This document shows positions 1-64,000 of a DNA stretch of 64,000 nucleotides, one piece after another. Source of the stretch: Rhodoferax sp. (GTDB lineage Bacteria; Pseudomonadota; Gammaproteobacteria; Burkholderiales; Burkholderiaceae_C). The stretch spans positions 1 through 64,000 of the forward strand of contig NZ_JANXMU010000039.1 in NCBI RefSeq assembly GCF_025354435.1, written 5' to 3'. Under the pieces are notes generated by a model. The model saw nothing but the letters and a program-made list of their open reading frames with translations. It had not been told where the DNA came from and searched no databases. Every line of letters begins with the position of its first letter. The stretch's first letter is position 1. The position numbers were made by a program, and so were the translations under genes.

Positions 1-76
1 TGGTGCGGCTGGCGGGGATCGAACCCACGACCCTTGGCTTCGGAGGCCAATACTCTATCCACTGAGCTACAGCCGC
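1..76 (-). tRNA. tRNA-Arg (anticodon CCG)
   Basis: Reverse complement GCGGCTGTAGCTCAGTGG...TTGGC-CTCCGAA-GCCAA...GGGTTCGATCCC...CAGCCGCACCA; cloverleaf with 7-nt anticodon loop CTCCGAA and encoded CCA. Confidence 0.93.
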
Positions 77-168
77 AACGTGAGCGATTGTAGCCGCTGG
101 TCGTAGCGGCCAAAAACCAGCGATTACCGGGGCCTGTAAAAGGGCGACGGTTATACTCGCGGGTTGAT

Positions 169-206
169 TAGAGCCCCCGGATAGAGCCCCCGGATAGAGC
201 CCCCGA
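169..206. repeat. Tandem repeat, 13-bp unit TAGAGCCCCCGGA x about 3
   Basis: tagagcccccgga/tagagcccccgga/tagagcccccga read directly. Confidence 0.9.
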
Positions 207-232
207 TTTGTACCCGATGTTTTGAGGACACC

Positions 233-823
233 ATGAGCGCCAACCCCCATGACCACGCAGCAGAAGAAGACCACACCGGTCCCATCAAAAATCCCAAGCA
301 ACTGCTGCTGGCGGTGTTTTTCTCATTCGTGATTCCGATTTTTGCCATCATTGGCTTGGTGTACTTTGTGGTGTCAGCCGCCAAACCGGCGGGTACCAAC
401 ACGACCGATTCCATGACCCTGGGCGGCATGACGGAGCAGTCGCAAAGCCAAGCTCTAGCGGCCCGCATCCAGAAGATTGGCGCCGTCGAAATCCGCGATG
501 CCAACCGCGAGCTCAAATCCGGCGAAGAAGTCTTCAAGGCCCAGTGCACCAACTGCCACACCGCCGGCTTGGTGGGCGCGCCCAAGTTTGGCGATGCCGG
601 TGCCTGGGGCCCGCGTATCAAAACCGGCTATGAGTCGCTGCTGCACTCGGCCATGATGGGCAAGGGTGCCATGGGCGCGCAAAGCGGTGGCGACTTTGAC
701 GACACCGAAATCGCCCGCGCCGTGGTCTACATGGCCAATGCCGGGGGTGCCAGCTTCCCCGTGCCGCAGAAGCCCGCGGCGGCGGCATCGGCACCCGAAG
801 ATGCAGCGTCTGCTGCCAAGTAA
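233..823 (+). CDS. c-type cytochrome (cytochrome c5-like), N-terminal membrane anchor
   Basis: CTNCH heme motif, N-terminal TM segment, Ala/Pro-rich tail. Confidence 0.88.
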   Translation: MSANPHDHAAEEDHTGPIKNPKQLLLAVFFSFVIPIFAIIGLVYFVVSAAKPAGTNTTDSMTLGGMTEQSQSQALAARIQKIGAVEIRDANRELKSGEEVFKAQCTNCHTAGLVGAPKFGDAGAWGPRIKTGYESLLHSAMMGKGAMGAQSGGDFDDTEIARAVVYMANAGGASFPVPQKPAAAASAPEDAASAAK

Positions 824-844
824 GCGCATAACGACTCCCAAAGC

Positions 845-869
845 AAGGCCGGTTCACCCGGCCTTTTTT
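845..869 (+). terminator. Rho-independent terminator after cytochrome gene
   Basis: AAGGCCGG-TTCAC-CCGGCCTT followed by T-run. Confidence 0.85.
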
Positions 870-930
870 AATAGTGAAATCGGCCTCTAGCGCATATATA
901 ACCTGCGTGAGTAGCTACTATTTTGGCAGC
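866..930 (-). repeat. Interspersed repeat family A copy
   Basis: rc: gctgccaaaatagtagctactcacgcaggttatatatgcgctagaggccgatttcactattaa. Confidence 0.75.
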
Positions 931-1460
931 AACTTGGGACTGAGCACGTAGCCGAACTGGGTGGGCAATCGCGCAGCATCGGCAGGCTGTGGCACCCACA
1001 GGCCCTGCTCTACCGCATCGGCGGCATAGCCCATATCCAGGGTGTGCACCAGGCCAAAGCCCAGGTCGGTGTCCAGGTACAAATGGCCCCGTTCATCCAG
1101 CACACAACGCTGCACCCGCGCGGCCTGGCCGGTATGGGCCAGCACCGAAAAATCGGGCTGCACTCGCCACACATAGGGCGTTATTTCCAATTCCACATAC
1201 ACCCGCTGCGGGCCGTTCTGGAAGAACCAGCGGCCTTGGCGGTCACTCTCATAGTTGCGCTGGATGAAGTCGATCAGCTTCTCGTGCAGCAACCGCGAGC
1301 CCTTGCTCTGCGGCGTCGCCCCGGTGCCCGCAAATGGCCCCGCCGCCTGCGCCGGGTCGTCGCGCATGTACCAGTTGCCGCGCGCATCCAAGCCCAGCCA
1401 GCCGTAGCAGTCGGGCACGTTAGGCCATTTGGCGATGGCTTGTTTGACGATGTCGTCCAT
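918..1460 (-). CDS. Conserved hypothetical protein
   Basis: Full-length 180-aa ORF, MDDIVKQAIAKWPNVPDCYGWLGLDARGNWYMRDD; resembles a betaproteobacterial DUF family. Confidence 0.75.
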   Translation of the reverse strand: MDDIVKQAIAKWPNVPDCYGWLGLDARGNWYMRDDPAQAAGPFAGTGATPQSKGSRLLHEKLIDFIQRNYESDRQGRWFFQNGPQRVYVELEITPYVWRVQPDFSVLAHTGQAARVQRCVLDERGHLYLDTDLGFGLVHTLDMGYAADAVEQGLWVPQPADAARLPTQFGYVLSPKLLPK

Positions 1461-1466
1461 AGGTTC

Positions 1467-2462
1467 TTATTTAATAGCTTGCAGCAGCCATCCGCCCACG
1501 GCATCGGGCATGCTGCGTACGTGGCCGGGGATGGGGCCGTGGGGAAATCCGACATGCCCGCCATGGCTGGGCTGCCACAGGGTGACGTGCGCGCCCACCT
1601 CGTCCTGGTGCGGCAGGCTCCAGGCGGGCACGAAGGGGTCGTTGCGGGCATTCACCACCAGCGCCGGGATGCGGATCTGCGCCAGGTGCGGCTTGGCCGA
1701 GGCGCGGGCCCAGTAGTCTTCGGTGCTGTTGTAGCCGTGCAGCGGGGCGGTGAAGATGTTGTCGAACTCGTACAGGTCGCGCGCGGCCATCAGCGCCTCG
1801 CGGTCGAACAGGCCGGGGTGCTGGTCGAGCTTGCGCAAGGCCTTGGGCTTCATGCTGCGCAGGAACATGCGGGTGTAGATTTGCCGGTTCAGGCCACGTC
1901 CAATGGCCCAGCCACTTGCCGCCAGGTCGGTGGGCGCGCACACGGCCGCCACGGCACGCACCACCTGGCGGGCCTGGTCGCCCATTTCCTCGGCCCAGCG
2001 CAGCAAGGCGTTGCCGCCCAGGGAAATACCTACGGCGATCACCTTGCCCCGGTGCCAAGTCTTGAGGCGCTTGAGAACCCAACCCACCTCTTCAAAATCA
2101 CCCGAGTGGTAGGCGCGCGGCCCCAGGTTGAGGTCGCCGCTACAGCCGCGAAAGTGCGGCACCACAAATCCCATGCCGTGGGCCCGCGCGTAATCGGCAA
2201 AGGCCTCGGCGTAGTGGCTGCCCGACGAGCCCTCCAGCCCGTGGAACAGCACCAGCAGGGGCCGCCCGGCCTCGCTGGCTGCCGGGTCGGCGATGTGGGC
2301 AGCGGCATCGCAGAAGTCCACGTCGATGAAGTCCAGATCCGGTGTGATCCAGCGCTCGCGCCGAAACTGGGGCCGGGGCCCGAACACGCGGCGCGAGTAC
2401 AGGGCGGGCCAAATGGTTTGTGCATTGCCACCGGGCAACCACCAAGGCGCTACATAGTTCAT
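1467..2462 (-). CDS. YheT-family alpha/beta hydrolase
   Basis: WLPGGNAQTIWPAL N-terminus, LFHGLEGSSGSHYA, GISLGGNALLRW nucleophile elbow. Confidence 0.88.
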   Translation of the reverse strand: MNYVAPWWLPGGNAQTIWPALYSRRVFGPRPQFRRERWITPDLDFIDVDFCDAAAHIADPAASEAGRPLLVLFHGLEGSSGSHYAEAFADYARAHGMGFVVPHFRGCSGDLNLGPRAYHSGDFEEVGWVLKRLKTWHRGKVIAVGISLGGNALLRWAEEMGDQARQVVRAVAAVCAPTDLAASGWAIGRGLNRQIYTRMFLRSMKPKALRKLDQHPGLFDREALMAARDLYEFDNIFTAPLHGYNSTEDYWARASAKPHLAQIRIPALVVNARNDPFVPAWSLPHQDEVGAHVTLWQPSHGGHVGFPHGPIPGHVRSMPDAVGGWLLQAIK

Positions 2463-2515
2463 AGCTGATTACGCTTATGGAATGGGCGCTAGAGGCCAGT
2501 TTTTCTTAAATTTAT
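2450..2515 (+). repeat. Interspersed repeat family A copy (covers yheT start codon)
   Basis: gctacatagttcatagctgattacgcttatggaatgggcgctagaggccagtttttcttaaa. Confidence 0.78.
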
Positions 2516-2965
2516 TTAATGCAGCAGAGCGGGCACGCTGCCCGACTCCTGCATATCGCGGCCAGTGCCGGGGCTGGCGTGGTGGGCCACCATGCGCCAG
2601 CCTTGGGCGGTCTTGTGGTACACGTTGGTGGCGATGGCAAAGGCCTCGCGCGGGCCGTCAGGGGTCATCACCTCGATGCGCTCCACCAGGTTGTGCACGG
2701 CGCTGGCCAGCGCATCGACCCGGCGCACATGCTCGGGCCAGGCCCGGATGCGGCCCTGGCCAAACATCGCATCGAACGCGCTGCGAATGGCCGCCACGCC
2801 CACCACACGCGGCCCGCCAGGGTGTACGCAAACGATATCGTCCTCGTCGGCCCAGCAGGCCATGAGCTTATCGATGTCGCCATTTTGTAAGGCATCGTAA
2901 AAGGCGGCTTCGGTGTCATCGGCAGTTCCACCCACGGTGGCAGCCTGGAGTTTGGCTTTGGGCAT
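2516..2965 (-). CDS. SnoaL/NTF2-like (DUF4440-type) protein
   Basis: EAAFYDALQNGDIDKLMACWADEDDIVCVHPGG typical of the family. Confidence 0.8.
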   Translation of the reverse strand: MPKAKLQAATVGGTADDTEAAFYDALQNGDIDKLMACWADEDDIVCVHPGGPRVVGVAAIRSAFDAMFGQGRIRAWPEHVRRVDALASAVHNLVERIEVMTPDGPREAFAIATNVYHKTAQGWRMVAHHASPGTGRDMQESGSVPALLH

Positions 2966-3096
2966 GGCTTACGCGGGGGTTGGGCGGGATTGGAGAAGCG
3001 TTGATTTTGCCTTGCTTTGGGCCAGCGCCTGGAGTGTCTGTGCTAAGGTCAAACGCTATAGAGGCCCGCACGCGGCCCGCCACTGGAGGAATTTTC

Positions 3097-3681
3097 ATGA
3101 AACGCTGGTTACCCGCCCTACTGCTCGCATCCGCCCTGACCGGCTGCGGCTACAACGATTTCCAACGCCTAGACGAGCAAAGCAAAGCCGCCTGGAGCGA
3201 GGTGCTGAACCAATACCAGCGGCGCGCCGACCTAGTACCCAACATCGTGGCCACCGTCAAGGGCGAAGCTGCCTTTGAGCAAGACACGCTGACCAAGGTG
3301 GTGGAAGCCCGCGCCAAGGCCACCTCCATGCAGGTCACGCCCGAGACGTTGAACAACCCCGAAGCCTTTGCCAAGTTCCAGGCCGCCCAGGGCGAGCTCG
3401 GCAGCGCCCTGAGCCGCCTGATGGTGACGGTAGAAAAATACCCCGACCTGAAGGCCAACAAGGGCTTCAGCGACCTGCGGGTACAGCTGGAAGGCACCGA
3501 AAACCGCATCACCGTGGCGCGCAACCGCTTCATCGGCACGGTGCAAGAGTACAACATGCTGGCCCGCAGCTTCCCCAGCAACCTGACGGCCAAGGTGATG
3601 GGCTACCAGGCCAAGCCCAGCTTTACGGTGCAAAACGAGGCCGCGATCTCGACCCCGCCGGTGGTGGACTTCAAGAAGTAA
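3097..3681 (+). CDS. LemA family protein
   Basis: Lipobox-like LTGCGYNDFQ; WSEVLNQYQRRADLVPNIVATVKG; start trimmed from ORF track to MKRWLPALL. Confidence 0.9.
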   Translation: MKRWLPALLLASALTGCGYNDFQRLDEQSKAAWSEVLNQYQRRADLVPNIVATVKGEAAFEQDTLTKVVEARAKATSMQVTPETLNNPEAFAKFQAAQGELGSALSRLMVTVEKYPDLKANKGFSDLRVQLEGTENRITVARNRFIGTVQEYNMLARSFPSNLTAKVMGYQAKPSFTVQNEAAISTPPVVDFKK

Positions 3682-4569
3682 ATGCCCATGCTGCTGCGCC
3701 TGTGTATTGCGTGCTGGCTAGCCCTGCTGGCCCTGGGTGGCCACGCCCAGAGCGTGCTGCCGGTGCCTGCGCTGACCGGCCACGTGATCGACACCACGGC
3801 CACCCTCAGCGCCAGCCAGCAGCGAGCGCTGGAGGCCAAGCTGACCGCGTTCGAAGCCAGCAGCGGCGCACAGGTGGTGGTGCTGATGGTGCCGACCACC
3901 CAGCCCGAAGACATTGCCAGCTACGCCAACCGCGTGGGCAACGCCTGGAAGATTGGCCGCAAAGAGGTGGGCGACGGGCTGATTCTGCTGGTGGCCAAGA
4001 ACGACCGCACACTGCGCATCGAGGTAGCCAAGACGCTAGAAGGCGCGATTCCCGACCTGGCAGCCAGCAACATCATCCAGGACGCGATCACGCCGCGCTT
4101 CAAGCAGGGCGACTTCGCCAGGGGCGTGGATGCCGGGGTGGACCAGATCATGGCCATGGTGAAGGGCGAGGCCCTGCCCGCGCCCCAAGCCAGAGCCGCA
4201 CAGCAGAACGACGGGTTTGACTGGCAGCAGATGCTGATCCTCGCCGTATTTGCCGTACCGATTGCGGGCTCCATCGCCCGCAGCATCTTCGGGGCCAAGC
4301 TGGGCTCCTTGGTGACGGGCGGGGCTGTGGGTGCGCTGGCCTGGGTGCTGTCGGCCAGTCTGCTGGTTGCGGGCGTGGCCGGGGTGGTGGCATTGCTGTT
4401 CACGCTGCTGGCGCGCTTTGGCAACTCGGACTTGAACCGAAGCCTAGGCGGAATGGGAGGCTTTGGCGGTGGTGGTTTCAGCTCTGGTGGGCGTAGCAGC
4501 AGTGGCGGCGGCTTTAGCTCGGGCGGTGGCGGCAATTTTGGCGGCGGCGGTGCCTCCGGTGGGTGGTAG
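3682..4569 (+). CDS. TPM-domain protein (YgcG-like), Gly/Ser-rich C-terminus
   Basis: TGHVIDTTATLSASQQRALEAKLTAFE...; C-terminal GGFGGGGFSSGGRSSSGGG. Confidence 0.88.
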   Translation: MPMLLRLCIACWLALLALGGHAQSVLPVPALTGHVIDTTATLSASQQRALEAKLTAFEASSGAQVVVLMVPTTQPEDIASYANRVGNAWKIGRKEVGDGLILLVAKNDRTLRIEVAKTLEGAIPDLAASNIIQDAITPRFKQGDFARGVDAGVDQIMAMVKGEALPAPQARAAQQNDGFDWQQMLILAVFAVPIAGSIARSIFGAKLGSLVTGGAVGALAWVLSASLLVAGVAGVVALLFTLLARFGNSDLNRSLGGMGGFGGGGFSSGGRSSSGGGFSSGGGGNFGGGGASGGW

Positions 4570-4573
4570 CAAC

Positions 4574-5086
4574 ATGTGGAAGCACCTCCTCCGAATCCTG
4601 GGACACTGCTGCTGGGATGTGCGCGATGTCCGCCGCACCGTGCCATCGGCCTTGCTGGAGCGGCTCTCCCTGCGGGTCAGCGCCAGCGAACAGCGGCACA
4701 CCGGCGAGATCCGCATCTGCGTCGAAGCCGGTTTGCCGCTCAGCTACCTGTGGCGCAACGCCTCCGCGCGGGAGCGGGCGGTGATGCTGTTTGGCAAGCT
4801 GCGCGTCTGGGATACCGAACACAACAACGGCGTGTTGATTTACCTGCTGCTGGCCGACCACGCCATCGAGCTGGTGGCCGACCGGGGCGTGAACGCCCGC
4901 GTATCCCCCCTGGAATGGCAGGCGATGGTGGCACACCTGGGCACGGCCTTGCAGGCAGGCCAGGTGGAAGAAGGTTTGACGACCGCGCTGGAAGAGGTGT
5001 CAGCGGTGCTGGCGCAGCATTTCCCGCTGCTGCCGGGCGACGTACGGGGCAATGAACTGCCGAACGCGCCTGTGCTGGTGGATTGA
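4574..5086 (+). CDS. TPM-domain protein
   Basis: MWKHLLRIL...TGEIRICVEAGLP; directly downstream of LemA/TPM pair. Confidence 0.82.
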   Translation: MWKHLLRILGHCCWDVRDVRRTVPSALLERLSLRVSASEQRHTGEIRICVEAGLPLSYLWRNASARERAVMLFGKLRVWDTEHNNGVLIYLLLADHAIELVADRGVNARVSPLEWQAMVAHLGTALQAGQVEEGLTTALEEVSAVLAQHFPLLPGDVRGNELPNAPVLVD

Positions 5087-5087
5087 A

Positions 5088-5190
5088 TTTTTATAAGATA
5101 TTCAGGGCTTTTTAATACCCTAAACGGCCTCTAACGCAGGGGTAGTCTGCATAAACAGCTCCTATTTTTGATATTAAAAATAGGAGCAAA
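5088..5190 (-). repeat. Interspersed repeat family A copy with perfect 12-bp hairpin
   Basis: cggcctctaacgcaggggtagtctgcataaacagctcctatttttgatattaaaaataggagc. Confidence 0.65.
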
Positions 5191-5220
5191 CCACCCCACA
5201 CATCCACGCACTCCGCCCAC

Positions 5221-5250
5221 TAAAAAGCCGCTCAAGAGCGGCTTTTTAGA
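5221..5250 (-). terminator. Terminator of atp operon
   Basis: AAAAAGCCGCTC-AA-GAGCGGCTTTTT hairpin just after atpC. Confidence 0.9.
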
Positions 5251-5265
5251 TGGGGTCAGCGAAGA

Positions 5266-5682
5266 CTAGCGGTTCTGGCGGAACTTGCGCAGCGCCGAGA
5301 TCTGGGCGGCCATGATGGCCAGCTCGGATTGGGCTTTTGCTATGTCCAACTGGCCTTTGGCGTTGCGCAGAGCTTCTTCGGCGCGGGCCTTGGCGGCATT
5401 GGCTTTTTCTTCGTCCAGGTCCTTGCCGCGGATGGCCGTGTCAGACAACACGGTGACGCAGTTAGGTTGGACTTCCAGAATGCCACCGGCCACGAAGATG
5501 AACTCTTCGGTGCCATCGGCCTTTTCGATACGCACCGAACCTGGCTTGATACGGGTGATCAAGGGGGTGTGGCGCGGATAAATGCCCAGCTCGCCCGCTT
5601 CGCCCGGCAAAGCCACAAACTTGGCTTCGCCCGAGAAGATGGATTCTTCGGCACTGACAACATTCACGAGAATGGTGGTCAT
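5266..5682 (-). CDS. atpC: F1Fo ATP synthase subunit epsilon
   Basis: [43 protein letters not shown]. Confidence 0.97.
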
Positions 5683-5747
5683 AGGTTTCCTTTGGGTCCA
5701 GCGTGGTGAAGTGCAGAGCGCAGCCAGAGCTGCGCCCTAGAAGGGAA

Positions 5748-7232
<1,485 letters not shown>

Positions 7233-8111
7233 TTAAACAGCCGCCGCACCTGCCACAATTTCCGACAATTCTTTGGTGATCGCTGCCTGACGGGTCTTGT
7301 TATAGATCAGCTTGAGCTCGGCAATCACGCTACCCGCATTGTCGGTAGCAGCCTTCATGGCAACCATGCGCGCAGCATGTTCGGATGCCATGTTTTCCGC
7401 GACCGCTTGGTAGGCCAGCGCCTCCACGTAGCGGATCAACAAATTGTCGATCACCGACTGCGCATCGGGCTCGTAGATGTAGTCCCAGGTGTACTGTGTG
7501 CCGTTGGCCTTGGTTTCCGCCTGCATCTTGTCGGACGACAAGGGCAACAACTGCTCCACCACGGCCTCTTGCTTCATGGTGCTGACAAACTTGTTGTACA
7601 CCAGGTAGACAGCGCTGATTTCACCCTTTTCATAGGCATCCAGCAGCACCTTGAGCGGGCCGATCAGCTTGTCCAGGTGCGGCTTGTCACCCAGATGGGT
7701 CACATGCGCTACTACCTGGGCACCGGTACGGTTCAAAAACCCGAGACCTTTGCCGCCCACAGCCACTGTTTTTGCGGTCAAGCCTGCAGCCTGCGCAGCG
7801 CGCAGTTTCAGGGTCAACGCACGGAACAGGTTGGTGTTCAAACCGCCACACAAACCCTTGTCGGTGGTCACCACCACAAAACCCTCGGCCTTGGCGCCGT
7901 TGGGTTTCATGAAGTTGTGCACGTACTCGGGATTCGCCTGGCCCAGATTGGCCGCGATGTCGCGAATCTTGTCGCTGTACGGGCGGGCTGCCTTCATCCG
8001 CTCCTGTGCTTTACGCATCTTGGAGACGGAAATCATTTCCATCGCCTTGGTGATCTTCTTGGTGTTTTCCACCGATTTGATCTTGGTGCGTAGTTCCTTG
8101 CCTGATGCCAT
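7233..8111 (-). CDS. atpG: ATP synthase subunit gamma
   Basis: [36 protein letters not shown]. Confidence 0.98.
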
Positions 8112-8124
8112 GACTGGCTCCTAG

Positions 8125-9678
8125 TTAAGCGAAGGTCTTCTTGAACGCCGTCACGGCAGCGTGCAACTCAGCTTCCGCTTCCTTGTCCAGTGCTTTCGAG
8201 GCTTCAATCTTGGCCAACAAAGCCGCACTCTTGTCCTTGAGGTAGCCGTGCAGGCCATGCTCAAAAGCCAGAATCTTCTTGACTTCGATATCGTCCATGA
8301 AGCCCTTGTTCACTGCGAACAAAGTGGCACCCATCAACGACACGGACAAGGGGCTGTACTGGGCTTGCTTGAGCAGTTCGGTCACGCGGGCACCGCGGTC
8401 CAGCTGCTTGCGGGTGGATTCATCCAGGTCCGAGGCAAACTGGGCGAAAGCCGCCAATTCACGGTACTGCGCCAAGTCGGTACGGATACCGCCAGACTGG
8501 CTCTTGATGATCTTGGTCTGGGCGGCGCTACCAACGCGGGACACCGAGATGCCGGCGTTGATCGCAGGGCGGATGCCGGCGTTAAACAGCGAGGTTTCCA
8601 GGAAGATCTGGCCGTCGGTGATCGAGATCACGTTGGTCGGCACGAAGGCAGACACGTCACCGGCCTGCGTTTCAATGATGGGCAGAGCTGTCAGGGAACC
8701 GGTCTTGCCCTTGACTTCACCCTTGGTGAAAGCTTCGACATAGTCGACATTCACGCGAGCGGCGCGTTCCAACAGGCGGCTGTGCAGATAGAAAACGTCG
8801 CCAGGGTAGGCTTCGCGGCCTGGTGGGCGGCGCAACAGCAGGGAAACCTGGCGGTAAGCCACAGCTTGCTTGGACAAATCGTCGTACACGATCAGGGCGT
8901 CTTGGCCACGGTCGCGGAAGTATTCACCCATGGTGCAGCCGGAGTAAGCCGAAACGTACTGCATGGCAGCCGATTCAGACGCCGAAGCCGCCACTACGAT
9001 GGTGTATTCCATCGCGCCCGCCTGCTCCAGGGCACGCACCACGTTTTTGATCGACGAGGCCTTTTGACCAATCGCGACATACACGCAGCTCACGCCCTGG
9101 CCCTTTTGGGCGATGATGGCATCGATGGCCACAGCCGTCTTGCCGGTCTGGCGGTCACCAATGATCAGTTCACGCTGGCCACGGCCGATTGGCACCATGG
9201 CATCGATCGACTTGATACCGGTTTGCATAGGCTGGTCGACCGATTTACGGGCGATCACGCCGGGCGCGACCTTTTCGATCACGTCGGTCATCTTGGCGTT
9301 GATCGGGCCCTTGCCGTCGATCGGCTGGCCCAGTGCGTTCACCACGCGACCGAGCAGCTCGGGACCGACCGGCACTTCCAGAATGCGGCCCGTGCACTTC
9401 ACGATGTCGCCTTCGGAGATGTGTTCGTACTCGCCCAAAATCACGGAGCCGACCGAGTCACGCTCCAGATTCAGTGCCAGGCCGTAGGTGGGCTGGCCAT
9501 CGCTACCGGCGGGGAACTCCAACATTTCGCCCTGCATCACGTCGGACAGGCCGTGCAAACGGCAGATACCGTCGGTCACGGACACCACGGTGCCTTGGTT
9601 GCGGATATCGGTTTGGGCCGTCAGGCCTTCGATGCGGCTCTTGATCAGCTCAGAAATTTCTGCGGGATTGAGTTGCAT
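8125..9678 (-). CDS. atpA: ATP synthase subunit alpha
   Basis: [36 protein letters not shown]. Confidence 0.99.
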
Positions 9679-9765
9679 GACTCTTTCCTTCTCTTTCTTT
9701 AGTTAGCAAACAACCGGAGCCATGGGCTCTGGCCGAAAACGCTGGCACAGACCTTAACGCGATGG

Positions 9766-10296
9766 TTAAGCGGTCAGGGCCAATTTCATATGTTCCAGGC
9801 GGGCTTTGATCGAGGTGTCTAACACCTCGTCACCCACCACGACGCGAATTCCGCCAATCAACTCCGGCTGCAAAGCCACTGTGAGATTGAGCTTGCGTCC
9901 AAAACGCTTTTCCAGCGCCGACGAGACGTTGGCCAAGGCATCTGCGTCGATCGCAAAAGCACTGAACACGGTCGCGTCAGAGGAGCCGCTCCGGGCATTT
10001 TTCAATGCACGGAACTGGGTAGCAATCTCGGGAAGAGCGGCCAGGCGCCCGTTCTCGATGACCATGCGCAAAAAGTTTTTTGCAGCATCTGGCAGGGCCG
10101 ATTTGGCCACACCGGCTACCACCTCAAACACCTGGTCCACCTCAACCCGGGGGTTGTCGGCGAACTGGAGCAACTGGGGGTTGGCTGCAATCGCGGCCAA
10201 TTCATCGACCCATCCGGCGGTGCCGTCCAGGTCAGACGCAGTGGCCTTGAACAGCGCTTCGGCGTAAGGACGGGCAATGGTTGCTATTTCAGCCAT
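9766..10296 (-). CDS. atpH: ATP synthase subunit delta
   Basis: [16 protein letters not shown]; operon position. Confidence 0.97.
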
Positions 10297-10309
10297 GGTC
10301 GTTCGCCGC

Positions 10310-10780
10310 TCAGAGTTCGGTTTGGAGACGGTTCAGCAAGTCCGCGTGGACACCAGCATTGACTTCCTTGCGGAGAATCTGCTCGGCACCCTTCACAGCC
10401 AATGCAGCCACTTGCTCACGCAGGACCTCACGGGCTTTGACGGTTTGCTGCTCGGCTTCGGCACGGGCTGCGGCGACGATCTTGTTACCCTCTTCCGTGG
10501 CACGGGCCTTGGCCTCTTCCACGATCACTTGGGCACGGCGATCGGCATCAGCCAAACGCGACGCGGTCTCGGTGCGCGACTTGGCCAGTTCGGCTTCCAC
10601 ACGCTGGTTGGCGTTGGTCAGTTCGGACTTGGCTTTGTCGGCGGCAGCAAGGCCGTCAGAGATTTTCTGCACCCGCTCGTCCAATGCCTTGGTGATTGGA
10701 GGCCACACGAATTTCATCGTGAACCACACCAAAATCGCAAAGACGATGGCCTGCAGAAACAGGGTTGAATTAATGTTCAC
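10310..10780 (-). CDS. atpF: ATP synthase subunit b
   Basis: [29 protein letters not shown]. Confidence 0.97.
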
Positions 10781-10818
10781 GGCTTAATTCCTTTCGGTCG
10801 TGAAAGGTCGGCCAAAAA

Positions 10819-11109
<291 letters not shown>

Positions 11110-11149
11110 CTAACCTTAACGCCCGCGTTAAATAAACTTAACGGCGGAG

Positions 11150-12061
11150 TTAATGCGACTCGTGAGACTGGCCCACATAAATCAGCGTCAACATCATGAA
11201 GATGAAGGCTTGCAAGGTGATCACCAGAATGTGGAAGATGCTCCACGCCGTACCGGCAATCACATGCCCAACACCTAGCCAGAACATACCCGCCAAGGGG
11301 TTGAACTGCCAGGCCCACGTGCCGCCCATCAGGGCGATCAACATGAAAACCAATTCACCAGCAAACATATTGCCAAACAACCGCATGCCGTGCGAGACCG
11401 TCTTGGCCAGGTACTCGATCAGTTGCATCAGGAAGTTGATGGGGTACAGAAACCAATGGTCACCAAACGGTGCAGCCACCAGCTCATGCGCCCAGCCGCC
11501 CAGGCCCTTGATCTTGATGTTGTAGACCAGGCAGACAAACAAGACACTGACCGACAGGCCCAGCGTGGTGGACAGATCGGCAGTGGGCACGACACGCATG
11601 AAAGCGTGGTTGGCATCACCGCCATTGGCCACAAAGGCGTGTTCCCAGATCTTGGGCAAGATATCGACCGGCAGCATGTCCATGCCGTTCATCAGGAAAA
11701 TCCAGACAAACACGGTCAAAGCCAATGGAGCCACCAGCTTGCGACTCTTGGCATTGTGGATCACGCCCTTGGCCTGGGTGTCGACCATTTCGGACAAGAT
11801 TTCAACCGCCGCCTGGAAGCGACCGGGCACGCCCGAAGTCGCCTTGCGCGAGGCACGCCACAGAAAGAAGCAACCCACGATACCCAGGATCACCGAGTAC
11901 AGCACCGAGTCCAAGTTGAACAGGCTGAAATCCACGATGTGGGTTTGCTTGACGCTCTCGAACGAGAAGTTCTTTTGCAGATGCTGCAAATGGTGAACGA
12001 TGTATTCGCCCGCCTTGGGGCCTTCCGTAGCAGCGTGTTCAGCAGCGTTTTCAGTCGACAT
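11150..12061 (-). CDS. atpB: ATP synthase subunit a
   Basis: KTVSHGMRLFGNMFAGELVFMLIALM. Confidence 0.98.
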   Translation of the reverse strand: MSTENAAEHAATEGPKAGEYIVHHLQHLQKNFSFESVKQTHIVDFSLFNLDSVLYSVILGIVGCFFLWRASRKATSGVPGRFQAAVEILSEMVDTQAKGVIHNAKSRKLVAPLALTVFVWIFLMNGMDMLPVDILPKIWEHAFVANGGDANHAFMRVVPTADLSTTLGLSVSVLFVCLVYNIKIKGLGGWAHELVAAPFGDHWFLYPINFLMQLIEYLAKTVSHGMRLFGNMFAGELVFMLIALMGGTWAWQFNPLAGMFWLGVGHVIAGTAWSIFHILVITLQAFIFMMLTLIYVGQSHESH

Positions 12062-12082
12062 ATGTGAAGTCCATCAATCCTG

Positions 12083-12580
12083 TTAAGCCGTACGTTGGCG
12101 TTTGGTGCGAAACATCAGCGCAATCCAAACCACCTTCATGGTCACTACAAAGCCGACCAACAAGGCCAGCCAATTTAACTCTGGAACCAGCCGGGGTGCC
12201 GCAAACAGTATGGCTACCGTGGCGACAATCTTGACCAGTTCCCACACAAAAAATCCTGCCATGGCCGCGCCAGGAATGGTCCGGGCCAGCTTGCCAGTGA
12301 CACCGCGCGCAAACAACGCTGCAGGCACCACTACCGCAATGGCTCCATACCCCGCCGACCAGCCCATCGCGGGCTTGCCGGTCACCAGCCATGCGGCCAA
12401 GGCCACCAGACACCCCGCCGCCAACTGGCCCCACACAATCGCCCAAATGGACATCATGGGAGTCTGCTGACGCCAGGTTTGCGATTGCGCAGCCGTCAAG
12501 GGCTTGAAATCATCCTCGACTACCTCATCTTCCAGTTCTGTAAGCATTCTTGGGGGCATTGTTAACCTGCTATACGACAT
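12083..12580 (-). CDS. atpI: ATP synthase subunit I
   Basis: Multi-TM protein at first position of the atp operon; start codon uncertain. Confidence 0.8.
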   Translation of the reverse strand: MSYSRLTMPPRMLTELEDEVVEDDFKPLTAAQSQTWRQQTPMMSIWAIVWGQLAAGCLVALAAWLVTGKPAMGWSAGYGAIAVVVPAALFARGVTGKLARTIPGAAMAGFFVWELVKIVATVAILFAAPRLVPELNWLALLVGFVVTMKVVWIALMFRTKRQRTA

Positions 12581-12636
12581 CCCACTGACATCTGCTCACA
12601 TGAATTTACGCGCTGAAAAGTTTAGTAAAGCCCACT

Positions 12637-12666
12637 ATTATACGAATATTCCCTTGACACCCGCAA
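12637..12666 (-). promoter_or_regulatory. Putative sigma-70 promoter of atp operon
   Basis: On minus strand TTGCGG-18 nt-TATAAT, 57 nt upstream of atpI. Confidence 0.55.
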
Positions 12667-12792
12667 GAGCATTGGCGTGCATACAACTGTAACGCTTTAC
12701 AGAGCGTGTTCGTCTGCGACGCAATGCAAAGCTGGGGAGTTTCCCAAGGGCGTTGCATTGTGGCATTTCTTCCTTGACCGTCTTTTTTTGCC

Positions 12793-13791
12793 ATGCAGCA
12801 CCATACCGCCACCGGCTTCAAAAATAACTATACCGATGCCGTCCCCGGCTCGACCCGCGACGTGTTGCGCTGGCAATGGAATGCCCGGCGCAAGAACCTG
12901 CCACCACCGCCACAACCCCCCCCCGTAGTCGCGCCCAACCTGGCCGCCATCCACGCCAACACCGGCGCCGCCATACAGCCCGCCATCACCTGGGTCGGCC
13001 ATGCCACCATGTTGGTGCAGGCCAGTGGGCTGAATGTACTGACCGACCCGGTGTTCAGCGAACGCGCCTCGCCGGTGCAGTTCATGGGGCCGCAACGCGC
13101 CCAGCCGCCGGGTGTGGCTCTGGCTGATCTACCGCCCATCGACGTGGTGGTCATCTCGCACAACCACTATGACCATTTGGATACCAATGCGGTGCTGGCG
13201 CTGGATAGACGTGCACAAGGTGCTACGGTTTTTATAGTCCCGCTGCGCCTCAAGGCCTGGTCCACCCGGCAGGGCATCCACAACGTGGTGGAGCTGGACT
13301 GGTGGCAGCAGCACACCGTGCGCGGCGTGGAGTTTCACCTCACACCCGTGCAACACTGGACGGCCCGCGCCCTGGGCGACCGCTTTCAGACGCTGTGGGG
13401 TGGTTGGTCTGTGTTCGGGGCCGATTTCCACTGGTACTTCAGTGGCGATACAGGCTACAGCCAGGACTTCAAAGACACCCGCGCGTATTTTCAGGACCGC
13501 AGCCCCGACGGCTTCGACATCGCCCTGATCGCTGTCGGTGCCTACGAGCCCCGCTGGTTCATGCAAAACCAGCACATCAACCCGGCCGAGGCCGTGCAGA
13601 TCCACCGCGATCTGCACGCCAAACGCAGCGTGGGCGTGCACTGGGGTACCTTCAACCTGACCGATGAACCGCTGGACCAGCCCCCGGTAGATCTGGCCGC
13701 CGCCCGCATCGCCCAGGGCGTGTCCGAGGAAGCGTTCTTCTTGCTGAAAATTGGCGAAACCCGCGCCCTGCCCGCCCGCAGTCCAAAATAG
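12793..13791 (+). CDS. MBL-fold metallohydrolase (NAPE-PLD/UlaG-like)
   Basis: WVGHATMLVQ, SHNHYDHLD, FSGDTGYSQDF. Confidence 0.88.
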   Translation: MQHHTATGFKNNYTDAVPGSTRDVLRWQWNARRKNLPPPPQPPPVVAPNLAAIHANTGAAIQPAITWVGHATMLVQASGLNVLTDPVFSERASPVQFMGPQRAQPPGVALADLPPIDVVVISHNHYDHLDTNAVLALDRRAQGATVFIVPLRLKAWSTRQGIHNVVELDWWQQHTVRGVEFHLTPVQHWTARALGDRFQTLWGGWSVFGADFHWYFSGDTGYSQDFKDTRAYFQDRSPDGFDIALIAVGAYEPRWFMQNQHINPAEAVQIHRDLHAKRSVGVHWGTFNLTDEPLDQPPVDLAAARIAQGVSEEAFFLLKIGETRALPARSPK

Positions 13792-13795
13792 CGCC

Positions 13796-14695
13796 ATGCA
13801 AGCCTTGCCCTCATTACCATCCACCCCCTGCTACCTCAACGGTGCCTACACCCCCCTGTGCGACGCAAAAATCAGCGTCATGGACCGGGGCTTCATCTTT
13901 GGCGACGGTGTCTACGAAGTAGTGCCGGTATACGCGGGCCGCCTGTTCCGCTTCGCGCAGCACATGGCCCGGCTCGACCGCAGCCTGGCCGAGCTGCGCA
14001 TCGCCAACCCGCTCACGCAGGCACAGTGGCGCGACATTGCTACAACATTGGTAGCTGGTCATGCAGAGCACTCCAGCGCTAGGGGCCTAAATTCTATAAA
14101 TCTCAACCATCTGGTCTACCTCCAGATCACCCGTGGCGTGGCCCTGCGCGACCATGCCATGCCGCAAGACATTACGCCCACCGTGTTTGCCATGGCCACC
14201 CGGATGAACCTGCCCTCTGCCGCCCAGCGCAGCCAGGGCGTGGCCTGCGTCACCGCCGACGACTTCCGCTGGGAAAAAGCCCACATCAAAAGCACCAGCC
14301 TGCTGGGCGCGGTGTTTGCCCGGCAGATCGGCGTGGATGCAGGCGCGGTGGAGACCGTGATGTTCCGCAACGGCTACCTGAGCGAAGCCGCCAGCAGCAA
14401 CGTGTGGCTGGTCAAAAACGGCACTCTCATCGGCCCACCCAAAGACAACCTCGTGTTGGAAGGCATCCGCTTCGGACTGATGGAAGAACTCTGCCGCGCC
14501 CAGGGCATCCCGTTTGAACTGCGCCGCATCACACGTGAAGAAGTGCTTAACGCCGACGAACTACTGCTATCCAGCGCCACCAAAGAAGTACTGGCCATCA
14601 CCACGCTAGACGGCCAGCCGGTAGGCAACGGCCTGCCTGGCCCCGTCTACACCCAGCTCTACGCAGGCTACACCGCCGCTACCCAAGCCGCCTAA
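13796..14695 (+). CDS. Class IV aminotransferase (D-amino-acid aminotransferase-like)
   Basis: VMDRGFIFGDGVYEVVPVYAG, WEKAHIKSTSLLGAV, SEAASSNVWLV; start trimmed to MQALPSLPS. Confidence 0.9.
   Translation: MQALPSLPSTPCYLNGAYTPLCDAKISVMDRGFIFGDGVYEVVPVYAGRLFRFAQHMARLDRSLAELRIANPLTQAQWRDIATTLVAGHAEHSSARGLNSINLNHLVYLQITRGVALRDHAMPQDITPTVFAMATRMNLPSAAQRSQGVACVTADDFRWEKAHIKSTSLLGAVFARQIGVDAGAVETVMFRNGYLSEAASSNVWLVKNGTLIGPPKDNLVLEGIRFGLMEELCRAQGIPFELRRITREEVLNADELLLSSATKEVLAITTLDGQPVGNGLPGPVYTQLYAGYTAATQAA
14036..14100 (+). repeat. Interspersed repeat family A copy inside aminotransferase CDS
   Basis: attgctacaacattggtagctggtcatgcagagcactccagcgctaggggcctaaattctataaa. Confidence 0.75.
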
Positions 14696-14711
14696 ACCCC
14701 AGCTCCACACC

Positions 14712-15005
14712 ATGACCACACCCACCACCGAACCCACCGATCCCGGCAAAGAATCACTGATCGAGTACCCCTCGCTCTTCCCCATCAAGGTCATGGGCGA
14801 AAAGGTCGACGGCTTCGTGCACGCCATGACCGCCATCGCCGCCCAGTTCGACCCCAGCTTCGATGCCAGCACTGTCGAGCTGCGCGAAAGCAAGGGCGGC
14901 AAATACCTAGGCATCACCCTCCCCATCACCGCCACCAGCCGAGAGCAGCTGGACGAGCTGTACCGCACCCTGAGTACCCATCCGATGGTGAAGATGGCGC
15001 TGTAG
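14712..15005 (+). CDS. YbeD/DUF493 family protein
   Basis: [22 protein letters not shown]; gene order next to lipB. Confidence 0.9.
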
Positions 15006-15012
15006 GTTTTGA

Positions 15013-15104
15013 CTCACCCCCAGGCTACAGTGCTGCGCATCTTTCGCCACCCCCCTTGCAGGGGGCAACAGCAGCAGCCCGGCAAAGCCGGTTCTGCGCT
15101 GTTC
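15013..15104 (+). repeat. Interspersed repeat family B copy 1
   Basis: tcacccccaggctacagtgctgcgcatctttcgccaccccccttgcagggggcaacagcagcagcccggcaaagccggttc. Confidence 0.85.
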
Positions 15105-15121
15105 ACCGCAATGGTTGCGGC

Positions 15122-15802
15122 ATGATCGACATCCGCATCCTCGGCCGTGTGGACTACCTGCCCACGGTGGAAAAAATGCAGGGATTCACCCTCCAGCGCA
15201 CAGAGGATATACACGACCAGCTATGGATTTGTGAGCATCCGCCAGTATTCACCCAGGGGCTGGCGGGCAAGGCCGAGCACCTGCTGCTACCAGGCGACAT
15301 CCCGGTGGTACAGAGCAACCGGGGTGGCCAGGTGACCTACCACGGGCCAGGCCAGGTGGTAGCGTATCCGCTGCTGGATTTGAAGCGTGCGGGTTATTTC
15401 GTCAAGGAATACGTGTTCCGGCTGGAAGAAGCCGTGGTGCAAACCCTGGCCCATTTCGACATCACTGGCCTGCGTGTGCCAGGTGCGCCAGGCATCTACG
15501 TGCGCCTGCAAGACCCGTTTGGACACGCCCGGCTGGAGGCGGGGTTCACGTCCCAACAATTGGAGTCTGACCCCACTTATCTGGGCAAGATCGCCGCTTT
15601 AGGCATCAAGGTCAGCCGCCATTGCACCTACCACGGCGTGGCACTGAACGTGGCCATGGATCTGGAGCCGTACAGCCGCATCAACCCCTGCGGCTACGCC
15701 GGTTTAAAGACGGTGGACATGGCCAGCCTGGGCGTGGTGGTGGCCTGGGCCAAGGCGGCACAGGTGTTTGCCCAGAAGCTGGAACGTTATTTGGCGGCCT
15801 GA
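15122..15802 (+). CDS. lipB: Lipoyl(octanoyl) transferase
   Basis: [39 protein letters not shown]. Confidence 0.96.
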
Positions 15803-16362
15803 AGCAGCAACTGGGCCAGTGCCACATCGGCCACCAGGGTGATGCCGCGTTCTTTGGCGAACTGCAATGCCGTGTCGGTCACGCCGCCGATGCTGATGTA
15901 GACGCAGGCAGCCGCGCTCTGGGCCTCTTTGGCAGCCGCCAGCTCGCGCAAGGCTTCAACCCCGTGGTTGGCCGCTTTCCAGCGCTTGGCCGCCACCAGG
16001 GTGGTCTGGCCGTCTTTCGATAGCAGCAAATCCGCCGCCTTGCCGTTCAAACGCGCCACCGTGTAGCCCTTGGCGCGGTAGGCCGCGTCCAGCGCATCGG
16101 CAAACTCGCGCCAAGGCATGGCCGTGGCCTGGGCCAGCATGTCGTTCACCTTCGCCGTGCTGGGCAGGTCCCACTGGCGGGAGGCGGCGATAACCCCGAT
16201 CACCAAAAACGGCATCGTTCCCAGCAGGCCAAACGGGATGTAGGCTTTGGGCAGCAGCGCAAACGACAGCAGCCCAAAAACCAGCACCAGCAGCATGCTG
16301 ACCCACCACGGAGAACGCAGCAGCACTGCAAAAAGAGAGTTTTTGGCCATTTTCAGTTTCAT
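15787..16362 (-). CDS. Membrane protein with restriction-endonuclease-like (Mrr_cat/PDDEXK-type) domain
   Basis: Two N-terminal TM segments; [55 protein letters not shown]. Confidence 0.75.
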
Positions 16363-16380
16363 GGCCGGAGTGTAAAGGGC

Positions 16381-16465
16381 TCCCCCCAGGCTTCAGCGCT
16401 ACGCGTCTTTCGCCAACCCCCTGCAGAGGGCGATACCTACGGCCCGGCAAAGCCGGTTCCGTGGT
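16381..16465 (+). repeat. Interspersed repeat family B copy 2
   Basis: ccccccaggcttcagcgctacgcgtctttcgccaaccccctgcagagggcgatacctacggcccggcaaagccggttcc. Confidence 0.85.
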
Positions 16466-16494
16466 ATCTCTGGTGAAAAGGTCGCGCCATATGG

Positions 16495-17076
16495 CTACAG
16501 CGCCTGGAACACCTTCAGCGCCGCATAAGCGTCGTTGGCGGCGTAGAGCATCTGCGTGGGCGTGAGTTGGGCCACGGCCCAGTTGGAGGTGGTGGTTTTT
16601 TTGGATTTGTGGAAGCGCTGGCGCAGCACCACGCCCACGGCGGCACGCACGCCCATCGAGGTGCCATAGCCGTCCTCGCGGAAAATAGCATTCAGGTCCA
16701 GCACGGCCCGCATCGTGACCCCGAACTTGGCGTGGATCTGCCCCCGGTCCTGCTCCAGCCCAAAGCCCACCTTGCGCACCGCGTCGGACTGCAAAATCTC
16801 CAGCAGGCAGGGGCGGCAATCGGGCCGGTGCATCTGGAACAAATAGGCCTTGTTGGGCAGCGCGAATTGCACCACGTGCGGCCCGTCACTGACCTCGCCG
16901 GGCGCAAACGTAGGCTTGGCCTCGGTATCAAAACCCACCGCCCCCGCCGCCAGTATCTCGGCCGTAGCGGCCGCAAATTCGGCCGACGTGGCGGGTACAA
17001 AGATGCGGTCCAGCGCCAGGCCCTGCATGGGCGGCAGCAGGGCAGTTTGGGCTTTGGTGGGGGCGGTGTTTTTCAT
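16495..17076 (-). CDS. 3'-5' exonuclease (RNase D-like)
   Basis: VGFDTEAKPTF, HVVQFALPNKAYLFQM, QMLYAANDAYAALKVFQAL. Confidence 0.85.
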   Translation of the reverse strand: MKNTAPTKAQTALLPPMQGLALDRIFVPATSAEFAAATAEILAAGAVGFDTEAKPTFAPGEVSDGPHVVQFALPNKAYLFQMHRPDCRPCLLEILQSDAVRKVGFGLEQDRGQIHAKFGVTMRAVLDLNAIFREDGYGTSMGVRAAVGVVLRQRFHKSKKTTTSNWAVAQLTPTQMLYAANDAYAALKVFQAL

Positions 17077-17162
17077 TTTTTGGAGGGCGCAATACGGGTG
17101 AAGGGCAAGGGAATCGGTCTGCTACGATGCCGTAACAAAAAAACACAATTGGGGACAACAAC

Positions 17163-18248
17163 ATGCAATCCGACCGCAGACGGCTAGTGGGTGGCTTGGT
17201 CGGCAGCCTATTTGCGCTGACAGCCTGGTCCCAGGCAGGCAACAAAAACGAAAAAGGGGTGATCGGCATCTCCCTGCCCACCATCACCTCGCTGCGCTGG
17301 GTGATCGAAGGCCTGGCCATGACCCGGTCGCTGGACAAACTGGGCTACCGCGCCATTTTGCAGTACGCCAACGACGACATCCCCACCCAGACCACGCAGA
17401 TCGAAGCCATGCTGGCCCAGGGTGCCACCGTGCTGGTCATCAGCGCGATCGACGGCACCCAGCTGGCCCCGGTGCTCAAAGCCGCCGCCGACAAGGGCGT
17501 CAAGGTCATCGCCTACGACCGGCTGATCCGCGGCAGCCCCCACGTGGACTACTACACCACTTTCGACAACTTCCAGGTCGGCGTGCTGCAGGGCAGCGAC
17601 ATCGCCAACCGCCTCGGCCTGGCGGCGGGCAAAGGGCCGTTGCGCATAGAGCTGTTTGCGGGCTCGCCCGACGACAACAACGCGCACTTCTTCTACAACG
17701 GTGCCATGTCTGTCCTCAAGCCCTACCTCGACAAAGGCCAGTTGGTGGTCGGCTCGGGCCAGATCGGCATGGACAAGGTCTCCACCCTGCGCTGGAGCGG
17801 CTCGGTTGCCCGCGCGCGGCTGGCGGGCATCCTGGACAAGTACTACGCCAAACAGCACCTGGATGCCGTGCTGTCGCCCTACGACGGCATCAGCATGGAC
17901 CTGATCGAGGCACTGAAGAAAGCCGGATATAGCCAGAGTGGCCAGGGCGGCCAGCCTTTGCCCATCGTCACCGGGCAAGATGCAGAACTGCCCTCGGTGC
18001 GCTCCATCGTCCGCGGCGAGCAAACCTCCACCGTGTTCAAAGACAACCGCGACCTAGCCCAGGTTACCGCCACCATGGTCGATGCCCTGCTGAACGGCAA
18101 AAAACCCACCACCAACGACGAAAAGACCTACAACAACGGCGAAAAAGTGGTGCCCGCGTTTCTGCTGAAACCGGTGCTGGTGGATGTGAAGAACTGGCGC
18201 GCCACGCTGGTGGACAGCGGGTTTTACAAGGCGGAGCAGTTTCGCTAG
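17163..18248 (+). CDS. Sugar-binding periplasmic protein (ChvE/XylF-like)
   Basis: GISLPTITSLRWVIEG, QTTQIEAMLAQGATVLVISAIDGTQLAPVL, KVIAYDRLI. Confidence 0.85.
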   Translation: MQSDRRRLVGGLVGSLFALTAWSQAGNKNEKGVIGISLPTITSLRWVIEGLAMTRSLDKLGYRAILQYANDDIPTQTTQIEAMLAQGATVLVISAIDGTQLAPVLKAAADKGVKVIAYDRLIRGSPHVDYYTTFDNFQVGVLQGSDIANRLGLAAGKGPLRIELFAGSPDDNNAHFFYNGAMSVLKPYLDKGQLVVGSGQIGMDKVSTLRWSGSVARARLAGILDKYYAKQHLDAVLSPYDGISMDLIEALKKAGYSQSGQGGQPLPIVTGQDAELPSVRSIVRGEQTSTVFKDNRDLAQVTATMVDALLNGKKPTTNDEKTYNNGEKVVPAFLLKPVLVDVKNWRATLVDSGFYKAEQFR

Positions 18249-18254
18249 GGGCTG

Positions 18255-18313
18255 AAGCCATTGAGACTCCTAGCGCATACCTCACCTGCATCAGCAGCTA
18301 TTTAAATAATAGC
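18255..18313 (-). repeat. Interspersed repeat family A copy
   Basis: rc: gtgctattatttaaatagctgctgatgcaggtgaggtatgcgctaggagtctcaatggc. Confidence 0.75.
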
Positions 18314-18317
18314 ACCC

Positions 18318-21029
18318 TCAATCCACCAACTTCAAACCCACCGGCAGCGACTCGCCAAACACTCGCTTGGTGTCCGCCGCGTCCAGCGCGGTCACCTCGC
18401 GCACCATCGCGATCCAGCCAGGGGCCGCGCGGGCGGCGGTGAGGCGCTCCAGCACCTGCTGGCGCAGGGCCTCGGGGATGTCGCGGGCGCGGTCGCCGGT
18501 GGCGCGGGCGATCTGGGTGGCAGCGAATGCTGCCGGTTCGGCCTGGGACCAGTCGGCGGCCAGCAGGGCCTTGAGCCAAACGGCGGCCACTTCGGGCGGC
18601 ACCACGTGGTGCAGGCTGGCGTACAGCGGCTGGCGGGCACCGATGCGGCCCAGAGCCCACCAGGTTTGCGGGTTCTCGCCGGGGTTTTGCAGGCGCTGTA
18701 GCAGCCAGGTGCCAAGCTGCACCTTGTTGGCGACCGACAGGCGCTCGAACGACGCGGCCATGCGCAGCATGTCGTCCAGGCCCTGCATGCGGGGGCCGTC
18801 GGGTGCGGGCACGTCCGGCCCGCCCACGGGTTGCAGGTAAAAAGCGATGGCCTCAAACACCATGTCTTGCTGCTCGGCCGTCAGCCCCCCGGCGATGCGC
18901 CGCCACAGCGTCCACCATTCGGACCACTGCTGCGGCTCATGGCTGTGGGCGATGCCGGGCGCGAACAGCTCCCACATCTGCTGCACCCGCCAGTCGTCCA
19001 GCGGGTGGCCGAAGCCGGGGCGCAGGGCGTAGCCGGTCAGGTTGAACCATTGGCGCTCGTGCTGGACGGTGCGGCGGCGGCGTTTGGCGCTATCGAGCAA
19101 TTGGGCGAACAGGGTGCGCAAGAGCGGCGTGTCCCAGCCCTCGCGGCTACCCAGCAGGCGCTCCAGGGTGGTGCGGAGCTGTTTGACTTCCTTGGCCTCC
19201 ACGCCCTGGCTGCGATCGCCGAAGACGCGGGCTATTGAACTGCTGGCATCGGCCAGACGCGGGTGCGGCGCGGCCTCCAGCACCACAGGGGCATCCCCAC
19301 GCAACTGGAATTCGAGTTGCCAGCGCTGCGCGGGGTCGTCCACGGCGATGCAATGCATCTCCAGCGTGCCGACCTCGGTGAGCGCGGTACTGAGCTGCAC
19401 CAAGACTTCGCGGGCGCTACTGTCGCTCCGCACCACCGTGGCGATGGGCGGCAGGCGCACGAAGCCACCGGTGGACAGATCGACCAGCGCGCCCGGCTGG
19501 GAGCGGGTGTCGGTGACGCTGCTGGCCAGGTAGAAGCGCACCGGGCGGGCCAAGCGCAGGGCGAAGGTGCGGTCGGCCAGGGTGCAGGCTTTCCCCTCTT
19601 CCGACCCAAAGGGCAGCACACAGATACCGCGCTGGCTGGTGATGCCGTCGTCCAGCACGAGGAAATAGCTGCGCGCCGAGCCACCGCCGATGCGCGGGGC
19701 CTTGCCCGCCCGGGCCAGCGCGTAGGCCACGGCACCGCGCGCCACGGCGGCATCCAGGTGCGGGTTATGCAGTAGTTGCAGCGGCGTGGTCGCCCAGCTG
19801 TTGAGGGTGTGGTGCAGGCGCTGAACCAGAGATTCAGCATGGAACACCCCGCCGTTGAGCAGCAATGCATCCGGCAGCGCGCCAGGGTGGCGCTGCAAAA
19901 AGGCGGCGACGTGGCGGGTAATGGCGGCATCGCTGGCGTAGGGCAGGCCAAAAGCCACCAGGCCGCTGCGGGCACGCTGGGGCTGGGCATCGGCGGCAAC
20001 AGAAGGGAAGAAGCCTTCAACCAGAATGCTATCTAAATCAGAGCACGATAAGCTTGCGGAACGGGCGCTACCGACCAATTTTCTTCCGCTAACCAGCAGG
20101 GTGACGGTGGTGGATTCCGGCGCGCCGGGGCTCCACAGCAGTTCTTTGGCGGTGCGGCAACGCTGGGTGAGCTGGGCCAGTTGCGCGGCAGACAGGCGCT
20201 CGGTGCCGCCCAGGCGGGATTCGACCAGGTGGGCCAGCGCCAGGTCCATGTTGTCGCCACCCAGCACTAGGTGGTCGCCCACGCCGGTGCGGGTCAGCTT
20301 GGGTTCGCCGTCCACCACATTCACGTCGATCAGCGTCAGGTCGGTGGTACCACCGCCCACGTCCACCACCAGCACACGGCGGGTGGCGTGCAGATCGTCG
20401 GTCAGGGTGCTGCGGTGGCTGTAGACCCAGTCGTAAAACGCGGCCTGGGGTTCCTCGATCAAGCGCACCTTGGGCAAACCCGCCAGTTGGGCGGCTTGCA
20501 GCGTGAGAGCGCGCGCGCCTTCGTCGAAGGACGCGGGCACAGTGAGCACGATGTCCTGCTGTTCCAGCGGGGCTTGCGGGTGCTGGGCGTTCCAGGCGGC
20601 GCGCACGTGGGCCAGGGTGCTGGCGCTGGCGGCCAGGGGCGAGACTTTGGGTATCTCGTCGGGTGCGCCCCAAGGCAGGATGGGCGCGGTGCGGTCCACC
20701 GCCGTGTGCGACAACCAGCTTTTGGCGCTGGCCACCAGGCGGCCCGGCACTTGCGCGCCCAGCTCCAGAGCGAAACGGCCCAGCACGGCAGATTCTGCGG
20801 ATGGCCACGGCAATTGCACATCGGCCGCCAGCAGCGTACCGGGCGCGGGGTGGAAGCGCACCGAGGGCAGCAAAGGCAGCGCGGCCACCTCGCCCGCCGC
20901 CACGAGCTGGGGAATGGCGAAGATCTGGATCTTGGCTGCCCCGCGCGCGGCATAGGCCACTACGGTATGGGTGGTGCCAAGGTCGATACCGACGCTGAAC
21001 GGCGCGAATGCCTTTGCTACTTTAACCAT
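18318..21029 (-). CDS. Hsp70-family protein with long C-terminal extension (DUF3731-type)
   Basis: GIDLGTTHTVVAYA, VDVGGGTTDLTLI, LLLNGGVFHAESLVQRL actin-like ATPase motifs; 903 aa. Confidence 0.88.
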   Translation of the reverse strand: MVKVAKAFAPFSVGIDLGTTHTVVAYAARGAAKIQIFAIPQLVAAGEVAALPLLPSVRFHPAPGTLLAADVQLPWPSAESAVLGRFALELGAQVPGRLVASAKSWLSHTAVDRTAPILPWGAPDEIPKVSPLAASASTLAHVRAAWNAQHPQAPLEQQDIVLTVPASFDEGARALTLQAAQLAGLPKVRLIEEPQAAFYDWVYSHRSTLTDDLHATRRVLVVDVGGGTTDLTLIDVNVVDGEPKLTRTGVGDHLVLGGDNMDLALAHLVESRLGGTERLSAAQLAQLTQRCRTAKELLWSPGAPESTTVTLLVSGRKLVGSARSASLSCSDLDSILVEGFFPSVAADAQPQRARSGLVAFGLPYASDAAITRHVAAFLQRHPGALPDALLLNGGVFHAESLVQRLHHTLNSWATTPLQLLHNPHLDAAVARGAVAYALARAGKAPRIGGGSARSYFLVLDDGITSQRGICVLPFGSEEGKACTLADRTFALRLARPVRFYLASSVTDTRSQPGALVDLSTGGFVRLPPIATVVRSDSSAREVLVQLSTALTEVGTLEMHCIAVDDPAQRWQLEFQLRGDAPVVLEAAPHPRLADASSSIARVFGDRSQGVEAKEVKQLRTTLERLLGSREGWDTPLLRTLFAQLLDSAKRRRRTVQHERQWFNLTGYALRPGFGHPLDDWRVQQMWELFAPGIAHSHEPQQWSEWWTLWRRIAGGLTAEQQDMVFEAIAFYLQPVGGPDVPAPDGPRMQGLDDMLRMAASFERLSVANKVQLGTWLLQRLQNPGENPQTWWALGRIGARQPLYASLHHVVPPEVAAVWLKALLAADWSQAEPAAFAATQIARATGDRARDIPEALRQQVLERLTAARAAPGWIAMVREVTALDAADTKRVFGESLPVGLKLVD
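20025..20090 (+). repeat. Degenerate family A copy inside Hsp70 CDS
   Basis: aatgctatctaaatcagagcacgataagcttgcggaacgggcgctaccgaccaattttctt. Confidence 0.55.
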
Positions 21030-21080
21030 AGCTACTCATGAAGGTGGAATATACGGTAGAGGCTGTTTTTATATATAAAA
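21014..21080 (+). repeat. Family A copy covering the Hsp70-DUF3731 start codon
   Basis: ttgctactttaaccatagctactcatgaaggtggaatatacggtagaggctgtttttatatataaa. Confidence 0.75.
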
Positions 21081-21107
21081 CAAGCCCTACCGCCAGACGA
21101 GGAGCGT

Positions 21108-22952
21108 TCACGCCAGCTCGGAATCCGAACGCACCTCGAATTCCACCTTCCAGCCTTCGCCGCCGCTGCGGGGCACGGCCAGCAGCTCCAGTGTGCCGAT
21201 TTCCGACACCCGGGCATGCAACTTCACCGGCACGACCTCGCCCACGGCGCGGCCCTCGGCGGGCAAGGTGGCTTCGATCTCGGCCAGCTCTTGCAGCTCG
21301 TCGGGGGTCCAGAAGTCCAGCATCTGGCCCACCGTGTCGTCGCGGCGCACGCTGGAGCCAAAGAAGCGAAAGCGCACGGCTTCGCCTACGACCAAACCGA
21401 ACTCTTGGGGTGGCAGAGCGGCTTCGGTGCCCTCTTCCATGCCGAACGGGGCCACGCACAGGGCATGCACCGGCGGCTCCAGCCCCGGCACGGCGGGCAT
21501 GGCGGATTCCACGCCCACGTAGTAGGCCATGGCCGTGCCGCCACGGATGCGGATGCCCTGGCCGCCGCGCACGGTGCCGTAGTAGGCGGCACCCCGGGCC
21601 ACGGCGAAGTCCAGGTCCGCGCCGTCGAGCAGGCGGGCCTCCGGTGCGCCCTCGGCCTGCAGCCAGCCGTTGAGCGTGGCCAGGGTGCGCTGCACCAGCA
21701 GGTCGGACTTGAACACGCCGCCGTTGAACAGCACGGCGGTGGGGTGCAGGAAGCTCGCGTCCTGCTGCGCCGCAAAGCCTTCCAGTGCGGCGGTGGCACC
21801 GACCTGGCGGCCCAGGAGGGCGGCCAGGTATCGGGTGACGGCGGCGTCCTGCGCGTAGGGCAGGCCCAGCTGCGTCAAACCCGCGCGGGCGCGGCTGACG
21901 GGGCGGGCGTGGCTCTCCACCTGGGGGAAGAAACCTTCCAGGATGGTGGCGGTGAGCGCGTCACGGCTCAGCTCGGCATTGATCGAGCCGCCAATCAGGC
22001 GCGCGCCCCGGCTGGGGATGAGCAGCGGCACGGTGTGCACGTCTGCATCGCTGAGCAGTTTTTCTTTGGCCAGGCGGCAGGCGTAGATGAGCGCCCGCAT
22101 CTGCCATGGGTCGAGTGCCTTGCCTTCTGCCGCCAACTGGCGGGCCACACCATGGGCCAGGGCCAGATCCATGTTGTCGCCGCCGAGCAGGATGTGCTCA
22201 CCCACGGCCACGCGGTGCAGTTGCAGGTTGCCGTCTTGCTCGACCACGGCGATCAGCGAGAAGTCGCTGGTGCCGCCACCCACGTCCACCACCAAAATCA
22301 CGTCACCCACCTTGACCTGCTTGCGCCAACCGCCGCCGCTCTGGGCGATCCAGCTGTACAAGGCGGCCTGGGGTTCTTCCAGCAGGGTCACGCCGGTGTA
22401 ACCCGCGGCTTGGGCGGCTTCGGCGGTCAGCTCGCGCGCAGCGGGGTCGAAGGACGCGGGGATGGTGACCGTCAGCGCCTGCGCACCAAACGGCGCGTCG
22501 GGATGCGTGTGGTTCCAGGCATCGCGCAGGTGGGCCAGGTAGCGGGTGCTGGCCTCCAGCGGGGAGATGCGGGCGACTTCCTCGGGCGCGTCGTTCGGCA
22601 GGATGGCGGCGCGGCGGTCTACTCCGGCGTGGCAGAGCCAGCTTTTGGCGCTGGAGACCAGGCGGATGGGGGTTTGCGCGCCGTGGCTGCGGGCCCATTC
22701 ACCCACTACGGCATGCGTTTCGCTGTGCCAGGGCAGGGCCAGGTCGCCGTCGGCAAATTCGCTGGCGTGCGGTAGGTAGATGAAGGATGGCAGCAGCGCG
22801 TAGTCCTGCACCGCGCCGGGGGCGCTTTGCTGGGCGATGGGCAGGATTTGCGGGGGGGCTTCGGGATTGGCCAGATCGACCCACGACAGCGCGCAGTGCG
22901 TGGTGCCCAGGTCGATGCCGATGGCAAAACGGGGGGTAGGCATATCGCTCAC
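21108..22952 (-). CDS. Hsp70-family protein
   Basis: GIDLGTTHCALSWV, VDVGGGTSDFSLIAV, VLFNGGVFKSDLLVQR. Confidence 0.9.
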   Translation of the reverse strand: MSDMPTPRFAIGIDLGTTHCALSWVDLANPEAPPQILPIAQQSAPGAVQDYALLPSFIYLPHASEFADGDLALPWHSETHAVVGEWARSHGAQTPIRLVSSAKSWLCHAGVDRRAAILPNDAPEEVARISPLEASTRYLAHLRDAWNHTHPDAPFGAQALTVTIPASFDPAARELTAEAAQAAGYTGVTLLEEPQAALYSWIAQSGGGWRKQVKVGDVILVVDVGGGTSDFSLIAVVEQDGNLQLHRVAVGEHILLGGDNMDLALAHGVARQLAAEGKALDPWQMRALIYACRLAKEKLLSDADVHTVPLLIPSRGARLIGGSINAELSRDALTATILEGFFPQVESHARPVSRARAGLTQLGLPYAQDAAVTRYLAALLGRQVGATAALEGFAAQQDASFLHPTAVLFNGGVFKSDLLVQRTLATLNGWLQAEGAPEARLLDGADLDFAVARGAAYYGTVRGGQGIRIRGGTAMAYYVGVESAMPAVPGLEPPVHALCVAPFGMEEGTEAALPPQEFGLVVGEAVRFRFFGSSVRRDDTVGQMLDFWTPDELQELAEIEATLPAEGRAVGEVVPVKLHARVSEIGTLELLAVPRSGGEGWKVEFEVRSDSELA

Positions 22953-23509
22953 AGTTCCACCTCGGCAGCGGCGATGACGCGCGGGTCGTGGCCTTCGGTG
23001 GTGCGGGGCAGGCGCACGTCGGTGGCCTTCCAGCCGGGGTGGCGCAGCGTGCCGCGGAACGGGGCGTTGCCGACCACGTTGCCGGTCAAGCGCACGGTGC
23101 CAGCATCAAACCCGGCTTCGAGCACGATGCGGCTGCCCTCGACCTCGGGCCGCGCCGGGGCCAGGGTGAAGTGCTCCTGCAACACTTTGCGGCAGCCGGT
23201 GTGCACCAGGCGGGCAGCACCGCCGATGTCGGCATCCGAGTACGCGGCCACGTCTTCCTGGATGAAGTCCACAAACCGGGCCTCGCGCTGCAGCAGGCCC
23301 AGCAACTGCAGGGCGGCATCGGGGGTCGCGACTTTCAGGACGGGGGGTGGCGGGGGCGCGGGAGGCGCAGGCGGAGCGGCGGGCTCGACACCATTGCGTA
23401 CATCCTGCACCTTGGCGGCCAGCGTGCTGTCGCCCAAAACTGCAAAAGCGAGCGACAGACGGGCGAAAAATGAGGGGGCGTTGTTCATATTGGTTCTCCA
23501 CAAAGACAA
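22949..23509 (-). CDS. DUF2760 family protein
   Basis: ALQLLGLLQREARFVDFIQEDVAAYSDADIGGAARLVHTGCRKVL; ATGA overlap with downstream Hsp70. Confidence 0.85.
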   Translation of the reverse strand: MSLWRTNMNNAPSFFARLSLAFAVLGDSTLAAKVQDVRNGVEPAAPPAPPAPPPPPVLKVATPDAALQLLGLLQREARFVDFIQEDVAAYSDADIGGAARLVHTGCRKVLQEHFTLAPARPEVEGSRIVLEAGFDAGTVRLTGNVVGNAPFRGTLRHPGWKATDVRLPRTTEGHDPRVIAAAEVEL

Positions 23510-23591
23510 ACGGCCCGGTGATTAACCAGGCCGTAAGGCGATATTGTCCGCGATGTGCAACCCCTTTAAGGGCCGCACACAGAAAGCAGGC

Positions 23592-24104
23592 TTAAGCCTT
23601 GGCTTCCATTTGAGCGACTACGGCTTCCACAGCCTTGTCGGTGGCTTCCTTGGCGGAAGCTTGGGCGGTTTCAAACGCGGTGGTGGCAGCGGCCACAGCC
23701 GACTTCACCAGGGCCACAGCGTTTTCGCTGCCGGCAGGTGCGTTCTTCACAGCGGCATCCACCAAGGTAGCCAGTTCGGCCTTAGCGCCGGAGGTAGCGG
23801 TTTCCACATAGGTGCGCACTTCGGTGCTGCTGGCGGTGGCAATGGCTTGCACGTGGCGCAGGTAGGAAGCTGCCTTTTCAGGAGTGGCCTTGGCCACCTT
23901 GGTGGCCAGCTCAACCAGTTCCTTGGGGTCTTTGATCGAAGCAGCGGTCAAAACGGCTTCTTCGGTTTCTTGCAGCGTGGTCTTGGCGGCTTGCAGGTTC
24001 AGCTTGACCAGGGCTTGCGCGCTGTCGAACAGGGAGTTGGACATGGCGAACAGGCTGGCCACAGCGGATTTTTGGTTGGCGGTGATTTGTTCAAAGTTCA
24101 GCAT
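23592..24104 (-). CDS. Phasin family protein
   Basis: MLNFEQITANQKSAVASLFAMSNSLFDSAQALVKLNLQAAKT. Confidence 0.92.
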   Translation of the reverse strand: MLNFEQITANQKSAVASLFAMSNSLFDSAQALVKLNLQAAKTTLQETEEAVLTAASIKDPKELVELATKVAKATPEKAASYLRHVQAIATASSTEVRTYVETATSGAKAELATLVDAAVKNAPAGSENAVALVKSAVAAATTAFETAQASAKEATDKAVEAVVAQMEAKA

Positions 24105-24149
24105 GGTGTTTCCAATATAAAAAAAGGTGAAGGATCAGTACAGGGTTTT

Positions 24150-24166
24150 ATGTTGCACTGCAACAT
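24150..24166. promoter_or_regulatory. Perfect inverted repeat upstream of phasin gene, candidate PhaR operator
   Basis: ATGTTGCA-C-TGCAACAT; TGCA-rich palindrome 46 nt upstream of the phasin start. Confidence 0.55.
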
Positions 24167-24351
24167 GGACTGAACTATAACGCCCACTCTGCGACATTTC
24201 CAAGACAGGAAGCTCTAATCGCGCGCTGAACGGCGCACACACCTAAGGCTGGGTTCTGGCTATGGGCGCAGGGGTAAGTAATGACCACGCGGCCCGTTGG
24301 TGGGCTGCGGCGATAATCCAGGCTCCGGCCATCCTGACAAAGAAACCGCCC

Positions 24352-25350
24352 ATGAGCACCACCGAAGTCGTCCGCGACGCGCAATCTGTAGAGTCGTACA
24401 ACCCACTTGCCAAGCAAAAGGCCGGTGCCAAGCTGTCGCGCATCCCCGTCAAGGTGGTCCAGGGCGAAATGCTGAAAAAGCCCGAGTGGATCCGCGTCAA
24501 GGCCGGTTCGCCCAGCACCCGCTTTAACGAAATCAAGCAAATCCTGCGCGAAAACAACCTGCACACCGTATGCGAGGAAGCCAGTTGCCCCAACATCGGC
24601 GAATGCTTTGGCAAGGGTACGGCCACCTTCATGATCATGGGCGACAAGTGCACCCGCCGCTGCCCGTTCTGCGACGTGGGCCATGGCCGCCCCGACCCGC
24701 TGGACGCAGACGAGCCGCTGAACCTGGCCAAAACCATCGCCAAGCTGAAGCTCAAATACGTGGTGATCACCAGCGTGGACCGCGACGACCTGCGCGACGG
24801 CGGTGCCGGGCATTTTGTGGAATGCATCAAAAATATCCGCGAACTCTCGCCCCAAACCCAGATCGAGGTGCTGGTGCCCGATTTCCGCGGCCGCGATGAC
24901 CGCGCTTTGGAAATTTTGAAGCTGGTCCCGCCCGACGTGATGAACCACAACCTGGAAACCGCGCCGCGCCTGTACAAGGAAGCCCGCCCCGGCTCGGATT
25001 ACCTGTTCAGCCTGAACCTGCTGAAGAAGTTCAAGGCCCTGCACCCCAACGTGCCCACCAAGAGCGGCATCATGGTCGGCCTGGGCGAGACGGACGAAGA
25101 AATCCTGCAGATCATGCAGGACATGCGCGACCACAACATCGATATGCTGACCATCGGCCAGTACCTTTCGCCCAGCAACAGCCACCTGCCGGTGAAGCGC
25201 TACGTGCACCCCGACACCTTCAAGATGTTCGAAACCAAGGCCTACGAAATGGGCTTCAGCCACGCCGCCGTGGGTGCCATGGTGCGCAGCAGCTACCACG
25301 CCGACCAGCAGGCCGAACACGCGATGGCCAACGCCGCACCCACCCTGTAA
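24352..25350 (+). CDS. lipA: Lipoyl synthase
   Basis: [39 protein letters not shown]. Confidence 0.98.
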
Positions 25351-28300
25351 ATGGCGACGGTCGGCGGCCTCTGGTTCAACCCCCGCAATCTCGGCAACTA
25401 CGTTTCGGATACCGTCCTGGAACGGGGCTTGACCCTGTACCGGGGCCAGAAGGTGCTGGACATCGAAGTCCGGGCCATCGACAACGGCCGCTGGCAGCTC
25501 ACCGGCAGCGTGCAGGGCAGCGAACGCACGCCTTATAAGCAAAGCATCCGCCTGCACATCAACGTGCACGGCATGCTGACGCACTGGGATGCTGACTGCA
25601 CCTGCCCGGTGGGCGTGGACTGCAAGCACGCCGTGGCCCTGTCGCTCAAGGCCGCCTACCGCACCCAGGCCACGGCCAACGCCACGCCGCCCAAGCCCCC
25701 CACCGATGCCGAACTGGCCGCCGCCCGCCTGCTGGCCGAGCAGCGCACCCGCGATGCCGCCGCCCTCAAGGTGCGCCAATGGCTGGCGCAGTTTGACGCG
25801 CTGGACCGGCGCAGCAGCCCCCGACCCGACAGCGCCCAGACCGAGAGCTTCGTCTACACCCTGTGCCCGGGCACCACGCAGCAAAAAACCCAGCTGCTGC
25901 AACTGCAGTTGCAAAAAACCTACCTGAAGAAAAACGGCGAGTGGGCCAAGCCCAAGAACATCCTCACCCCGCCCTACCCGGGCCACCCGCTGTTCGATGC
26001 CGCCAGCCCCGCCGAGCAGGAGCTGCTGCGCATGCTCAAAGGCATGGCCAATGGTTCCAACCACTACGCCTACGCCCTCACCCACTGCGCCGTGGTGGAA
26101 GGCGCTGCCGGGCTGCTGGCGCTGCAAATGGCCTCCGACACCGGGCGACTGTTCACCGTGGCCGACGGCGGCTTTTTGGGCGCGCCGCTGCGCTGGGCCG
26201 CCCCCCGGGAACTGGGCTGGAGCTGGCATCAAGCCGCCCAGCCGTTGGCCAGCGAACCTGTGTGGACGCTGGAATCCCGCCTGGCCCACAGCTCCGAGAA
26301 CGCCCAGGTCTATGCCAACCACCCGCCCCTGTACCTGGACACCGCCCAGGGCCTGTGCGGCCTGGCCCAAACCCAGGGCATCGCGCCCGAGCAACTGCCG
26401 CTGCTGCTGAACGCGCCACCCATGCCGCAATCGGCCATCGAGCCGCTGCAATTGCCGCTGACCCGCCGCCTGGCCGCTGTGGCCATGCCGCCCACCCTCA
26501 AGCCCCTGCCCACCGTGCAAGGCGTGGTGCCCACCGGCCACCTGCACCTGGTGCCAGTGGCCAAAAAGGACGAGGCGGAGGTCGGCCTGCTGCGCGCACA
26601 ACTGGTGTTCGACTACGCCGGGCTGCGCGGCAGCTGGGACCCGGTGGAGCCCAGCGTGATCGTCCAGCAGGGCAGCACCCGCACCCTGCTGATCCGCGAC
26701 CCCGAGGCCGAAAAAGCCATGGATACCCAGCTGCTGGCCCACGGCCTGCAAGGCACACCCCAGACGGGTTACGTCCTGCCCGGCCCGCAAAGCCAGCAGA
26801 CCTGGCTAGATTGGGCCGATACCGACTTTGCCGCCTTCCGCGCCGACGGCTTTACCGTCACCCGCGACGACGCACTGACTGACTGGCTGCAGCGCGCCGA
26901 TGCACTCGACGTGCAGATGCAGGCGCAGAACGCCAACGACCCGGACGCATCGCCCTGGTTCGACCTGTCCCTGGGCATGGAAATCAACGGCGAGCGCCAC
27001 AATATCCTGCCCTGGCTGCCCAGCCTGCTGAACCAGTTGGCCAGCACCCCGGCAGACGAGGCCACCGGCGAACGCGTGCTGCCGCCGTTTGTCTACATGC
27101 GCAAGCCCGACGACAGCTTCATCCGCGTGCCCACCGAGCCGCTGCGCCCCTGGCTGGCCGCGCTGCTGGAGCTGGTGGGCGACCGCCAGCACGACCTGGA
27201 GGGCGACAGCCTGCGCCTGAGCCGCATGGAAGCCCTGCGCGCCGGGGCCGCCCTGGGCGAAGGCGCGGTATGGACCGGGGCCAGCGCCCTGCAAGAACTG
27301 GTGACCCAACTCGCGGGCCGCAGCGCTCTGCCCGAGGTGCCGCTGCCCGAGGGCGTGCACGCCAGCCTGCGCCCCTACCAGCAGCAAGGCCTGAACTGGC
27401 TGCAGTTCCTGCGCCGCGCGGGCCTGAACGGCATCCTGGCCGACGACATGGGCCTGGGCAAAACCCTGCAGACCCTGGCTCATATTCAGGTAGAAAAAGA
27501 CGCAGGCCGCCTGACCAACCCGGCGCTCATCATTGCGCCGGTCAGCCTGATGGGCAACTGGCAGCGCGAGGCCCAGCGCTTCTGCCCCGGCCTGCGGACC
27601 CTGGTACTGCACGGCCAGGACCGCCACGAAGTGGCCGACACCACACACGAACACGACGTGGTCATCGCCCCGTATTCCCTGCTGCAGCGGGACCGCGAAG
27701 GCTGGCTGCAAGCGCCCTGGCACATCGTGGTGCTGGACGAGGCGCAAAACATCAAGAACGCCAGCACCCAGGCCGCGCAGGTGGTGGCCGAGCTGCAAAC
27801 CCAGCACCGCCTGGCCCTGAGCGGCACGCCGATGGAAAACCACCTGGGCGAGATCTGGAGCCTGTTCCACTTTTTGATGCCCGGCTTTCTGGGCAGCCAG
27901 GCCAAGTTTGGCAGCCTGTTCCGCACCCCCATCGAGAAGCGCGGCGACATCGAGCGTCTAGCCCAGTTGCGCAGCCGCATCACGCCCTTCATGCTGCGCC
28001 GTACCAAGGCCCTGGTGGCGCACGAGCTGCCGCCCAAGGTAGAAACCGTGATGCGTGTCGAGCTGGAAGGCCCGCAGGCCGACCTGTACGAGGCCATCCG
28101 CCTGACCACCGAAAAAGCCGTACGCGAGGCGCTGGACAGCAAGGGCCTGGCCAAGTCGCACATCACCATCCTGGACGCGCTGCTCAAGCTGCGCCAGGTC
28201 TGCTGCGATCCGGGTCTGCTAAAGCTGGAGTCGGCCAAAAAGGTCACCCGCTCGGCCAAGCTCGACCAGCTGATGGAGATCCTGCCCGAGATGCTGGCCG

Positions 28301-28770
28301 AGGGCCGCAAGGTGCTGCTGTTTTCGCAGTTCACCAGCATGCTGGCGCGCATCGAGGTGGAGCTGAAAGCCCGCGGTATCCCCTGGGTCAAACTCACCGG
28401 CCAGTCGCAAAAGCGCGACCAGCTCATCGACCAGTTCACTAGCGGTGCCGTGCCCTTGTTCCTGATCAGCCTGAAGGCCGGTGGCGTGGGTCTGAACCTG
28501 CCGCAGGCCGACACCGTCATCCATTACGACCCGTGGTGGAACCCGGCGGTCGAAACCCAGGCCACCGACCGCGCCCACCGCATCGGCCAGACGCAAAGCG
28601 TGTGGGTAGTGAAGCTGGTGGCGCAGGGCACCATCGAAGAGCGCATCCTGGCCCTGCAAGAGCGCAAGGCCGCGCTGGCCGAGAGCATGTACAGCGGTGC
28701 GCAAGGACGCTCGGAGCCGCTGTTCTCGGAAACGGATTTGCAGGAACTACTCAAACCACTATCAAAATAG
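25351..28770 (+). CDS. SNF2-family helicase with N-terminal SWIM zinc finger
   Basis: CTCPVGVDCKHAVAL; ADDMGLGKTLQTLAHI, DEAQNIKN, TDRAHRIGQT. Confidence 0.94.
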   Translation: MATVGGLWFNPRNLGNYVSDTVLERGLTLYRGQKVLDIEVRAIDNGRWQLTGSVQGSERTPYKQSIRLHINVHGMLTHWDADCTCPVGVDCKHAVALSLKAAYRTQATANATPPKPPTDAELAAARLLAEQRTRDAAALKVRQWLAQFDALDRRSSPRPDSAQTESFVYTLCPGTTQQKTQLLQLQLQKTYLKKNGEWAKPKNILTPPYPGHPLFDAASPAEQELLRMLKGMANGSNHYAYALTHCAVVEGAAGLLALQMASDTGRLFTVADGGFLGAPLRWAAPRELGWSWHQAAQPLASEPVWTLESRLAHSSENAQVYANHPPLYLDTAQGLCGLAQTQGIAPEQLPLLLNAPPMPQSAIEPLQLPLTRRLAAVAMPPTLKPLPTVQGVVPTGHLHLVPVAKKDEAEVGLLRAQLVFDYAGLRGSWDPVEPSVIVQQGSTRTLLIRDPEAEKAMDTQLLAHGLQGTPQTGYVLPGPQSQQTWLDWADTDFAAFRADGFTVTRDDALTDWLQRADALDVQMQAQNANDPDASPWFDLSLGMEINGERHNILPWLPSLLNQLASTPADEATGERVLPPFVYMRKPDDSFIRVPTEPLRPWLAALLELVGDRQHDLEGDSLRLSRMEALRAGAALGEGAVWTGASALQELVTQLAGRSALPEVPLPEGVHASLRPYQQQGLNWLQFLRRAGLNGILADDMGLGKTLQTLAHIQVEKDAGRLTNPALIIAPVSLMGNWQREAQRFCPGLRTLVLHGQDRHEVADTTHEHDVVIAPYSLLQRDREGWLQAPWHIVVLDEAQNIKNASTQAAQVVAELQTQHRLALSGTPMENHLGEIWSLFHFLMPGFLGSQAKFGSLFRTPIEKRGDIERLAQLRSRITPFMLRRTKALVAHELPPKVETVMRVELEGPQADLYEAIRLTTEKAVREALDSKGLAKSHITILDALLKLRQVCCDPGLLKLESAKKVTRSAKLDQLMEILPEMLAEGRKVLLFSQFTSMLARIEVELKARGIPWVKLTGQSQKRDQLIDQFTSGAVPLFLISLKAGGVGLNLPQADTVIHYDPWWNPAVETQATDRAHRIGQTQSVWVVKLVAQGTIEERILALQERKAALAESMYSGAQGRSEPLFSETDLQELLKPLSK

Positions 28771-28825
28771 TAGCTGCCTGCATAGACAGCATCTACGCTA
28801 GAGGCACTTTTTTCATAAATTCTGA
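28755..28825 (+). repeat. Interspersed repeat family A copy (covers helicase stop codon)
   Basis: cactatcaaaatagtagctgcctgcatagacagcatctacgctagaggcacttttttcataaa. Confidence 0.78.
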
Positions 28826-28900
28826 CCGGATGCCCGCGAGACCGCCGTCGCAGCCGCTATCCTTGTCCCGTTGATCCACTGACGCAGAGGAATTGCACCC

Positions 28901-29527
28901 ATGCCCCCCCATAGCCCCCAAAAACCCTTCTCCATGATCCGCGAGTTCCACCTGGCCGACTGGTTCACACTGGCCAACGCGGTGTGCGGTGTGGGGGCGC
29001 TGTTTTCAACCATGACCTTTCTGGAAGTGGGCGATGTGCGGCACATCTACTTTGCCTGCTGGCTGGTGCTAGCGGCCTTTGTGTTCGATGTGTTCGACGG
29101 CAAGATTGCCCGCTGGCGGCAAAAGACCTCGATCCTGGGGCGCGAGCTGGATTCGCTAGCGGATGTGATCTCGTTCGGCGTGGCCCCGGCCATCATGGCC
29201 TACGGCTGCGGCATGCAGGGGCTGTATGACCGCATCGTGCTGGCGTTTTTTGTGGCCTGCGGGGTGTCGCGGCTGGCGCGCTACAACGTGACGGCCGAAA
29301 CGCTGTCGCAGGGCTCCGACAAGGTGAAATACTTTGAGGGCACGCCGATCCCTACCTCCATCGTGCTGGTGTTCATGCTGGGCATGGCCGCCTGGACCGG
29401 CAATGTACGGCACGAACTGTGGGGCGGCTCCATGGTGCTGGGCGGCTTCACGCTGCATCCGCTGGTGCTGCTGTTTGCGCTGTCGGGCTCGCTGATGATC
29501 AGCCGCATCCGCATTCCCAAACCGTAA
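28901..29527 (+). CDS. CDP-alcohol phosphatidyltransferase (phosphatidylserine synthase-like)
   Basis: FDVFDGKIARWRQKTSILGRELDSLADVISFG. Confidence 0.9.
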   Translation: MPPHSPQKPFSMIREFHLADWFTLANAVCGVGALFSTMTFLEVGDVRHIYFACWLVLAAFVFDVFDGKIARWRQKTSILGRELDSLADVISFGVAPAIMAYGCGMQGLYDRIVLAFFVACGVSRLARYNVTAETLSQGSDKVKYFEGTPIPTSIVLVFMLGMAAWTGNVRHELWGGSMVLGGFTLHPLVLLFALSGSLMISRIRIPKP

Positions 29528-29787
29528 AACCGACTGGTCGGTCTAGCGCCAATTCTGAGAAACATGCATTTTCAGCCCAAAATTCCCACATTTTTAGTGC
29601 GATCAATCGCCTATCGTTGAATTTAATAGAACGATGCCATCAAACGGGTTAACCCTGATACCGGGTCAACAGGCCTAAAGTTCAACCCATGGATCCGGCA
29701 AACCAGCTCTTCACCGAAGAGCTCCAAAAAGTCGGCCATGGCTGCAGACCACAAGGCTGCCGTCTTTGAACCAACCACCTGAAAGAA

Positions 29788-30087
29788 ATGACCATGACTG
29801 CATCTAAATTCGCCGCTACCGCTTTGATCGCTTTGGCTTCTGTAGCCGCCACCAGCGCCTTTGCCGAAACCAACAAGAACTACCCCGAGTTGGTGACGAC
29901 CAGCGCTAAAACCCGTGCCGAAGTCAAAACCGAACTGGTACAGGCCCGCCAGAACGGCAGCCTGAACCTGCTCAACGACGCGCAGTACCCCAAGATTGTG
30001 TCCATCAGCACCAAGACCCGCGCCGAAGTGCTGGCCGAATACGTGGCTGCCCGCAAGGCCGGTCAAATTGTGCAAACACACGGCTAA
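29788..30087 (+). CDS. DUF4148 family exported protein with two tandem motifs
   Basis: Signal peptide; YPELVTTSAKTRAEVKTELVQAR and YPKIVSISTKTRAEVLAEYVAAR. Confidence 0.85.
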   Translation: MTMTASKFAATALIALASVAATSAFAETNKNYPELVTTSAKTRAEVKTELVQARQNGSLNLLNDAQYPKIVSISTKTRAEVLAEYVAARKAGQIVQTHG

Positions 30088-30110
30088 GCCCCCTCGAGCC
30101 AGCGGCTCGC

Positions 30111-30178
30111 CAGACAGTGCCTTGAGTGCGATGCGATTTAACCCCCCCGGGTCGCATAGCGACAAGGCCACTGCCTGG
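30111..30178 (+). other. Long imperfect stem-loop (about 25-bp arms)
   Basis: CAGACAGTGCCTTGAGTGCGATGCG ... CGCATAGCGACAAGGCCACTGCCTG arms are largely complementary. Confidence 0.65.
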
Positions 30179-30204
30179 TAGCTCTGGCCCACCGGAGATA
30201 CACC

Positions 30205-30330
30205 ATGAACACCCTCAAATTTACCGCCGCCGCCCTGTTGGCACTGGCATCTGCCGTGGCGATCAGCGCTTATGCGGTGGATGAAACCGGCTTGTCCGGG
30301 CAAGCGGCGTATGGGCAGACGCGAGTCTGA
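30205..30330 (+). CDS. Small exported peptide ORF (41 aa), DUF4148-like signal peptide
   Basis: MNTLKFTAAALLALASAVAISAYAVDETGLSGQAAYGQTRV*; GGAGA RBS upstream; absent from supplied ORF track. Confidence 0.6.
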   Translation: MNTLKFTAAALLALASAVAISAYAVDETGLSGQAAYGQTRV

Positions 30331-30342
30331 GTTGCATACCCG

Positions 30343-30403
30343 TAAACCGCTCTATAAAAGAGAGCTGCTACCGCTTATTCTGTAAGCGCTAGCAGCTTTT
30401 TTT
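30343..30403 (+). repeat. Interspersed repeat family A copy forming a terminator-like hairpin
   Basis: AGCTGCTACCGCTTA-TTCTG-TAAGCGCTAGCAGCT + T7. Confidence 0.75.
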
Positions 30404-30559
30404 ACGCCTATTTTTATAGAGCGCCGAGCCATTGCGCTCCACCAGAGCGAGCGCCGTCAAGTGGCTTGCTTATCCGAATCCATACTTCGCAAATATCTGC
30501 TTTTTCAGAAGTGTTATGCAGCGTACCGTTGGGCTTCTAGCAACCCCAGGAGATATGGC

Positions 30560-30901
30560 ATGCAAGTACTGTTTCAATCCCGAGATCCCGAAGGCACTGA
30601 ATTCCGCGAACGCGTCGAGCGCCGGGTGCGCTTTGTAACGCGGCGGCTGGAAGGCCTGGTGCCACGCGTAAAGGTACAGCTGTCAGATGTCAACGGCCCC
30701 CGCGGCGGTGTTGATAAACGCTGCCAGCTGGCGCTACAAACCGAAACGGCCGGCACGGTGGTGGTGACCTCCACCGCCCGCAACTGGCGTTTGGCGGTCG
30801 ACCAGGCCCTGGGCAGGGCTGGACGGATATTGCGCCAACTGGTACAGCGCCAACGCACACAGGTTCGGCCCCGCGTCCGGGCCACCCCCGCAGACATCTA
30901 A
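30560..30901 (+). CDS. HPF/RaiA-like ribosome-associated protein
   Basis: MQVLFQSRDPEGTEFRERVERRVRFVTRRLEGLVPRVKVQLSDVNGPRGGVDKRCQL. Confidence 0.75.
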   Translation: MQVLFQSRDPEGTEFRERVERRVRFVTRRLEGLVPRVKVQLSDVNGPRGGVDKRCQLALQTETAGTVVVTSTARNWRLAVDQALGRAGRILRQLVQRQRTQVRPRVRATPADI

Positions 30902-30912
30902 GGAAATACACA

Positions 30913-31143
30913 ATGGAACAAACCCACCGCCCGGTCCGTCCGGGCACCGCACTCGCCCTGCGCGCGCAAGCGCTGCCCCCGCCAGCATCAAACCGCAGCC
31001 GCTATGTCTGGCTGGGCATGGCCTTGCTGCTGGCGGCTATTGCCGGTATCGGCTTCAAGGTTCCGGTCATCGGCGTGCTGCTGGCCGCCGCCTGCAGTTA
31101 CGCACTGCTGCGGACCGCATCCAAAGCGCAAAAACAGGTGTGA
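30913..31143 (+). CDS. Small membrane protein
   Basis: 76 aa, hydrophobic segment YVWLGMALLLAAIAGIGFKVPVIGVLLAAACSYALL. Confidence 0.6.
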   Translation: MEQTHRPVRPGTALALRAQALPPPASNRSRYVWLGMALLLAAIAGIGFKVPVIGVLLAAACSYALLRTASKAQKQV

Positions 31144-31182
31144 ACCACGCCAGACACGCCGCAAGATGCGGTGAAACGGCAG

Positions 31183-31250
31183 CGTTAGTAGCTATTAAAA
31201 TAATAGCTACTAACGCATACAAAATATACGCCATAGGCCGATTAGGCCCT
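31183..31250 (+). repeat. Interspersed repeat family A copy
   Basis: gtagctattaaaataatagctactaacgcatacaaaatatacgccataggccgattaggcc. Confidence 0.75.
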
Positions 31251-33076
31251 TAATACTTAGACAAGGGCCCCAGGCCGGAATCCACCCGGCAGGGTGTGCC
31301 GTCGGGGCGGGCGGTAAGGGGCTCGGCCATGGCCTGGACCGGGTCTTCGGACTCCAGCACGCGCTGCGCCCAAGGGCCCAATCGGGCGGTATCGGCACGC
31401 AACACCTCTTGTTTGACGGCCAAAATCTGCGCTGGATGCATCGAGAAGCTGCGCAGCCCCAGACCCAGCAGTAGCCGGGTCATGGTGATATCCCCGGCCA
31501 TTTCGCCGCACACGCTGACGCCCTTGCCCTGGGCCTGGCAGGCGCGGATGGTATCGGCCAACAGGCGCAGCACGGCGGGGTGCAGCGGGTCGTACAGGTG
31601 GGCCACCGATTCGTCGGCGCGGTCGATGGCCAGGGTGTACTGGATCAGGTCGTTGGTGCCGACCGACAAAAAGTCAAAATATTTGAGGAACAGCGGCAGC
31701 GTCAACGCGGCAGCCGGGATCTCGATCATCGCGCCCAGCTTGAGCGGGCCATAGACCACGCCGCGGTTGTCCAGCTCGGCGCGGGCAAAGTCCAGCAACG
31801 CCAGGGTCTGGCGGATTTCGCTGCCGTGGGCCAGCATGGGGACCAGCAGATTCACCTGGCCATGCACCGCCGCCCGCAGAATAGCCCGCAACTGGGTCAA
31901 AAACATGGCCGGGTCGGCCAGGCTCCAGCGGATGGCGCGCAGGCCCAGCGCCGGGTTGAGGTGGGTGTCTTCCTTGTGGCCCTTGTCCAGCGGCTTATCG
32001 GCCCCGATATCTACCGTGCGGATGGTCACCGGCATACCCTGCATGCCCTCGACCGCGCTGCGGTAGGCCTGGTACTGCTCTTCTTCGTTCGGCAGGCTGC
32101 CTTTGCGGCCCATGAACAGGAATTCGCTGCGGAACAGGCCCACGCCCACCGCCCCGGCGGTCACTGCACTCACCGCGTCTTCGGGCATTTCGATATTCGC
32201 CAGCAGCTCGACCTTATGGCCGTCCAGGGTGATGGCCGGGGTGTGGCGCAGGCGGGTCAGGCGCTCGCGCTCCAGCTCGCCCTGGCGCTGCTTGAAACCG
32301 TATTCGGCCAGGATGATGGGTGAGGGATCGACCACCACCACCCCGGCATCGCCGTCGATGATGACCCAATCGTCCTGCCGCACCAGTTGGCTGGCGCTGC
32401 GCGCCCCCACCACAGCGGGGATGTCCAGGCTGCGGGCGACGATGGCGGTGTGCGAGGTTTTGCCGCCCACGTCGGTCACAAACCCGGCGAACACGCTTTG
32501 CTTGAACTGCAGCATGTCGGCGGGTGACAGGTCGTGGGCAATCAGCACCAACGGCACGGTCAGGCTCTCATCGGGCGACATCTGGTGCGAACCACCCTTG
32601 CGCCGCACCGGTGGCGGCAAAGCGATGGGCGAGACCACGCCCTTCATGTAGCGCAGGATGCGATCAACCACCTGCTCCAGGTCGGCCTTGCGCTCGCGCA
32701 GGTACTCGTCCTCCATCTCGTCGAACTGGCGGGCGATGATCTCCAGCTGGGTGGTCAGCGCCCATTCGGCGTTGTACAGGCGGTCGGTGATCCAGTGCTT
32801 GACACCGGTGGTCAAGGTCTCGTCTTCCAGCAGCATCAGGTGCACGTCGAGCAGGGCCGTCAGCTCGGGCGGTGCGTCCTTGGGCATGGCGTGCTGCAGG
32901 CGCTGCAGCTCGTCCACCACAGCGTTGCGGCCCACGCGCACGCGGTCGATCTCGGCCGGGATCTGCTCGGGCTTGATGAAGTAATGCGCTACCTCTACAC
33001 GGCTGGAGCCGACCAGCACCGCACGCCCGATGGCAATGCCGCGGGCGACCGGTAACCCGTGGATGGAGAAAGTCAT
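31250..33076 (-). CDS. ptsI: PTS enzyme I
   Basis: GGKTSHTAIVARSLDIPAVVGA, LFRSEFLFMGR, start trimmed to MTFSIHGLPVARGIAIGRAVL. Confidence 0.95.
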   Translation of the reverse strand: MTFSIHGLPVARGIAIGRAVLVGSSRVEVAHYFIKPEQIPAEIDRVRVGRNAVVDELQRLQHAMPKDAPPELTALLDVHLMLLEDETLTTGVKHWITDRLYNAEWALTTQLEIIARQFDEMEDEYLRERKADLEQVVDRILRYMKGVVSPIALPPPVRRKGGSHQMSPDESLTVPLVLIAHDLSPADMLQFKQSVFAGFVTDVGGKTSHTAIVARSLDIPAVVGARSASQLVRQDDWVIIDGDAGVVVVDPSPIILAEYGFKQRQGELERERLTRLRHTPAITLDGHKVELLANIEMPEDAVSAVTAGAVGVGLFRSEFLFMGRKGSLPNEEEQYQAYRSAVEGMQGMPVTIRTVDIGADKPLDKGHKEDTHLNPALGLRAIRWSLADPAMFLTQLRAILRAAVHGQVNLLVPMLAHGSEIRQTLALLDFARAELDNRGVVYGPLKLGAMIEIPAAALTLPLFLKYFDFLSVGTNDLIQYTLAIDRADESVAHLYDPLHPAVLRLLADTIRACQAQGKGVSVCGEMAGDITMTRLLLGLGLRSFSMHPAQILAVKQEVLRADTARLGPWAQRVLESEDPVQAMAEPLTARPDGTPCRVDSGLGPLSKY

Positions 33077-33111
33077 GGCACCACGGCTCCCGTATTCACA
33101 AGCGAATGCCG

Positions 33112-33196
33112 TCGAACCGGCTCTGCCGGGCGACCAGCATTGCCCCCTGCAAGGGGGTTGGCGGTTACGCGCAGCGAACAAGCCTGGGGGTGAGCC
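33112..33196 (-). repeat. Interspersed repeat family B copy 3 (fills ptsH-ptsI gap)
   Basis: gaaccggctctgccgggcgaccagcattgccccctgcaagggggttggcggttacgcgcagcgaacaagcctgggggtgagcc. Confidence 0.85.
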
Positions 33197-33200
33197 ATAT

Positions 33201-33470
33201 CTATTGGCCTTCGCCGAACTTGTCGGCTATCAATGCCAGCAGTGCGTCCATGGCTTCCTGCTCTTTGGGGCCATCGGTGTCGAGCACCACGGTGCTGCCG
33301 ATACCGGCGGCCAACATCATCACGCCCATGATGCTTTTGGCGTTGACGCGGCGCTCGCCGCGGGCGATCCAGACCTCGCAGGGGTAGCTGCCCGCCAGCT
33401 TGGTGAGCTTGGCGGAGGCGCGGGCGTGCAGGCCCAATTTATTGTTGATGGTCGTGGATATTTGGATCAT
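33201..33470 (-). CDS. ptsH: HPr phosphocarrier protein
   Basis: NKLGLHARASAKLTKLAGSYPCEV, AKSIMGVMMLAAGIGS. Confidence 0.96.
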   Translation of the reverse strand: MIQISTTINNKLGLHARASAKLTKLAGSYPCEVWIARGERRVNAKSIMGVMMLAAGIGSTVVLDTDGPKEQEAMDALLALIADKFGEGQ

Positions 33471-33882
33471 GCTTCTTGCGGGCTTGGTTCTGGGGTGCGG
33501 TGATGGCGACTTGCATGATGCCCTGCGTGCCGCCAATCAGCGCGCGGGCCACCAGGGCCTCCAGCGATTCATGGCGGTAGCTGACAGTGCGCAGCAGCAT
33601 GGGCAAATTGACACCGGTGATGAGCTTGGATTTGACCCCATCGACCAGCTTTTGCGCCACATTGCAGGGCGTGGCACCGAACACATCGCTCAGCACCAAA
33701 AATTGCCCGGAGCCCTGCTGGTCCATGGCGATACGGGCCATGGCAAAGGTTTCTTCGGGCGGTGTATGGGGTTGCACATCCAGCGCCACCACGCCGTTGG
33801 CGCAGTCGGGAAACACGTGCAGCGCGCATTCGCGCAGGGCGTGGGCCAGCGGGGCGTGGGCAATGATGAGGATGCTGTTCAT
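33439..33882 (-). CDS. PTS EIIA component, mannose/fructose type
   Basis: MNSILIIAHAPLAHALRECALHVF; SDVFGATPCNVAQKLV. Confidence 0.92.
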   Translation of the reverse strand: MNSILIIAHAPLAHALRECALHVFPDCANGVVALDVQPHTPPEETFAMARIAMDQQGSGQFLVLSDVFGATPCNVAQKLVDGVKSKLITGVNLPMLLRTVSYRHESLEALVARALIGGTQGIMQVAITAPQNQARKKHDPNIHDHQQ

Positions 33883-33910
33883 GCGGGCTCAATTATGGGC
33901 GAGGGGACGT

Positions 33911-34429
33911 TCACTCGAATTTCAGACCGGTAAAGAAAGTGTCGGCCACGGCGGTATCGGTTTTATCGGCGTACACCACGGCATTAAACAGGTCTACGCC
34001 ATCGGCTTGGATACGGGCAAACCACACGGCTTGGGCGCTGACCGGATGGCCGTCGCCACGCTGGCCCGCCACGGCCCAGCGCAGGCCAAACTGGCCACCA
34101 GGCAGCTCAAAGGGCTGCTGCTGCGGACTGGCCGCGTGCAGGTTGGCCAGCGTGGCCGCCTGCCAGCCCGCCAGCACAGCGCTGGCTTGCCGGGCATCGG
34201 CCAGGTGCACATGGGACACGGCAAAGGTGGCTCCGGCGGCATCGCAGCCCTGCATGTCCAGCGCCACGGTGGTGCCCGCCATGGGCACATCGCGACTGGC
34301 GTGGTCGGGCTTGCAGGGCAGCAGCATCTGCAGCGCATGCGCGTCGGAACGCACGCTGCGCCAGTTGAGTGCCGGGCTGCAGGCAGCCAGCGCCAACAAG
34401 GCCAGTAACGCCAGTCGCCACATGCTCAA
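33911..34429 (-). CDS. Hypothetical exported/lipoprotein
   Basis: LALLALLALAACSP lipobox-like N-terminus. Confidence 0.65.
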   Translation of the reverse strand: MSMWRLALLALLALAACSPALNWRSVRSDAHALQMLLPCKPDHASRDVPMAGTTVALDMQGCDAAGATFAVSHVHLADARQASAVLAGWQAATLANLHAASPQQQPFELPGGQFGLRWAVAGQRGDGHPVSAQAVWFARIQADGVDLFNAVVYADKTDTAVADTFFTGLKFE

Positions 34430-35130
34430 AATGTGGCGCCAAACACTTTCTTCAACACCGCGCTGCCGGTGCCCACCGGGTCCTGGCGGATGGATTTTTC
34501 CTGCTCGCCGATCATGGTGTACAGGCCGTCCAGGGCTTTGCGGGTGATGTAATCCTGGATGGACGCGTCTTCTTTTTTCACCAGCCCGAAGCTGGCGGCC
34601 TTGCTGGCGAACTGGTTGTATTTTTCGGCAGCGCCCACCTTTTCGGTAGATTTGGTGACCACGGGCAGGAACTTGGTGAACAGCGGCTCCCGGGTTTTGT
34701 CGGCAAAAAAGGTGGTCATGGCGTTGTCGCCGCCGCTGAGGATGTTTTTGGCATCGGTGAAGTTCATGCTCTTCACGGCGCCCACCAGTGCGTCTTTGGC
34801 CAGCGGCACGGCGGCTTCGGCGGCGCGGTTCATGCTGGTGACCAGCTCGTCCACGCGCTTGCCCTGGCCCAGGTTTTTCAGCATCTTGGCCGCAGAATCC
34901 AGGTAGCCGGGCAAAGGAATGCGAACTTTTTCGTTGCCCAGGAATCCATCTGTCTGGCCCAACAGGCCGACGGCGGCCACAGCGGCTTTTTCCAGTGCGG
35001 CTTTCAGGCCCTGGTTGGCTTCTTTGTCGGTCAAGTCGGCCAGCGACAGGGCGTGGACCTGGGCGGCGGTGGACATCAACAACACGCCCAGCGCAGACAG
35101 CCCGGCAGAATTAAAATGGCGACGATGCAT
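34426..35130 (-). CDS. DUF4197 family protein
   Basis: LSLADLTDKEANQGLKAALEKAAVAAVGLLGQTDGFLGNEKVRIPLPGYLDSAAKMLKNLGQGKRVDELVTSMNRAAE. Confidence 0.85.
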   Translation of the reverse strand: MHRRHFNSAGLSALGVLLMSTAAQVHALSLADLTDKEANQGLKAALEKAAVAAVGLLGQTDGFLGNEKVRIPLPGYLDSAAKMLKNLGQGKRVDELVTSMNRAAEAAVPLAKDALVGAVKSMNFTDAKNILSGGDNAMTTFFADKTREPLFTKFLPVVTKSTEKVGAAEKYNQFASKAASFGLVKKEDASIQDYITRKALDGLYTMIGEQEKSIRQDPVGTGSAVLKKVFGATF

Positions 35131-35144
35131 AGGAACCCCTTGGT

Positions 35145-35648
35145 ATGAAAAAAACATTGGTAGCCGCCAGCGTAGCAGCCCTGCTGGCCTTGGGCTCGGG
35201 GGCCTATTATCTGACCGCCAGCAGCAGCAATGCGGCCCCCATGGCCACGTATGTGTTACTGGATGGCAGCCAGAAAACCACCGCCGACCTCAAAGGCCGG
35301 GTCACGCTGGTCAACTTCTGGGCCACCAGCTGCGTCACCTGCGTAGGCGAAATGCCAAAAGTGATTGCCACCTACGACAAGTACCACGCCCAGGGCTTCG
35401 ACACGCTGGCCGTGGCCATGTCTTACGACCCGCCCAGCTACGTCATCAACTACGCCGAAACCCGCAAGCTGCCGTTTGACGTGGCCATCGACAACACAGG
35501 TGCCGCCGCCAACGCCTGGGGCCAGGTGCAGCTGACACCCACCACCTTCCTGGTCAACAAGCGTGGCGAGATCGTCAAGCGCTTTGTCGGCGAGCCCGAC
35601 TTTCCCGAACTGCACAAGCTGATCGAAAAGCTGCTCAAAGAAGCCTAA
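35145..35648 (+). CDS. TlpA/ResA-like thioredoxin-fold protein
   Basis: LVNFWATSCVTCVGEMP; N-terminal signal anchor. Confidence 0.88.
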   Translation: MKKTLVAASVAALLALGSGAYYLTASSSNAAPMATYVLLDGSQKTTADLKGRVTLVNFWATSCVTCVGEMPKVIATYDKYHAQGFDTLAVAMSYDPPSYVINYAETRKLPFDVAIDNTGAAANAWGQVQLTPTTFLVNKRGEIVKRFVGEPDFPELHKLIEKLLKEA

Positions 35649-35651
35649 CCC

Positions 35652-35725
35652 TGTTTTTATAAGAAATAGGCCGCTAACGCATACCCCACCTACGCTAGCA
35701 GCTACTAAAACTGTAGTAGCTCCAA
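35652..35725 (-). repeat. Interspersed repeat family A copy
   Basis: rc: gagctactacagttttagtagctgctagcgtaggtggggtatgcgttagcggcctatttcttataaaaa. Confidence 0.78.
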
Positions 35726-35790
35726 ATTCTGCCCCCGGCAGCACGCGACTGGCCTAAACTGTTTGCGTCGCAGCCCGCCCCCGCACCGCC

Positions 35791-36288
35791 TTGAACACCC
35801 CAGAGATCGCATCCGTCGTATTGCTTACGCCCACCCAGCCTGAAGAGCTCGATGCCACCCGCGCCATTTTTCAGGAATACGCCGACCAGTTGGACGTGGA
35901 CCTGTGCTTCCAATCGTTTGACACCGAGCTGGCCACCCTGCCTGGCGACTACGCCGCCCCACGCGGCACGCTGCTGCTGGCACTGGTAGACGGCGCGCTG
36001 GCCGGTTGCTGCGCCCTGCGCCCGCTGGACAACGTGGACTACGCCAACGCCAGCGAAATGAAGCGCCTGTACGTGCGCAAAGCCTTTCGCGGCTTTGGCC
36101 TGGGCCGCCAACTGGTCGAAGCCGCCCTGGATGCCGCCCGCGCCAGCGGCTACGACTGCGTGCTGCTCGACACCCTGGTCGAGATGGAGGCCGCCCGCGC
36201 GCTCTACGAAGACCTGGGCTTTGCCGAGGTGCCGCCCTATTACCACAGCCCCATCGCAGGTGCGCACTACCTGAAGGCGGATATTTGA
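35791..36288 (+). CDS. GNAT family N-acetyltransferase (TTG start in ORF track)
   Basis: MKRLYVRKAFRGFGLGRQLVEAALDAAR. Confidence 0.85.
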   Translation: MNTPEIASVVLLTPTQPEELDATRAIFQEYADQLDVDLCFQSFDTELATLPGDYAAPRGTLLLALVDGALAGCCALRPLDNVDYANASEMKRLYVRKAFRGFGLGRQLVEAALDAARASGYDCVLLDTLVEMEAARALYEDLGFAEVPPYYHSPIAGAHYLKADI

Positions 36289-36372
36289 TCGCCTTAAAGC
36301 CCGTACCCGCCCGTTCGGCAGACGGCGCGGTTTAATATCAGCCCACACTCGGCTGTTTAGCCCCTCCCGCCC

Positions 36373-36975
36373 ATGCGCCATTCCTTCTGCCTGACCACCC
36401 TACTCTGTGCTGCGGCAGCCCCTGTGCTGGCGGCGACGGTGCAAGTCCAGATGCAAGATGGCGCAGGCAAAGCCCTGCCCGATGCGGTGGTGTATTTGGA
36501 GTCGAAGGATGCGCAGGCAGCGGTCAAACCGCTGATCGGGGCTGAAGTGGCCCAGGCCAACAAACAATTTGATCCGCAGGTGCGCGTGGTCACCGTGGGC
36601 ACGGCAGTGCAGTTCCCCAACCACGACACGGTGCGCCACCAGGTGTATTCGTTCTCGGACACCAAGAAGTTCGAACTCAAGCTCTACGCCGGTACCACCG
36701 CCGCCCCCGTGGTGTTCGACAAACCCGGCATCGCTGTACTGGGCTGCAACATCCACGACAACATGGTCGCCTGGATCATCGTCGTGCCCACGCCCTACTT
36801 TGGCCGCAGCGGCCCCGACGGCAAAGTCAGCCTGGACAACCTGCCCCCTGGCAACTACCGCCTGCGCACCTGGCACACCCACCTGCCCGTGGGCACGCTC
36901 GCGCTGGACCAGGCGCTGAACGTGCCCGCCACCGGAGCCACGGTGGCGGTGCGGATGGCCGGACTGGCTCCATGA
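36373..36975 (+). CDS. Cupredoxin-like exported protein (methylamine-utilisation-like)
   Basis: FPNHDTVRHQVYSF ... GCNIHDNMVAW: His/Cys/His/Met ligand pattern. Confidence 0.8.
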   Translation: MRHSFCLTTLLCAAAAPVLAATVQVQMQDGAGKALPDAVVYLESKDAQAAVKPLIGAEVAQANKQFDPQVRVVTVGTAVQFPNHDTVRHQVYSFSDTKKFELKLYAGTTAAPVVFDKPGIAVLGCNIHDNMVAWIIVVPTPYFGRSGPDGKVSLDNLPPGNYRLRTWHTHLPVGTLALDQALNVPATGATVAVRMAGLAP

Positions 36976-39353
36976 TTTCCCGGGTGATCCAGCGCCTGGA
37001 CATGGGCGGCTGGCGGCTGTCTACCCGCATCGTAGTGCTCTCGCTGGTGCTGCTGATGCTGGTGCAAACCGCCGGTTTCCTGGTGGTGCGCGCCAGCATT
37101 GAACGCAACGCCCGTACCCAGATCGCCACCGAACTGGCCCTGGGCGACCGCGTCTGGCGCCGCCTGCTAGACCAAAACGCCGAAAAACTCCGCCAGGGCA
37201 CGGCCCTGCTGTCGGGCGACTTCGGCTTTCGCGCCGCCGTCACCTCGGACGATGTCGAAACCATCAGCTCGGCGCTGGAAAACCAGGGCGACCGCATCGG
37301 AGCCACCGTCACCGCCCTGCTCGACCCGCAGCTACAGCTGCGCGCCAGCAACGACACCCCCGAAGCCCAGGCGGTGGCCGAGGTGCTGCCGCAAATCGCC
37401 ATCCCGCTGTCGCGCAACGAACTCGGTGGCACGGTGGCGCTGGTAGGCCACACGCCCTACCAGTTTGTGATGGTGCCGCTGCGCGCGCCGCTGGTCATCG
37501 GCTGGGTGCTGATGGGCTTTCCCATCGACCAGCAGCTGGCCGACGACATGCTGGCCCTGTCCGGCCTGCACGTGGCCCTGGTCACCCAGGCCCCGGGCCA
37601 GCCGGTACAGATCAGCCTATCCACCTTGCCCAAGGCGGCGTTGGCGGCTCTGCAAACGGCGGGGGGCATGGTGGCCGAGCTAGACGACGATGGCGACACC
37701 CTGGTCACCCGCACCCTCAACCTGCATGCGGTGGCGGGCAGTGTGCAGACCGTGCTGCTGCGCTCACTCAGCGAAGTGCTGGCCCCTTTTCAGCAGGTAC
37801 AACTGGTGCTGCTGGTCATCACCGTACTGGGCCTGCTGCTGTTTGGCCTGGGCAGCGCCTGGACAGCCTTGCGCGTGACCACCCCGCTGCGCTCGCTGGT
37901 GCAGAACGCCGAACGCCTGGGCAAAGGCCAGTACGACCAGCCCATCCAGCACACCGCACGGCGCGACGAGATCGGCGACCTGGCCAATGCGTTTGACCGC
38001 ATGCGCAAAAACATTTCCCAGAAGCAAGACGAAATCCAGAAGCAAGCCTACTGGGACCGGCTGACCCGGCTGCGCAACCGCGTAGGCTTTCGCAACGATG
38101 TCAAAGATGCCATCGCCAACCGCGACGCCCAGGGCGACAAGCTGCAAAGCCCGCTGGCCGTCATCACCCTCAACCTGGACCGCTTCAAACACGTCAACGA
38201 CATCCTCGGCTACGCGCTGGGCGACCGCCTGCTGATCGCCGTGGCCGAGCGCCTGCATGCGCGCATGGAAGGCGGAGCGCTGGTGGCCCGGCTGGGTAGC
38301 GACGAATTCTCGATCCTGCTGCCCCACGCCGATGCCGATGCCGCCATGGCCATGGCCGCGCGCATCGCCCACGCGTTCGAGGCCCCGCTGAGCTTTGACG
38401 ACCAGACCGTGGACCTGAGCGCCAGCATGGGCATTGCCTGCTGGCCGCAGCACGCGTTGGATACCGACACCCTGCTGGGCCGCGCCGAGGTCGCCATGTA
38501 CGTGGCCAAGCGCAAAACCACCGTGCTCCAGCTCTACGACCCGGCGCTCGACTCGTCCAGCAAGCAAACCCTGTCCCTGCTGTCCGAGCTGCGCCACGCG
38601 GTAGAGCACAACGAACTGCGGCTGTTTCTGCAGCCCAAGATCGCCCTGGACAGCGGCAAAGTCATCGCCGCCGAGGCTCTGGTGCGCTGGCAGCACCCGG
38701 TGCGCGGCTTGGTGCCGCCCGATGCCTTCATTCCATTTGCCGAGCAAACCGGCTTTGTGCGCCAGCTCACCCTGTGGATGTTCGACGAGGCCGCGCGCCA
38801 GTGGGCCGGGCTGCAACTGCCCGACCAAGCCCTGCGCATCTCCGTCAACCTGTCCACCCGCGATCTGCTGGACCTGGACTTTCCATCCCGGCTGGACGTG
38901 CTGCTGGCCAAGCACCAGGTGGCCCCCGAAGGCTTCTGCCTGGAGATCACCGAGAGCGCCATCATGGACGACCCGCTGCGCGCCGAAGGCACGCTCACAC
39001 GCCTGTCCGAACGCGGCTTCAAGCTCAGCATTGACGACTTTGGCACCGGCTACTCGTCCCTGGCCTACCTCAAGCGCCTGCCGGTGGACGAACTCAAAAT
39101 CGACAAATCCTTTGTGATGGGCATGGAACGCGACCCGGACGATGCCAAGATCGTCCGTTCCACCATCGACCTGGCCCACAACATGGGCCTGAGCGTGGTG
39201 GCCGAGGGCGTGGAAAACATCGAGATCTGGCACCTGCTGCGCGAGCAAAAATGCGACGAGGCCCAGGGCTACTACATGAGCAAACCGCTGCCGGTCGATG
39301 CCTTCAAGGCTTGGCGCGAACGCTGGGCCGAGCGCGCTGATGCCTCCACGTAA
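36972..39353 (+). CDS. GGDEF/EAL bifunctional protein with periplasmic sensor and HAMP
   Basis: ARLGSDEFSILLP; AAEALVRWQHP; DDFGTGYSSLAYLKRLPVDELKIDKSFV. Confidence 0.93.
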   Translation: MISRVIQRLDMGGWRLSTRIVVLSLVLLMLVQTAGFLVVRASIERNARTQIATELALGDRVWRRLLDQNAEKLRQGTALLSGDFGFRAAVTSDDVETISSALENQGDRIGATVTALLDPQLQLRASNDTPEAQAVAEVLPQIAIPLSRNELGGTVALVGHTPYQFVMVPLRAPLVIGWVLMGFPIDQQLADDMLALSGLHVALVTQAPGQPVQISLSTLPKAALAALQTAGGMVAELDDDGDTLVTRTLNLHAVAGSVQTVLLRSLSEVLAPFQQVQLVLLVITVLGLLLFGLGSAWTALRVTTPLRSLVQNAERLGKGQYDQPIQHTARRDEIGDLANAFDRMRKNISQKQDEIQKQAYWDRLTRLRNRVGFRNDVKDAIANRDAQGDKLQSPLAVITLNLDRFKHVNDILGYALGDRLLIAVAERLHARMEGGALVARLGSDEFSILLPHADADAAMAMAARIAHAFEAPLSFDDQTVDLSASMGIACWPQHALDTDTLLGRAEVAMYVAKRKTTVLQLYDPALDSSSKQTLSLLSELRHAVEHNELRLFLQPKIALDSGKVIAAEALVRWQHPVRGLVPPDAFIPFAEQTGFVRQLTLWMFDEAARQWAGLQLPDQALRISVNLSTRDLLDLDFPSRLDVLLAKHQVAPEGFCLEITESAIMDDPLRAEGTLTRLSERGFKLSIDDFGTGYSSLAYLKRLPVDELKIDKSFVMGMERDPDDAKIVRSTIDLAHNMGLSVVAEGVENIEIWHLLREQKCDEAQGYYMSKPLPVDAFKAWRERWAERADAST

Positions 39354-39412
39354 CGCAAAATCCCCCAAAGCGCAGCAGCCCGCCGCGCGCAACTCCAGGA
39401 AACCCCCAGCCC

Positions 39413-39634
39413 ATGAACGCTACCAAACTTGTCGCCGTCATCCTCATCGCCGCGGGGGTTCTCGCCCTGGTCTACGGCAGCTTCAGTTACACCAAGGACA
39501 CCACCGCCGTCAAAATAGGGCCGCTGGAGCTGTCGGTGAAAGAAAAAGAAACCGTGAACGTCCCCGTCTGGGCCGGCGTAGGTGCAATTGTGGTCGGTGG
39601 CTTGCTGCTGGCGTTTGGCAGCAAAAAAGGTTAA
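39413..39634 (+). CDS. Small membrane protein (DUF3185-like)
   Basis: MNATKLVAVILIAAGVLALVYGSFSYTKDTTAVKIGPLELSVKEKE. Confidence 0.75.
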   Translation: MNATKLVAVILIAAGVLALVYGSFSYTKDTTAVKIGPLELSVKEKETVNVPVWAGVGAIVVGGLLLAFGSKKG

Positions 39635-39644
39635 TCTGCGCCAT

Positions 39645-39712
39645 ATTGCTATTTAATTTGTAGCCAATAGTGTAGGCTGCATATACGCTATCGGCCTAAA
39701 AGACCATTAAAT
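39645..39712 (+). repeat. Interspersed repeat family A copy
   Basis: attgctatttaatttgtagccaatagtgtaggctgcatatacgctatcggcctaaaagaccattaaa. Confidence 0.75.
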
Positions 39713-40651
39713 TACTGCTGGCTGGGCCTGCGCACCTGGCTGGCGGTTCACCAGCACAATGCCCACGCCCACCAGCGCCATGGCCCCCAGCAGGCCCGCC
39801 GACAGCGGCTCGCCCAGCCACCAAGCGCCAAACAGCAGGGCGAACACCGGGGTCAAAAACACAAACACCGACATCCGCGTGGCCGGGTAGCGGCCCAGCA
39901 TCCACATCCAGGCCAGGTAGCTCACAAAGCCGCCCACCAGGGCCTGCAGTAGCAACGAACCGGTGGCAAACGCGCTGAAATGAAAACTCCACGGCTCACC
40001 CAGCGCCCACGACACCAGCGGTAGCACCGCAGCACTCACGCCCACCTGGTAGAGCAGCTGCTTCTCGGGCTGCACGCGGGCAAACTGCGTAGTGCGGATC
40101 ACCACCGTGGTCAGCCCCCACATCAGCCCGGCCAGCAAGCCCAGTGCATCGCCCAGCCAGCCCAGCGGATAGGCGCTGCCCGCCGGGTGGCCCCACAAAC
40201 CCTCGCCCATGGCCAGCGCCAAGCCCGCAAACGCGCAGCCCAGGCCCAGCCACTGCCCGCCGCGCAGCCGCTCAGCGGGAATAAAGCGCGGCAACAGCAG
40301 CGCCACCCAGAACGGCGCGCTGTACAAAAACACCGTCAAGCGCGAGGCCAGCATGTACTGCAGCCCGGCGTGGATGCAGGCGAATTCCGATGCAAACAGC
40401 AGCCCCGCCAGCAGCCCAAAGCGCCATGCGCCCACGGGTTCCGTAGCCATGCCCAGCCGCACGCCGCGCCACCGGCACCACAGCGCCACCGCCACGGTGG
40501 ACCCGGCAAAGCGCACGCAGGCCTGGAACACCGGCGGCACCTCGGCCATGGTCGCCTTGACCAGCGTCTGTTGGAAGCCCCAGAACATGCAGCAGACCAG
40601 TAACAGGGCAATGGCGAGGGGGTCGAGCTGGGTTTTGCGGGGGATGGGCAT
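39707..40651 (-). CDS. DMT superfamily (EamA) transporter
   Basis: Multi-TM; LLLVCCMFWGFQQTLVKATMAEVPPVFQACVRFAGS; start trimmed to MPIPRKTQ. Confidence 0.85.
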   Translation of the reverse strand: MPIPRKTQLDPLAIALLLVCCMFWGFQQTLVKATMAEVPPVFQACVRFAGSTVAVALWCRWRGVRLGMATEPVGAWRFGLLAGLLFASEFACIHAGLQYMLASRLTVFLYSAPFWVALLLPRFIPAERLRGGQWLGLGCAFAGLALAMGEGLWGHPAGSAYPLGWLGDALGLLAGLMWGLTTVVIRTTQFARVQPEKQLLYQVGVSAAVLPLVSWALGEPWSFHFSAFATGSLLLQALVGGFVSYLAWMWMLGRYPATRMSVFVFLTPVFALLFGAWWLGEPLSAGLLGAMALVGVGIVLVNRQPGAQAQPAVI

Positions 40652-40738
40652 ACGGGAATTATCCCCGCCACACCCAGCGCATAATTTGCCCGCGCCGACA
40701 CGCTGTAACAGCAGCACGCCATTCCTCAAAGGTTCTTT

Positions 40739-41365
40739 ATGCCGTCTCTCGACACCTGCCTCGCCTTCTTCGCCCTGGTTTTTGTGCTGGGTTTTGCCCC
40801 CGGCCCGGACAATATTTTTGTGATGATGCAATCGGTCACCCAAGGCCGCAAAGCCGGGTTGGTGGCCATGCTGGGCATGTGCGCGGGGCTGGCGGTGCAC
40901 ACCCTGGCGGTAGCACTGGGCCTGGCAGCGATTTTTGCGGCCTCGGCCACGGCATTTACCGTGCTGAAGGTAGTGGGCGCGGGCTACCTGGCCTATCTGG
41001 CCTGGCAAGCGTTCCGGGCCCCGGCGGGCACGCTGGCGGGCCCGGTGGAGCAGCAACCCAAGCTGCGGCGCATCTTTTTGCGCGGCTGGGTGATGAACCT
41101 GACCAACCCGAAAATCGTATTTTTCTTTCTGGCGCTGTTGCCCCAGTTTGTGCACGCCGACCGCGGCTCGATTGCCATCCAGCTCTGCGTGCTGGGCACC
41201 ATCTTCATCGGCTCCACGCTGATCACCTTTGGGGCCATCGCCTACTTCAGCGCCACCGTCAGCACCCGGCTACGCAGCTCGCCATCGGCCCAGTTGTGGC
41301 TGAACCGCATGGCGGGTACAGTGTTTTTGGGCATGGCCGCGCGGCTGGCGATGGCCGAGCGCTAG
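40739..41365 (+). CDS. LysE family translocator
   Basis: FAPGPDNIFVMMQSVTQGRKAGLVAMLGMCAGL. Confidence 0.92.
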   Translation: MPSLDTCLAFFALVFVLGFAPGPDNIFVMMQSVTQGRKAGLVAMLGMCAGLAVHTLAVALGLAAIFAASATAFTVLKVVGAGYLAYLAWQAFRAPAGTLAGPVEQQPKLRRIFLRGWVMNLTNPKIVFFFLALLPQFVHADRGSIAIQLCVLGTIFIGSTLITFGAIAYFSATVSTRLRSSPSAQLWLNRMAGTVFLGMAARLAMAER

Positions 41366-41377
41366 TTCACCACTCAC

Positions 41378-41415
41378 TGTCCATAAGCGCTAGCAGCCTA
41401 AAAGGCTGAAAAACC
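41378..41415 (+). repeat. Partial family A copy
   Basis: ccataagcgctagcagcctaaaaggctgaaaaacc. Confidence 0.5.
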
Positions 41416-41508
41416 AAAAACCGCATATGGATAGCCGCAGGCATTCGTTGCCGGTGGCGGGCCGGGGTGCTGGAATGCAGGCTGTTTTTTCTACCTGCCT
41501 GCCACTCC

Positions 41509-42437
41509 ATGAAGCGTTTCCCCTCTTTCGCCAGCCGGGCCTTGGGCCTGGGCCTACTGGCCTTCGCGGCCACCGCCGCCCTGGCCCAACCCGTCACCCT
41601 GCGCGTGGGCGACCAGCGCGGCAATGCCCGCGCGGTGATGGAGGCCGCAGGCGTGCTGAACAACCTGCCTTACACGGTGGAATGGAGCGAGTTCCCCAAC
41701 GCCGCACCGCTGCTGGAGGCGCTACGTGCCGAGGCCATCGATGCTGGCTCAGTGGGTGACGCGCCGCTGACCTTTGCCGCCGCCGCGGGCCTGCAGGCCA
41801 AAGCTATTTTTGCCACGGCCTACGAGGGCAACGCCATCATCGTGGCCAACGCCGCACCGTATAAAAGCATTGCCGACCTCAAGGGCAAGCGCATTGCCGT
41901 GGTGCGCGGCTCGTCGGGCCACAACCTGCTGTTGCAAGTACTGGCCAAAGCCGGGCTGCCGCCGGAGGCAGTGACGCTGGCCTACCTAGCCCCGTCCGAG
42001 GCCACGCTGGCGCTGACGCAGGGCTCGGTGGACGCGGTGGTGACCTGGGAGCCGTATGTGTCGTTTGCCACGCTGAAGTCCGGCGCGCGCATTCTGGTGG
42101 ACGGCAAGGCCTACCCGGCGGTGTCGTACTTCGTGGCTCCAACAAGGCCATCAAGGACAAAAAAGACGCGTTGAAAGACTTCGTGGCTCGCAACGCCAAA
42201 GCCCGCAGCTGGGGCCAGTCGCATACCGAAGCCTATTCCAAGCTGATCGCCAAGCTGGTCAACATCCCCGAAGACGTGGCCCTGGGCAAGCAGCGCCGCG
42301 AAGGCCATGCGCCGCTGAGGATCGACGACAGTACGCTGCGCCTGCAGCAGGCCACGGTAGATTTGTACGTGGCCTCCGGCCTCATCCCCAAGCGCCTGGA
42401 CGCGCAGCAACTGCTCGACACCGCGTTCAACCCATGA
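41509..42437 (+). pseudogene. SsuA-like ABC transporter substrate-binding protein, frameshifted
   Basis: ORF 41467-42174 ends ...YPAVSYFVAPTRPSRTKKTR*; frame shifts to 42171-42437 MKDFVARNAKARSWGQSH...; restoring one T after 42138 gives YFVASNKAIKDKKDALKDFVARNAKA. Confidence 0.8.
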
Positions 42438-43807
42438 GTGCGGCCACACACGGCCGGCAGATGCACCTTGCGCTGTACCTGAGCGAGGTGGGCAGCCAGC
42501 TGGGTGCCTGGCGGCATCCGCTGGCGGGCACGACCGCGCCGCTGGACTGGCGCTTCTACAAGGACATGGCGCAGAAGGCCGAAAAAGCCTGCCTGGACAT
42601 GATTTTTCTGGCCGACAAGCTGTCGGTGGACGACGTGTACGGCGGGGACTTTGCCGCCACCGTGCGCTCCCGCGCCCTGCCCCAGCATGCCGAGCCGCTG
42701 AGCGTGATGGCCTCGCTGGTAGGGGCCACCTCGCACATCGGTCTGGCGGCCACGGTGTCGGCCACCTACAGCCAGCCCTATACAACGGCCCGCATGCTGG
42801 CCACCATCGACCACCTCAGCGGTGGCCGCGTGGGCTGGAATGTGGTGACCTCGGTCAGCGACGGCGAGGCGCGCAACTACGGCCAGGCCCAGCACCTGGG
42901 CCACGGCCCGCGCTACGACAAGGCACAGGAATTCGTCGCCCTGGTGAAAAAGCTCTGGGACAGCTGGGAAGACGGCTGGCTGGTACGCGACCAGGCCAAT
43001 GGCATCTACGGCGATGCCCGCAAGGTGCACCGCGTGGACCACGACGGGGCCTGGTTCAAGGTGCGCGGCCCGCTGAATGTGCCGCGCCCGCCGCAAGGCC
43101 ACCCGGTGCAGATCCAGGCCGGTGTGTCCAGCAACTTCGAACGCACGGCGCTGGAGCAGGCCGAGGTGGTTTTTGCGGTGCAGCCCACGCGGGAGAAGGC
43201 CCGCGATTTCTACGCCCGCTTCAAGCAGCAGCTGCAGACCGTGGGCCGCCACCCTGACAGCCTGAAGGTGCTGCCCGGCATCGTGCCCATCGTCGGCCAG
43301 ACGCGGCAGGACGCGCTGGACCTGCAACGCGAGCTGAACGAGAAAGTGCTGCCCCAGGCCGCGCTGACCTTCATGTCGGCCAGCATGAACCACGACCTGG
43401 CCCAGTACGATTTGCACGCCCCCGTGCCCGATATTGCCGCTCGCATCACCGGCAGCAAGGGGCGCTTTCAGGCAGTGCTGCAAAAGGCCCTGGACGAGAA
43501 GCTGACCCTGGCCCAACTGGGCGTGTGGTACGCCCAGAGCCTGTCATTTTTTGCGCCGCTGGGCACGGCCGACGAGGTGGCCGACCAGCTCATCACCTGG
43601 CACGAAGCCCGTGCCTGTGACGGCTTTGTGGTGCTACCCGCCATCATGCCGCTGGGGGCGAATGACTTTTTGGAGAAGGTGGTACCGGTGTTGCAGGCGC
43701 GTGGCGCGTTCCGTACCGGCTACCCCGGCACCACCTTGCGCGACACCCTGGGCCTGCAGGTGCCTGCCAACCAGTTTGCGGCCCAGGAAGAAGCGGCCAC
43801 CGCCTGA
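42434..43807 (+). CDS. NtaA/SnaA/DszA-family FMN-dependent monooxygenase
   Basis: LSGGRVGWNVVTSVSDGEARNYG; GPLNVPRPPQGHPVQIQAGVS. Confidence 0.93.
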   Translation: MSAATHGRQMHLALYLSEVGSQLGAWRHPLAGTTAPLDWRFYKDMAQKAEKACLDMIFLADKLSVDDVYGGDFAATVRSRALPQHAEPLSVMASLVGATSHIGLAATVSATYSQPYTTARMLATIDHLSGGRVGWNVVTSVSDGEARNYGQAQHLGHGPRYDKAQEFVALVKKLWDSWEDGWLVRDQANGIYGDARKVHRVDHDGAWFKVRGPLNVPRPPQGHPVQIQAGVSSNFERTALEQAEVVFAVQPTREKARDFYARFKQQLQTVGRHPDSLKVLPGIVPIVGQTRQDALDLQRELNEKVLPQAALTFMSASMNHDLAQYDLHAPVPDIAARITGSKGRFQAVLQKALDEKLTLAQLGVWYAQSLSFFAPLGTADEVADQLITWHEARACDGFVVLPAIMPLGANDFLEKVVPVLQARGAFRTGYPGTTLRDTLGLQVPANQFAAQEEAATA

Positions 43808-43817
43808 AAAGAGCGTT

Positions 43818-44243
43818 CTAGCCCGCCTCGTGTGGCGGCGTATCGCTTTTGAACAGCGCGATGTCGCGGGTGTTCTTTTGCACCGCGACCGCGCCAAACA
43901 GGCTGAGCAGAAAGGACATGGCGTAAAAGCCCTTTTCGCTTTGCGAGAGCGTGGCATTGATGAGTCCCACCGACAACAGCACCACCACGATGGCCAGCGA
44001 CAGCCAGCACAGGCCAAAGTAGATGCCGGTGACAGGGATGCCTTCAAGCCGGTCGCGCACCGACTTTTGCAGCGACACGGCGGCAAACAGGCCGTACAGC
44101 AGAACCGTCAGGTAGTAGCCCTTCTCGTTGAGCTGCATGGTGGCGTTCGACAGGCTATACATGTAGTCGGAGGCCCCGACCAGGAGCGTGATCCAGGATG
44201 CGCCCACGAAGGCGGCAGTAGGTCGTTGAACCTGGATCGCCAT
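43818..44243 (-). CDS. YiaA/YiaB-family inner membrane protein
   Basis: Two YiaA-type repeats: [27 protein letters not shown] and [27 protein letters not shown]. Confidence 0.88.
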
Positions 44244-44361
44244 GGTTTTCCTTTAAAAATTAGGGGTTGCCATCATTTCCGTACCCCGCACGGTCATGCA
44301 ACGGGGTCCACGGCAATGCGCATGGAACAGGCTTGCCTGGTCCCCCACTGTAGCGCGATGC

Positions 44362-44432
44362 AATTGCTATGTAAAGCGTAGCTACTGGTATAGGTACTAC
44401 ATGCGCTAGCGGCCTAAAAAGCTCCTATTTTC
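44362..44432 (+). repeat. Interspersed repeat family A copy
   Basis: attgctatgtaaagcgtagctactggtataggtactacatgcgctagcggcctaaaaagctcc. Confidence 0.75.
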
Positions 44433-44433
44433 G

Positions 44434-45528
44434 TCACACCGTCGGCACGGTGCCGCCGTCGATCACATATTCGGTGCCGGTGATGGATGCCGCACGCGAC
44501 GACACCAGAAAGCCCACCAGATCGGCCACCTCGCGGGGCTTGCACGGGCGGCCCAGCGGAATGCCGCCCAGCGAGGCCATCAGCGCCTGGCGTGCGTCTT
44601 CGTAGCTGCTGCCGTTCTTCTGCGCGATGGCTTCCACCAGCCGGACCGATGCGTCGGTTTCAACCCAGCCCGGTGCCACACGCACCACGCGCACGCCCTG
44701 CGGGCTGACCTCCTTGGACAGGCTCTTGCTGTAGGTGGACAGCGCCGCCTTGGCCGCCGCGTAGGCCGTGGTGGCCTCGGGCAGGGGCAACTGGCTCTGG
44801 ATGGAGATGATGTGGACGATCACCCCCGCGCCTTGGGCCAGCATGCCCGGCAGCAAGGCCTGGTCCAACCGCACGGCGGGCAGCAGGTTCTGGTCCAGCG
44901 CCTTGTGCCATTCGCCGTCCGTCAGCAAGGCAAAGCCGCCCGCCGGGGCCGACGAGCCGCCCACCACGTGCACCAGGATGTCCACACCGCCCAGTTGCGC
45001 CTGCACCGCCGCCGCCACCGACGCGCAGCCCTTGGCCGTGGACACATCGGCCTCCACAAATGCCACGCCGGACTCGGTGGCCGGGCGGTGCCGCGCGGTG
45101 GTCAGCACTGTCGCGCCCGCCTGCGTCAACTGCGCCACCACGGCCGCGCCCACGCCCTGGGTGCCGCCGGTGACCAGCGCGCGGCGGCCTTCCAGCCCGA
45201 CGGGGTTGCGGATCTCCAGCGCGGTGATCTGGTCGCCACGGATACCAAACACAAACAGCAGATCGGCCGGGCTGCCGGGGAAATTGCCGCTGACCCGCGC
45301 CAGCAGCCGGGTGCTGTCGCCCGCCTGCGTCACGCCCAGGGGCACCAGGGTGCACTGGTATTTAGCCTGGGTCGCCTGGCTCCAGGCCTGGATGGCGGCG
45401 GTACCCTGGATGGCGTGGCCTTCGTCGTGCACCACGGCATCAGCGGTAAAACAATGGGCCAGCAACGCCGGGTCGCGGGCGCGGTCGGCTTCCAGGTAAC
45501 GGGCGATGGCGGTGGGCAGGGTCAACAT
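44434..45528 (-). CDS. SnoaL-like domain fused to SDR oxidoreductase
   Basis: N-term [30 protein letters not shown]; then [17 protein letters not shown] and [21 protein letters not shown]. Confidence 0.85.
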
Positions 45529-45586
45529 GGCAGGGGTACTTTCAAGAGGGTTTGCAATGCGGCGATGTTGCGGTCACCATCCCGGC

Positions 45587-45955
45587 ATGACAAGAACGTA
45601 CCCCAAGGTAAGTACCCTGCCGCCTGCACGCAAAACCTACACCCCTCTGGCCGCCGCCATCGACCTGGAGGCCGTGTTCAGCCTGCTCGAAGGCCGCTGG
45701 AAGCTGCTGATCCTGTTCCATTTGTTCGGCGGCCAGGTGCAGCGCTTTTCGGAGCTGGAAAAGCACATCGACGGCATCTCGCAAAAGATGCTGGCCCAGC
45801 AGCTGCGCCAACTGGAGGCCGACGGCATCGTCGAGCGCACCGACCACTTCGAGCTGCCCCCGCGCGTGGACTACCGCATGACCGAGTGGGGCCAGGCGCT
45901 GTGCCCGGCGCTGGACGGGGTGCTGCAGTGGATGGAGGCGCGGGAGGGAGCCTAG
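45587..45955 (+). CDS. HxlR-family transcriptional regulator
   Basis: VFSLLEGRWKLLILFHLFGGQVQRFSELEKHIDGISQKMLAQQLRQLEADGIV. Confidence 0.92.
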   Translation: MTRTYPKVSTLPPARKTYTPLAAAIDLEAVFSLLEGRWKLLILFHLFGGQVQRFSELEKHIDGISQKMLAQQLRQLEADGIVERTDHFELPPRVDYRMTEWGQALCPALDGVLQWMEAREGA

Positions 45956-45982
45956 ACCGCGAGGGACCTGGTCCGCGCTGCC

Positions 45983-47620
45983 CTAATCTGCGAACGAGGG
46001 GATATGCACCGGCAGCACCGGGGCCTGCCATTGGTAGCCCGGTTGCAGCACGTTGCGGCGGGACTGGTTGCCCGCCCACTGGATGTTCAGCAGGTCGGCC
46101 ACCGTCCAGGCGGCCCAGTCGGCGCGAAACGGTTGGGCCGCCAAATCCGCGCTGGGCTGGTTGCGCCAGATGACGGCGGGAATGCGGTAGCCCGAGGGGG
46201 TGGACGGGCTGTGGCCTGCGCGGTCGCTGGCGTGCCCGACTTCCTGGCCGTGGTCAGACAGGTACATCCAGGCCCGGTAGGTCTGCGGCGGGCCGGTATC
46301 CCGCGCCATCTGCAGCAGCTCGGACACCACCGTGTCGTGGTAGAGCACGGCGGCATCGTATTCGCGCCGGAACTGGCGCACCCAGGCGCTGCGGCCCGCC
46401 TGCAACAGCCCGGTCTCCACGCCGTCGGTGCTGTCCTCAAACGGGTTGGCACCTTCGGGAAAGCGCAAACGGTAATGCGGATGGGCCCCCATCAGATGCA
46501 CCACCACCAGCTTGCGCGGGGTCGGGTCGTTCAGGGCCTCTTGCACGCAGTCCAGCAGTTCGCTGTCGAGCGAGGCACTGGCCCGGCCCGGCGTGCGGTT
46601 CACCATGTCGACCACGTCGGCCAGCCGTCCGTGCTTTTGCTCGATCGCCATGTCGTCGTGGTTGCTGATCCACCAGACCTTGTAGCCCGCCGCGCGGGCC
46701 AAGGCCAGCAGGTGCAGCGGGTCTTCACTCTCGGGCTGGCCAAAGTTGAGCATGCTGCGCATCGCGGGCAAGGTGCTGGCATCGACCGACCAGGCATTGC
46801 GCAACACCTGCATCTGGCTGCCCAACTGCGCCTGCTGCGCCAAGAGGCGCGGTGTGGTGGGGCGGCCATAGCCGTACAGCGCCAGGTTGTCACGGTTGAT
46901 GCTGTCGGTGATGACCAGCACCACGATGGCGGGCCCCGCCTGTGTCAGCGTGGGGGTGGCGGCCTGGGCGCGCTGCAGCGCCCGGTCACGCGCTTGCTGC
47001 TGGTCGCCCCATTGCCCGCGCAGGGTCTGCAGGGACTGCACCCAGTTCGGCCAGAACAGCAAGGGATGCAGCCGCCGCCAGGGTTTGCTGGCATACGCCA
47101 AGGTGGCAGCCAACAGCAATACGCAGGCCAAAGCCATCGCCCAGCGCGGATACGCGCGGCGAGCGCCTGGCAGAAGCATCGCCGCACGCGCGCCATGGTG
47201 CGCGCACCAGCCGAGCAACACCGCGCAAGCCACCGCCAGCGCGGCCCAGACCGCCATCTCGCGCCATTGCATAGCAAAGTATTCAGCGCTTTCCCTTGGG
47301 TTGGTATTGGCGGCAGACCCCAGCACCAGCGCGCCTTCGGGGGCGGCCTGGTAGGTGTGCAGCAGATACGCCCGGACCACCCCGTCCAGCACAAACGCCA
47401 TCGCCCACAGCCAAACCATGGCCGTGCGCAGGTGGTGCACGCCCGCGCTGCGTACCGGCCAAACCAGCCAGACCAGCATGGGCACCGCCAAAAGCGCCAA
47501 CTGCGCCACGCGCCGCCCCTCATGCCCCAGCGCGATGCAGGCCAGCAGCACGGTCGCCAGCAAAGCGGTGGTCCAGCGGGTCATGCAAAACAGGCTGGCG
47601 GTGGGGTTTGTAGGGTGCAT
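45983..47620 (-). CDS. Phosphoethanolamine-transferase-like sulfatase-fold membrane protein
   Basis: N-terminal TM segments; ITDSINRDNLALYGYGRPTTPRL, YLSDHGQEVG. Confidence 0.82.
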   Translation of the reverse strand: MHPTNPTASLFCMTRWTTALLATVLLACIALGHEGRRVAQLALLAVPMLVWLVWPVRSAGVHHLRTAMVWLWAMAFVLDGVVRAYLLHTYQAAPEGALVLGSAANTNPRESAEYFAMQWREMAVWAALAVACAVLLGWCAHHGARAAMLLPGARRAYPRWAMALACVLLLAATLAYASKPWRRLHPLLFWPNWVQSLQTLRGQWGDQQQARDRALQRAQAATPTLTQAGPAIVVLVITDSINRDNLALYGYGRPTTPRLLAQQAQLGSQMQVLRNAWSVDASTLPAMRSMLNFGQPESEDPLHLLALARAAGYKVWWISNHDDMAIEQKHGRLADVVDMVNRTPGRASASLDSELLDCVQEALNDPTPRKLVVVHLMGAHPHYRLRFPEGANPFEDSTDGVETGLLQAGRSAWVRQFRREYDAAVLYHDTVVSELLQMARDTGPPQTYRAWMYLSDHGQEVGHASDRAGHSPSTPSGYRIPAVIWRNQPSADLAAQPFRADWAAWTVADLLNIQWAGNQSRRNVLQPGYQWQAPVLPVHIPSFAD

Positions 47621-47729
47621 GGAGTGTGTGCCAAAGGGCTGCGTTGGTGGTGCGCCCGGCGTTTTAGTTCCCCTGCACCTCGGCTGGCGGAGCGCGGTGG
47701 GTGCCCCAGATGGTCTGCCTGCCAAGGCT

Positions 47730-47800
47730 TACAAGCTTTTTAGGCCTCCAGCGCACTATCTGTATTCGTAAGTAGCTATTTTTTAAATAGCAAAATCTGC
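47730..47800 (-). repeat. Interspersed repeat family A copy
   Basis: rc: ttgctatttaaaaaatagctacttacgaatacagatagtgcgctggaggcctaaaaagcttg. Confidence 0.78.
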
Positions 47801-47836
47801 AACCGCTAGCGGCACCTCACCCCGCGCCGCCACCCG

Positions 47837-47903
47837 TCTTTACGCTTTCTATACGCCCCACCCCCACCTCTCTATCCCGTTTTTACGCCCGCTTACCTAA
47901 GCT
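47837..47903 (+). promoter_or_regulatory. Candidate KdpE operator/promoter upstream of kdpF
   Basis: TTTACGC-n4-TATACGC direct repeat (11-bp period) at 47839-47856; TTTTTACGCC at 47880; TAAGCT at 47898. Confidence 0.6.
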
Positions 47904-47936
47904 CAAACCATCAATTGCTCAAGAAAGCGGGATGGT

Positions 47937-48041
47937 ATGGATGTTCTATGGATCGCAGGTTTAGGCCTGCTGTGGGGGGTGATGGCACTCATGGTGAAGG
48001 GCTTCCAGAAGCTCGAAAAACCCAAGGGAGGCCGCGCATGA
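47937..48041 (+). CDS. 34-aa membrane micro-ORF preceding kdpF
   Basis: [38 protein letters not shown] overlap with kdpF start; not in ORF track. Confidence 0.65.
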   Translation: MDVLWIAGLGLLWGVMALMVKGFQKLEKPKGGRA

Positions 48042-48136
48042 TTCCGCTCGAAATGCTCTATGGCCTGGGGGGTTTGTGCGCCGTGCTGTTGCTGGCGTAT
48101 TTGGTGTATGCGCTGGTCTGCGCTGAGGAATTCTGA
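48038..48136 (+). CDS. kdpF: K+-transporting ATPase subunit KdpF
   Basis: [32 protein letters not shown], directly before kdpA. Confidence 0.88.
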
Positions 48137-49935
48137 TGAACGCGAATGCCTGGGGCCTGTTAGCCCTTTTTCTCGTGGTGCTGCTCGCGGCCGCCTGGCC
48201 GCTGGGCCTGTGGCTGGCGCGGCTGGCCAACGGCAACGTGCCGGGCTGGATGCACAAGGTCGAAGCGCCTTTGTACAAATTGGCGGGCACCTCGCCCGAC
48301 AAATCCATGCACTGGGCGCACTACGCGCTGGCGCTGCTGGCCTTCAACACGCTGGGCGCGCTGGTGGTGTACGCGCTGCAACGCCTGCAGGTATGGCTGC
48401 CGCTGAACCCGCAGGGCATGGCGGCGGTATCGGCCGACTCGTCTTTCAACACGGCGGTGAGTTTTGTCGCCAACACCGACTGGCAGGGCTATGCGGGCGA
48501 ATCCACCATGGGCTACTTGACGCAGATGCTGGGCCTGGCGGTGCAGAACTTCTTCTCTGCCGCCACCGGCATGGCCGTGGTGTTTGCGCTGATGCGCGGC
48601 TTTGCGGCGCGGTCTACCGCCGTGATTGGCAACTTCTGGGCCGACATCGTGCGGGTGACCGCCTGGGTGCTGGTGCCGCTGTCGCTGGTGTTCGCGGTGG
48701 TGTTGGTCGGCCAGGGCGTGATCCAGAACTTTGACGGCTACAAGGACGTGACCACCCTCGAAGTCACGGCCTTCCAGCAGCCCAAAGTGGACGCAGCCGG
48801 TGCGCCGGTGCTGGACGACAAGGGCCAACCGGTGCTGGAAGATGCCAAGACCCCAACGCAAACCCTGCCCATGGGCCCGGTCGCGTCGCAAGAGGCCATC
48901 AAGATGCTGGGCACCAACGGTGGCGGTTTCTTTAACGCCAACTCGGCCCACCCGTACGAGAACCCCTCGGCGCTGACCAACTTCCTGCAGATGCTGGCGA
49001 TTTTCCTGATCCCCGCCGCGCTGTGCTTCACCTTTGGCAGCGTGGTGGGTGACAAGCGCCAGGGCTGGGCCGTGCTGTCGGCGATGACCATCCTGTTCGT
49101 GATTGCGGTCATCGCCATCATGCCCGCCGAGCAAGCCGGCAACCCGCTGCTGCCACCGCTGGGCGTGGACCAGATGGCTAGCAGCCTGCAGTCGGGCGGC
49201 AATATGGAAGGCAAGGAGCTGCGCTACGGCATCGCCGCCAGCAGCCTGTTTGCGGTGGTCACCACGGCCGCTTCGTGCGGCGCGGTGAATGCCATGCACG
49301 ACTCGTTCACCCCGCTGGGTGGCATGGTGCCGCTGGTGATGATGCAGCTGGGCGAGGTGGTGTTTGGCGGCGTGGGTTCGGGCCTGTACGGCATGCTGAT
49401 CTTCGCCATCCTGGCGGTGTTCATCGCCGGGCTGATGATTGGCCGCACCCCCGAGTACCTGGGCAAGAAGATCGAGGTGCATGAGATGAAGCTGACCTCC
49501 ATCGCCATCCTGGTGACACCCATCGTGGTGCTGGCGGGCACCGCCGTGGCGGTGATGGCCACCGGCGGGCTGGCGGGTATTGCCAACCCCGGCGCGCATG
49601 GTTTCTCGGAGATTCTGTATGCGCTGACCTCGGCCGGTAACAACAACGGCAGCGCGTTTGCGGGGCTGTCGGCCAACACACCGTTCTACAACATCCTGCT
49701 GGGCATCGTGATGTGGATCGGGCGCTTCGGGATGATCGTGCCGGTGTTGGCCATCGCCGGTTCGCTGGCCGCCAAGCAGCGGCTGCCGGTGACCTCGGGC
49801 ACGCTGCCCACACACGGCCCGCTGTTTGTCACCCTGCTGATCGGCACCGTGCTGCTGGTGGGCTTGCTGAACTACGTGCCCGCGCTGGCCCTGGGCCCGA
49901 TGGTCGAACACCTGGTTTTATGGGCACAACCATGA
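48136..49935 (+). CDS. kdpA: K+-transporting ATPase subunit A
   Basis: [39 protein letters not shown]. Confidence 0.98.
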
Positions 49936-50000
49936 TTGCTACTACTTTGATAGCTAGCAACGTAGGCAGCACCTACGCCAGAGCCCTGTTTTTCTTAAAT
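49934..50000 (+). repeat. Interspersed repeat family A copy between kdpA and kdpB
   Basis: attgctactactttgatagctagcaacgtaggcagcacctacgccagagccctgtttttcttaaa. Confidence 0.78.
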
Positions 50001-50017
50001 TTTCGAAAGATACCCGT

Positions 50018-52105
50018 ATGAACACCCAAAAGTCTTTGGTGTTGCCCGGCTCCTCACTATTTCACCCTGCCCTGCTCAAGCCCGCGCTGGCCGCGGCCTT
50101 CACCAAGCTCAGTCCCCGCGTGCAATGGCACAACCCGGTGATGTTCGTGGTCTACATCGGCAGCATCTTGACCACGCTGTTTGGCGTGCTGGCGCTGCAA
50201 AGCGGCGACGGCTCGGCCAGCTTCGTGCTGTCGGTGGCGGTGTGGCTGTGGTTCACGGTGCTGTTCGCCAACTTTGCCGAAGCCCTGGCCGAAGGGCGCG
50301 CCCAGGCGCAGGCTTCTTCGCTGCGCGGCCTGAAGAAAAGCACCATGGCCAAGAAACTGGCCAAGCCGGTGCACGGCTCTAGCTGGTTGCCGGAAGAAGC
50401 CGAGAACCTACGTAAGGGCGACGTGGTGCTGGTCGAGGCGCATGACCTGATTCCGCTGGACGGCGAAGTCATCGAAGGCGTGGCCTCGGTGGACGAGAGC
50501 GCCATCACCGGCGAATCGGCACCGGTGGTGCGCGAATCGGGTGGCGACTTTTCCTCCGTTACCGGCGGCACCCGCGTGTTGTCCGACTGGCTGGTGGTGC
50601 GCATCGGCGTGAACCCCGGCGAGTCCTTCCTGGACCGCATGATCAGCATGGTCGAAGGCGCCAAGCGCCAGAAGACGCCGAACGAGATCGCCCTGACGAT
50701 TCTGCTGGTGGCGCTGACCATCGTGTTTCTGGTGGTGACCGTGACGCTGCTGCCGTTCTCCAGCTTTAGCGTGCAAGCCGCCGGTGCGGGCACCGTGGTG
50801 AGCATGACGGCGCTGATCGCGCTGCTGGTCTGCCTGATCCCCACCACCATCGGCGGCCTGCTGTCCGCCGTGGGTGTGGCCGGCATGAGCCGCATGATGC
50901 AGGCGAACGTGATCGCCACCTCGGGCCGCGCGGTAGAAGCCGCGGGCGACGTGGACGTGCTGCTGCTGGACAAAACCGGCACCATCACCCACGGTAACCG
51001 CCAGGCCTCGGCCTTCTTCCCCGCGCCCGGCGTGAGCGAAGCCCAGCTGGCGGCCTGCGCCGCACAGGCCTCGCAGGCCGATGAAACCCCCGAAGGCCGC
51101 AGTATCGTGGCCCTGGCCCAGCGCCTCGGTGCGGTGCAGCCGCTGGTCGGCACCACCACGGAAGTGCCTTTTACCGCGCAGACCCGCATGAGCGGTATCG
51201 ACCTGCAAATGGCCGACGGCCATTTGCGCGTGCTGCGCAAGGGCGCGGTGGACGCGATCCGCAAGTACGTGCAGGGCCAAAACGGCCGCATGCCCACCGA
51301 AGTCGGCAAGAACGCCGACGACGTGGCGCGCCGCGGCAGCACGCCGCTGGTGGTGGTGGAAGGCAGCACGGTACTCGGCGTGGTCGAGCTGAAAGACATC
51401 GTCAAGGCCGGTATCAAGGAGCGCTTTGGCGAGCTGCGCCGCATGGGCATCAAGACGGTGATGATCACCGGCGACAACAAGCTCACCGCTGCCGCCATCG
51501 CCGCCGAAGCCGGGGTCGATGACTTTCTGGCCGAGGCCACGCCCGAGCAAAAGCTGGCCCTGATCCGCCAGTACCAAAGCGAAGGCCGCCTGGTCGCCAT
51601 GACGGGCGACGGCACCAACGATGCCCCCGCGCTGGCCCAGGCCGACGTGGCCGTGGCCATGAACAGCGGCACCCAGGCCGCCAAGGAAGCCGGGAACATG
51701 GTGGATCTGGACTCCAACCCCACCAAGCTGCTGGAGATTGTGGAAACCGGCAAGGCGCTGCTGATGACGCGCGGCTCGCTGACCACCTTCTCGATTGCCA
51801 ACGACGTGGCCAAGTACTTCGCCATCATCCCGGCGATCTTCGTCAGCACCTACCCGCAACTGAAAGCGCTGAACGTGATGGACCTGGGCAGCCCGTCCTC
51901 GGCCATCTTGTCGGCCGTTATTTTCAACGCGCTGATCATCATGTTCCTGGTGCCACTGGCGCTGAAGGGCGTGCGCTACCGGCCGGTGGGAGCCGCCGCG
52001 CTGCTGCGCCGCAACCTGCTGATTTACGGCCTGGGCGGTTTGGTGGTGCCCTTCATCGGCATCAAGGCGATTGACATGGTTTTAGTCGCCATACACATGG
52101 TTTAA
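50018..52105 (+). CDS. kdpB: K+-transporting P-type ATPase subunit B
   Basis: [45 protein letters not shown]. Confidence 0.99.
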
Positions 52106-52115
52106 GGAATTCAAA

Positions 52116-52688
52116 ATGAACGCGATTCTTCGTCCTACCCTGGTTTTATTCACGGCGCTCACGCTGCTCACCGGCGTGGTCTACCCCTTGGTTGTCACCG
52201 GCGTGGGCCAGGCGGCTTTTCCCAAAGAAGCCGCGGGCAGCCTGATCCTGCGCGACGGCAAGCCCGTGGGCTCCGAGCTGATCGGCCAGAACTTCAGCGA
52301 CCCCAAGCATTTTTGGGGTCGCCCCTCGGCCACCGGCCCGCAGCCGTACAACAGTGCGGCCTCCAGCGGCTCCAACCAGGGGCCGCTGAACCCGGCGCTG
52401 GTGGAGGCGGTCAAGGGCCGCATCCAGGCCCTGCGTGATGCCGATCCTGGCAATACCGCGCCAGTGCCGGTGGACCTGGTGACGGCCTCCGCCAGCGGGC
52501 TGGACCCGCACATCAGCCCGGCCGCCGCACAGTACCAAACCAGCCGCGTGGCCAAAGCCCGTGGCCTGCCACAAGCCCAGGTGGCGGCCTTGGTGCAGCA
52601 GCAGACCGAGCGCCCCCTGGCGGGCTTTCTGGGTGAAGCACGGGTGAATGTGCTGGTGCTGAACCTGGCGCTGGAAGCTCTGCACTAA
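52116..52688 (+). CDS. kdpC: K+-transporting ATPase subunit C
   Basis: [30 protein letters not shown]. Confidence 0.98.
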
Positions 52689-52707
52689 ATTTCGCGTCAA
52701 GCCCTCT

Positions 52708-52827
52708 ATGCCACCGGAATTTGCTGCGCTGCTGTGCGCCCTGGCCGCCCTGTGCCTGCCGTTGCTGCTGGCCTGGGGCATCGTGGCCTGGCAAAGCCGC
52801 GCCAAACCACCCCGGAGCCGACGGTGA
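52708..52827 (+). CDS. 39-aa membrane micro-ORF
   Basis: MPPEFAALLCALAALCLPLLLAWGIVAWQSRAKPPRSRR*; abuts next CDS; not in ORF track. Confidence 0.5.
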   Translation: MPPEFAALLCALAALCLPLLLAWGIVAWQSRAKPPRSRR

Positions 52828-52829
52828 AC

Positions 52830-53942
52830 ATGCGCGCCACCGGGGTGTGGCTCCGCACGGCCCGCCTGCAGGACACCACCGCCCTGGGCCAACTGGAGCA
52901 GCGCACCTTCAGCGCAGACCGCATCTCCGCACGCAGTTGGCGGCGGCTGGTGGCCAGTCCCTCGGCCACCGTCACCCTGGCCCAGAACGCACACGGCCTG
53001 GCCGGGGCCAGCGTGCTGCTGCACAGCGCCTGCAGCTCGGTGGCCCGCCTGTACTCCATCGCCGTAGACCCGGCGGTGCGCGGCCAGGGCGTGGCCCGGC
53101 AGCTGCTGGAGGCGGCGATGGAACGGGCGCGGGCCACCGGGGCCTCCGTGCTGCGGCTGGAAACCCGGGTCGACAACACTGCGGCCCAAGCCCTGTTCAC
53201 CCGCTGCGGCTTCGTTCCACTAGACCGCAAACCCGGCTACTACGCCGACGGCATGGACGCGCTGCGTTACCAGGCATCGCTGTGGAACCTGGGCAAGGCG
53301 GCGGTGGCGGTGGCCCTGCGCGCACCGTATTACGGCCAGACGCTGGACTTCAGTTGCGGCCCCTGCGCCCTGCTGATGGCCATGGCCGCCCTGGACCCAC
53401 GCACCGAGCTGGACCGCGCGGCCGAAATCCGCATCTGGCGCGAAGCCACCACCGTCTTCATGGCCGCAGGCCACGGCGGCTGTGGCCCGTTTGGGCTGGC
53501 GCTGGCCGCCGTACAGCGCGGCTTTGCGGCCACGGTGTACGCCCCCGCCGGGGCCACGCTGTTCACCGACAGCGTGCGCGACCCGCGCAAAAAGGAGGTC
53601 ATTGCGCTGGTGGAGTCGGACTTTCGCGCCGAGATCGTGGCGGCGGGTGCCGATGTCATCGAGTCCCCCGTCTCGCCCGAGCGCATTGCCGACCACCTGC
53701 AGCGCGGTGGCGTGCCCATTGTGCTCATCAGCCTGTGGCGGCTGCACGGCGAAAAAGGCCCGCACTGGGTGGTGGTGACCGGCTTTGATGGCGCGGTGTT
53801 CCGCATTCTCGACCCCATCGCCCCACCCCCGGATGGCGACCCCGGTGTCGCCGTCAGCATCGACGAATTCCAGCGCATCACGCGATACGGCCGCCGCAAG
53901 CAAACGGCGGCGGTCATTCTTACCAACAAAGGCCCCTTGTGA
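52830..53942 (+). CDS. GNAT acetyltransferase fused to C39-type papain-like peptidase
   Basis: VARLYSIAVDPAVRGQGVARQLLEAAMERAR (GNAT); YYGQTLDFSCGPCALLMAMAAL ... KGPHWVVVTGFDG ... ILDPIAPP (C39 Cys/His/Asp). Confidence 0.88.
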   Translation: MRATGVWLRTARLQDTTALGQLEQRTFSADRISARSWRRLVASPSATVTLAQNAHGLAGASVLLHSACSSVARLYSIAVDPAVRGQGVARQLLEAAMERARATGASVLRLETRVDNTAAQALFTRCGFVPLDRKPGYYADGMDALRYQASLWNLGKAAVAVALRAPYYGQTLDFSCGPCALLMAMAALDPRTELDRAAEIRIWREATTVFMAAGHGGCGPFGLALAAVQRGFAATVYAPAGATLFTDSVRDPRKKEVIALVESDFRAEIVAAGADVIESPVSPERIADHLQRGGVPIVLISLWRLHGEKGPHWVVVTGFDGAVFRILDPIAPPPDGDPGVAVSIDEFQRITRYGRRKQTAAVILTNKGPL

Positions 53943-55420
53943 GTTCTACCCATCTGATCGTGGTTGAAAAACGTTCCGACTTCCGCTGGCCCGACCCCGG
54001 CGGCCGCGTCATGACGGCGGAGGAATATGTGTCCGAGCGGGCTGAGGCCCGTACCCGCCAGCGCAAGGTGATCAACCTGTGCCGCAGCTACGACTACCTC
54101 AGCATGGGCTATTACGGCTCGCTGCTGGCCGAGGCCCGCGGGGACCGGGTGACACCCAGCGTGGAGACCATTCTGGAGCTACAGCAAAAAGCCCCCGACT
54201 CGCCCAAACTGGCGGGCCTGAACCGACTGATCGCCGGGCTGGACGAGGTGCCGCGCTCGGTGAATGCGCTGCGCTTCCACGTGTTTTTTGGCCACATCGA
54301 AGACCCGGACCTGGCCGAGCTGGCCCGCCGCAGTTTTGAGCTGTTCCGCTGCCCGCTGCTGGAGATCGCGCTGGAGCGGCTGGATCCGCGCGATGTAGAT
54401 CCGGCACGCGACGAGGTGTTTCTGCAGGCGCTAGAGCGCTTTACCCACCGCGCCTGGCGGCCCGCGCTGGTGCAGAGCGCGCCGCGCATGGACCTGGCCA
54501 TCCTGCACGACCCGAAAGACCCGCTGCCGCCGTCAAGCGCCGCCACGCTGCAGAACTTCATCCGCGTGGGGGGCAGCATGGACATCGCGGTGGAGCTGAT
54601 CGAGAAGAAAGACTTTTCGCGGCTGACCCAGTTCGACGCGCTGTTCATCCGCGAAACCACCGCGGTTGACCACCACACCTTCAAGTTCGCCAAGCGCGCC
54701 GCTGCCGAGGGCATGCCGGTGCTGGACGACCCGCAGTCCATCCTGCGCTGCACCAACAAAGCCTACCTGGCCGAGCTGCTGCAGGGCAGCGGCATTGCCA
54801 CGCCGCGCACCCAGTTGGTCAGCCGCCGCACCCTGCCCAAGCTGGAGGATCGGATGGCCTACCCGGTGGTGCTGAAGGTGCCCGACGGCTCGTTCAGCCG
54901 CAGCGTCAAAAAGGCCGAGAACTGGAAGCAGCTCCAGGACATCGCCCTGGCCATGTTCAAGGAGTCGGAAATCATCCTGGCGCAAGAGTTCATGTACACC
55001 GACTTCGACTGGCGCGTGGGCATCCTGGCCGGGGAGCCGCTGTTTGTGGCGCGCTACTTCATGACCCGCGACCACTGGCAGATCCTCAGGCACGGTGCCA
55101 ACGGCCAGCACGAAGAAGGCCGCACCGAAGCCGTGGCCATCGCCGACACACCGGCCCATGTGCTGGATGCCGCCGTGCACAGCGCCAAGCTGGTGGGCGA
55201 CGGGTTCTACGGCGTGGACCTGAAGGAAAACGCCTCGGGCGTGTACGTGATCGAGATCAACGATAACCCGAACGTAGACGCAGGCATGGAAGACGCGATG
55301 CTGGGCGACGCGCTGTACCGCACGCTGCTAGGCCACCTGCTGCGCCAATTTGAAGCACCGCATGCCGCGGCCCAGGGCATTGCATTGGCCAGCAGTGCGC
55401 ACAAGACGGGCACGGACTGA
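53939..55420 (+). CDS. RimK-like ATP-grasp ligase with N-terminal RLAN-type domain
   Basis: VVLKVPDGSFSRSVKKAENW, DWRVGILAGEPLFVARYFM, YVIEINDNPNVDAGMED. Confidence 0.88.
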   Translation: MSSTHLIVVEKRSDFRWPDPGGRVMTAEEYVSERAEARTRQRKVINLCRSYDYLSMGYYGSLLAEARGDRVTPSVETILELQQKAPDSPKLAGLNRLIAGLDEVPRSVNALRFHVFFGHIEDPDLAELARRSFELFRCPLLEIALERLDPRDVDPARDEVFLQALERFTHRAWRPALVQSAPRMDLAILHDPKDPLPPSSAATLQNFIRVGGSMDIAVELIEKKDFSRLTQFDALFIRETTAVDHHTFKFAKRAAAEGMPVLDDPQSILRCTNKAYLAELLQGSGIATPRTQLVSRRTLPKLEDRMAYPVVLKVPDGSFSRSVKKAENWKQLQDIALAMFKESEIILAQEFMYTDFDWRVGILAGEPLFVARYFMTRDHWQILRHGANGQHEEGRTEAVAIADTPAHVLDAAVHSAKLVGDGFYGVDLKENASGVYVIEINDNPNVDAGMEDAMLGDALYRTLLGHLLRQFEAPHAAAQGIALASSAHKTGTD

Positions 55421-55432
55421 ATGGCCGCCCTG

Positions 55433-55499
55433 TCTTTACGCATTCTTTATGCGTTCGGGCCGACTTTCAGCGCCATTTTTACGCCGCTGTTTTTATGCT
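55433..55499 (+). promoter_or_regulatory. Candidate KdpE operator/promoter upstream of the 97-aa ORF-kdpDE
   Basis: TTTACGC-n4-TTTATGC direct repeat (11-bp period) at 55435-55452; TTTTTACGCC at 55476; TATGCT at 55494; same spacing as 47837-47903. Confidence 0.6.
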
Positions 55500-55539
55500 G
55501 GGCCCATCGTGTTGCCGTGACAACACGCAGGAGTTGAAG

Positions 55540-55833
55540 ATGGGCTTTTTTTCTGCTGTGGCGCATGCACCCACCCACCCCGTGTGGGAACAAATGAACG
55601 TGCTGGTCGCCAGCCGCGATGCCCTGCTGGCGCGCCGGGCCTTGCTGGCCTGCCCCGGTGCCGCCATCGTGCGCTGCCTGCCCATGCACCAGGATGCCAA
55701 GGTGCAGCTGGAAATACGCTTTCCCGCCGGACACGGCTCTGCGGTCATTGGGCAAATTCTGGCCTGCCTGCCGCACGGCGAGATCGGGGGTATCTGCAGC
55801 CCCGAGCCGCTGCCCCCGGCGCGCAAGTTTTAG
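55540..55833 (+). CDS. 97-aa protein of unknown function preceding kdpD
   Basis: MGFFSAVAHAPTHPVWEQMNVLVASRDALLARRALLACPG...; RBS-like caggag upstream. Confidence 0.7.
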   Translation: MGFFSAVAHAPTHPVWEQMNVLVASRDALLARRALLACPGAAIVRCLPMHQDAKVQLEIRFPAGHGSAVIGQILACLPHGEIGGICSPEPLPPARKF

Positions 55834-55887
55834 GCACCACCGTGGTGTTACGCTCCAACGCCCCTCTGACACACAAGGAGCCTCCCT

Positions 55888-58647
55888 TTGGGTAGCCCAG
55901 ACGACTCCCGCCCCGACCCCGACGCACTGCTGCTGCGCCTGCAAGAGCAGGACGTGGCCCGTGCGCGCGGGCGTTTGCGCATCTACTTCGGGGCCAACGC
56001 AGGCGTAGGCAAAACCTACGCCATGCTCAGTGCCGCACAGCAGGCGCGCCAGGCCGGGCGTGAGGTACTGATCGGCGTGGTGGAAACCCATGGCCGCAAG
56101 GAAACGGCGGCATTGCTGCACGGCCTGGAACAGTTGCCCCTGCGCCAGTTGCCGTACCGGGGCCGCAGCCTGCCCGAATTCGACCTGGACGCGGCCCTGG
56201 TGCGCAAGCCCGCCATCCTGCTGGTCGATGAGCTAGCCCACACCAATGTGGAGGGCTCGCGCCACCCCAAGCGCTGGCAGGATGTGCAGGAGCTGCTGGC
56301 CGCCGGCATCGAAGTCTGGTCGGCCATCAATGTGCAGCACCTGGAGAGCCTGAACGGCACCGTGGGGGCCATCACCGGCATCCGCGTGACGGAGACCGTG
56401 CCCGACACCCTGCTCGACAGCGCCGACGAAATCATCCTGGTGGATGTGACCCCCGACGAGCTCACCGCCCGGCTGCAGGCGGGCAAGGTCTACCTGCCCC
56501 AGCAGGCCGCCCGTGCCGCGCAAAACTTCTTCCGCAAGGGCAACCTGATTGCGCTGCGCGAAATCGCCCTGCGCCGCACGGCGGAGCACGTGGAAGACGA
56601 TGTGCGCAGCTACCGGGTAGAGCAGTCGGGCAGCGCAGCCGACCTGCCACCGGTGTGGAACACCTCGGGTGCCATCCTGGCCTGCATCGGCCCGCATGAA
56701 GGCGCGGAGCAGACCGTGCGCACCGCCGCGCGGCTGGCCGGGCAGCTCAATGTGCGCTGGCATGCCGCGTATGTGGAAACCCCACTGCTGCAGCGCCTGG
56801 AAGCCACCGAGCGCGACCGTATCCTGACGGTGCTGCAACTGGCCGAAACCCTGGGGGCCGACACGGCAGTGCTGACCGGCAGCGATGTGGCCGCCGCGCT
56901 GGTGCGCCAGGCCCAGACCCTGAACTGCGCCACCCTGGTGGTGGGCCGCCCCCGCCTGCCGCCGCAATGGCAGCTGTGGCGGCGCTGGGCACCTACGCTG
57001 ACACGCCAGCTCGCCACCCTGGCCCCCACACTGGACGTGCTGGAGGTCGGCGGCAGCCCCAGCGCCCGCCGCCTGGCCCGCGCCTGGCTGCCCACCGACA
57101 CCGACGGTGACATCCGCCGTAGCACCTGGCAGCCCTATGCCGCCGCCCTGGGCGGGGCCGTGTTGGTCACCCTGCTGGCCACCCCGCTGGCGAACCGGCT
57201 GGACCTGGCCAATATCGTCATGCTGTTTTTGGTAGCGGTGGTGCTGGTGGCCGTGCGTTACGGGCGCGCCGCAGCGGCCCTGGCCGCCGTACTGAATGTG
57301 GCCGCGTTCGACTTCTTTTTTGTACCGCCGCGCTTTTCGTTTGCGGTCAGCGACGTGCAGTACCTGGTGACCTTTGTGGTGATGCTGGCGATTGGCTTGC
57401 TGACCGGCCAGCTCACGGCCGGGCTGCGCTTTTCGGCCCGCATCGCCGCCAGCCGCGAACGCCGGGCGCAGGCCCTGTTCGACCTGACGCGGGAGCTGTC
57501 CGCCGCGCTGCTGACCAGCCAGGTGGTGGAGATCGGCCAGGCCGCCGTACAGCGCCTGTTCACCCAGGTGGAGGGCGTGGCCTTTGACCCGGTCAAAGGC
57601 GGCAAGGTGATGGTGCTGGTGGCCGAGCACAAGGACGAAGGCACGGGCCAACTACGCTTGCCCGCCCTGCTACCGCACGACTTCGACGCGGGCATCGCCG
57701 AATGGGTTCTGCGTACCGGCCACAGCGCCGGGCTGGCCACCAACACCCTGCCCGCCCACCCCTGGCATTGCGTGCCACTGCAAGCCCCCATGCGGGTACG
57801 CGGCGTGCTGGCGCTCAAACCCAGCCAGGCGCGCTGGCTGCTCATCCCCGAGCAGCAGCAACTGCTGCAAACCCTGGCCCGGCAAATCGCCATTGCGCTG
57901 GAGCGCGTGCACTACGTGGAGGTGGCGCAAGAAGCCGTGGTGCATATGGAGTCCGAGCGCCTGCGCAACACCTTGCTGGCCGCGATTTCGCACGATGTGC
58001 GCACCCCGCTCACCGCCTTGATGGGCCTGGCCGAGTCGCTGCAAACCTCGCAGCCGCCCCTGGCCCCCGTCCAGGCCGACACTGCACAGGCCATGGTGGT
58101 GCAGGCGCGTGAACTCTCGGCCCTGGTCACCAACCTGCTGGACATGGCGCGGCTGCAAAACGGCGGTGTGGCCCTGCGCAGCGACTGGCAGTCGGTGGAA
58201 GAACTGGTGGGCTCTGCCATCCGCGCCGCAGGCCCGGCTCTGCGCGGCCAGCATGTGGACACCGATGTGCCCGCCGACCTGCCGTTGGTCGAATTTGATG
58301 CGGTGCTGATGGAGCGCGTGCTGGTCAATCTGCTGGAGAACGCCGCCAAATACGGTGCGGCTCCCATCGCTTTGACCGCCCGCGCCACCCCCACCAGCCT
58401 GGTGCTGGCGGTGCGCGACCACGGCCCCGGCCTGCCGCCCAAGCTGCGGGGCCGCGAGGCCGAGCTGTTCGACAAATTCACCCGCGGCAGCACCGAGTCC
58501 ACCACCCCCGGCGTGGGCCTGGGTCTGGCCATCTGCAAAGCCATCGTCGATGCGCACCGGGGCCACATTGTGGCCACCAACGCGCCAGACGGTGGCGCAG
58601 AATTCACCCTCACCTTGCCGCGCCGACCCGCACCGGAACTATCTTGA
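55888..58647 (+). CDS. kdpD: Osmosensitive K+ channel histidine kinase KdpD
   Basis: FGANAGVGKTYAMLSAAQQAR; HDVRTPLTALMGLAESL; TTG start with AAGGAG RBS. Confidence 0.97.
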   Translation: MGSPDDSRPDPDALLLRLQEQDVARARGRLRIYFGANAGVGKTYAMLSAAQQARQAGREVLIGVVETHGRKETAALLHGLEQLPLRQLPYRGRSLPEFDLDAALVRKPAILLVDELAHTNVEGSRHPKRWQDVQELLAAGIEVWSAINVQHLESLNGTVGAITGIRVTETVPDTLLDSADEIILVDVTPDELTARLQAGKVYLPQQAARAAQNFFRKGNLIALREIALRRTAEHVEDDVRSYRVEQSGSAADLPPVWNTSGAILACIGPHEGAEQTVRTAARLAGQLNVRWHAAYVETPLLQRLEATERDRILTVLQLAETLGADTAVLTGSDVAAALVRQAQTLNCATLVVGRPRLPPQWQLWRRWAPTLTRQLATLAPTLDVLEVGGSPSARRLARAWLPTDTDGDIRRSTWQPYAAALGGAVLVTLLATPLANRLDLANIVMLFLVAVVLVAVRYGRAAAALAAVLNVAAFDFFFVPPRFSFAVSDVQYLVTFVVMLAIGLLTGQLTAGLRFSARIAASRERRAQALFDLTRELSAALLTSQVVEIGQAAVQRLFTQVEGVAFDPVKGGKVMVLVAEHKDEGTGQLRLPALLPHDFDAGIAEWVLRTGHSAGLATNTLPAHPWHCVPLQAPMRVRGVLALKPSQARWLLIPEQQQLLQTLARQIAIALERVHYVEVAQEAVVHMESERLRNTLLAAISHDVRTPLTALMGLAESLQTSQPPLAPVQADTAQAMVVQARELSALVTNLLDMARLQNGGVALRSDWQSVEELVGSAIRAAGPALRGQHVDTDVPADLPLVEFDAVLMERVLVNLLENAAKYGAAPIALTARATPTSLVLAVRDHGPGLPPKLRGREAELFDKFTRGSTESTTPGVGLGLAICKAIVDAHRGHIVATNAPDGGAEFTLTLPRRPAPELS

Positions 58648-59336
58648 CCACTCCTGTTGCCGTACTGATTGAAGACGAACCCCACATCCGCCGCTTTGTG
58701 CGCGCCGCGCTGGAGGCCGAAGGCTGGCAGGTGTTCGAGGCCGACACCGCCAAACAAGGTTTGACCGAGGCGGGCACCCGCAAGCCCGACCTGCTGGTGC
58801 TGGACCTGGGCCTGCCCGACGGCGACGGGCTGGACGTACTGCGCGACGTGCGCAGCTGGTCGGCCGTGCCCATCATCGTGCTGTCGGCCCGCAGCGACGA
58901 GGCCGACAAAATCGCCGCGCTGGATGCCGGGGCCGACGACTACCTGACCAAGCCCTTCGGCGTGGGCGAACTGCTGGCCCGGGTGCGCGCCAACCTGCGG
59001 CGACCGCGCGCAGCAGAGAGCGATCCCGACCCGGTGTTCCGCTTCGGCACGGTCGAGGTGGACCGCACCGCCCGCCTGGTGCGCCGGGGCGGTGCCGAGG
59101 TGCACCTCACGCCCATCGAATACCGCCTGCTGTCGGTGCTGGTGACCAACGCGGGCCGCGTGCTCACCCACCGCCAACTGCTGCGCGAAGTCTGGGGCCC
59201 CGCCCACACCCAGCAAAGCCACTACCTGCGCATCCACATGGGCCACCTGCGGCAAAAGCTGGAGGCCGACCCGGCGCAGCCGGTGCACCTGCTGACGGAG
59301 ACGGCCGTGGGGTACCGGCTGCTGGTGCAGCCGTAA
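58644..59336 (+). CDS. kdpE: OmpR-family response regulator KdpE
   Basis: VLIEDEPHIRRFVRAALEAEGWQVFEA; DYLTKPFGVGELLARVRA; TTG start overlapping kdpD stop. Confidence 0.96.
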   Translation: MTTPVAVLIEDEPHIRRFVRAALEAEGWQVFEADTAKQGLTEAGTRKPDLLVLDLGLPDGDGLDVLRDVRSWSAVPIIVLSARSDEADKIAALDAGADDYLTKPFGVGELLARVRANLRRPRAAESDPDPVFRFGTVEVDRTARLVRRGGAEVHLTPIEYRLLSVLVTNAGRVLTHRQLLREVWGPAHTQQSHYLRIHMGHLRQKLEADPAQPVHLLTETAVGYRLLVQP

Positions 59337-59339
59337 AAG

Positions 59340-59412
59340 CTTAAAATATAAGCAAAATACGCCCCTGCCGCGCATCCAGATTACATGAATAGCTACGCTA
59401 TTCATAGCAAAC
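59340..59412 (-). repeat. Interspersed repeat family A copy
   Basis: rc: gtttgctatgaatagcgtagctattcatgtaatctggatgcgcggcaggggcgtattttgcttatatttta. Confidence 0.7.
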
Positions 59413-59415
59413 ACC

Positions 59416-60321
59416 ATGAACACCCCCGTGCCTCCCCCCAAGCCTCCATCCGCTCCCGTACCATTCCGCCGCGCCGCGCCGCCCGCAGGTGCCGCCGGAA
59501 CGGCTAGCAGCAGCGACCCCATCCGCCTGAACAAGCGCATGGCCGATCTGAACATGTGCTCGCGCCGCGAAGCGGATGAATGGATCGCCAAGGGCTGGGT
59601 CAAGGTCAACGGAGCCATCGCCGAGATGGGGGTCAAGGTCACGCCCAGCGACCGCATCCAGATCGACAAGGCCGCCAGCGGCCACCAGGCCAACCAGGTC
59701 ACCATCCTGATCAACAAGCCCATGGGCTACGTGAGCGCGCAGGCCGAAGACGGCCACGAACCGGCGGTGACGCTGTTCACCGCGCAAAACCGCTGGGCCG
59801 AGGACAACGCCCGCTTCTTCTTCCACCCCAACCAGTTGCGCGGCCTGGCCCCCGCCGGGCGGCTGGACATCGACTCCATCGGCCTGCTGGTGATGACGCA
59901 GGATGGCCGCGTGGCCCGTCAACTGATCGGTGAAGACTCGGTCATGGAAAAGGAATACCTGGTCCGCGTGGCCTACCACGGCCTGGGCCAGCCCGCGCCC
60001 ACCGGGCAATTGATCCGCATGGACGACGACGACCCCATCACCACCAATGTGCAGGCGGTGTTTCCGCCCGCCATGCTGGCCAAGCTGCGCCACGGCCTGA
60101 GCCTGGACGGCCAGCAACTCAAGCCCGCCAAGGTCACCTGGCAAAACCCCGAGCAGTTGCGCATCGTCCTTACCGAAGGCAAAAAACGCCAGATCCGCCG
60201 CATGTGCGAACTGGTCGGCCTGAAAGTGGTGGGCCTGAAGCGGGTGCGCATCGGCAATGTGATGCTGGGCAATCTGCCCGTGGGGCAATGGCGGTACTTG
60301 GCACCGCACGAAGGGTTTTAA
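59416..60321 (+). CDS. RluF/RsuA-family 23S rRNA pseudouridine synthase
   Basis: S4-like RLNKRMADLNMCSRREADEWIAKGWVKVNG; LAPAGRLDIDSIGLLVMTQDG; KKRQIRRMCELVGLKVVGLKR. Confidence 0.92.
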   Translation: MNTPVPPPKPPSAPVPFRRAAPPAGAAGTASSSDPIRLNKRMADLNMCSRREADEWIAKGWVKVNGAIAEMGVKVTPSDRIQIDKAASGHQANQVTILINKPMGYVSAQAEDGHEPAVTLFTAQNRWAEDNARFFFHPNQLRGLAPAGRLDIDSIGLLVMTQDGRVARQLIGEDSVMEKEYLVRVAYHGLGQPAPTGQLIRMDDDDPITTNVQAVFPPAMLAKLRHGLSLDGQQLKPAKVTWQNPEQLRIVLTEGKKRQIRRMCELVGLKVVGLKRVRIGNVMLGNLPVGQWRYLAPHEGF

Positions 60322-60393
60322 GGGGGGCACACTGCTTGGGGGTCGGCATGCGAATTGCATAATCTGCGTTGACTTCTGATTGCCACCCCCACC

Positions 60394-61284
60394 ATGCACA
60401 AACGCCTCCCCCCGCTGAATGCGCTGCGCGTGTTCGCGGCCGCGGCCCGGACCGAAAACTTCATGCAGGCGGGCGAGAGCCTGTTTGTCACGCAGGGGGC
60501 GGTGAGTCGGCAGATCAAGCAGCTCGAAGAGTGGCTGGGCGTGCCAGTGTTCACCCGCACCCACCGCGGCGTGCAGCTCACGCCCGCCGGGCGGCAACTG
60601 GCCACCGCCGTGGACACGGCGTTCCAGCACATCGACACCGTGGTGCAAAACCTGCAGCACCACAACCTGCGCCAGCAGTTGGCGATCAACCTGCCACCCA
60701 CCTTTGCCACCCGCTGGATGGCCCCGCGCCTGCCGGACTTTCGGCGGCAATTTCCCCATATCGACCTGTCCATCAGCACCCACGACGTGCATGCCCCACG
60801 CGATGTGCGCCATTGCGACTGTGTGATTGCCTTTAGCGACCAGGCCTGGGCCGACGGCGACTGCTCGCTGCTGATGGTGGAGCAGCATGTGATGCTGGCC
60901 AGCCCGGTGCTATGGGTGGATGCCCAGCCCCCGCGGCTGGAAGAAGCCACCCTGCTGCACATCACCGACGGCAATGTGCGCATGCCCATGTGGGAGCACT
61001 GGTGCGCCGCCCAGGGCCTGACCGAAGTCAACCCCAAGCCGGGCCTGAGCTTCAGCACGCTGGACCAGGTAATCAACGCCGCCCTGGCCGGTGCTGGGGT
61101 CGCAATCGTCGACGAGGCCATGGTGCCCAGGGAGCTGGCGGCCGGCAGCCTGCGGCCCCTGAGCGACGTGAAAGTGGCCGGGCCGCACGGCTACTGGTTC
61201 GTCAACCTGGCCCGCGACGCCGAAAGCCGCGCACTGGTGGGCCTGTTCCGCGACTGGCTGGCGGGCCAGTTCGCGTCTGCCTGA
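60394..61284 (+). CDS. LysR-family transcriptional regulator (GcvA-like)
   Basis: LPPLNALRVFAAAARTENFMQAGESLFVTQGAVSRQIKQLEEWLGVPVF. Confidence 0.93.
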   Translation: MHKRLPPLNALRVFAAAARTENFMQAGESLFVTQGAVSRQIKQLEEWLGVPVFTRTHRGVQLTPAGRQLATAVDTAFQHIDTVVQNLQHHNLRQQLAINLPPTFATRWMAPRLPDFRRQFPHIDLSISTHDVHAPRDVRHCDCVIAFSDQAWADGDCSLLMVEQHVMLASPVLWVDAQPPRLEEATLLHITDGNVRMPMWEHWCAAQGLTEVNPKPGLSFSTLDQVINAALAGAGVAIVDEAMVPRELAAGSLRPLSDVKVAGPHGYWFVNLARDAESRALVGLFRDWLAGQFASA

Positions 61285-61334
61285 TTTCCCACCACCCAGC
61301 TTTCAGCCAGCACGCAGGCACGCCAAAAACACCG

Positions 61335-61420
61335 CAGAACTGGCTTTGCCAGGCTGCAGGTGTTGCCCCCTGCAAGGGGGTTGGGGATTAGTGCGCCGCA
61401 CTGTAGCCTGGGGGTATGCC
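61335..61420 (-). repeat. Interspersed repeat family B copy 4
   Basis: gaactggctttgccaggctgcaggtgttgccccctgcaagggggttggggattagtgcgccgcactgtagcctgggggta. Confidence 0.82.
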
Positions 61421-61489
61421 TTTTTCTCAAGGCTGGGGCCGCGAATTCGTGGTTTGCCCAGACCTTAGTGGGCCGCTAACCTGCGGCGC

Positions 61490-63109
61490 ATGAACGAATA
61501 CGACTACATCATCGTCGGCGCAGGGTCTGCGGGCTGTGTGCTGGCGAACCGCCTGAGCGCCAGCGGCACGGACAGGGTCTTGCTGCTGGAAGCTGGGGGC
61601 TCGGACCGCAGCCCCTGGATCCAGGTGCCGATTGGCTATGGCCGCACCTTTGCCGATCCGCGCTTCAACTGGATGTACCACGCCGAACCCGAGCCCGCCA
61701 TGGGCAACCGCCGCCTCTACTGGCCGCGCGGCAAGGTGCTGGGGGGCACCAGCTCGATCAACGCCATGGTCTACATCCGTGGGCAGCGCGAAGACTTCGA
61801 CGACTGGGAGGCCGCGGGCAACCCCGGCTGGGGCTGGAAGTCGGTGCTGCCGTACTTCAAAAAATCCGAAGACCATGTGTGGGGCGCATCCGAGCACCAC
61901 GGCAGCGGTGGGCCGCTGCGGGTCAGTGAATTCAGCGGCAAGGTGCATCCGCTGTGCGACACCTTCATGGCCGCCTGCAACGCGCTGGGCTACCCCACCA
62001 CGGCCGACTTCAACGGTGCGCAGACCGAAGGCGCAGGCCTGTGGCAAATGACCATCCGCGACGGCGTGCGTGCCTCCACCGCCAACGCCTTTCTGCGCCC
62101 TGCCCTGCGGCACAAAAATCTCACCTTGACCACCCGCGCCCAGGTGACCCGCGTGGTGTTTGAGGGCACGCGCGCCGTGGGCGTGGAATTTTTGCACCAG
62201 GGCAGCTTGCACATCGTGCGCGCCGCCAAGGAAGTGGTGCTGTCGGGCGGCTCCATCAATTCGCCGCAGCTGTTGCAGCTCTCGGGCGTGGGCGATGCGG
62301 GCTTGCTCAAGGGTCTGGATATTCCCCTGGTGCGCCACGCGCCAGCCGTGGGGCAGAACATGCAAGACCACGTGTGTGTGTCGTACTACTTCAAGTCCAA
62401 AGTGCCCACGCTCAACGACACGCTGTACCCGTTCAGCGGCAAGGTCAAGGCCGCTCTGCAGTACCTGCTGGGCAAGCAGGGGCCGCTGGCCATGAGCGTG
62501 AACCAGGCGGGGGCCTTTGTGCGCAGCCGCCCCGAGCTGGCGCGGCCCAATATGCATGTGTACTTCAACCCCATCAGCTACACCGCCAACGCCAAACCCC
62601 AGGCCAAGCTGATGAACCCCGATCCGTATTCGGCGTTTTTGATGTCCTTCAACACCTGCCGCCCCACCAGCCGCGGCAGCATCACCATCCAGTCTGCCGA
62701 CCCGTTTGCCAAGCCGGTGATCCGCACCAACTTTTTGTCCACGCCCGAAGATATTGCCGATGTGCAAGAGGGCAGCCAACTGCTGCGGCGCATTGCCGCC
62801 AGCGCGCCGCTGTCGGGCGTGGTGGCTTCCGAGTTGTTTCCCGGCTCCGATGCCACCTCGCCCGAAGCCCTGTTGGAAGACTTTCGCCAGCGCGGCGGCT
62901 CGGTCTACCACGCCTGCGGCACCTGTGGCATGGGCCCGGACCCGGTGCTCCACGTGGTGGACCACCGGCTGCGGGTGCACGGCATCCAGGGCCTGCGGGT
63001 GGTGGATGCCTCGGTGTTTCCGGCCGTGACCTCGGGTAACACCAATGCGCCGACCATCATGGTCGCCGAAAAAGGGGCCGACCTGATTCTGGAGGACCAC
63101 GCGGTATGA
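61490..63109 (+). CDS. GMC-family FAD oxidoreductase (choline dehydrogenase-like)
   Basis: [58 protein letters not shown]. Confidence 0.94.
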
Positions 63110-63199
63110 CTTTTCCTCAAGCGTCATCCCGCGAAATCATCGCTTTTCAACATCCGCGCGCCTGCGCATGATCACCCTTACATTGACCCAGGAGTTTGC

Positions 63200-64000
63200 A
63201 TGACCACCCCCTTCCCTAAGCTTGCATTGGCCGATGCCGAATGCATGGACCTGAGCGACATCATCGACACCGAGCGCTACCCGCTGCACGCCCCCGGCTC
63301 GCAGCGCATGCAGGAACTGGTGGAGATGTGCCGCCAGCAATTGGCCGCCGAGGGCAGCTACGTGCTGCCCGGTTTCTTGCGCCCCGAGGCCATGCTGCGC
63401 GTGACCGAGGAAGGCCGTGTGCTGGCCCAAAAAACCTTCTTCTCGCCGCGCCAGCAGACCAATGCCTACTTCACCAACGACGACCCCAGCCTGCCCGCCA
63501 GCGACCCGCGCCGCTTCTTCATGGACCGCACCAGTGGCTTCGTCACGCGCGACATGATCCCGGCCGACTACATCATCCACCGCATCTACGTGGCCAAGGC
63601 CATGAAGCTGTTTGTAGCCGCCTGCCTGCAGCAGGAGCGGGTGTGGGAATACGCCGACCCCTATGCCGGCCTGGTGCAAAACGTGCTGCCCGACGGCACG
63701 CAGCAGCCCTGGCACTACGACACCAATGAGTTCATCGTCTCGATGATGACGCAGCAGGCCGAGCACGGCGGCGACTTCGAGTACTGCCCCAACATCCGCA
63801 CGCCCGAAGGCGAAAACTACCCCGGCGTAGGTAAGGTGGTGCGCGGCGAAGACCGCTGCGTGGTCAAGGTACTGACGCTGCGCCCCGGCGACGTGCAGTT
63901 CTTCAAGGGCCGCTTCTCGCTGCACCGCGTCACCCCGGTCAGCGGCAGCATCCAGCGCCACACCGCCATCTTTGCCTACTCGCAAAAGCCCAACGTGATG
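63200..64000 (+). CDS. 2OG-Fe(II) oxygenase-like protein, truncated by window end
   Basis: WHYDTNEFIVSMMTQ (HxD) and RFSLHRVTPV (distal H); open to window edge. Confidence 0.75.
   Translation, partial: MTTPFPKLALADAECMDLSDIIDTERYPLHAPGSQRMQELVEMCRQQLAAEGSYVLPGFLRPEAMLRVTEEGRVLAQKTFFSPRQQTNAYFTNDDPSLPASDPRRFFMDRTSGFVTRDMIPADYIIHRIYVAKAMKLFVAACLQQERVWEYADPYAGLVQNVLPDGTQQPWHYDTNEFIVSMMTQQAEHGGDFEYCPNIRTPEGENYPGVGKVVRGEDRCVVKVLTLRPGDVQFFKGRFSLHRVTPVSGSIQRHTAIFAYSQKPNVM

Follow-up and report, generated by a model that had tools for sequence, protein, structure and literature searches.

We propose that a two-gene cassette found in a group of Burkholderiales, encoding a GNAT-C39 fusion protein and an RLAN-RimK ligase, acts as an accessory module of the Kdp response to K+ limitation and makes a small acylated peptide-type metabolite, a reading for which we consider the chances to be even. 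The regulatory part of this proposal, control of the cassette by K+ through KdpE, is well supported by predicted operators. Potassium shortage is probably the condition under which the cassette product is made, because the genes sit in the kdp locus and KdpE-type boxes precede the unlinked copies of several relatives. The enzyme pair itself has reportedly been named and predicted before; new here are its assignment to a predicted KdpE regulon and two families of small proteins associated with Kdp, encoded by a micro-ORF and by o97.

Organization of the kdp locus

The analyzed window is a stretch of 64,000 nucleotides from a Rhodoferax sp. genome, and all features described below lie on its forward strand. 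The K+ import genes comprise kdpF (48038..48136, 32 aa, read from the sequence), which directly overlaps the start of kdpA (48136..49935; TIGR00680, 1.2e-232), followed by kdpB (50018..52105; TIGR01497, E = 0) and kdpC (52116..52688; NF001454, 1.8e-82; PF02669, 3e-75). Downstream of kdpC are a micro-ORF for a 39-aa peptide with a single transmembrane (TM) segment (MPPEFAALLCALAALCLPLLLAWGIVAWQSRAKPPRSRR; 52708..52827), supported by the homologues found with profile A2 and by purifying selection, a gene for a RimI-like GNAT domain fused to a C39-like peptidase (DUF3335) domain (52830..53942; PF00583, 1.6e-16; PF11814, 4.6e-68, 229 bits), and a gene for a 493-aa RLAN-RimK ATP-grasp ligase (53939..55420; PF14401, 5.3e-36, 124 bits; PF08443, 2.3e-7, 31 bits). 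The sensor kinase gene kdpD (55888..58647; PF02702, 1.1e-94; NF007793, 1011 bits) and the response regulator gene kdpE (58644..59336; NF007820, 4.2e-107, above the cut-off) complete the locus. The gene order from kdpC to kdpD given in the initial annotation is thus borne out by coordinates and domain profiles. Both enzyme genes are present as one copy each in the whole genome.

The intergenic gaps between kdpC, the micro-ORF, the GNAT-C39 gene and the RLAN-RimK gene are 19, 2 and -4 nt, respectively: the ATG at 52830 follows the micro-ORF stop codon TGA (52825-52827) by 2 nt, and the RLAN-RimK start overlaps the end of the GNAT-C39 gene by GTGA (53939-53942). Since the gaps are this short and the predicted KdpE boxes are found only before kdpF and after the RLAN-RimK gene, the enzyme cassette is likely co-transcribed with kdpFABC, as the initial annotation had proposed. 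A scan of the locus for sigma-70 promoter and terminator sequences found no sigma-70-like promoter. The 467-bp gap between the RLAN-RimK gene and kdpD is occupied by a KdpE-type box at 55432 and by a conserved 97-aa ORF, o97 (55540..55833), both of which had been overlooked in the initial annotation.

Predicted KdpE operators

The kdpF upstream regions of the group share a 22-bp direct repeat with the consensus KTYTTKAYRC-N-TTYTTKAYRC, and the 4.66-Mb genome contains exactly two exact matches to this pattern, at 47836 upstream of kdpF and at 55432 before o97-kdpDE. Box 1 (GTCTTTACGCTTTCTATACGC; 47836..47856) is an 11-bp direct repeat, and box 2 (GTCTTTACGCATTCTTTATGC; 55432..55452) scores 29.9 bits with a positional weight matrix (PWM) built from ten kdpF/kdp-operon promoters only. 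Each predicted site lies upstream of its transcript and has two TTTA-type half-sites at a spacing of 11 bp. Regulators of the PhoB/OmpR type also use 11-bp repeats. The footprinted KdpE site of Escherichia coli is TTTATA-N5-TTTACA (PMC3264566), and the architecture of box 1, here predicted from sequence, is the same as that of this experimentally defined site (PMC3264566). The PWM assigns 34.0 bits to the published E. coli site, a value that falls among the scores of the training sites themselves.

Candidate KdpE boxes also precede cassettes located elsewhere in the genome. PWM sites at an empirical P <= 0.01 were identified upstream of 7 of the 30 loci that do not adjoin kdp (0.3 expected), and all seven loci are betaproteobacterial. 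A simplified pattern, TTKAY-N6-TWKAY on the gene strand, which was chosen after the first PWM matches were seen, occurs upstream of 11 of 15 unlinked and 14 of 17 linked betaproteobacterial loci and of 1 of 18 loci from other groups, with a background of 83 in 8000 random windows (1.0%); the 15 unlinked loci include two that have o97 without the enzymes and one at a contig edge. The betaproteobacterial loci contain 243 regions upstream of called genes; 10 of these carry the simplified pattern, and nine of the 10 are kdp or cassette regions. Related box-positive loci are not independent, and the number of independent lineages is about 3 to 5.

In locus L021 a box belonging to the cassette itself (31.0 bits) precedes the micro-ORF, and in Massilia the boxes stand in tandem at a spacing of 32 bp. 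The Massilia RLAN proteins group with sequences from gammaproteobacteria and Kiritimatiellota in a clade separate from the clade of the window's protein, and yet their genes are preceded by boxes; KdpE control was therefore probably acquired more than once, separately in Massilia. In Massilia polaris (L080) the box is present and the RLAN gene is broken; it is the only Massilia in whose assembly no kdpC was detected. No box was found at two loci of kdp-containing betaproteobacteria (L038 and L010). KdpE control in gammaproteobacteria possessing both systems was rejected, as they have no upstream boxes and matches occur only inside the RLAN coding sequence. The alphaproteobacterial Zavarzinia (L040, L041) have both kdp and the cassette, with neither a box nor linkage.

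Distribution of the cassette and its linkage to kdp

The linkage survey covered 151 genomes of the family, a sample of 284 genomes of the class and 60 named loci. In the family sample, RLAN was found in 7 genomes, DUF3335 in 4 (all with RLAN) and kdpC in 58; all seven RLAN genomes have kdp (P = 0.001). Linkage of the cassette to kdp occurs in about 16 genomes of Burkholderiales and takes three arrangements, and is therefore not peculiar to the strain under study, which the initial annotation had named among the findings that would speak against functional coupling. The cassette stands between kdpC and kdpD in the window and in two further loci (L021, L022); in about ten Acidovorax genomes the order is kdpE-o97-micro-ORF-GNAT-C39-RLAN; and in L011, L036 and L037, as well as in L034 at a contig edge, the cassette is divergent from kdp. 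In the divergent loci of G073, Eoetvoesiella and a Burkholderiales metagenome-assembled genome (MAG), a Gcw_chp porin gene lies between, and the GNAT protein is without the C39 domain. The kdpC-kdpD gap of L021 also contains an ABC transporter. The RLAN sequences of Nitrosovibrio, Eoetvoesiella and the Burkholderiales MAG are near-identical, which shows horizontal transfer.

A general association of RLAN with kdp was rejected: in the class sample, RLAN occurs in 63 of 284 genomes (22%) and kdpC in 34, and both occur together in 9 genomes versus 7.5 expected. Since the association is absent at the class level, the link to kdp is a trait of a Burkholderiales group and not of RLAN/GNAT-C39 systems in general. 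The coupling to K+ import suggested in the initial annotation is thus supported for this lineage, by the linkage and by the predicted KdpE-like operators at several unlinked copies, but not for the class. The literature search returned no paper connecting RLAN or DUF3335 to kdp.

Two small protein families associated with Kdp

Alignment of homologues shows that the micro-ORF product has a conserved TM segment followed by a basic tail, and reveals neither a conserved GG cleavage site nor a variable core. The micro-ORF is more than a chance reading frame, as other genomes have homologues in the corresponding position; the well-supported ones found with profile A2 in the family all belong to kdp-containing genomes, most of them directly after kdpC or before kdpD. 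The profile also matches kdp loci of genomes that lack RLAN and DUF3335. These enzyme-free loci have the order kdpC-o97-micro-ORF-kdpD in G040 (the window's genus), G133, G123 and G100, kdpC-micro-ORF-kdpD in G072 and G004, and kdpA-kdpC-kdpB-micro-ORF-kdpD in G121 and G005, and in G137 the micro-ORF is divergent from kdp. In the class sample the micro-ORF is missing from all 283 remaining genomes, and it was not detected at RLAN loci away from kdp except L034, which lies at a contig edge. In every kdp-linked locus checked it stands directly 5' of the GNAT gene.

The o97 gene encodes a small protein that matched no Pfam or NCBIfam family. Profile A3 detected it in nine genomes of the family at E < 1e-9, all of them with kdp. 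Its AlphaFold model (pLDDT 76.6) is a b-a-b-b-a-b plait, and the best PDB fold matches, PduA, EF-2, CutA1, DUF3240 and PII, reach only E of about 3e-3; a PDB sequence search found no real relatives. In G070, o97 is located after kdpE, and only in G021 and G089, which both have kdp, does it lie away from kdp, together with a micro-ORF-like gene. An assignment of o97 as an S6-like RimK substrate was rejected because the plait is generic, the PDB matches are weak and there is no conserved C-terminal Glu. Both small genes show signs of purifying selection in Acidovorax, where pN/pS in frame versus the other two frames is 0.45 versus 0.78 and 1.28 for the micro-ORF and about 0.52 versus 0.81 and 1.51 for o97; the in-frame values are only moderately low.

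All 15 genomes with the micro-ORF or o97 have kdp (P = 1.7e-7; 151 family genomes, 58 with kdpC). Thus, the micro-ORF and o97 look like Kdp accessory genes rather than obligatory substrates. The initial annotation had offered the micro-ORF as a possible substrate or membrane partner. The substrate half of this suggestion is not supported, because the micro-ORF is found in enzyme-free kdp loci and is absent from RLAN systems outside the betaproteobacterial group. An accessory peptide of Kdp, for instance a membrane partner, fits better. For the same reason a role as enzyme substrate or as a RiPP/graspetide precursor was rejected as the main reading. The micro-ORF resembles KdpF and other single-TM transporter peptides as a short TM peptide encoded in a kdp operon; however, the family has no KdpF motif in common with it, and its usual place is between kdpC (or kdpB) and kdpD. 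A displaced kdpF was rejected, as the locus has its own kdpF at 48038-48136 and the micro-ORF follows kdpC.

Enzymes of the cassette and related systems

The combination of an RLAN domain N-terminal to a RimK-like ATP-grasp domain with a neighboring GNAT-DUF3335 fusion has reportedly been predicted, by Iyer et al. in 2009 and in the Pfam entry for RLAN, to be an amino-acid or peptide ligation system with a GNAT/papain-like partner. The window has the same two genes with the same domain architecture and adjacency, and differs from the general pair in its location in the kdp operon, or in relatives the KdpE-like operators, and in the accompanying micro-ORF and/or o97. No function or demonstrated product of GNAT-C39/RLAN-RimK systems was found in the literature searched.

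Both enzymes look active, as the C39 catalytic residues and the ATP-grasp residues are conserved among homologues. In the alignment of 38 GNAT-C39 homologues, Q170, C176 and H312 are invariant and D328 is 95% conserved, so that the Cys-His-Asp triad (C176, H312, D328) is complete; the ATP-grasp residues of RLAN-RimK are conserved across 46 homologues. The C-terminal ~300 residues of the AlphaFold model of RLAN-RimK (pLDDT 81) find structural matches in LysX/ArgX and RimK. Among solved GNATs, those closest to the GNAT domain acetylate the N-termini of proteins, as do RimI and Naa30. The acylation, trimming and amino-acid or peptide ligation proposed in the initial annotation are compatible with these conserved active sites, and we infer the same chemistry from sequence.

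RimK adds a C-terminal amino-acid tail to ribosomal protein S6 (glutamylation). The ligase shares with RimK/RimABK the C-terminal ATP-grasp domain and fold, and differs in its RLAN N-terminal domain, its GNAT-C39 partner and the absence of a neighboring RimB retropepsin or RimA; it scores 72.6 bits against TIGR00768 (rimK_fam; cut-off 143.4) and 18.7 bits against PRK10446 (cut-off 331), below the level of a RimK equivalog. N-acetylglutaminylglutamine amide (NAGGN), a stress osmolyte, is made with the participation of a synthetase that combines GNAT and ATP-grasp domains (TIGR03103). The cassette likewise pairs an acyltransferase with an ATP-grasp ligase, but the latter is of another ATP-grasp subfamily, the two activities are encoded by two genes instead of one fusion, and the cassette has no amidotransferase; GNAT-C39 matches TIGR03103 only with its GNAT part (19.3 bits versus a cut-off of 569; 3.3e-4). 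The Rlo operon of Pseudomonas aeruginosa, which encodes the RloA retropepsin, the inactive transglutaminase RloB and the ATP-grasp protein RloC, also combines a peptidase with an ATP-grasp protein and has an osmotic-stress phenotype; however, its peptidase belongs to another clan, its ATP-grasp protein is different, its transglutaminase is a membrane protein, and a kdp connection is not mentioned (PMC12239564).

Proposed role and alternative explanations

At K+ shortage, KdpD/KdpE would activate the kdpF box and with it a kdpFABC-micro-ORF-GNAT-C39-RLAN-RimK transcript, a step well supported by the predicted sites, whereas the second box would drive o97-kdpD-kdpE; relatives with the module elsewhere would mostly use their own KdpE-like boxes. 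Judging from the enzyme families, RLAN-RimK may use ATP to ligate at least one amino acid, probably a glutamate-type one, to an acceptor amino acid or peptide at a carboxylate, the RimI-like GNAT may acylate the free amino end, and the C39 domain, where present, may hydrolyze or trim the product. By a looser analogy with NAGGN, this product could be a small acylated peptide-type metabolite serving under K+ shortage. The micro-ORF, with its one TM segment, and o97, as a small alpha/beta plait, would probably tune KdpFABC or KdpD; in kdp loci they seem to be older than the enzymes or to persist after their loss. In a broader formulation, which we put forward tentatively and with somewhat less than even confidence, K+-starved Burkholderiales, besides pumping K+, use the KdpE-controlled enzymes to make an acylated amino-acid or peptide product that is either a K+-sparing solute or a modification of Kdp, and their KdpFABC/KdpDE complex has two small partners, the micro-ORF product and o97.

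A serious rival, although in our estimate an unlikely one, keeps the same KdpE regulation and lets the enzymes modify a protein, with RLAN-RimK adding a C-terminal tail as RimK does and/or the GNAT acetylating an N-terminus; the proposed targets are a Kdp subunit, KdpD, o97, the micro-ORF product or a ribosomal protein. The closest solved relatives do act on protein termini (RimK, LysX/ArgX with LysW, and RimI/Naa30-type GNATs), and the position of the micro-ORF directly upstream of the GNAT gene in all kdp-linked loci checked would fit a protein target. However, no small partner ends with a conserved Glu/Asp acceptor in the alignments, the micro-ORF and o97 exist without the enzymes and the enzymes without them, and the GNAT also occurs in a form without the C39 peptidase. 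We favor a metabolite over a protein tail because no conserved small protein partner is seen beside GNAT/RLAN systems outside the group, because the neighbors of RLAN systems elsewhere include DUF2817 (with weak AstE/AspA similarity) and 2OG-Fe(II) oxygenases, and because the best-known partnership of GNAT and ATP-grasp makes the osmolyte NAGGN.

The pair might also be a passenger, inserted horizontally at a permissive site in kdp and simply co-transcribed, with no role in K+ homeostasis. The transfer evident from the near-identical RLAN sequences, the ABC transporter in the same gap of L021 and the absence of a class-level association are all in line with such an origin, but the KdpE-like boxes that precede unlinked cassettes, also in a second RLAN clade, make it less likely, and the linkage has been kept in three different arrangements rather than at one insertion site; we regard it as rather improbable. 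Very improbable, in our judgment, is a graspetide/RiPP-like pathway, in which the micro-ORF or o97 encodes a precursor, C39 cleaves it, and the ATP-grasp enzyme and the GNAT modify it. C39 peptidases are known from other systems as enzymes that cut precursors at their leaders, and a small ORF does lie directly upstream of the C39-GNAT and ATP-grasp genes; however, no precursor with a leader and a variable core was seen obligatorily beside the enzymes, the micro-ORF product being a conserved TM peptide that is also encoded in their absence, and the ligase is RimK/LysX-like by both sequence and fold searches.

The Kdp system is usually treated as kdpFABC plus kdpDE; placing the cassette under KdpE would add to it a biosynthetic arm and a pair of conserved small proteins. 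This predicted placement, in one lineage, names K+ limitation as a condition for induction and offers Acidovorax and Massilia as culturable hosts for the search for product and substrate, and turns a predicted ligase whose RLAN domain occurs in 22% of the sampled class genomes into a testable system.

Distribution of the cassette and of the o97 gene

The loci L034, L036, and L037, which belong to a member of the Nitrosomonadaceae, a member of the Alcaligenaceae, and a Burkholderiales MAG, encode almost identical RLAN-RimK ligases (RLAN) and have a common block of the single-TM micro-ORF, GNAT, and RLAN genes, indicating recent horizontal transfer. The RLAN gene is intact in kdp-containing Massilia species, whereas in Massilia polaris it is apparently broken (L080:9600-10725), and no kdpC was found in the assembly of the latter. 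In two other kdp-containing genomes, genes for the alpha/beta-plait protein o97 and a micro-ORF-like protein stand alone, away from kdp (L121:9157-9736 and L122:10020-10352, both on the minus strand), yet are preceded by a predicted KdpE-like box.

Additional genes in kdp loci

A porin-like Gcw_chp (PF09694) gene, a possible source of an outer-membrane partner of Kdp, recurs in kdp loci, before kdpD or immediately 5' of kdpA (L021:12201-13049; L123:9348-10412; L036:8178-8885, minus strand; and, by sequence recognition outside the profile scan, L127:9986-10759, minus strand). In L021, ABC permease (PF00528) and ATPase (ABC_tran and AAA_assoc_C, PF09821) genes (5378-8565) intervene between kdpC and the cassette. 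A second micro-ORF of 34 residues (window 47937-48041) overlaps the start of kdpF, and similar ORFs are visible 5' of kdpF in several relatives.

Neighbors of the cassette outside kdp loci

In gammaproteobacteria and Kiritimatiellota, GNAT-C39 is adjoined by a DUF2817 gene divergent from RLAN (L045:1984-3111 and L053:8752-9846, both on the minus strand; L065 and L079, assigned by clustering only), whose product is possibly a hydrolase undoing the ligase reaction. In Alteromonas and Haliea, a 2OG-Fe(II) oxygenase gene adjoins RLAN (L066:9299-9961 and L072:9943-10614).
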